The notes under the pieces: generated by a model | What the model was told of the DNA's origin: nothing | Database searches by the model: none | Seen by the model: only the letters and a program-made list of their open reading frames with translations | Made by a program: the position numbers and the translations under genes | Virus record (IMG/VR): IMGVR_UViG_3300021961_000555 | Coordinates: 1-26,053 of that record | Strand: one strand, 5' to 3' | Length of the DNA stretch: 26,053 nucleotides | DNA from: a virus | Shown: positions 1-26,053 of the stretch, one piece after another | How positions within the stretch are numbered: position 1 is the first letter of the stretch | Layout of the letters: each line of letters begins with the position of its first letter

Positions 1-105
1 CCAATCAGGAAGAAAAGAATATTCTCAAACCCACAGTCCACTAACATTCCCGCCGTCAGTTCACTTTAAGACATATCACACAAACCTGCGAAAAATTTTT
101 ATACG

Positions 106-288
106 TTAAAACCTCTTAATAAAGCCTACACTTGGATTACGATAACATTCTTCTAATTGCTTTGCTAACACTTGTTTATCCTCTTCCTTTGTATTACGTA
201 TATCACAGTTTGCTTTCAACCGTGTATCAGCACAACTTGTTAGTGTGCCGACTATAGCAATCAAAAATAGCACGAGGAAAATTTTCAT
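106..288 (-). CDS. Small predicted lipoprotein
   Basis: A 60-residue protein begins with a lysine and a hydrophobic stretch (residues 4-17) that ends in LTSC, a lipobox, with Cys19 as the predicted lipidated residue. The mature part is short and charged and has two further cysteines. This predicts an envelope lipoprotein made by the phage. It lies downstream of gp5 on the same strand, separated by about 135 bases in which I see no clear gene. Small lipoproteins next to lysis or tail genes can be outer-membrane spanins, but there is no proline-rich segment to support that, so the function is left open. The lipoprotein call comes from the sequence; the role is unknown. Confidence 0.6.
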   Translation of the reverse strand: MKIFLVLFLIAIVGTLTSCADTRLKANCDIRNTKEEDKQVLAKQLEECYRNPSVGFIKRF

Positions 289-423
289 AGTCTTTAATGA
301 ATGGGTTTCTGCCGAGTTTCCATTGTATATGTATAGGCCTGAATATATGTATCTTATGAGAGCACAGTTTTATAGATTAGAAAATATAATAATTCTTTAA
401 AATGTATAAAAGCGTCCTACTTC

Positions 424-1500
424 CTAAGGGTTCAGATCAATCGTGGCCCCTCTATGTATAACTGCACCTGTTGTATTAGATGTCTTATTGCCTTCAATGG
501 TTTCTGATGTATTACCTGCAACAGATATGGTATAGTTACCCCCTACCTTTAGATTGTAATCCCCACCAGCATTGACATTAATAGGGCCTTGTTTAGTGAT
601 AAGATTAATAGAACCTGTATCTACTTGTATATTGATATTTGCATTGGGTCCTACCTGTATGTCATAATTGTTATTGACTAGGCCATCTCTATTGATGTAG
701 AGTTTATGTCGGCCTGATATGGTCACGTCTGAGCGGCCATCTATATCAACCTTGTTATCATTGGACTGTATGGTATAGTGCTTACCTTTGATAATGTGTA
801 TAAGGTCGCCGTTGGGATGTATTTCATAGGACGTGCCTGATTTATGTGCCTCGTAGATACGTTCATTGTTCAAGGTATCATCATATTCACGTATATGGCC
901 TGATTCGGATTCGTACACGTGATTGTAAGGATAGGTTGCATTATAAGCAATCGCTGGTTGATCCCAAGTGTCTGTATCACTTGCGGATATAAGAGATCCA
1001 TCTGCGGCCGTTGTTGCGTCAAAGTCTGCCGTTGCAAGTCCTGTTACCCTTGTTGCTTTACGTAATTCAAGGCCTAAATGAGGATTGTTCTCATCATTGA
1101 CGGCCAATCTATTGGTATCAGGTTCATTAATGTAACGAGGGTAGATACCATTAGGGTCGTAGAAACCTTTGGTTGTATTTGCTATTTCGCTAGGGCGTCC
1201 AGGTAATGCGCCAAGTATCACAGGTTCTTGTGCGTATCGATCATCTCTAAAGAAACCTATGACCCACGAACCTTCAACAAGGCCTAACGCAGTTTGTCCT
1301 ACGCCAGATATGCCAGAAGAGGTTACGGGAAGTAGCGTAGATGCCCAAGGCAGGTCCGAAGTAGGCAGAATAGTTTTGTCCTGCGTATGATAACCAATAC
1401 AACGCACACGTACTCGGCCTAGATGTTTGGGATCGCTACGATCTTCAACAACGCCTGTAAACCAAATGAAACCGTCTTGTCCTAAAAAGTTAGTACGCAT
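424..1500 (-). CDS. 5: Baseplate central spike gp5-like, without lysozyme domain
   Basis: Residues 1-105 match the OB-fold domain of T4 gp5, the central baseplate spike: FTGVVEDRSDPKHLGRVRVR, then LPWASTLLPVTSSGISG, then a GLVEGSWVIGFF strand and PVILGALPG. Residues 240-358 are a repetitive beta-helix-like tail (alternating V/I/N, e.g. NINIQVDTGSINLIT), the needle part. T4 gp5 is about 575 residues and carries a lysozyme domain between these parts; here 358 residues leave only a 130-residue linker with no lysozyme catalytic region. The protein should trimerise at the tip of the tail under the hub protein. It lies downstream of the gp27-like hub gene. A GATAAATA late-promoter-like element lies at 1548-1555. 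The assignment is solid; absence of lysozyme is seen directly. Confidence 0.9.
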   Translation of the reverse strand: MRTNFLGQDGFIWFTGVVEDRSDPKHLGRVRVRCIGYHTQDKTILPTSDLPWASTLLPVTSSGISGVGQTALGLVEGSWVIGFFRDDRYAQEPVILGALPGRPSEIANTTKGFYDPNGIYPRYINEPDTNRLAVNDENNPHLGLELRKATRVTGLATADFDATTAADGSLISASDTDTWDQPAIAYNATYPYNHVYESESGHIREYDDTLNNERIYEAHKSGTSYEIHPNGDLIHIIKGKHYTIQSNDNKVDIDGRSDVTISGRHKLYINRDGLVNNNYDIQVGPNANINIQVDTGSINLITKQGPINVNAGGDYNLKVGGNYTISVAGNTSETIEGNKTSNTTGAVIHRGATIDLNP

Positions 1501-1606
1501 TTAAAAAATTCCCATAAACTGCCGTATTATATCCACTCAACTCCATATATTTATCCGTATTTAAACTATATGCGTAGGCGGCAAACGCATCCGCGGTGCG
1601 TAGCAC
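1490..1606 (-). CDS. Possible 38-residue protein upstream of gp5
   Basis: An open frame starting at GTG 1606 and ending TAA at 1490-1492 reads VLRTADAFAAYAYSLNTD, continues KYMELSGYNTAVYGNFLNAY, and overlaps the gp5 start by 11 bases. It looks protein-like (Tyr/Ala/Asn mix, no low-complexity) and the overlap resembles the tight coupling of neighbouring genes. Against it, the start is GTG with only a weak AGG upstream, and the same bases form a GC-rich hairpin (ATGCGT / ACGCAT at 1570-1590). It may be a true small gene or a 3' structure of the upstream gene. Confidence 0.4.
   Translation of the reverse strand: MLRTADAFAAYAYSLNTDKYMELSGYNTAVYGNFLNAY
1548..1555 (-). promoter_or_regulatory. Candidate T4-type late promoter for gp5
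   Basis: The minus strand reads GATAAATA, one base off the T4 late consensus TATAAATA, about 48 bases before the gp5 start codon. It fits a late structural gene, but so AT-rich a genome gives such octamers by chance. Confidence 0.4.
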
Positions 1607-1616
1607 TAATCTAGGC

Positions 1617-1934
1617 CTATCTTTTAGGTTTACTTTGTTTTTTAGTCTTTTTCTCATATTTCTTTGGTAATCTATCTCGTATGTTCTCTAGGTCCTCTTT
1701 CTCTAGTATTTGGCCTAGTAGTAATCTTTCTTCTTCTGGATAGTTCTTCTCATTGTTCTTTGAGGATATCTCTCTATCTATTCTATGTTCATATTGTTCA
1801 AATGTATTCAGCAAATGTTCAATGTTTCTTTGTATATTGTCTGCCTCTCTTTGTGTGTTCCTATCGTGTATATAAGAAAGTACGGCCGTGATACCTAGTA
1901 TTATAGTTGTAGGATGATATAAAAAGTCTATCAT
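1617..1934 (-). CDS. Small membrane-anchored coiled-coil protein
   Basis: Not recognised. The first ATG (1934) gives 105 residues; an upstream extension would need a TTG start. Residues 8-20 (TTIILGITAVLSY) form one membrane segment, followed by a charged, probably helical region with many Glu/Arg/Gln and a very basic tail (KKTKKQSKPKR). The topology, N-terminal membrane anchor plus long helical soluble part, is like an inner-membrane spanin but also like many phage small proteins. It sits between the gp27-like hub gene and gp5 in the baseplate block, so it could equally be a minor structural or assembly factor. Confidence 0.6.
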   Translation of the reverse strand: MIDFLYHPTTIILGITAVLSYIHDRNTQREADNIQRNIEHLLNTFEQYEHRIDREISSKNNEKNYPEEERLLLGQILEKEDLENIRDRLPKKYEKKTKKQSKPKR

Positions 1935-1994
1935 AAAAATTTTTTTCGAAACTCGCAATAAACACTAAGCATATTCAGATTCCCCTCTATGTTG

Positions 1995-3506
1995 TTAATT
2001 ATATTCTGACCTATCGTATAGATTGATTGGTTTACCTTCGTCTTTTACGTCTAATACTAAAGGACTTGTCTTTTCGTATAGATTTGTACCATAGGTGTCT
2101 TTTGCACAAGTGATAACCATTTTGTGTAAAGGTTCTTTTTGTCTAAACGCAAAACTATGACGTATAGCCGTGATTAGCCAACGGCCAGACAGCATTTTAT
2201 CGTTTTGTGTACTGATTTCATCTTTCTTATTACGACCTGATCTAGGAACGTTTAATTTGATGATATGACCTATGTTTAAATGTGTATTACCAGGTACGGT
2301 CAATTGCATTTCTATATTATTAAACAAATTAAGGGCAGATTGTCGTCTTTGTACATATTCATCCACTCTATACCCATTTTCTGAATTAGTGTTATGTAAA
2401 TAGGCCGTATTAGACTTGACCATTACCCTTGCGTCTGAATAATCAGATAGGTATTTGTATGCGGTACGACCATAATCTTTTGTTTCTGCTGTTTCTAAAT
2501 CGTTAAAGTCATAATGAGCAGGCAATAACAAACCACGATATAATGCTTGATCGCTTTGTACATCATCTTTCTCCATATGTGGCACTCTTACATAATCCTC
2601 TATGTAATTGTATTTGTATTCTTTGTATGTTTTGTTATAACTGTCGTGGGTAATCAATTTAGACGCATAGGTACCAAGTCGTTGATTTTTAATTAAATCA
2701 TTCATACCTGTAAGTTCGTATTTGTCTATGGTTCTTAATTGCGACATTGGATTATCTCTTGGACTAGCAAACTGTTTAGATGTTTCAGTATCTAAAAAGT
2801 ATTCAAACATAGGTGGATGACTTGCAAGACCACCTGATGTGGCAGTAAAATAAAAACTATCTACGGATCTGAAATGAAACCCTTGTCCGTTTTCATAAAA
2901 CAAATAAGCAGGTAATGCACTAAATTTAGGTACGGCACGTGAACAAATCATATTAATGATGTCCGTAGGTCTCATATTCGGTGCAACAAATTTGAAATTG
3001 TTTGAGGTTGGATAAACATATAATTTTTTCTTACTGTTTAGACCCCAACTCTTTTTGAATATCTTTGCAACTGCCTGATCGTAAGGACCATCAAAAGCAC
3101 GACTGATACGTACATTTTGATCTCGTATACCTTCCGTAGAAATAAAATCTAATACAACAATTTGTGTGTTTTGATTGACACGATTTTTGGTAACTTTATA
3201 TACAGCCATTCGTGTATTGGTAAAGTCATACTCACCTTCACCATAGGTCGAACCTAATGGTGTTCTAATTTTAAACTCTAGGTATTCTTGGCCAATAACT
3301 GGAAGTGTATTACAAATATCTTCGGTATCTGTAAAGGTAATTGTACCTGTTAAAAAGTTTGAATTTAAATCTTCGTAAATTGCTATCTCGTTAATAGCAG
3401 TAGATATGCCCACCACATTACCATAGGCATTAAATAATGCAACTTCACTTATCCTAAAGTCGCCTGCATACTGCAACTTATTTTCTTCATAGGCTAGAAT
3501 TGCCAT
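1995..3506 (-). CDS. 27: Baseplate hub subunit, gp27-like
   Basis: A 503-residue protein located directly between gp53 and gp5. It starts with a beta-rich domain typical of hub proteins (FLTGTITFTDTEDICNTLP, then IGQEYLEFKIRTP) and continues with a segment seen in tail hub proteins, NFKFVAPNMRPTDIINMI. Near the C-terminus, NTHLNIGHIIKLNVP and LSGRWLITAIRHSF resemble the second barrel domain of hub proteins. T4 gp27 has about 391 residues, so this one is longer. It should form the ring that holds the gp5 spike. The start codon overlaps the gp53 stop (TAATG), implying coupled translation. Family placement is by position and motif pattern; the exact T4 number is less certain than the hub role. 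Confidence 0.65.
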   Translation of the reverse strand: MAILAYEENKLQYAGDFRISEVALFNAYGNVVGISTAINEIAIYEDLNSNFLTGTITFTDTEDICNTLPVIGQEYLEFKIRTPLGSTYGEGEYDFTNTRMAVYKVTKNRVNQNTQIVVLDFISTEGIRDQNVRISRAFDGPYDQAVAKIFKKSWGLNSKKKLYVYPTSNNFKFVAPNMRPTDIINMICSRAVPKFSALPAYLFYENGQGFHFRSVDSFYFTATSGGLASHPPMFEYFLDTETSKQFASPRDNPMSQLRTIDKYELTGMNDLIKNQRLGTYASKLITHDSYNKTYKEYKYNYIEDYVRVPHMEKDDVQSDQALYRGLLLPAHYDFNDLETAETKDYGRTAYKYLSDYSDARVMVKSNTAYLHNTNSENGYRVDEYVQRRQSALNLFNNIEMQLTVPGNTHLNIGHIIKLNVPRSGRNKKDEISTQNDKMLSGRWLITAIRHSFAFRQKEPLHKMVITCAKDTYGTNLYEKTSPLVLDVKDEGKPINLYDRSEYN

Positions 3507-4042
3507 TACAACCTCACTAACTTACTAAATTCTTCTACAAATTCCGATAGGTATTTTTTCTTCAATACATTGATTAAACTTTTATTATCTTGTAATCTTC
3601 TTTCATATTCATAATTGGATACGGAAGTAGCACCAGTAGCGGTACTGTTTACTTCTATTAAATGTGAATTGTCTAAACTGGTTGTTTCACCACTTGTTTG
3701 TGAAATTTCATAATGATGAATTGCACCTGGATTAGAATACTTGCCATTAACATAAGATTCAAATCCTTGATCTGTTAGTGGCCAATCATAAAATCTATCT
3801 TTAATATTGTTAATTAATAATAGTACCCAATAATAATCTACTGACTCATAAAATCTGTATGATACAATTTCAGGTGACTCACCATTAATAACTCTATATT
3901 TGTTAAAAATTAATGAATTAGATTTAACACCATCTCTAATTTTAACTCGTCTTAAAATATCAGTTACAAGTTTAGGTGACGTTGTGCCATCTTGTACAGC
4001 GTCATAATACATTTTAGGAAAATAAGAAAAGTAATGTGCCAT
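3506..4042 (-). CDS. 53: Baseplate wedge protein gp53
   Basis: A 178-residue protein with the gp53 core at residues 70-90 (YYWVLLLINNI, then FYDWPLT), matching the T4 gp53 segment YWVLLMCN...YYGW. The N-terminal part FSYFPKMYYDA, then VTDILRRVKI is also typical. gp53 joins baseplate wedges around the hub. T4 gp53 is about 196 residues, so length fits. The start overlaps the stop of gp48 by TAATG and the stop overlaps the start of the hub gene in the same way, so these three genes form one translationally coupled set. The call is confident. Confidence 0.88.
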   Translation of the reverse strand: MAHYFSYFPKMYYDAVQDGTTSPKLVTDILRRVKIRDGVKSNSLIFNKYRVINGESPEIVSYRFYESVDYYWVLLLINNIKDRFYDWPLTDQGFESYVNGKYSNPGAIHHYEISQTSGETTSLDNSHLIEVNSTATGATSVSNYEYERRLQDNKSLINVLKKKYLSEFVEEFSKLVRL

Positions 4043-5103
4043 TAAAATGAACCTCCAATATCACTACTACCTCTAGTTTTTGTTTTATGTGTACCAAATA
4101 CTGCTCTTCGTCTATCAATTAATTCTAATTCTTGGAAGGTAAGTGATATAGATGTACTGATTGGTGGTGCACCAATATCATCTGGACGATATGTAGCAAA
4201 TTTCTCACCTGAACCATAATCAACTTTCATATCTGTTAACGCACAATAGGTTATTGTATTTAAATAAGCGTTCTCATAACCACGGTACATATATCTAATA
4301 GTAAATTCTGAAGGCACTCTAAATGCAAGAGCAGCACCTGTACCTAATTTTTCAGGTAACATATGATAGGTAAATGTATCAATAATTCTTTTAATTTCTT
4401 TTGCCTCTTGTCTATTTCTAGGTGTCATTTTAAATGAATAAGTAAAAGTTCTATAATCTATACCTTGAAAAATCATTTCTTGTAATGGTGCAGGAGCAAC
4501 ACCTGTTTTTCTTTGTAATGCGGCCAATGAACCTGCAGCAGTTCCTAATGTACCGAAACTAATTAATGGTTCAATCATCTTTGCAGCCTGCATACCTAAT
4601 CCTTTTAAAGTATCTGAACCACCTGTTTTACCTTTGAAATAATCAGCAGCACCAGATAGACCGCCAATTACAGCACCAATTTCTGCGGCTTCGTAATTTG
4701 ATTTGTAATTAACATTTACATCATCTGGCATATACAATACAATTGTATCTTTAATTAACTTGACAGAAATACCTGTTTCACCAGCAACAGGAGATAAATT
4801 TGTTGTTTCATCAAAAAATCTTTCTCTTGTAAATGTATTGTTATATGTGCCTAATGAATCGTTTGATATGTTTAAATCTTTTGCAGGCAAATCTCTTTCA
4901 TTTTCAGTCCTTGCGTGAATATTAAATATCATATAATGACCATTAGCACTTTCTAAATCTAATGGATACTTCATCACAGGATTTGTAAACTGTAAATTAG
5001 AGCTTAATTTAGTAACAGGTGCGTCTGGAATAAGTTTCTCATTATTACCTGCTATGATATCACTATGCTCGTTAAAATAATCGTCTGGTGTTTGTATTGT
5101 CAT
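4042..5103 (-). CDS. 48: Baseplate tail-tube cap gp48
   Basis: A 353-residue protein whose C-terminal half matches gp48: YSFKMTPRNRQEAKEIKRII (T4: FTWDLTPRSTEDLMAII), and a closing SLTFQELELIDRRRAVFGT (T4: LEITMREIITLNRASLYAGT). Between them lies a Gly/Ala-rich stretch. gp48 sits on the hub and starts tube growth together with gp54. There is no Shine-Dalgarno; instead a perfect TATAAATA late element lies 8 bases before ATG, suggesting a leaderless or nearly leaderless late transcript. It is followed by gp53 in a TAATG overlap. Confidence 0.82.
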   Translation of the reverse strand: MTIQTPDDYFNEHSDIIAGNNEKLIPDAPVTKLSSNLQFTNPVMKYPLDLESANGHYMIFNIHARTENERDLPAKDLNISNDSLGTYNNTFTRERFFDETTNLSPVAGETGISVKLIKDTIVLYMPDDVNVNYKSNYEAAEIGAVIGGLSGAADYFKGKTGGSDTLKGLGMQAAKMIEPLISFGTLGTAAGSLAALQRKTGVAPAPLQEMIFQGIDYRTFTYSFKMTPRNRQEAKEIKRIIDTFTYHMLPEKLGTGAALAFRVPSEFTIRYMYRGYENAYLNTITYCALTDMKVDYGSGEKFATYRPDDIGAPPISTSISLTFQELELIDRRRAVFGTHKTKTRGSSDIGGSF

Positions 5104-5111
5104 AGTGATAA

Positions 5112-5119
5112 TATTTATA
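5112..5119 (-). promoter_or_regulatory. T4-type late promoter (TATAAATA) for gp48
   Basis: An exact match to the T4 late consensus on the minus strand, ending 8 bases before the gp48 ATG. The expected start of transcription would fall within a few bases of the start codon. It implies use of a gp55/gp33-type late sigma system, consistent with gp33 in this window. Confidence 0.6.
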
Positions 5120-5134
5120 TGAAAAAATTAAAGA

Positions 5135-6679
5135 TTAATAGACGTTTTTGATAGCAATAATTGTATCGTCTAAATTTCTATTTGACATATTAGGTAAAAC
5201 AGTAGTATTTGAAGCATTGTTAAGTGTATTGACTGGTGCAATAACATTATTATTTTGAGGTTCTTTTGGTAACATTTTGTTCATCATATTTTCTAAATTA
5301 CCTGTTTCTAAATTCATTCTTAAATTAGTTCTTTTTGAATCTATATTAACTAAATCAGCAGTTATAGCATTACTCATAGTTCTTGTATCTGCTTGTGCAT
5401 TTTGTTCTACACCTTCAACAGCAGTTTGTATTTCTTTTTCTGTTTGATTTGCTTTATCCATATCCATTTTTGCTAAAGCAACATCAGCACCAATACTTGC
5501 AGCTGTACCTACACCAGGTACTGTACTTGCAAGGCCTGAACCAACTTCTAATGCAGCACCTTTTACATCTCCTGACATTAATCTTCCTAAACCAAAACCA
5601 ATACCTGCAATTGCACCTATAATTGGTATCTTTTTGATAGCAGATTTAAATAATGTTTTGCCTAGTATTTTACCACCTGCCTTCTTTGCTACAGTTTCAC
5701 CACCTTTTTTACCTAATAATTTACTTGCAACTTTACCTGTTCCTAATGCAGCACCTGTTCCTAATGCACCTTTAGCAATATCACCCACCGTATCACCTAT
5801 ACCACCTTCTTTATTTTTTTGTGATTCTTTTAATATATCAACTGTTTCCTCAGTATTCTCTGCTATTGTTTCCCATAAATTTTTTGACTCTTCAAATTGA
5901 TCTCTTTGTTCATCGGCAAGTTCATCTCTTTGTTCTTCACTTGCACTTGCACTTAACATACCTGGTACTTTACCTTTTGCTCTTCCGTATGTTGATGGTA
6001 CAGGTCTGCCCAATACCATATCATCAGCAGTATATTGTGAGAGGTCATCATCTAGTTCATCTCTTGTTTGTAATGCTTGAGATGGAGTAGTAGTTGATTC
6101 TGATAAACTAGATTCAATATCTTGTCTTGCTAATCTGGCAATATCTTGTCCTTTTTTTCTTTCAGCTCTTCTTAATGCTTCTTCACCTGCTTCTTGTCGT
6201 TCTATTTTCTTTGTGATGGCAGTGCCTAAAATAGGTATACCACCTAAAGTTGTAGCAGCAAGTTTTAAAGGTTTAAATTGTTTAATAAAATCTCGTAACC
6301 CAAATTTAACTGCTGTAAAAGCATTCGCAAGAGGATAAACTTCAGCAAGTACAGGAGCAATAACATCGGAAATATATTTCTTTTCTTTATTATCAAATCT
6401 ACCACTAGCGTCTAGTTCATTCAATAATGATTTGTACTTTTCCATTATATCTTTGAAACCAGTAAAGTCGGCGTCAGCAATTAAGTCTAAATCTGATTGA
6501 AAGTTTTGTACAACCGATACGGCTGCATTAGATATACCTTCTCTTTTAATAAACTCTTGTCCTAAACCTAATTCTTTTTGTATCTGTAAAGCATATGTTT
6601 GTGCTGCTTCAGATATAGCAATTTGTTCTTTATCTTGCTCTGCTTTTTGTTTTTCTAGTAACTCCTGAAAGTCTGCCAT
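5135..6679 (-). CDS. 29: Tail tape measure protein (gp29-like position)
   Basis: A 514-residue, largely helical protein. The N-terminal 130 residues are charged helix; residues 138-160 and about 305-410 are Gly/Ala-rich hydrophobic stretches (IPIIGAIAGIGFGLG, VPGVGTAASIGADVALA), the usual look of tape measure proteins, which ride inside the tube and can form a membrane channel. The C-terminus is Asn-rich and ends DDTIIAIKNVY. It lies in the classic order: chaperone with frameshift, small membrane protein, tape measure, gp48. T4 gp29 is about 590 residues, so the size is close. No direct motif proves gp29; the call rests on composition and position. Confidence 0.65.
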   Translation of the reverse strand: MADFQELLEKQKAEQDKEQIAISEAAQTYALQIQKELGLGQEFIKREGISNAAVSVVQNFQSDLDLIADADFTGFKDIMEKYKSLLNELDASGRFDNKEKKYISDVIAPVLAEVYPLANAFTAVKFGLRDFIKQFKPLKLAATTLGGIPILGTAITKKIERQEAGEEALRRAERKKGQDIARLARQDIESSLSESTTTPSQALQTRDELDDDLSQYTADDMVLGRPVPSTYGRAKGKVPGMLSASASEEQRDELADEQRDQFEESKNLWETIAENTEETVDILKESQKNKEGGIGDTVGDIAKGALGTGAALGTGKVASKLLGKKGGETVAKKAGGKILGKTLFKSAIKKIPIIGAIAGIGFGLGRLMSGDVKGAALEVGSGLASTVPGVGTAASIGADVALAKMDMDKANQTEKEIQTAVEGVEQNAQADTRTMSNAITADLVNIDSKRTNLRMNLETGNLENMMNKMLPKEPQNNNVIAPVNTLNNASNTTVLPNMSNRNLDDTIIAIKNVY

Positions 6680-6682
6680 TTA

Positions 6683-6997
6683 TTATCCTACTTGATTACT
6701 AATTGATTTATCTTCTCTTTTAACTGGTGTTACAACAGGTTGTTGAACGATTGGTTGTGGTTGTGCTAATACTTTAGAGCCACTATTGGTATATAACCCA
6801 AACCAAGCCGCACCTGCACCAACTACGATTGATACAAGACCTGCTTGTTCCATAGAAGGTTTATCTAATGCCATAAACCAATGTACTACTTTGATGAGTA
6901 TGTACATATAAGTTAATATGAATAGTCTTGGAAATATTCTCCAAGCGTCTATTGCTTTTGCTAAATCAATTATTTTTTGATAACTTTGTTTTTCCAT
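6683..6997 (-). CDS. Two-TM holin-like membrane protein
   Basis: A 104-residue protein with two hydrophobic helices at about 22-43 (FPRLFILTYMYILIKVVHWF) and 53-68 (GLVSIVVGAGAAWFGLY) and a polar Pro/Gln/Val-rich tail. Size and topology resemble a class II holin, but the gene lies between the tail assembly chaperone and the tape measure, so a role in tail assembly or membrane passage is equally possible. Its ATG overlaps the TAA of the frameshift extension (TAATG at 6995-6999), so it is translated only after ribosomes read through that extension or re-initiate there. The membrane topology is seen; the holin role is a guess. Confidence 0.7.
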   Translation of the reverse strand: MEKQSYQKIIDLAKAIDAWRIFPRLFILTYMYILIKVVHWFMALDKPSMEQAGLVSIVVGAGAAWFGLYTNSGSKVLAQPQPIVQQPVVTPVKREDKSISNQVG

Positions 6998-7188
6998 TAT
7001 CCACCTCTTTGCCTTTCTTTTAGACGTTGATTTTCGTCTTTAATATGCTGTATTAACATATCAATGTATATTTCCCTTTCCCACGGTAGCATATGTTCTA
7101 GTTCTGTTAATGAATATTTATGATGTTGCATTAACAGAAAGTTCACACGATAGTAATTTTCAAGGTTTTCGTGTGAAAGGGTAACTAA
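6997..7188 (-). CDS. 51: gp51-position extension, reached by -1 frameshift from gp26
   Basis: In the -1 frame relative to gp26, 63 codons stay open from the T run at 7187-7194 to TAA at 6997-6999. The product continues gp26 with LVTLSHENLENYYRVN and contains HMLPWEREIYIDML, the aromatic/acidic pattern common in tail assembly chaperone extensions (lambda gpT type, HK97-like). The only internal ATG (7131) has no Shine-Dalgarno and would give just 44 residues. The fusion would be 294 residues. The frame sits two genes upstream of the tape measure, as expected for a tape-measure chaperone pair. Frame and motif are seen in the sequence; the frameshift is inferred. Confidence 0.72.
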   Translation of the reverse strand, partial: LVTLSHENLENYYRVNFLLMQHHKYSLTELEHMLPWEREIYIDMLIQHIKDENQRLKERQRGG

Positions 7189-7194
7189 AAAAAA
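7142..7194 (-). promoter_or_regulatory. Programmed -1 frameshift signal: T8 slippery run plus stem-loop
   Basis: The gp26 frame ends GAT TTT TTT TAG, an eight-T run at 7187-7194, so both ribosomal sites can slip back one base and still pair with TTT. Ten bases after the heptamer a perfect 9-bp stem begins: TTCACACGA (7177-7169) pairs with TCGTGTGAA (7150-7142) around an 18-base loop. Slippery run, spacer and stem in this order are the standard parts of a -1 frameshift site. Confidence 0.72.
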
Positions 7195-7880
7195 TCTGAG
7201 GCACCATTAAAGACTAACGAAAACTTTTTACCTGATTTAGGATTTTCATACTCAATCTTATGTCTAATTTTAGGCATACGATCAACATAATCATAAAGCA
7301 ATCTAAATTGTTTTTGCGTTAGGCTATTAACATACTCATCAAGTTCTTGTTCAGTAATGTTATTGCGATCATATACATCATCACCTTTATAGATGGATTG
7401 AATTGACTCTTTTAAAATATTAATAGAGTTTTCTGTATTTGATTTGCCAGACTTAAATGATTTAATTGTAGGATAAGACATAATAACACCATAACCTTTT
7501 TCAAATTCAATGTTATTATTATTGTCTTTTGTTTTTTCAACTTTTACATCTTCTAAATTTAAATCATACTCTACAACTTGTTTTTCATCATCTGGACATT
7601 TCAATCGCAATTTAATTACCTCACCAACTGATTTTGCTCTTATTCGTAAATACAAATATTCAAAATCAAATATTGGCAGTTTAGTTACATCAACACGGTC
7701 ATAAACACACGCTTGTACGGTGTCTATAACGGCCTGTTGTATCTCCTTTTCATCATCACTTTCCATAGCCATTAACATAATCTTTTCTTCTTTTACAAGA
7801 AAAGGTCTAAATGTTATTTTCTGGCCATTTGATGGAAGTTGACAATTATATTTTGGAACTTCATTTATTGGTAATGCCAT
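7185..7880 (-). CDS. 26: gp26-like baseplate/tail assembly chaperone
   Basis: A 231-residue protein starting MALPINEVPKYNCQLPSNGQ, with KITFRPFLVKEEKIMLMA, the signature of T4 gp26 and of the related T4 baseplate family. T4 gp26 has about 208 residues. It carries conserved segments VQACVYDRVDVTKLPIFDFE and CPDDEKQVVEYDLNLEDV. It is cytoplasmic and probably assists hub or tape measure assembly without being in the virion. A good Shine-Dalgarno (AAGGAG) precedes the ATG. Its 3' end forms a T8 slippery run that can divert ribosomes into the next frame (see the extension entry), making this the shorter, more abundant partner of a G/GT-like pair. Confidence 0.8.
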   Translation of the reverse strand: MALPINEVPKYNCQLPSNGQKITFRPFLVKEEKIMLMAMESDDEKEIQQAVIDTVQACVYDRVDVTKLPIFDFEYLYLRIRAKSVGEVIKLRLKCPDDEKQVVEYDLNLEDVKVEKTKDNNNNIEFEKGYGVIMSYPTIKSFKSGKSNTENSINILKESIQSIYKGDDVYDRNNITEQELDEYVNSLTQKQFRLLYDYVDRMPKIRHKIEYENPKSGKKFSLVFNGASDFF

Positions 7881-7914
7881 AATATTTCACTCCTTATTAT
7901 TATTATATTATATA

Positions 7915-8916
7915 TTAGAAAAATGGTGGAAATACTCTTCCTCCAAATATTCTTCCCAATGGGAATCTTGTTTTAATTTGATTAATTACATCTCTACCAG
8001 CACGTTGTATTTCAGGTGGTAACTTACCTAGTATACCGCCAAAGATACCCATATATCTAGGATCTTTTATTACACCTGTGCCGTTGATATCACCTTCGTA
8101 ATTTGTATCTTCTAATGTTCTTAAATTTACATTTGAAGTCCAATATCTGTAATTAAAGGTAATAGATTGTCTAGCAAAAGTATTGCTTGCATTGTAATTT
8201 AAATCTACTGGTGCAAGTGTTTTAGGATATGCACCGCTTAATTCTACATAATATCCTGCAAGTGTTAATGTTGCAAGTGCTCCTGTTTGCATACCTTCTT
8301 TGCCAGGCAATTTAGTATTGGTTGATTCATTTTTATTTTCGTGTAATGGAAATATATAAATCTTACTTACATATTCATCATAAAAACTCATATTAAAAGT
8401 TCTTTGATTGACAATCATATTTTGCCAAGCTTCAAATACAGCACGTTCAGTTAATTCAGAGTCTAACATAAACGATAATGTCATCGCTGAATACTCCATA
8501 CCACGAGCAATATGTCTTACTGGTCCATAAAATGAATTTGCTTCTGTATCAACAATGGTACGATCTGGCAATTGAGCAGCATCGCAAAAGAAATATAATC
8601 TATCTTTTACATTGTCTTGTAAAGAGTTCATAAAATTTAAATCAGTTAGATATTCTGAAAACTCCATACCTTGGAATGTTTCTGTTTGTGATAACCCTTT
8701 AGGAAATTCTACTATGACTAAAAACTTTGCAGGTCGATACAGACCTTCAGCACCTGCAACCATAGACCTAAATCTGTTTATGGTAGTATTAGGATTAGTC
8801 TTTTGTTCATTTAATCTTTTTCTTGCGGCCTGTGGATCAAAACCTTTATCTCTAGGTAGGCCTAGTCTAATATCAAATGGACCTGGTATAGGTAATCGTT
8901 GTCTAATTATTGCCAT
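7915..8916 (-). CDS. 54: Baseplate tail-tube initiator gp54 (tube-fold protein)
   Basis: A 333-residue protein with the tail-tube fold pattern of gp19/gp54: KFLVIVEFPKG, then RLYFFCDAAQLPDRTI, then YGPVRHIARGMEYSAMTLSF and VFEAWQNMIVNQRTFNM. The length (T4 gp54 is about 320, gp19 about 163) and the place beside other baseplate genes favour gp54, the protein on which the tube starts to polymerise. The N-terminal 50 residues and the C-terminal Gly/Pro/Phe-rich tail are extra. The ATG overlaps the stop of the upstream gene (TAATG). Confidence 0.75.
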   Translation of the reverse strand: MAIIRQRLPIPGPFDIRLGLPRDKGFDPQAARKRLNEQKTNPNTTINRFRSMVAGAEGLYRPAKFLVIVEFPKGLSQTETFQGMEFSEYLTDLNFMNSLQDNVKDRLYFFCDAAQLPDRTIVDTEANSFYGPVRHIARGMEYSAMTLSFMLDSELTERAVFEAWQNMIVNQRTFNMSFYDEYVSKIYIFPLHENKNESTNTKLPGKEGMQTGALATLTLAGYYVELSGAYPKTLAPVDLNYNASNTFARQSITFNYRYWTSNVNLRTLEDTNYEGDINGTGVIKDPRYMGIFGGILGKLPPEIQRAGRDVINQIKTRFPLGRIFGGRVFPPFF

Positions 8917-9470
8917 TAAATGAACCTTCTACTGTTTGCATAAACAACTGCCTCACTTGCCTTTTTAAATCGTTGTACAGGTAAGTATATTGCAATTGCA
9001 GCCTCATCCATATTTATTCTTAAAAACCCAGTTTGCATATGACTATACAGATATTTCTTTATCGTTGGTTTTACTATTTTAATTCCTTTTACATCATCAT
9101 AAGTTACATCAAATTTTGTCTTACTATCAAACTTTGTATCATCAGCAAATACTTGCATACGTTCTAATAAGGTAAATCGTAATGCAGGTGGTAAATAATG
9201 AAAGTTCATACCCATAAACCCACCTGGTGTTGGCTCTAAAGGCAATACTAATGGAAATATGTCATAGTATGGTAGTGTTTTTCTTAATTTTGGATTGTAA
9301 CCAAATAGATTTAGTCTACCAACACTTGGTCTGCCTGTAAGTTTGCCTTGTCTGAATAATTGATTTGCAGTAGTACCACTTGCAATTTTATTGATTTGGT
9401 TTCTATACCAATTAGCAGATCGGTCGATATTACCCTTTGTTAATTTGATTGTATCAAATACACTTGCCAT
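8916..9470 (-). CDS. Conserved marine T4-like phage protein, probably structural
   Basis: A 184-residue protein with FGYNPKLRKTLPYYDIFPLV, then GFMGMNFHYLPPALRFTLL, a signature I associate with marine T4-like phages, where its function is not established. It is not membrane-bound and has no signal peptide. It is the first gene of the leftward tail block and overlaps gp54 by TAATG, so a virion or assembly role is likely. There is no Shine-Dalgarno; a CATAAATA late element (9477-9484) ends 6 bases before ATG, so its message may be leaderless. I cannot assign a T4 gene number. Confidence 0.7.
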   Translation of the reverse strand: MASVFDTIKLTKGNIDRSANWYRNQINKIASGTTANQLFRQGKLTGRPSVGRLNLFGYNPKLRKTLPYYDIFPLVLPLEPTPGGFMGMNFHYLPPALRFTLLERMQVFADDTKFDSKTKFDVTYDDVKGIKIVKPTIKKYLYSHMQTGFLRINMDEAAIAIYLPVQRFKKASEAVVYANSRRFI

Positions 9471-9476
9471 ATGATA

Positions 9477-9497
9477 TATTTATGTAGTAAATAAATA
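9477..9497. promoter_or_regulatory. Divergent pair of late-type promoters
   Basis: The 32-base gap between the leftward structural gene and the rightward gp4 contains CATAAATA on the minus strand (9477-9484) and AATAAATA on the plus strand (9490-9497), each one base off TATAAATA and each 5-6 bases from the ATG it would serve. Two back-to-back elements in so small a gap suggest a divergent late promoter. Confidence 0.5.
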
Positions 9498-9502
9498 GGT
9501 TT

Positions 9503-9964
9503 ATGAATAAGTTTAGTAAAGTATATAAAGCGCCATATAAAGGTAAATTTAGGCCATCTAATCCTCGTAAGTATAAAGGTGACCCAACAAATATAATTTT
9601 TCGTTCAAGTTGGGAAAGACGATTTATGCAATATTGTGATACAAACAAGGAAATATTAGAATGGGGAAGTGAAGAAGTATGGATACCTTATCGTTCTTAT
9701 GATAAGAAAGTACATAGATATTTTCCAGATTTCTATATGAAAGTTCGTCAACCTAATGGCACTCATAAAAAGTTTATTGTCGAAATAAAACCAAAGTATC
9801 AAACAGTACCACCTAAAAAACCTCAAAGACAATCTAGGCAATATTTAAATTCAGTTTTAACTTATGCTAAAAATGAAGCTAAATGGAAATATGCAAAGAG
9901 GTGGTGCCAAAGTAGAGATATGAATTTCATAATTCTTACTGAGGACCACCTCAAAACGTTTTAG
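9503..9964 (+). CDS. 4: Head completion nuclease gp4
   Basis: A 153-residue match to T4 gp4 (also called gp50), needed for head completion and joining to tails. Shared segments are GKFRPSNPRKYKG, RSSWERRFMQYCD (34-46), WGSEEVWIPY, YFPDFYM (73-79) and VEIKPKYQTVPPKK. The last two supply a PD-(D/E)xK-like arrangement: Asp76, then Glu94-x-Lys96, after Glu57/58. It is the only recognised gene on the plus strand here. The stop codon overlaps the stop of the facing ParB-like gene; the join forms AAAACGTTTT (9953-9962). Translation signals are weak (AGG upstream). Confidence 0.93.
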   Translation: MNKFSKVYKAPYKGKFRPSNPRKYKGDPTNIIFRSSWERRFMQYCDTNKEILEWGSEEVWIPYRSYDKKVHRYFPDFYMKVRQPNGTHKKFIVEIKPKYQTVPPKKPQRQSRQYLNSVLTYAKNEAKWKYAKRWCQSRDMNFIILTEDHLKTF

Positions 9965-11055
9965 TCGCCGTTTACTTCTTCAACTAATTTAGATGTATTT
10001 GTATATCTTATAATTTTATTTAAATCGTGCTGTGCTTCTAAAGCAGGAAGAGCACCATATAAAGTTATATTGTTAGATAATACAACTGTTGATTTATCGG
10101 CTGGATAAGATTTAAAAAATGCAATTCTTAAATCTTTTAATTTATCATACCATAGAGTTTTAAAATCATTTACTCTATCGTCATAACAACCTTTTAAATC
10201 GTAAGCATCCAAAATACCTGTGTGAACAACTACTCTAATTTCTTTATCAGAATTTTCTACTGACAAAGCAGCCGCTCTAAAGATTGCCTTACTAACTTGT
10301 GAGAAAGAAGTAGTCATATACATAACATTCCCCACATCTACATATTTGTTAGCATTCATCCAAACATTGATATCACTTTCATTTGTCCAGGCTAATACTT
10401 TTTTTGCACCAGGTTTTTTGTCATTCCAAGTATTAAAAACTGCTGTTGCAATATATGTTCTTTTATTTTCTGTAAAAACACTATCACCACAAATTTCATT
10501 TACTCTATTTAAAATGTCATCTAATTTAGGTTTAATCCAACCTTTATCAAGTGCTAATAAACATTCATTTTGAACGTCTTGTTGAGTTAAAACTCCTTGT
10601 GGATCTGGTCCTCTATTTAATTGTAAACTAAATTTAGAAGCCACATCTTCATCATTCATTTCGTAGATGTTGGCAATCACATTAGTTACGCCTTGATCTT
10701 CTAAAATATCTTTTCTAGTGTGACCAGTTAATGGATATAATCCATCAGTTCTTCTCCAAAGAGCGATAGGTTCATTACTTAATTTGTATCCAAATTCTGT
10801 AATACTATTTTTTACTTCTTTATACTTTGGATTAGCACCCGCTGCTCTAGCGTATTGTGTGTTTCTAATAGTGCCGTGCCATTTAATATCTTTAATGACA
10901 ACTAATTGTCGTCCTAAATCTTTACCAAATGATAGATTATTACCATAAAGGTCTGGCCTATTGTTTTCGTTGATTAGTTCTTTTGAAATATTTAAGTGTA
11001 CATCCGTAAAAGTTTTAGTTGTGTGGATGTCCACAACATTTTTACTTGTTGACAT
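9961..11055 (-). CDS. ParB/Srx-fold protein
   Basis: A 364-residue protein. Residues 52-125 look like a ParB/sulfiredoxin-type domain: LVVIKDIKWH, a helix, then IALWRRTDGLYPLTGHTRKDIL, where GHTR (111-114) stands in the place of the ParB GERR or Srx GCHR nucleotide-binding loop. The rest is helical/mixed with no recognised motif. ParB-fold phage proteins can bind or cut DNA or transfer phosphate; none can be chosen here. It has its own consensus sigma70 promoter (11135-11163) and a strong Shine-Dalgarno (AAGGAG), and it converges on gp4 with overlapping stop codons, so it is an autonomous transcription unit. Confidence 0.7.
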   Translation of the reverse strand: MSTSKNVVDIHTTKTFTDVHLNISKELINENNRPDLYGNNLSFGKDLGRQLVVIKDIKWHGTIRNTQYARAAGANPKYKEVKNSITEFGYKLSNEPIALWRRTDGLYPLTGHTRKDILEDQGVTNVIANIYEMNDEDVASKFSLQLNRGPDPQGVLTQQDVQNECLLALDKGWIKPKLDDILNRVNEICGDSVFTENKRTYIATAVFNTWNDKKPGAKKVLAWTNESDINVWMNANKYVDVGNVMYMTTSFSQVSKAIFRAAALSVENSDKEIRVVVHTGILDAYDLKGCYDDRVNDFKTLWYDKLKDLRIAFFKSYPADKSTVVLSNNITLYGALPALEAQHDLNKIIRYTNTSKLVEEVNGD

Positions 11056-11134
11056 TTAAGTCTCCTTATTGTTATATAACACTTTTTACGTGTTATGATT
11101 ATTAATAATGTTTTTTACACATTATATACTACTT

Positions 11135-11163
11135 ATTATATCATATCTTCTCATCTTTGTCAA
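11135..11163 (-). promoter_or_regulatory. Consensus sigma70 promoter for the ParB-like gene
   Basis: TTGACA (11158-11163) and TATAAT (11135-11140) are perfect hexamers with a 17-base spacer, reading leftward. Transcription would begin about 70 bases before the ATG at 11055. It shares the flanks TGCTTGACA and TGATATAATA with other promoters in this window. Confidence 0.85.
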
Positions 11164-11178
11164 GCACTTATTAAGTGT

Positions 11179-11212
11179 GGGTAGCCGCCACAGAAAGGAA
11201 AGGCGACTACCC
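11179..11212 (-). terminator. Strong hairpin after gp32
   Basis: GGGTAGTCGCC and GGCGGCTACCC form an 11-bp stem (one U-G pair in the minus-strand RNA) around a 12-base loop, 26 bases after the gp32 stop. No U-run follows, so it could be a terminator of the T4 kind, or a 3' end that blocks exonucleases. The next promoter starts right after it. Confidence 0.65.
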
Positions 11213-11237
11213 AATTTGAGAAAGTGTGAGAGATAGA

Positions 11238-12137
11238 TTATTCGTCCTCAGCTAATTTACTAAAATACGACAATGAGTCATCATCATCGTTGGACGATAC
11301 TTTCCCCACGGATCCGTTGGAAGACTTGGGTACGCTATTACTAGCAGGTGGGAGGTCAATATCTTCTACGGACTCCGTGCTTCTTGTTCCAGTAAGAACC
11401 TTATTCAGTTTCTCTTTGAGTTCATCATAAGATTTAAAATTACTTGGATCAATGAAGGGCTTTAGAGCGTGTTGAGATTTCCATACTGTGTCAATCTCCT
11501 CGTCAGTAGGTTTTACTTTACTAACTGGCTCAAATTCTGATTTATCATAATTCCAATAACCATCAACTTTTCTGATTTTAAGTTTAAAGTTAGAACCTTC
11601 CCAGAAGTCAAAAGGATTTACTGCCTTCTCATCTTCAAATTGTGGGTTCATCGCTTCAGTTATCTTATCAAATATCTTTTTACCATATTTGAATAGAAAT
11701 ACTTTACCTTCGTTTTCAGGATGTTTTGGATCAGATACCACTAGAATATTAGAATAGTATTGTAACTTTCTTTTTCTTTTTCTAGCGATTTCTTTATCGG
11801 CTTCAATACCTGTATTCCATAATCTAGTGTTTTCTTCCGATACAGGATCTTTATGATTTAATGTTGTTAAACTATTTTCAATATACCATTGACCACCTGG
11901 TCCTTGAAATGCGTGGTGCCAAACTCTCTGCCAAGGCATATCTTCGCCTTCTACGGCAGGTAAGAATCTGATTACAGCATAACCGTTACCTGATTTGTCT
12001 AGTTCTGGCTTCCAGAATCTATCGTCTTGGTATTTGTTTTCTGTTTTTGGTTTGTCGATTGTTTTTTCTAACTGTTTAGTTAGAGTGTCAAAATTAGACT
12101 TTGACTTTTTTAGTGCTTCTAATGCTTGTATTGACAT
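11238..12137 (-). CDS. 32: Single-strand DNA-binding protein gp32 without zinc ligands
   Basis: A 299-residue homologue of T4 gp32, which coats single-stranded DNA in replication and repair. The core has VIRFLPAVEGEDMPW, YYSNILVVSDPKHPENEGKV, LFKYGKKIFDKI and WEGSNFKLKIRKVDGYWNYD, matching T4 NILVVKDPAAPENEGKVF and KVSGFSNYDESKF. The acidic C-terminus (DDDDSLSYFSKLAEDE) is the partner-binding tail. Where T4 has its His-Cys-Cys-Cys zinc site, this protein has NHKDPVSEENTRLW (94-107), and it has no cysteine at all. A clear Shine-Dalgarno (AAGGAG) precedes ATG. The leader has both a sigma70-type (12333-12361) and a late-type promoter. Confidence 0.92.
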   Translation of the reverse strand: MSIQALEALKKSKSNFDTLTKQLEKTIDKPKTENKYQDDRFWKPELDKSGNGYAVIRFLPAVEGEDMPWQRVWHHAFQGPGGQWYIENSLTTLNHKDPVSEENTRLWNTGIEADKEIARKRKRKLQYYSNILVVSDPKHPENEGKVFLFKYGKKIFDKITEAMNPQFEDEKAVNPFDFWEGSNFKLKIRKVDGYWNYDKSEFEPVSKVKPTDEEIDTVWKSQHALKPFIDPSNFKSYDELKEKLNKVLTGTRSTESVEDIDLPPASNSVPKSSNGSVGKVSSNDDDDSLSYFSKLAEDE

Positions 12138-12194
12138 TATATTCTCCTTGTATATATTTTTGTACGTATTGTTGTAAGTATTAATCGTATATGT

Positions 12195-12326
12195 TTATTT
12201 ATACAACTTCTTACGCCAGTTTTGATATCTTTTAACCCATTCATTGTGAGGTGTATCACTCCCTCTTTGAAGTTTATCTCTAAACTTCGTAAGTCCATTT
12301 ATGATAAAATTTAATAATCTAATCAT
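12195..12326 (-). CDS. 43-residue basic peptide upstream of gp32
   Basis: A short frame starting ATG 12326 (MIRLLNFIINGLTKFRDKLQ, then RGSDTPHNEWVKRYQNWRKK) and ending TAA at 12195-12197. It is basic with a hydrophobic N-terminus, and has no homologue I recognise. There is no Shine-Dalgarno; the -10 TATAAT of the promoter at 12333-12361 ends 6 bases before the ATG, so a leaderless message would begin almost at the start codon. It fills much of the gap between the paralogue pair and gp32, and may be a gene or only part of the gp32 leader. Confidence 0.45.
   Translation of the reverse strand: MIRLLNFIINGLTKFRDKLQRGSDTPHNEWVKRYQNWRKKLYK
12196..12203 (-). promoter_or_regulatory. T4-type late promoter upstream of gp32
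   Basis: The minus strand reads TATAAATA exactly, overlapping the stop of the 43-residue frame and lying about 60 bases before the gp32 ATG. Together with the sigma70 promoter upstream it would keep gp32 expressed both early and late. Confidence 0.45.
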
Positions 12327-12332
12327 AAGTTT

Positions 12333-12361
12333 ATTATATCATATTAGTGTCAACTTGTCAA
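12333..12361 (-). promoter_or_regulatory. Consensus sigma70 promoter for the gp32 unit
   Basis: TTGACA (12356-12361), 17 bases, TATAAT (12333-12338). It overlaps the last codons of the upstream paralogue gene, so the promoter is embedded in a coding end. Confidence 0.85.
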
Positions 12362-13229
12362 GCAGCTGTGCTTGAGAGATATACTCTAATCGTCCTTCGT
12401 CTTTCCACTTACGCCATTCGTAAACTTCTTCACTCGTATTAGTTGCGCCGTTTGTGTCTTTATTTACTTTGAAAAACTTAACATTTGGGTTCCAATCTAT
12501 AAGTGTATACCATTGATTGACCCAATTGACGTGTGGTGTTGCGGATGCCTCTTTTGCTTGATAATGTTTTGTACTTTTGTATATGTTATTAATTAAGTGT
12601 GTATCTGATTTTAAATCGTGTCCTATAAGATAAAGTTCTTGTGGTTGTTCTTTATGTATGGCAATAAACCCACTTGTTGCACCGCAAGCCCAACCGTGAT
12701 CTTTATGATTGCTCCATTCATCTTTTAAATCAAACGACATATCATTCTCTTTGATCCAAGAAATATAAATGTTTGATCTGTTAACTTCTTTTTGTATAAT
12801 TTCTTTTGGTGCGTGTTTATGTGTTTTCTGTTTTTGTCTGATAATAGACACCATACCTTTTAATGAGGTGCCGTGTATGACATACTCTTTGGCCTTGTCT
12901 TTATCTTCTTTATTCTCTTTGATTACATCATAATCACTTAACAACTGTAACTCCTGAGCGTCCACAAATCCTTCTACAACTTGTTGATAGGTTTCTATTG
13001 GCAACTTTGACCAGTTTCTAAAGTAACAAGGTTTCTTGGTTGCATAACCACTATGATAGATTTCGTGTATGATACCATTGTCCACAGCAGTAAGTACGTC
13101 AATCAGTTCAGGATAATCTCTATATATGGCATTACAACCATATATCTTACCGTGACCTTTTAACATTTGAAGTGGAAAGTCTTTACGACTTTCTCCATTA
13201 CCTATGCAAAAAACTTTCGTAGGTTTCAT
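12339..13229 (-). CDS. DUF115/MptE-like Rossmann protein, paralogue 2
   Basis: A 296-residue protein starting KVFCIGNGESRKDF, then KIYGCNAIYRD, then ATSGFIAIHKEQPQELYLIGHDL, SATPHVNWVNQWYTLI. The glycine-rich GNGESR loop followed by a GCNA/IYR strand, and a later GHDL, are the pattern of DUF115/MptE-like and some glycosyltransferase-type nucleotide-binding proteins. The upstream gene has the same motifs in the same order, so the two are paralogues. The 32-base overlap with that gene is unusual. Function is unknown; sugar or nucleotide transfer is possible from family resemblance only. Confidence 0.6.
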   Translation of the reverse strand: MKPTKVFCIGNGESRKDFPLQMLKGHGKIYGCNAIYRDYPELIDVLTAVDNGIIHEIYHSGYATKKPCYFRNWSKLPIETYQQVVEGFVDAQELQLLSDYDVIKENKEDKDKAKEYVIHGTSLKGMVSIIRQKQKTHKHAPKEIIQKEVNRSNIYISWIKENDMSFDLKDEWSNHKDHGWACGATSGFIAIHKEQPQELYLIGHDLKSDTHLINNIYKSTKHYQAKEASATPHVNWVNQWYTLIDWNPNVKFFKVNKDTNGATNTSEEVYEWRKWKDEGRLEYISQAQLLDKLTLI

Positions 13230-14043
13230 AAACGATATTTTTTATTTCTTTCCATTGTGAAATAACTTCTTTTGTTTTGTTTACTTGTATAAATGTAGTT
13301 TTTGGAAACATTTTAAATAATTGTTTCCATCCGTTACGCCACTTTAATCCTTTTGTAGCAACATCATCACCTTTTGCATAATGTTTTGTATCTTTATATA
13401 GATTGTTTGTAAAGTTTGTAGGACTTCCTAAATCGTGGCCTAACATATAACATTCTTTAGGACTGTTTTGTATCAATGCAATATAACCTGAAGTAGGACC
13501 TGCTGACATACCTAAATCTTTTCTATTAGGCATAATCTCTATAATATCTTTTGCCTTATCGTTATGTAACCAACTAATATGTAAACCAAACTTATTCATT
13601 TCTAAATCAAATTGTGGTGCGTGTAAAGCATTCTTGTCTTTATATCTTTTTATAATAAACAATTTAGATTGATAATTCGTACCACTTACTGTAAAATATA
13701 AACTGTCCTTTCTTTCGTTTTCAGTTCTGTGTGTATAATATTTTTCAACTTCTTTCTTTTCTTCTTCGGTTATTTTACCATAATATAATTCATCATATTC
13801 ATTTGCGTGTCTTTTTCTCCACCCTCTAAACCAACATTCATTATTATAGGCATAACCACTATCATATATTTCGTGTTTAATGCCAGGATCAACTGCAATT
13901 AAAACATCAGGTTTAAAGTTTCTATATAAAGCATTACAACCATATATCTTTCCTAATGGTTTTAATAGTTCAAGGTTAAAATGTTTACGACTTTCTCCAT
14001 TGCCTATGCAAAATACTTTTTCACTTGATGACTTCAACATCAC
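13198..14043 (-). CDS. DUF115/MptE-like Rossmann protein, paralogue 1
   Basis: A 281-residue protein with KVFCIGNGESRKHF (9-22), KIYGCNALYRNF, AGPTSGYIALIQNSPKECY, then MLGHDLGSPTNFTNNLYKDT, the same blocks as the neighbour downstream (GNGESR, YGCNA, TSG.IA, GHDL, NN.YK.TKHY). The two therefore arose by duplication and have since diverged widely. Its end overlaps the start of paralogue 2 by 32 bases and its start overlaps the upstream 78-residue gene. Role unknown: the nucleotide-binding-like loop suggests an enzyme acting on an activated sugar or nucleotide. Confidence 0.6.
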   Translation of the reverse strand: MMLKSSSEKVFCIGNGESRKHFNLELLKPLGKIYGCNALYRNFKPDVLIAVDPGIKHEIYDSGYAYNNECWFRGWRKRHANEYDELYYGKITEEEKKEVEKYYTHRTENERKDSLYFTVSGTNYQSKLFIIKRYKDKNALHAPQFDLEMNKFGLHISWLHNDKAKDIIEIMPNRKDLGMSAGPTSGYIALIQNSPKECYMLGHDLGSPTNFTNNLYKDTKHYAKGDDVATKGLKWRNGWKQLFKMFPKTTFIQVNKTKEVISQWKEIKNIVYETYESFLHR

Positions 14044-14257
14044 TTTCAGTTTCTACAACAACCCTCGCACCACAATTAAGAATAGGCTTATCATTACCGC
14101 CATATATAACCTTTGACGGTCCGAGAATAGCCACTTGATGGCAATAAGTATTCTTACTACCTTGCTTAATCGTAATAACTGGATCGTTTCTTCCATACTT
14201 CTTATTCGCTCTTATCACGTGTTGATTCACGTGTATGTAGGTTTTCTTCTTCCTCAT
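14021..14257 (-). CDS. Conserved small phage protein
   Basis: A 78-residue beta-rich protein (TYIHVNQHVIRANKKYGRND, then PVITIKQGSKNTYCHQVAIL, GPSKVIYGGND, CGARVVVETE). Its compact beta pattern looks like a small folded domain. It overlaps the upstream gene by 56 bases and the downstream paralogue by 23. I recognise no function. Its position between gp59 and the paralogue pair suggests it is expressed with the replication genes. Confidence 0.65.
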   Translation of the reverse strand: MRKKKTYIHVNQHVIRANKKYGRNDPVITIKQGSKNTYCHQVAILGPSKVIYGGNDKPILNCGARVVVETESDVEVIK

Positions 14258-14525
14258 CTTCTTCTTTTCTTGTTAATAAATTTTTAGGTTTAGAGATAGG
14301 CATACCACCTCTATCAAACCATCGTTCATCTGCTGTAACATAAACATAGGACATAAAGTTGCCATAGACACCATCTACTTTTATACTTTTCTTATCAATC
14401 TTACCTTTGTATATTGTTCCATCTTTGTTGACTAATTCTAGTTTATTAAAGATACTACAATAAATTCTATCACCACCCATATTAGAATCTGGTACTCTTA
14501 TTTGTGCAAAATCTTCTAGTGCCAT
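14202..14525 (-). CDS. Small protein downstream of gp59
   Basis: A 107-residue protein with a folded N-terminal part (DFAQIRVPDSNMGGDRIYCS, then IFNKLELVNKDGTIYKGKI, then YGNFMSYVYVTADERWFDRG) and a charged C-terminal tail (EEDEEEENLH). Its ATG overlaps the gp59 stop (TAATG), so it is translated with gp59. The acidic tail overlaps the next gene by 56 bases. No recognised family; it may be an accessory of the replication module. Confidence 0.65.
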   Translation of the reverse strand: MALEDFAQIRVPDSNMGGDRIYCSIFNKLELVNKDGTIYKGKIDKKSIKVDGVYGNFMSYVYVTADERWFDRGGMPISKPKNLLTRKEEDEEEENLHTRESTRDKSE

Positions 14526-15133
14526 TATACAAATATCTCTTTCATAATAAATTTACATTTAGTTAAATTATAATTAACAAATGGACTTAACTTGGTAATC
14601 TTAAATGACTTTTCAGGCCATATAACTTTCTCGGTAATCTCTTTATCCCAATTTTTAATAAACGATAATATCTTATCCAAGATGATGATTGTTTGTACGG
14701 ATAGTTTTTTTGAGAGATGTAAGCGTAAAGCTCTTGGGTGTTGGCCGTCAGATACGAGAAACATATCATCAAAAGAAATCCTATTGTCATCAATGAAAGA
14801 ACGAACCAATAAGCACTCATTTCTAAAATTATAAGTAAATGCGTCTTTATATTTCTTCCAATTTGTATAAGTCGATTCTCCATCTGCACGTATTAAACTC
14901 CCAATCCAAGTTTTTGAATTTTCAAAAAAGTTGCATACAAAATAATCAATAAGTTCTTCTTTATTATATTTGGTTGCAAGTCTATAAAAAAAGTATCTAT
15001 CATTTCTCTTTATAAAAGTATTTATGGATGAATTAACTTTTGCATTGTGTTTGAAAAAATCATAGTTATCAGTTGTGAAGTGTAATTTAATGGCAAGATA
15101 TAATTTATATGCTTCATAACTGTTATTATTCAT
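14525..15133 (-). CDS. 59: Helicase loader gp59
   Basis: A 202-residue homologue of T4 gp59, which binds forks and loads the gp41 helicase onto gp32-covered DNA. Matching segments: YEAYKLYLAIKLHFTTDNYD (T4: YKLYLMIKQHMNGKYD), DRYFFYRLATKY (T4: DKYFFQKLSEKY) and KTWIGSLIRADGESTYTNWK in place of T4 DAWIGDISDADALVFYREY. T4 gp59 is 217 residues. The ATG overlaps the stop of gp33 as ATGA, the next gene overlaps its stop as TAATG. The order gp33-gp59 with gp32 nearby is the T4 cluster with other genes inserted. Confidence 0.88.
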   Translation of the reverse strand: MNNNSYEAYKLYLAIKLHFTTDNYDFFKHNAKVNSSINTFIKRNDRYFFYRLATKYNKEELIDYFVCNFFENSKTWIGSLIRADGESTYTNWKKYKDAFTYNFRNECLLVRSFIDDNRISFDDMFLVSDGQHPRALRLHLSKKLSVQTIIILDKILSFIKNWDKEITEKVIWPEKSFKITKLSPFVNYNLTKCKFIMKEIFV

Positions 15134-15354
15134 ATAGGTAAGACGCCAGAGCTAGACTTCTTAATAAGTCTTAAATTCTCGGCTTCAATTTGTATCTTTT
15201 CTTTTAATGATTTGTTGACCATAGGACCTATGGTTGCAGGATCAACTTCGTTTCTATCGCAAAAATATACTATGGCATCCATATAGGATATTTTCTTTGT
15301 TTTAACTATCTCCTCAATCGTTAAACCAAACTTTTTACTATTCATTAACATCAT
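15130..15354 (-). CDS. 33: Late transcription co-activator gp33
   Basis: A 74-residue homologue of T4 gp33, which ties the sliding clamp to RNA polymerase so late promoters can fire. The match is KKISYMDAIVYFCDRNEVDP, then NKSLKEKIQIEAENLRL (T4: GMSYLEATTAFLEENSI, then SGIIEKIQSEAIDENLL). T4 gp33 has about 112 residues; marine forms are shorter. The first ATG (15354) lies 5 bases after the TATAAT of the promoter at 15360-15388 and there is no Shine-Dalgarno, so the message may be leaderless. Two further ATGs in frame (15351, 15345) are possible. The gene lies just after the tmRNA. Confidence 0.85.
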   Translation of the reverse strand: MMLMNSKKFGLTIEEIVKTKKISYMDAIVYFCDRNEVDPATIGPMVNKSLKEKIQIEAENLRLIKKSSSGVLPI

Positions 15355-15359
15355 AATAT

Positions 15360-15388
15360 ATTATAACATACTTTATTGATTTTGTAAA
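15360..15388 (-). promoter_or_regulatory. Sigma70 promoter for gp33
   Basis: TTTACA (15383-15388), 17 bases, TATAAT (15360-15365). It begins right after the 3' hairpin of the tmRNA and would start transcription about at the gp33 ATG. Confidence 0.75.
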
Positions 15389-15390
15389 GC

Positions 15391-15610
15391 GCCTGTGTTC
15401 TGTTGCAAGGTCACAGGCAACCCCAGCAGACTAGGCTGCTAAAGCATAACTTTCGTTAGCATTTATTGTTTGATGTTAGGACATCAGCCATTTAACTCCA
15501 GTAAGTTTTAACTAGCAGTCGATCCTGATTCCACCCCTAAAATTTCATTGTTTTAATGGTGGAGTGGCAGGGAATTGCACCCTGGTCCTGTCTAGGTATT
15601 ATCTTACCTT
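15391..15610 (-). ncRNA. ssrA: Circularly permuted two-piece tmRNA (alpha-type)
   Basis: Reading leftward, the acceptor piece comes first: a T-arm (CAGGG TGCAATT CCCTG, 15584-15568), acceptor strand CCACTCC and an encoded ACCA (15560-15557). A 19-base spacer (15556-15538) follows, then the coding piece begins GGGGTGG (15537-15531). GGGGTGG pairs with CCACTCC, with a G3-U pair, the alanine identity signal. GGTAAG and CTAG.CAG in the acceptor piece pair with CTTACT and CTG.CTAG in the coding piece (helix P2). The tag frame ends in TAG; a hairpin AGCAG/CTGCT holds the stop, and GCCTGTG/CACAGGC (15418-15391) closes the 3' end. Mature pieces are expected after removal of the spacer, as in alphaproteobacterial tmRNA, which rescues stalled ribosomes. 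It follows the 109-residue gene by only a few bases and may share its transcript. Confidence 0.93.
15431..15460 (-). other. tmRNA proteolysis-tag frame: ANESYALAA
   Basis: From resume codon GCT (15460-15458) the frame reads A-N-E-S-Y-A-L-A-A and stops at TAG (15433-15431). With the charged alanine the tag is AANESYALAA, ending in the Ala-Leu-Ala-Ala that ClpXP-type proteases recognise. This closely resembles bacterial tags such as ANDENYALAA of E. coli, and it confirms the tmRNA identification. Confidence 0.9.
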
Positions 15611-15615
15611 CAACG

Positions 15616-15945
15616 TTAAATTCCTTTTTTCTTCTCTAATACTTTGCTTTTATTATAAGTGTGAAATAAAATACAACTATCTGTAGCACTAGGTATATCC
15701 ACAGTTACCAATACTTGATCTTTCGTTTCATAATAAGTTATCATATAAATTGGTTCACCATCTGGTGTACTCCCAACTCTACCTAAACTGATATGTACAG
15801 GTTCAAAACCTTTGTCATCAATATATCTTTTTATTTCATCTGGCGTGCCACATACTGCTGGTACTTGATTCCAATATAAATTGTATTGTTCAGCGTATGA
15901 TACGTTTGCCCATAATAAAGTTAAAATTACTATTAACTTCTTCAT
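15616..15945 (-). CDS. Secreted/periplasmic small protein
   Basis: A 109-residue protein with a textbook signal peptide (MKKLIVILTLLWANVSYA, cleavage before EQYNLY). The mature part has two cysteines and motifs AVCGTPDEIKRYIDDKGF, ISLGRVGSTPDGEPIYMITYY. It would work in the host periplasm. It resembles proteins seen in marine phages but no function is known to me. A good Shine-Dalgarno (AAGGG) precedes it. The tmRNA starts immediately after its stop, so a single transcript may carry both. A late-type AATAAATA lies at 16044-16051, upstream. Confidence 0.75.
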   Translation of the reverse strand: MKKLIVILTLLWANVSYAEQYNLYWNQVPAVCGTPDEIKRYIDDKGFEPVHISLGRVGSTPDGEPIYMITYYETKDQVLVTVDIPSATDSCILFHTYNKSKVLEKKKGI

Positions 15946-16043
15946 TTGTTCCCTTTAGCCGTTATGGTCGCAAGTAGGATAAATTTAAATCACCTTCTTA
16001 ACAAATTAATGTTTTGCTTCCTTTATTACTTTATTGTTTCTAC

Positions 16044-16051
16044 TATTTATT
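16044..16051 (-). promoter_or_regulatory. Weak candidate late promoter for the secreted protein/tmRNA unit
   Basis: The minus strand reads AATAAATA, one base off the T4 late octamer, overlapping the stop of the nuclease gene and about 100 bases before the 109-residue gene. No TTGACA/TATAAT pair is seen in this gap, so this is the only promoter candidate for the tmRNA unit, with low specificity in AT-rich DNA. Confidence 0.3.
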
Positions 16052-16766
16052 ATTTGATGTTGGTCAATGCTTCGGAATGTCTAGTAAAAAAATCTGTTGC
16101 GTGATTAATAAACTTTTCTAGGTATTGATCTACCTTTTCTCTTCCGTTTACCCACTCTTGTACAAAACCATCTTCACAGGCCGCAAGTACAACTGTTTGT
16201 TCTATTTTTTTACCTGGATATAATTCTTCAAACATTTTAGCATAGGCTGCTGTTTGACAAAAGTTACCATAATTATAATCTTCATCTCTTTGTTTAGTAG
16301 AGGACTTGAAGTCTATGACAGATAATTTACCTCTATATTCAGCAACACAATCTACTTGTCCTGCAACTTGCATTTCTTTTGAATACATAATGGTTTCTAA
16401 CATATGAATATTATCTACTCTTGCTAGATATGGTTTAATAATTCTGAACAGTCCTAATGGAGTAACAGCAGTTATTCCAACATTTCTATCATCTTCATTC
16501 TTTAAATGATTTTCAACCAATGTGTGTAATGTTTTACCTCTACTGGTTGATGAGGCAGAAATATAGTTGGCCATCTTTTCGCCAACACTTCGTTTCCAAG
16601 CCTGTATCTTTTCTGATCGTTCTGGAATGTTACCTAGAATTGAAGTAACGGAAGGCATATTAATACCATCTATTGTATAAATTCTTATTCCGTCTTGGTT
16701 TTTACCCTTTGCACCTAAATTTTTAGGTAAGACGCTTTCGTCAAGTTTCACGTGTTTATATGGCAT
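16050..16766 (-). CDS. PD-(D/E)XK exonuclease
   Basis: A 238-residue nuclease of the RecB/MGME1-like PD-(D/E)XK class. The catalytic pattern is visible: RGKTLHTLVE (76-85, His81), then GQVDCVAEYRG with Asp139, IDFKSSTK with Asp152-x-Lys154, then QTAAYA (171-176). It should cut or resect DNA with a divalent metal, in recombination, repair or genome processing. It has its own consensus promoter (16795-16823) and a good Shine-Dalgarno (GGAAGG). It may work with gp32 and gp59 during replication-recombination. The enzyme class is confident; the substrate is inferred. Confidence 0.85.
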   Translation of the reverse strand: MPYKHVKLDESVLPKNLGAKGKNQDGIRIYTIDGINMPSVTSILGNIPERSEKIQAWKRSVGEKMANYISASSTSRGKTLHTLVENHLKNEDDRNVGITAVTPLGLFRIIKPYLARVDNIHMLETIMYSKEMQVAGQVDCVAEYRGKLSVIDFKSSTKQRDEDYNYGNFCQTAAYAKMFEELYPGKKIEQTVVLAACEDGFVQEWVNGREKVDQYLEKFINHATDFFTRHSEALTNIK

Positions 16767-16794
16767 AATATACCTTCCTTTTTAATATTCTATT

Positions 16795-16823
16795 ATTATA
16801 TCACTATTTTGTGTGATTGTCAA
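16795..16823 (-). promoter_or_regulatory. Consensus sigma70 promoter for the nuclease gene
   Basis: TTGACA (16818-16823), 17 bases, TATAAT (16795-16800); flanks TGCTTGACA and GTGATATAATA as in the other early promoters. The leader to ATG 16766 is about 22 bases with a clear Shine-Dalgarno. Confidence 0.88.
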
Positions 16824-16826
16824 GCA

Positions 16827-17360
16827 TTAAACGCCTTTGTCAGCGTACATTTGATTTACTTCGTCCGAAGATGGTTCTTGCCCAGCATATTTGATATATG
16901 AGTATTTTTCGTAACATACTTTTTTATTATCATCTCGGTATGCTCTTAAAAACTCTTTTCTGTTTTCTTCTGGATTCTTATAAGAGCAGTGTACCCAGCC
17001 ACTATTTGGTTCGTCTGGATTCCAAAACTCTAATATCATTTGGTCATAGTCTAAATTTTTATCAATCCAATGGGCCAAGTCCTGATTGGACACACCTGCA
17101 ATTTCAAAGTCAGCCGCTTCTCCTTTAGTGTGCTGTGAATTAACACTTGAACCTACTTTTAAACATAGTTCAGCACTTCTAAATCCACTTGAAACTCCTA
17201 CTGGCATTCCATAATGGTCACGGACTGGTTGTAATATGTTTTCGCATAATCTTTGTAGCTTTCCGATCTGTGCCTCACTAGGATTATTATTAATCCCCTC
17301 CCTTTCGGCAGTTTGTGATTTAATCAGTTCGTTAAGCGTGAAGCTTTTGCTTAATTTCAT
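16827..17360 (-). CDS. M15-type peptidase endolysin
   Basis: A 177-residue peptidase of the M15 (D-Ala-D-Ala carboxypeptidase/VanX-like) class with the zinc ligands of that family in order: SGFRS (58-62), SQHTKGEAADFEI with His77 and Asp84, then GWVHCSY with His124. It should cut peptide crosslinks in peptidoglycan for lysis. No signal peptide, so a holin or membrane escape would be needed. Its start is inside the end of a 56-residue gene (29-base overlap). A clear Shine-Dalgarno (AAGGAT) precedes ATG. Confidence 0.85.
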   Translation of the reverse strand: MKLSKSFTLNELIKSQTAEREGINNNPSEAQIGKLQRLCENILQPVRDHYGMPVGVSSGFRSAELCLKVGSSVNSQHTKGEAADFEIAGVSNQDLAHWIDKNLDYDQMILEFWNPDEPNSGWVHCSYKNPEENRKEFLRAYRDDNKKVCYEKYSYIKYAGQEPSSDEVNQMYADKGV

Positions 17361-17502
17361 ATAGTTTATCCTTTGCTTTTAATTTGAGTTTCTTTAATGT
17401 CTTTAAATCATACCAACTATTATCGGTTCTATCATAATTTCTTTTTTGTTCAACTTCATTAACTTGTTTTTTTAGATGTTTATGATTTGTTTTTTCTGAC
17501 AT
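17332..17502 (-). CDS. 56-residue DUF465-like helical protein
   Basis: A short gene from ATG 17502 to TAA at 17332-17334, overlapping the endolysin start. It is very basic and helical with DNSWYDLKTLKKLKLKAKDK, a WYDL-x-LKK-x-KLxxKDKL pattern like the DUF465 family of small bacterial proteins. A strong Shine-Dalgarno (AGAGGAT) lies in the last codons of the upstream gene, supporting real translation. Function unknown. Confidence 0.7.
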   Translation of the reverse strand: MSEKTNHKHLKKQVNEVEQKRNYDRTDNSWYDLKTLKKLKLKAKDKLYEIKQKLHA

Positions 17503-17505
17503 AGA

Positions 17506-17904
17506 TTATCCTCTCGTTAGTTTGAGTACCTTTTCAATTTGTGCTTTAATAATTGGTCCTCTATTAGGCCAATGAATATAAGGTTCATTGGATTTAGATA
17601 GATTATATAAAAATGGTAATATAATCTTTTCTAATTCTTTAAATCTTGTTTGTATATCAGCGTTTTGTACTTCTTTGGTGATTGTTTCTTTTTCTGCTAC
17701 AATCTGCATTATCTCATTCATCATAGACTTGATGTCGGATACATCTGATTTTACTTTTGCGATTTCAATTTTTTGATCCTCTATTGCACTTGGATCAATT
17801 GAAGGTGTTGTCGTTTCAGTTGCAGGCTTAGTAGATACTGCTGTAAAACCATAGTCCACATCCATATCGAACTCACGCATAAAATCTGGTAAATCATCTG
17901 CCAT
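17506..17904 (-). CDS. Conserved phage protein with coiled coil
   Basis: A 132-residue protein. After an acidic N-terminus (DDLPDFMREFDMDVDYGF) comes a Thr/Pro-rich linker and a heptad-like helix (EIAKVKSDVSDIKSMMNEIM, QIVAEKE), then a C-terminal block NEPYIHWPNRGPIIKAQIEK, which I know from marine T4-like phage proteins of unknown function. It is soluble. Its leader contains the structured RNA candidate (17950-18090), so its expression could be RNA-controlled. The function is unknown. Confidence 0.7.
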   Translation of the reverse strand: MADDLPDFMREFDMDVDYGFTAVSTKPATETTTPSIDPSAIEDQKIEIAKVKSDVSDIKSMMNEIMQIVAEKETITKEVQNADIQTRFKELEKIILPFLYNLSKSNEPYIHWPNRGPIIKAQIEKVLKLTRG

Positions 17905-17949
17905 TTTAGTTTCCTTTGTTGATTATTTTGATTGGTGTGGTGTTTGAAT

Positions 17950-18090
17950 AGTTTAGTCCTACGTGTAGGCAGGACATTAGTTGTTTTAACAGAACCAATA
18001 GTCCTGCCTTAATTTGTAGGTAACATAAGCGGATTGACCTACTGACCTTCGATATACGACCGTTGCTCTTCGGTATCTCGCTTGTTACTA
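17950..18090 (-). ncRNA. Candidate structured RNA upstream of the 132-residue gene
   Basis: The gap between 17905 and 18095 is richer in G+C (about 44% by hand count) than its surroundings. In the minus-strand RNA, GTAAC and AAGCG (18088-18079) pair with CGCTT and GTTAC (18031-18020); GTAGGT (18042-18037) pairs with ACCTAC (18021-18016), giving a pseudoknot or switch. Next, GGCAGGAC (18008-18001) pairs with GTCCTGCC (17975-17968), extended by ATTGGTT/AACTAAT. A second AGGAC (17960-17956) could instead pair with GTCCT (17975-17971). No known family was matched. It may be a leader/riboswitch, a processed RNA or a small RNA. Confidence 0.5.
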
Positions 18091-18095
18091 TATTA

Positions 18096-18407
18096 TTATT
18101 TATTCTTTGCATTTCGTTTACGGTGTTTTGCTAACACTTGTTGCGTTTTAATCTCTTTTATACTTCTTGTTCCCATTGTTTCTGCTAATTTACTTTGTGG
18201 GTGTTTTTCTGCAATCTTACTTAATGTTTCTTTCCAACCTTGATCGCTTCTATAACTCATTCCACTTACGCCAGCTACAATATTCATTTTAGTTATAACT
18301 TGTTTTATATTTTTATTTTTTTCTAAATAAGTTTCTTTATCTGATATGGACATATAATCATCCCATACCTTACCTGTTTTTGTATCTTCAAATGTATATG
18401 TTGGCAT
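18096..18407 (-). CDS. Conserved marine T4-like phage protein
   Basis: A 103-residue protein beginning MPTYTFEDTKTGKVWDDYMS, with ITKMNIVAGVSGMSYRSDQG, W.ETLSKIAEKHPQSKL and a basic tail (AKHRKRNAKNK). The start resembles FmdB-type zinc ribbons but there are no cysteines. This block (short beta start, NIVAGVSG, then helical basic end) occurs in marine T4-like phages, with no established function. It follows the Dps-like gene by a few bases. Confidence 0.7.
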   Translation of the reverse strand: MPTYTFEDTKTGKVWDDYMSISDKETYLEKNKNIKQVITKMNIVAGVSGMSYRSDQGWKETLSKIAEKHPQSKLAETMGTRSIKEIKTQQVLAKHRKRNAKNK

Positions 18408-18408
18408 A

Positions 18409-18792
18409 TTAGTTAAGGGATAAATGATAAAGTAGATTATTTGTTTCTACTAAAAAGTCCTCTAAAATGGAATGTATATCAAAATGTACTTCGTGGATAC
18501 AAGCCGCAAGATGATATATTTTTTTTCTATAATCTTTTATAACTCTAATACATTCTGTTTTGTCAGCATAATTTAAAACATTAGGTTTATATTCACTACT
18601 AAAAGATATACGGTCATCTTCTCTACCTTGATAGGTTTCGACCAACTTATCATTTAAGGCATTAATCTTATTATAATACTCTACAAACGATTCGTGTTCA
18701 GCATATGACTTCGTTTGCCAATGATAACTTTGCAACGTATTAACAAAATGTATTGTATCATTAACAAATAATGTAATTGCTTCTTTCATCAT
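18409..18792 (-). CDS. Dps/ferritin-like (DUF5856-like) protein
   Basis: A 127-residue all-helical protein with SYHWQTKSYAEHESFVEYYN (22-41), then INALNDKLVETYQG. The HWQT-x-SYAEH pattern with His24, His33, Glu34, Asp48 and Glu52 looks like the metal-binding side of Dps/ferritin-type four-helix proteins, as in DUF5856. The phage could use it for iron handling or DNA binding, but the catalytic site is not proven. It is followed closely by the 103-residue gene and preceded by a 44-residue gene. Confidence 0.68.
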   Translation of the reverse strand: MMKEAITLFVNDTIHFVNTLQSYHWQTKSYAEHESFVEYYNKINALNDKLVETYQGREDDRISFSSEYKPNVLNYADKTECIRVIKDYRKKIYHLAACIHEVHFDIHSILEDFLVETNNLLYHLSLN

Positions 18793-18802
18793 AATATTTA
18801 GT

Positions 18803-18937
18803 TTAATTGTACCCTAGGATAGACTTGATATCTTCATCTACTCTATCCATAACGTCTTGTAAACCATCATCTTTTAGGCCTTGTTTTAATATTTCTTTTT
18901 CTTGTTCAGTTAATTCTCTAATTTGTAGATAGTCCAT
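18803..18937 (-). CDS. 44-residue acidic helical protein
   Basis: A short gene from ATG 18937 to TAA at 18803-18805: MDYLQIRELTEQEKEILKQG, then LKDDGLQDVMDRVDEDIKSI. It is acidic and helical. A good Shine-Dalgarno (GAGGG) lies within the end of the upstream gene, which it overlaps by 20 bases. That spacing and coding-like composition support a real gene. Function unknown. Confidence 0.65.
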   Translation of the reverse strand: MDYLQIRELTEQEKEILKQGLKDDGLQDVMDRVDEDIKSILGYN

Positions 18938-19499
18938 TTTCTATTCCCTCTCTATACCATACTGGCATCTTGGCTGGTTTTTTCCACGTTGCAAACTCCT
19001 TTTTCTTCATAATATAATATTTACGATAACTTGCAACACTATCACCTGGCACTTTACATTCATCTGGCATAGCAGGTGTTGGTTGTGTACCTATTTTTTT
19101 AAGATTGATATTTTTAGGTGGACTGTTTAATATGTCTTTTAACTTTTGTATAGTCATATGGTCTTTTGTATGATTATATCGTTTTTTAAATTCTTCATTT
19201 AACTCTAGCATATGATTATATAACCATCTATAATTGTAAGCAGAATCCATAACCCATATTGTACTTGGATGTTTTGTATGACTTGCTTTGTATAACACGC
19301 CATCTATATTTGAATTAGGATGTTTCCATCTTTTAATCTTACGACCATTAGCAGTTTTATCAAAATATTCTTCACCATCTAATAGTCTATGAGCTGTACA
19401 AAGCATTTGAGCAGACTCAATAATCATTTTACAAACGTGTTTATCACAACTCATACGAGCAGCAACAATAGGATCTTTATCTAGGTAAAAAATATTCAT
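18918..19499 (-). CDS. Conserved phage protein, possible DenV-like glycosylase
   Basis: A 193-residue protein with MNIFYLDKDPIVAARMSCDK, then HVCKMIIESAQMLCTAHRLL, HPSTIWVMDSAYNYRWLYNH, TPAMPDE and a C-terminal FATWKKPAKMPVWY. The CDKHV.KMI..SAQ.L.TAHR block is a hallmark of a family in marine phages. The C-terminal pattern distantly recalls T4 endonuclease V (pyrimidine-dimer glycosylase), but active-site residues cannot be aligned with confidence. Start overlaps the stop of the 60-residue gene (TAATG). Confidence 0.7.
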   Translation of the reverse strand: MNIFYLDKDPIVAARMSCDKHVCKMIIESAQMLCTAHRLLDGEEYFDKTANGRKIKRWKHPNSNIDGVLYKASHTKHPSTIWVMDSAYNYRWLYNHMLELNEEFKKRYNHTKDHMTIQKLKDILNSPPKNINLKKIGTQPTPAMPDECKVPGDSVASYRKYYIMKKKEFATWKKPAKMPVWYREGIENGLSTN

Positions 19500-19681
19500 T
19501 AGTGTAAATCCTTTAAATATAAATCATAACGACCGTATTTTTGACACAATGTTTTCCATACATTAAACCAAAAGTTCTTTGCCCAATCTGATTCGGCATT
19601 CTTGCAAGCCTTACTTGCTTTATCTATTCGTTTAACTTGATGAGAGTTCATCACACGTGCTAAATCTTCATTTGTTAACAT
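19499..19681 (-). CDS. 60-residue helical protein
   Basis: Two in-frame ATGs exist. The second (19681) is chosen because GGAGG lies 5 bases before it; the first (19693) has no such site. The protein reads MLTNEDLARVMNSHQVKRID, KASKACKNAESDWAKNFWFN, VWKTLCQKYGRYDLYLKDLH. It is helical and basic with tryptophans; no family recognised. It is the first gene after a consensus sigma70 promoter and overlaps the following gene by TAATG. Confidence 0.7.
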   Translation of the reverse strand: MLTNEDLARVMNSHQVKRIDKASKACKNAESDWAKNFWFNVWKTLCQKYGRYDLYLKDLH

Positions 19682-19704
19682 ATAATCCTCCATAATATAC
19701 TTCT

Positions 19705-19733
19705 ATTATATCACTTTTTTTCGTCTTTGTCAA
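19705..19733 (-). promoter_or_regulatory. Consensus sigma70 promoter for the 60/193-residue unit
   Basis: TTGACA (19728-19733), 17 bases, TATAAT (19705-19710), reading leftward. It overlaps the stop region of the lipoprotein gene. The leader is about 17 bases to ATG 19681, with the GGAGG site inside. Confidence 0.9.
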
Positions 19734-19926
19734 CCTCTTTTTTACCTATATTTCCTAATGCTTCTAAACCTTTTACAATTGCAGGTATATTAGTTATTGT
19801 ATTGTCTGTTTTCTTTTCTTCTTTAGGTTGATTCGCACAACTTAATAATAAAGGTAATACAATAACCCAAGTCAATAATTTAGCTGTAAGTAATTTGTAG
19901 ATTTCTTTTTTAATTTTTCTTATCAT
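19711..19926 (-). CDS. Small lipoprotein, spanin-like candidate
   Basis: A 71-residue protein with a basic start, a hydrophobic helix (LLTWVIVLPLLLSC) and a lipobox LLSC at Cys30; the rest is a short Lys/Glu-rich tail. Its start overlaps the end of the 316-residue membrane coiled-coil gene by 17 bases. A lipoprotein overlapping a coiled-coil membrane gene recalls spanin pairs (i-spanin/o-spanin), but the partner has four membrane segments, so this is only a suggestion. Envelope localisation is the firm part. Confidence 0.62.
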   Translation of the reverse strand: MIRKIKKEIYKLLTAKLLTWVIVLPLLLSCANQPKEEKKTDNTITNIPAIVKGLEALGNIGKKEVDKDEKK

Positions 19927-20860
19927 TCCAGTCGTAAATCTGATTTAGTTTTAATTTGATTTCGTTTGGATCGTCTATATCTTGTAAGTCCTGTGCCATC
20001 AAATTTCTAAAATCTCTTTCCTTTTCTTTTAATTTCTTATTTTGTTTTATAACTCTTTCAAGTCTATCTTCTATGTTTTCTTGTTTCTTTGCTTGTGTTA
20101 AACTTCTTCTTAATTGCCATTCTCGTATAGAGATATTGGCTGCAATTAACATTAATACTGCAAGTGGATCAAATACAAATATTAGTATCAATATAACTAT
20201 TCTTACTGCCTCGTCAAAATGACTTTTGGCTTCATCTTTACCATAGATAAGTTCTGCAATATACTTAATTGGTCCTACTTCGGCCTCTATCTTATCTTGT
20301 GCTAATTGTAGATTTGCCTTTTCATTTTGTAACTTAACAATCAAATCGGTTGCTTTATTGATTGCACCATTTAATTCTGCTCGTTCACCTGCTTGTTTCT
20401 TACGTTCATTTAAACCTTTTGTAACATATTCCATATCAACATACTTGTCTAATGCCTTATCTAAAGTTTTTAAAGTATTTTGTGATCTATCTACAATAGA
20501 TTGTTGTTGTTTAATTTGTACATTGATTGCGTCTATTTTAATTTTATTACTTGTAGTTGGTTTTACTTGATCTAGGTGTGCCTTGGATAAAAAACCAAAG
20601 ATACCCATTGAGGTAATGAATACTAAAACTATTACCGATATTGTTAAATAATATTTAATCGACCTGGGTAATAAACTGGATTGCCAGTTTCTATAAAGCC
20701 AAGATGCCACTACTAACTTGCCTACTTCTAATGCACTACCCATAGCAATAATAGGTACAACTGCACCAGCAAACAAAGTTGCTAATCCGATAATGGAGTA
20801 TCCAGCGGCAATAATAGAAATACAAATGCCTGAAATAAGTGTAAGTATGGCTAAAAACAT
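19910..20860 (-). CDS. Four-TM coiled-coil membrane protein
   Basis: A 316-residue protein: hydrophobic helices at about 2-30 and 33-57, a third at 70-91, a long coiled coil from about 100 to 215 (IDAINVQIKQQQSIVDRSQN and similar heptads), a fourth helix at 220-245 (VRIVILILIFVFDPLAVLML), then a second coil. The FDPLAVLMLIAAN segment is one I associate with marine phage 'coil-containing' proteins of unknown role. Large coiled coils anchored in the membrane suggest lysis control or envelope remodelling. It follows the Bax-like hydrolase and overlaps the lipoprotein gene. Confidence 0.7.
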   Translation of the reverse strand: MFLAILTLISGICISIIAAGYSIIGLATLFAGAVVPIIAMGSALEVGKLVVASWLYRNWQSSLLPRSIKYYLTISVIVLVFITSMGIFGFLSKAHLDQVKPTTSNKIKIDAINVQIKQQQSIVDRSQNTLKTLDKALDKYVDMEYVTKGLNERKKQAGERAELNGAINKATDLIVKLQNEKANLQLAQDKIEAEVGPIKYIAELIYGKDEAKSHFDEAVRIVILILIFVFDPLAVLMLIAANISIREWQLRRSLTQAKKQENIEDRLERVIKQNKKLKEKERDFRNLMAQDLQDIDDPNEIKLKLNQIYDWNDKKN

Positions 20861-20866
20861 AATGTA

Positions 20867-21604
20867 TTATTTATTAGGTTTAGATGGTGGTACTTTTGAA
20901 TCTGTTTTAGTATGTATTTGAATTTCACCAGATTTCTTTTCTTGTTCTCTTATTTTATCTATAATGTATATAACTCTTTCAGCATAATTATCTGTGGTAG
21001 AATAATTTTGTAAAGTTTTTACTAATTTTTTAGGATCTAAAGGTTGATCCCATAAAATCATTCTTCTTCTTATATCTCTAAATTCTTGGTAGGCATTATG
21101 ATTGTTTAATAAATCAACAAAGAATTTAACACTTTGACATTTTGTACTAAAGACACGAACACCCCAACCTTTCCATTTTGTTCTACCCTCTAATAACATA
21201 TGAGGTACATTTTTATCATAAGTTCTTATACCAAAAAGATTATTACCCTCTTTAGCAAATCTACTTGTACCCCAACCAGACTCTAATGCTGCCATACCGA
21301 CTATCATTTCTCCAGGTACTCGTTCATATCTAGGTGTTTCAAAGTTTACCCAATCAATACATTTCTGTACGGCTTCTACAAATTGAACATCATTATTGTA
21401 TTCAAAAGCAGGTTCATTTAGTCCTAATCTATTTGCCCATTTAGTAAATATAGTTTCTGCGTCTAATCTTAATTTGTATTTGATATATGGATTTGGATAA
21501 AAAGTACCTAAACTAAACAAAAGTAAACCTATTAGGAAAACTGTTAGATACTTTTTCCATAAACTTGGTAAAAACTTATCTAGTTTTTTAAGCATAGACA
21601 CCAT
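20867..21604 (-). CDS. Bax-like glucosaminidase with membrane anchor
   Basis: A 245-residue protein with one N-terminal membrane helix (YLTVFLIGLLLFSLGTFY, 19-36), then a GH73/Bax-type glucosaminidase domain: VGMAALESGWGTSRFAKEGN (102-121) with probable catalytic Glu108, NNLFGIR (121-127), KGWGVRVFSTKCQSVKFFVD and a closing YSTTDNYAERV. E. coli Bax is the reference. It should cleave glycan strands in the periplasm, held to the inner membrane, possibly as a signal-anchor lysin. Start codon overlaps the upstream 92-residue gene. Confidence 0.82.
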   Translation of the reverse strand: MVSMLKKLDKFLPSLWKKYLTVFLIGLLLFSLGTFYPNPYIKYKLRLDAETIFTKWANRLGLNEPAFEYNNDVQFVEAVQKCIDWVNFETPRYERVPGEMIVGMAALESGWGTSRFAKEGNNLFGIRTYDKNVPHMLLEGRTKWKGWGVRVFSTKCQSVKFFVDLLNNHNAYQEFRDIRRRMILWDQPLDPKKLVKTLQNYSTTDNYAERVIYIIDKIREQEKKSGEIQIHTKTDSKVPPSKPNK

Positions 21605-21866
21605 TTTTTACTGCTTTTTTTATATTGTCTAATGATACTTTCGGCCATAGTTTTACTTCAAAACATTTATATCTAGGTTCTTTATAAGGACCTTCAAATT
21701 CTAGTTCTGATTTTTTACTGAATTGTACTATCTCGGCCATATATAGTTCAAATAATGAATCAAATATATTGTCCCGTTCTTCTACTGGTATTAAACGTGT
21801 ACGATACACTCCTTTACTTTTAATAAGTCGTTTAAGTATATCTTTATGCTGATTGTTTAGTTTCAT
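21588..21866 (-). CDS. Small unknown protein
   Basis: A 92-residue protein (NQHKDILKRLIKSKGVYRTR at the start, EFEGPYKEPRYKCFEVKLWP near the end). The first 60 residues form helices that could be a small winged-helix-like domain, but no motif proves DNA binding. Overlaps the neighbours on both sides (23 bases upstream, 17 downstream), so it is part of a tightly packed operon with the Bax-like hydrolase. Shine-Dalgarno AAAGG is present. Confidence 0.65.
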   Translation of the reverse strand: MKLNNQHKDILKRLIKSKGVYRTRLIPVEERDNIFDSLFELYMAEIVQFSKKSELEFEGPYKEPRYKCFEVKLWPKVSLDNIKKAVKNGVYA

Positions 21867-22146
21867 TTTTCACCTTTCTTACATAATAATCATAACCGTG
21901 TTCACTAAATTTGTTTTGATAAAACACTAAATCTGAATTGTTTTGATATTCTCTATATTGTTTGAAAATCTTTTTACTTGATTTGCCTGGAAAGTTTTCT
22001 AGTATGTCTTTATGTAAATGACCTGAATAATATAAACAAGTCTTATCTCCATAATTATTATTTGCTACTAATTTGATTTGGTCTAAACCACCTTTGATTT
22101 TACCTTTTAACCACTCATCCACATATTTTTTATCACCACCGCTCAT
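21844..22146 (-). CDS. Small unknown basic protein
   Basis: A 100-residue protein (DKKYVDEWLKGKIKGGLDQI, YSGHLHKDILENFPGKSSKK, HGYDYYVRKVKNETKQ). Soluble, Lys- and Tyr-rich, no recognised domain. A good Shine-Dalgarno (AGGAG) lies before ATG. It follows the SprT-like gene by 13 bases. Confidence 0.65.
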   Translation of the reverse strand: MSGGDKKYVDEWLKGKIKGGLDQIKLVANNNYGDKTCLYYSGHLHKDILENFPGKSSKKIFKQYREYQNNSDLVFYQNKFSEHGYDYYVRKVKNETKQSA

Positions 22147-22159
22147 TATATATCTCCTG

Positions 22160-22582
22160 TTATAATCGTAAACCGACTAAATTAAGTTGTTCTTCAAAAC
22201 TATAAAATATTTTATTGTGATTACCTGTATCACCTAGATTGGCCATTTGATATAGATGTACCATTTCGTGAGCAAGTGTATCTAAAAATTCTTTTTTATT
22301 TTTATACGTAGGTTGCATTTCTAATTTATACAATCTAGTACCTTTTCTTTTCCATTCTAATATGACTACTTGTCCGTAGCAATACTTAACATCTCTATCT
22401 CTTATTTCTTTAATTTCAATTTGATTAAATGGGGAAAGTTTATTGTCGAATATATATTGATTAAAAAGTTTAAAATACTTTTTGATGTCTTTATAAGTCG
22501 TGGCATATCTACGACCTAATTCAAACTCTTTTTTAAGAGCCTTTTTAAATCTAATTTTTTTTGACTTTGTTGTTTTCTTCAT
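22160..22582 (-). CDS. SprT-like metalloprotease
   Basis: A 140-residue protein with the SprT/SPRTN zincin motif: LDTLAHEMVHLYQ (His105-Glu106-x-x-His109) followed by GDTGNHNKIF, whose His122 is the third zinc ligand. In cells SprT-type proteases act on DNA-protein crosslinks; a phage version might do the same during replication. The N-terminal 25 residues are very basic. The gene start overlaps the end of the 52-residue membrane gene. Motif identification is strong; its substrate is not known. Confidence 0.85.
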   Translation of the reverse strand: MKKTTKSKKIRFKKALKKEFELGRRYATTYKDIKKYFKLFNQYIFDNKLSPFNQIEIKEIRDRDVKYCYGQVVILEWKRKGTRLYKLEMQPTYKNKKEFLDTLAHEMVHLYQMANLGDTGNHNKIFYSFEEQLNLVGLRL

Positions 22583-22709
22583 TATTACCTTTCCTTAAAT
22601 ACTCAATACAACCTAATATGAGTGCTGCTGTTATAATAATAAAAACTTCTTGCGGAATAAATGTATAAATTAGTTGTAAAATTTCTTGTATTTTACTGAA
22701 CACATCCAT
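22551..22709 (-). CDS. 52-residue single-TM protein
   Basis: From ATG 22709 to TAG at 22551-22553: MDVFSKIQEILQLIYTFIPQ, EVFIIITAALILGCIEYLRK, then a polar tail. One membrane helix at about 20-38. AAAGG precedes it at good distance. It overlaps the upstream secreted protein gene by 17 bases and the SprT-like gene by 32. Small TM proteins near lysis genes may be holins or antiholins, but nothing here decides it. Confidence 0.68.
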   Translation of the reverse strand: MDVFSKIQEILQLIYTFIPQEVFIIITAALILGCIEYLRKGNNEENNKVKKN

Positions 22710-23037
22710 TCGCACTACCTTTTAATAAAGCACATTTATACTTTTCATCTGATTTAAGCCTTAAATCAGCAGCAATACCATCTAACATAGACGGTAAATA
22801 CTTTTGCATAATAACAATCATCTGTAAAGCAAATTGATGAGCAATTGCTTCCATTTCTTGTTCCATTAACTTATTTGTGTTAATGTTTTGACCTGTTACT
22901 TTTTGGGTAACAACGTGGCCAATAACTGCTTTATAATATTCGTCTGACTTGGTATTGTCATTCGCACTAGCAATAGATGTAAACATCCAAAGCATTAATG
23001 CAAACAGAATATTAATAATTATCAAGTTTTTAAACAT
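22693..23037 (-). CDS. Secreted/periplasmic protein
   Basis: A 114-residue protein with a signal peptide (MFKNLIIINILFALMLWMFT, cleaved after ASA) and a helical mature part with one cysteine pair near the end (CALLKGSANGC). It should act in the periplasm. AAAGGAG precedes ATG, and a sigma70-like promoter (23064-23091) lies upstream, so it starts a transcript that continues into the small TM and SprT-like genes. No family recognised. Confidence 0.72.
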   Translation of the reverse strand: MFKNLIIINILFALMLWMFTSIASANDNTKSDEYYKAVIGHVVTQKVTGQNINTNKLMEQEMEAIAHQFALQMIVIMQKYLPSMLDGIAADLRLKSDEKYKCALLKGSANGCVQ

Positions 23038-23063
23038 TATATATCTCCTTTGTTTATAGGTAT

Positions 23064-23091
23064 ATAATACACTATTTTACAAAGAAATCAA
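23064..23091 (-). promoter_or_regulatory. Sigma70-like promoter for the secreted-protein/SprT unit
   Basis: TTGATT (23086-23091), 16 bases, TATTAT (23064-23069), with the same CTTGA and GTG flanks as the perfect promoters. Weaker than they are, but correctly placed for the gene at 23037. Confidence 0.6.
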
Positions 23092-23181
23092 GCATTATTT
23101 TTAATAAAAAAGATAATAAAATCAACAACTTATTAGTACAATAAACAAATGTTCTTATTTTGTTCTTATATTATAAGTTGT

Positions 23182-23206
23182 ATATTATAGAATCAATCTA
23201 TAATAT
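23182..23206 (-). terminator. AT-rich hairpin after the DUF6433-like gene
   Basis: ATATTATAG and CTATAATAT (9 bp) enclose a 7-base loop 9 bases after the stop codon at 23215. It may end the transcript before the promoter at 23064-23091, but an AT-rich stem is a weak terminator. Confidence 0.35.
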
Positions 23207-23214
23207 TTAGATGG

Positions 23215-23703
23215 CTATGACGCCATATAGGTGTCGTTCCATCCAAACGCTTCTTTTACTACTGCATCCGTAAGACCTTTGTAGATTTTATTCAAAGATT
23301 TATCTTTAATTGCAAGTAATAATTTTGCTTCCTCAGCGTGTAATCCTTCTAGCACTTGTATGAACATAGTTTCACGTTTTGTTTTACTTAAATCGTTTGC
23401 ACCTTTAATAAAATAATGCAATCTTTTTGCCTCTTGGTAAAGAGTTGTATGTTCAGTACCTGCAGGAGCTTCGTTTTCTTTGTATGGTGGAACGCCTTCT
23501 GGTAATTCCCACTCTATACTAGGATCAAAAGCACCTTTGAGTATTTGTCTTAAAGGTTGACTATTGTTTTGTCTTAATACTTCTATTTTTTTGGGTTTGT
23601 CTTTTGCGTTGTTTACTTTAACTAATATTTCGTGTAGTAAGGGAGCTGCTGAACCTTTTGTTGTAGTAGCAGTTCCAAACGCTTGTGATGTTGTTATTGG
23701 CAT
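23215..23703 (-). CDS. DUF6433-like phage protein
   Basis: A 162-residue protein with LHEILVKVNNAKDKPKKIEV, LRQILKGAFDPSIEWELPEG, PPYKENEAPAGTEHTTLYQE and RETMFIQVLEGLHAEEAKLL, the layout of a marine T4-like phage family (DUF6433), function unknown. It is helical and soluble. A good Shine-Dalgarno (AGGAG) precedes ATG. The conserved PPY.ENEAP.GTEHTTL block makes the family call strong; the biological role remains open. Confidence 0.82.
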   Translation of the reverse strand: MPITTSQAFGTATTTKGSAAPLLHEILVKVNNAKDKPKKIEVLRQNNSQPLRQILKGAFDPSIEWELPEGVPPYKENEAPAGTEHTTLYQEAKRLHYFIKGANDLSKTKRETMFIQVLEGLHAEEAKLLLAIKDKSLNKIYKGLTDAVVKEAFGWNDTYMAS

Positions 23704-23727
23704 AATATATTCTCCTATTGTATAATA

Positions 23728-23961
23728 TTATTGTTTCATTTTACTTGACCAATATTTATCAAGTGTATAATACCATATTCCATTTATACAAGGTTCAACT
23801 ATTGCGTCTAAACCTGCAAGTCTCCAATCGGCGCCTGTGATTAGTCTATTTGAAGTCATAGCAATAATTATATGGCCTATGGTATATATAATGGCACGGC
23901 CTACGCTTGTGCCTATTAATTTATGTAATGTATTATAAATTCCGTTTCTAAATTCTGTCAT
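23728..23961 (-). CDS. DUF2061-like small membrane protein
   Basis: A 77-residue protein with two hydrophobic segments: AIIYTIGHIIIAMTSNRLIT (24-43), then GLDAIVEPCINGIWYYTL (50-67). The tract TGADW.LAGLDAIVEP.IN..WYY resembles DUF2061-type membrane proteins. Its ATG overlaps the end of the 55-residue gene by 14 bases. Function unknown. Confidence 0.65.
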   Translation of the reverse strand: MTEFRNGIYNTLHKLIGTSVGRAIIYTIGHIIIAMTSNRLITGADWRLAGLDAIVEPCINGIWYYTLDKYWSSKMKQ

Positions 23962-24115
23962 TGTTCTTTAAATATTTTTGCTTGTACCATTTGGCAAAGT
24001 CTTTGTTTTGGTCTAGTATAAGTTGTACCTCAAATGCAGGTACTTGATCGCTACGAATACAATCTGCAACGTGTTGCCATTCTGATTTTTTATATTTGAC
24101 AACTCTTATAGACAT
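23948..24115 (-). CDS. 55-residue conserved-looking protein
   Basis: From ATG 24115 to TAG at 23948-23950: MSIRVVKYKKSEWQHVADCI, RSDQVPAFEVQLILDQNKDF, AKWYKQKYLKNNDRI. The start codon overlaps the stop of the 68-residue gene (TAATG), and the end overlaps the next gene's start, the usual pattern in this phage. A folded, mixed small protein of unknown role. Confidence 0.7.
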   Translation of the reverse strand: MSIRVVKYKKSEWQHVADCIRSDQVPAFEVQLILDQNKDFAKWYKQKYLKNNDRI

Positions 24116-24321
24116 TATAGATAATTACTCCAATGTTTTTGTTTGTATTCTTTACCGTGTTTGTGAGCCTTTAATTGTTCTTTTAAAACTTTTATTCTAT
24201 GCTTGTTACCATCTATTGTGGTATACATCCATCCGCAATCTTCAGGTTCTATTTGTGATTTAAACCACTTGTTGGTCTTTTCTAATACTTCGATCTCTTT
24301 TAATAATTCTACTTTACTCAT
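24115..24321 (-). CDS. Small coiled-coil-like protein
   Basis: A 68-residue protein starting with heptad-like helices (VELLKEIEVLEKTNKWFKSQ), then IEPEDCGWMYTTIDGNKHRI and a second helix (VLKEQLKAHKHGKEYKQKHW). The two-helix antiparallel arrangement around a GWMYTT turn is clear, the function is not. A strong Shine-Dalgarno (AAGGAG) precedes it, immediately after a GC-rich hairpin. Confidence 0.7.
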   Translation of the reverse strand: MSKVELLKEIEVLEKTNKWFKSQIEPEDCGWMYTTIDGNKHRIKVLKEQLKAHKHGKEYKQKHWSNYL

Positions 24322-24340
24322 AATATAATCTCCTTAAATT

Positions 24341-24367
24341 ATGGTGGCGATTTGTGGTCGCCACCAT
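24341..24367 (-). terminator. GC-rich hairpin after the wHTH gene
   Basis: ATGGTGGCGA and TCGCCACCAT form a perfect 10-bp stem around a 7-base loop, 17 bases after the stop at 24385. Like the hairpin after gp32, no U-run follows, so it may terminate or protect/process mRNA. It stands between two genes on the same strand. Confidence 0.6.
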
Positions 24368-24384
24368 CAAATGGTAATTATTAA

Positions 24385-24726
24385 TTACGCATTATTGTAA
24401 GCGTATGGAGTTCCATACAGTTTTTTGATACCTGCAGCAATAATTGCTTTAGTTGGTTGTCCCATTCTGTATGTTGTACCTTTAGCAGTTTTGTTAACAT
24501 AGATCATATTACCTTCTGCTCTTAAAGTGTCAACTAACGCTCTTGGAGACGTTAAGTCAAATCTATCTCTTAAAGTTTTCCAAGATACTGATTGACCTTT
24601 TGATAAAAGGTTTAATACCTTAGCTCTTTTAGAGATTGCTTTTCTACCTCTTGTAGAAGCTTTCTTTACTGTTTTTACTACTTGTAGTTCGTCTTTTGCG
24701 AACATATTTGATAATGATTTAAACAT
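24385..24726 (-). CDS. Winged-helix DNA-binding-like protein
   Basis: A 113-residue basic protein. After a basic N-terminus comes a helix-turn-helix-like region (KRAKVLNLLSKGQSVSWKTL, DRFDLTSPRALVDTLRAEG) followed by a beta-wing (NMIYVNKTAKGTTYRMGQ), i.e. a winged helix, then a short tail. It probably binds DNA and may regulate transcription. A good Shine-Dalgarno (AAGGAG) precedes it. The leader has two alternative hairpins (24770-24809), and a strong hairpin follows. It looks like a well-expressed stand-alone gene. Confidence 0.75.
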   Translation of the reverse strand: MFKSLSNMFAKDELQVVKTVKKASTRGRKAISKRAKVLNLLSKGQSVSWKTLRDRFDLTSPRALVDTLRAEGNMIYVNKTAKGTTYRMGQPTKAIIAAGIKKLYGTPYAYNNA

Positions 24727-24769
24727 TATTCACTCCTTATTATATATTGTGCCTTCAAATTTAACTGTT

Positions 24770-24809
24770 GAATACTGGCACTTTTAGTATTCAAAGTATC
24801 CCAAAGTGC
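24770..24809 (-). promoter_or_regulatory. Two mutually exclusive hairpins upstream of the wHTH gene
   Basis: In the minus-strand RNA, GCACTTT (24809-24803) can pair with AAAGTGC (24784-24778), or GAATACT (24792-24786) can pair with AGTATTC (24776-24770). GAATACT lies inside the loop of the first stem, and the right arms interleave, so both cannot form nested. An attenuator-like leader or pseudoknot is possible. Confidence 0.35.
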
Positions 24810-24810
24810 T

Positions 24811-25254
24811 TTATGGAATCTCTTTATTAACTTCATCCTTTTTTGCAACAGGTTTATTTACCTGTTTTATCATTATGTTTTTATAATTTACTAATGGTTC
24901 AGCAGGTATACCATTTAATATTTCTATACTTACTGAATTGTCAACTATTTTTTGTATAGGATGACTTAATTTAAAATCTCTATAAATTAAACTCTTAATT
25001 GCTTCTGCAACAAAGGCCAAATCTTTATTCATATTTACACTATCTACACTCAAGGAATTCTTATTTAACAAATCAAATAAGTCATCCATAGCAACATCTT
25101 TTAATTGTTGAGAGAATAAACGAATCTGTGCTTCCATAGCAATCTTCATTTCTGCTTCTGAAACTTTACTTTCTGGTGCAGGCTTCTTTTGTCTAGGGAA
25201 CAACAAAACATTGTCCCTTATAGTAGTTGTTTCAAATTTTTGTTTTTCTGACAT
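24811..25254 (-). CDS. Conserved phage protein of unknown function
   Basis: A 147-residue protein when started at ATG 25254; a longer frame needs a GTG start inside the glutaredoxin gene. It begins MSEKQKFETTTIRDNVLLFP, then helices (AEMKIAMEAQIRLFSQQLKD, MDDLFDLLNKN), LAFVAEAIKSLIYRDFKLSH and PIQKIVDNSVSIEI. The layout, mostly helical and acidic, is not a family I can name. It follows glutaredoxin in one operon. Confidence 0.65.
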   Translation of the reverse strand: MSEKQKFETTTIRDNVLLFPRQKKPAPESKVSEAEMKIAMEAQIRLFSQQLKDVAMDDLFDLLNKNSLSVDSVNMNKDLAFVAEAIKSLIYRDFKLSHPIQKIVDNSVSIEILNGIPAEPLVNYKNIMIKQVNKPVAKKDEVNKEIP

Positions 25255-25258
25255 ATTA

Positions 25259-25537
25259 CTATTTATTGATCTCACCTTTATAATTCACCTTTCCTTTTTC
25301 TATAAAGTATTCAACTAATTGATTATAACCACCAACTAATTGTTCATCAATAACTATTTGTGGCATTGTTCTTACTTTTTTACCTACTGCCTCTTGTAAA
25401 TCATCAGCAGTTTTAAAATCTAATCCAAATTTCTTTTCTGTATATTCAAGGTCAAGGCCTTTCAACAAGGCCTTTGCCTTTACACAATAACTACAATTAT
25501 CTTTTGTATAAATTGTTATATTATTGTTTTTTATCAT
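25259..25537 (-). CDS. Glutaredoxin
   Basis: A 92-residue glutaredoxin. The active site CSYC is at residues 15-18, the cis-proline loop TMPQIVI at 57-63, and GGYNQL at 69-74 is the glutathione-binding loop. T4 encodes a glutaredoxin (nrdC) that feeds electrons to ribonucleotide reductase; a similar job is likely here. ATG 25537 is chosen over an upstream TTG. The gene overlaps the end of the LPP20-like gene by 17 bases. Confidence 0.85.
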   Translation of the reverse strand: MIKNNNITIYTKDNCSYCVKAKALLKGLDLEYTEKKFGLDFKTADDLQEAVGKKVRTMPQIVIDEQLVGGYNQLVEYFIEKGKVNYKGEINK

Positions 25538-26053
25538 CTTTCGCAACCTTTTCTACTTCATCATACTTTGTTTGAGCAAGTTTTTTAAGTTCATAAGCGT
25601 CAACTACTGTTTCTATTGAATAGTTATACATCTTATTAAACTCGCCTAGTGGTAGTCTTAGTCCTACCCAAGCACGATAGTAACCAGTTTTGGTCATAGT
25701 TACTTCCTGAGCAAAGGTTTCATAACCTCTAACAGGCGTATTCTTTATAATATTAACAAGTGTGGTTTCAACATCTGATACTACTGTTTTTGTATTAGAT
25801 TTACCTAATTCAGTAGTAAAGATTTTAGCCTTCTTGTTCATCTCACCCTTAATCATATCGGCCATTTCTGCCTTAGCAATTAAAGTTGCCTTTTCAATAG
25901 CAAGTTCTAAGTCTGGTGATACTGACGTACCCACACCAAAGATACATTGTCTATCTTTATCTTTTCCGAACATAGTAGTTTCGCACATCTTCTTGGCATT
26001 AAAATCATTCATATACCAAGCAGGTACTTGTGTAACTACCTTGTCTGTTTCTT
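25521..26053 (-). CDS. LPP20-like envelope protein, cut at the window edge
   Basis: The frame stays open upstream of the first ATG (26012) to the window edge (ETDKVVTQVPAWYMND), so the 5' end is outside the window. The visible part contains CIFGVGTSVSPDLELAIEKA, LIAKAEMADMI, ETTLVNIIKNTPVRGYETFA and YYRAWVGLRLPLGEFNK, the pattern of the LPP20 lipoprotein family. PAWY followed by GVGTSVSPDLELA is the family's start. A lipobox would lie in the missing part. The function in phages is unknown; envelope association is inferred. Confidence 0.8.
   Translation of the reverse strand, partial: ETDKVVTQVPAWYMNDFNAKKMCETTMFGKDKDRQCIFGVGTSVSPDLELAIEKATLIAKAEMADMIKGEMNKKAKIFTTELGKSNTKTVVSDVETTLVNIIKNTPVRGYETFAQEVTMTKTGYYRAWVGLRLPLGEFNKMYNYSIETVVDAYELKKLAQTKYDEVEKVAKDDKKQ

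Follow-up and report, generated by a model that had tools for sequence, protein, structure and literature searches.

Does a phage whose hosts already possess tmRNA make use of one of its own, or does it merely carry it? In Caulobacter and other alphaproteobacteria, a two-piece tmRNA is made when a precursor is cut in two; the base-paired pieces, charged with alanine, act with SmpB in freeing stalled ribosomes and tagging the growing polypeptide. Only a small number of tmRNAs from phages are known. The window considered here, by which we mean the whole stretch of DNA analyzed, is a 26,053-base virus record (IMG/VR record IMGVR_UViG_3300021961_000555) with T4-like gene content, encoding gp33, gp59, gp32 (single-strand DNA-binding), head closure, baseplate hub, and further tail and baseplate proteins. 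It belongs to a marine virus akin to phages that infect SAR11, bacteria that abound in the ocean. At 12339-14043 on its minus strand lie two neighboring, related ORFs, both starting ...KVFCIGNGESRK... and without a Pfam match; one of them matches phrog_30607 (function not assigned), and the pair looks like a tandem duplicate. Between ORF109 and gp33 lies a tmRNA gene, which we read, with a probability of about 0.78, as a functional tmRNA of the alphaproteobacterial type, circularly permuted and encoded by the phage, that would rescue ribosomes together with host SmpB.

The gene occupies about 15621-15388 on the minus strand, downstream of ORF109 (15616-15945, minus strand; 109 aa, function not assigned) and upstream of gp33, a late-promoter transcription coactivator (phrog_254; 15130-15354, minus strand) whose best cultured match is in the SAR11 phage Mosig. 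Searching the whole window with Rfam, we found that RF01849 (alpha_tmRNA) matches 15662-15388 with 86.8 bits (E 1.6e-22; gathering threshold 50 bits) and is the best family of its clan, and that RF04321 (tmRNA_permuted) matches 15619-15431 with 92.4 bits (E 6e-17; threshold 47 bits). ARAGORN independently reports a ‘Permuted’ tmRNA, with acceptor piece, spacer and coding piece in that order and with the tag ANESYALAA. An initial annotation had called a phage-encoded, circularly permuted tmRNA of alphaproteobacterial ancestry with this tag at 15391-15610. The type, the tag and, given the T4-like genes around it, the phage coding all hold. The gene is indeed at that place, yet its extent is slightly larger, as the 5' strand of helix P2 starts at 15621 and the alpha_tmRNA model reaches 15388; the minus strand had not been mentioned.

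Each part that the annotation named is present. The acceptor piece opens with the 5' strands of P2, ATTTAAC (15621-15615), GGTAAG (15608-15603) and TA.CTAG (15598-15592), which together span 15592-15621 and pair with the 3' strands CTAG.TA, CTTACT and GTTAAAT of the coding piece (15490-15515). It continues with the T-arm CAGGG-TGCAATT-CCCTG (15568-15584) and the acceptor stem 3' strand CCACTCC with an encoded ACCA (15557-15567). A 19-nt spacer, TTAAAACAATGAAATTTTA (15538-15556), presumably removed, separates it from the coding piece, whose first bases, GGGGTGG (15531-15537), form the acceptor stem 5' strand and pair 7/7 with CCACTCC, including G3-U70. Beyond P2 come pseudoknot PK1 (GG/CC with GATG/CATC; 15472-15489) and the tag frame GCT AAC GAA AGT TAT GCT TTA GCA GCC TAG (15431-15460), which has a resume consensus, a hydrophobic end and a stop (AATAAAT-GCT...ALAA-TAG). 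The stop-codon hairpin AGCAG/CTGCT (15425-15440) is followed by a 3' pseudoknot (15388-15423) in which GGGT pairs with ACCT in the loop of the hairpin GCCTGTG/CACAGGC; ACCUGGCAACAGAA in this region belongs to the alpha_tmRNA model. All of these features lie on the minus strand.

We aligned 16 phage tmRNAs and scored them on a structure of 52 pairs, two pseudoknots included, that was drawn from the window sequence. In this alignment 86.9% of cells pair and 27/52 pairs change on both sides; when partners were slid, only 35-51% paired and 3-8 pairs changed on both sides, and shuffles gave 74% and 16.4 +/- 1.7 pairs. Compensatory changes occur in the T-stem (100% paired in the 16 phages, 3/5 pairs compensatory), the acceptor stem (two pairs), P2, PK1, the stop-codon hairpin and the 3' pseudoknot. 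In P2, pairing amounts to 100% in helix 1 and 99% in helix 2, with 9/13 pairs changed on both sides, and in PK1 (helices 6 and 7) the count is 5/6. The stop-codon hairpin (helix 8) is paired in 97.5% of cells, with one pair appearing as A-U, U-A or G-C, and helix 9 of the 3' pseudoknot in 98.4%, with C-G, G-U and A-U variation. G3-U70 (16/16) and the encoded CCA are invariant. Two small helices of the outer 3' hairpin score low only because a base inserted in some of the sequences puts the alignment out of register by one, so that their own counts are not informative; by eye, every sequence has GCCTGT/ACAGGC or a compensated version of it (GATTGT/ACAATC in Mosig).

The encoded peptide, too, is conserved. 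ANESYALAA is the tag of 9/37 SAR11-order tmRNAs that we read and of none of 41 from other alphaproteobacteria. Compared with the SAR11 versions, the window tag differs at 4-6 of its 27 sense bases, and all of these differences are silent; in a simple simulation that gave every change equal weight, 4-6 random changes kept the peptide in about 0.1% of trials or less. In one relative (L003) the tag codons depart from those of the window by four silent changes, and the peptide is identical. As the changes are silent and some of them preserve the stop-codon hairpin (GCAG/CTGC versus GCGG/TCGC), both the peptide and the hairpin look selected. Such long-term selection on RNA structure and encoded peptide argues that the phages use the tmRNA and do not merely carry it.

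The phage RNAs differ from SAR11 tmRNAs in two features, the first being the T-loop. The initial annotation had flagged as unusual a G at the psi55 position of the T-loop. We instead find the same G in 62/62 alphaproteobacterial tmRNAs read in register, with GGCRGTA in 37/37 from SAR11 and GGCRGTA or GGCRGTG in the 25/25 others that were readable; it is thus a rule of the family, and we rejected the idea of a phage oddity. The window loop, TGCAATT, retains this G, yet shares U54 and A58 with ordinary tRNA; relative L021 has TTCAATT. The second feature is the spacer. In the window and most relatives it can fold into a small hairpin whose loop, CAATGAAA, is constant and whose stem varies (TAAAA/TTTTA, TTAAA/TTTAA, CTAAA/TTTAG), and in HTVC008M, Mosig and Melnitz it forms a long helix that prolongs the acceptor stem. 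SAR11 spacers measure 4-16 nt, and the three that we folded contain neither. The phage spacer structures may guide processing. A second, weak permuted tmRNA (72.8 bits) in one alphaproteobacterial genome (L270; G096:C5:288509-288849), with the tag ANDNSPVAMAA, has a phage-like T-loop, TGCAAGT, and is possibly a prophage tmRNA.

Where might the gene have come from? In a tree that included the tag columns, the phage RNAs, Melnitz apart, formed one clade (99/100) that joined SAR11 (93/100) through a branch 0.79 changes per site in length. When the tag columns were removed and more low-GC alphaproteobacteria added, the phage clade remained single (99/99) but stood alone, no longer joined to SAR11. 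Melnitz was rejected as a close relative of the window RNA, as it falls among ordinary alphaproteobacteria on a long branch. These data are consistent with a single old phage tmRNA lineage, which we consider likely. The tag suggests a SAR11 donor, as do the hosts on which the cultured relatives grow, but the RNA body is too diverged to confirm it.

That divergence could also be read differently. SAR11 tmRNAs score 209-244 bits against RF01849, compared with 87 for the window, and an RNA body so far from the host's might act as a competitor that sequesters SmpB, EF-Tu or alanyl-tRNA synthetase of the host and thereby dampens or redirects host trans-translation; indeed, a phage tmRNA that lacks a tag frame (DS6A) is reported to inhibit the cell's own tmRNA in E. 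coli (PMC11915505, which describes 79 unique bacteriophage tmRNAs). However, a pure competitor needs no tag, and this RNA has retained its tag frame, its resume site, the hairpin at the stop codon and the two pseudoknots, with only silent changes in the tag, which makes this reading improbable.

The distribution of the gene bears on whether it is a useless passenger, a host-derived ssrA hitchhiking beside gp33 and slowly decaying. We collected 80 IMG/VR relatives via gp59; many are near-copies, so the tmRNA counts are not a frequency. The tmRNA lies just upstream of gp33 in 57 of the 73 in which this could be decided, the 7 others being too short or unclear. Two of the relatives (L010 and L012, 2311-2743) have about 430 bases of extra DNA between the tmRNA and the gp33 promoter. 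In 16/73 the flanking genes are present and the tmRNA is absent at this place, as a passenger would predict, so the gene is probably dispensable. Rfam finds nothing in the gap between the flanking genes of these relatives, and we rejected a hidden, diverged tmRNA there, as different sequence, seemingly a small ORF, takes its place. At least one relative (L081) has only a 3'-hairpin remnant, and the T-arm is damaged in one clade (L013, L029, L037, L048, L057, L067 and copies), where GTGGC-TGCAAT-GCCAC has a 6-nt T-loop and is missed by ARAGORN; some copies may therefore be decaying. Against these losses stand the compensatory changes throughout the RNA and the conserved tag peptide, which amount to selection on function over long divergence and leave the passenger reading with little probability.

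Other relatives encode other tags: ANNLAMAA, ANNLAIAA, ANNNFAMAA, DNESYRMAA and DNHIDYRMAA. The ends seen among relatives, ALAA, AMAA, AIAA or RMAA, would suit phage tags that differ by design and steer host or phage proteins, while still nascent, to chosen proteases. We find this highly unlikely, as the window tag is identical to a host tag, and AMAA, AVAA, AIAA and RLAA ends are also found in ordinary alphaproteobacterial tags. A last rival, in which the similarity is due to chance or misfolding or stems from a decayed tRNA cluster, has no point in its favor and is already refuted by the Rfam and ARAGORN matches and the covariation, which place the similarity well beyond chance.

A broader proposal would have the phage RNAs form a separate phage-borne lineage of two-piece tmRNAs, inherited vertically beside gp33 in SAR11-type T4-like phages, with its own spacer hairpin and with tags that track the degradation rules of the current host, from ANESYALAA to AMAA, AIAA and RMAA endings, so that infection would run on phage-controlled rescue and tagging. 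We put this forward tentatively and regard it as rather unlikely.

How would the RNA be made? The ORF109 stop codon falls within the P2 5' strand, so a longer transcript is the probable source from which the tmRNA is cut. We found no clear promoter belonging to the tmRNA; the nearest strong one is downstream, before gp33. This promoter-like site, TTTACA-17-(TG)TATAAT with an extended -10 (15360-15388, minus strand; 11/12 matches), overlaps the tmRNA 3' end and faces gp33; it cannot drive the tmRNA itself. TTGACA and TATAAT are kept at this site in most relatives, and this near-consensus sigma70-like promoter allows at most a very short leader ahead of the first ATG. The T4-type late promoter TATAAATA does not occur near the tmRNA, its only copies in the window being at 5112 and 12196. 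For Melnitz, a glutamine riboswitch had been proposed to belong to the tmRNA and to control it. We rejected such a part here: Rfam has no match to it in the window, and in Mosig it lies 19 kb from ssrA (MT647606.1:92197-92250). The Melnitz copy comes after the 3' hairpin of the tmRNA and points toward gp33 (L250:1691-1739). In both phages it more likely regulates genes other than ssrA.

Taken with these observations, the functional reading that we prefer suggests the following course. A single precursor, presumably derived from the unit exonuclease - ORF109 - tmRNA - gp33 - gp59, would lose its spacer to host tRNA-processing enzymes, and the resulting acceptor and coding pieces would stay joined through P2 and the acceptor stem. 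The alanyl-tRNA synthetase of the host would charge the RNA via G3-U70, and it would then enter stalled ribosomes with the SmpB of the host; SmpB was not found in the phages searched (Mosig and HTVC008M), hence the presumed reliance on the host protein. A match to SmpB is present in 7/9 SAR11 genomes searched, the two without one being 0.7-1.0 Mb assemblies. The RNA would append (A)ANESYALAA, which some SAR11 bacteria also use, so host proteases should clear the tagged products. The likely gain is that ribosomes would be kept free when infection yields truncated mRNAs. We therefore regard action as a tmRNA with host SmpB during infection as most likely. Against it we count, besides the promoter that faces gp33 and the losses and T-arm damage among relatives, that hosts already possess tmRNA (40/40 SAR11 genomes have their own, permuted), so that a second copy meets no evident need.

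Two-piece tmRNAs of this phage group were already published in 2022 (PMC9004378), and that of Mosig is annotated in GenBank. PMC9004378 reported a two-piece tmRNA in Melnitz and in 17/47 related contigs, 53 unique phage structures, and tmRNA in 402/18,146 phage genomes, and proposed roles resembling those in the initial annotation (outcompeting the host system, late recycling of ribosomes, degradation of host proteins). We found no reported functional test of a two-piece phage tmRNA in the literature. The present analysis adds evidence that both structure and peptide have been under selection throughout the phage clade, a tag identical to one of SAR11, a spacer hairpin that covaries, an unannotated tmRNA gene in HTVC008M, and the correction concerning the T-loop. 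A cultured SAR11 strain served to isolate both Mosig and HTVC008M, which makes it possible to test directly what a phage tmRNA does beside that of the host.

Among known systems, chromosomal SAR11 ssrA shares with the window the permuted form, the G at T-loop position 55 and, in some members, the tag, and differs in RNA body, T-loop and spacer as described above. Melnitz (MZ577097.1; PMC9004378), a phage of OM43 (Methylophilales), likewise has a two-piece tmRNA upstream of gp33 and gp59, but with a host-like T-loop, GGCAGTA, the tag ANDNYVPVDYALAA, a 142-nt spacer and the riboswitch downstream. This spacer (L250:1370-1511) holds an ATG and an apparent open frame that enters the coding piece, possibly a small ORF inside the tmRNA gene. 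In Pelagibacter phage HTVC008M (KC465899.1) the permuted tmRNA follows the exonuclease gene and lies close to gp33, at L002:1651-1962 (about 145103-145414 of the genome); an annotated ORF (locus 1439-1729) covers the acceptor piece almost to the T-arm. It is 84% identical to the window over the tag and 3' hairpin, and differs in its tag (ANFNEYALAA), its 49-nt spacer and the two ORFs that separate it from gp33. In Pelagibacter phage Mosig EXVC030M (MT647606.1), the annotated permuted SsrA (67.6 bits in RF01849, 93.6 bits in RF04321) lies between a homologue of ORF109 and gp33, in a surrounding gene order shared with the window; it differs in its tag, GEDNFALAA, in a 44-nt spacer with a long hairpin, and in a thymidylate synthase gene that separates gp33 and gp59.
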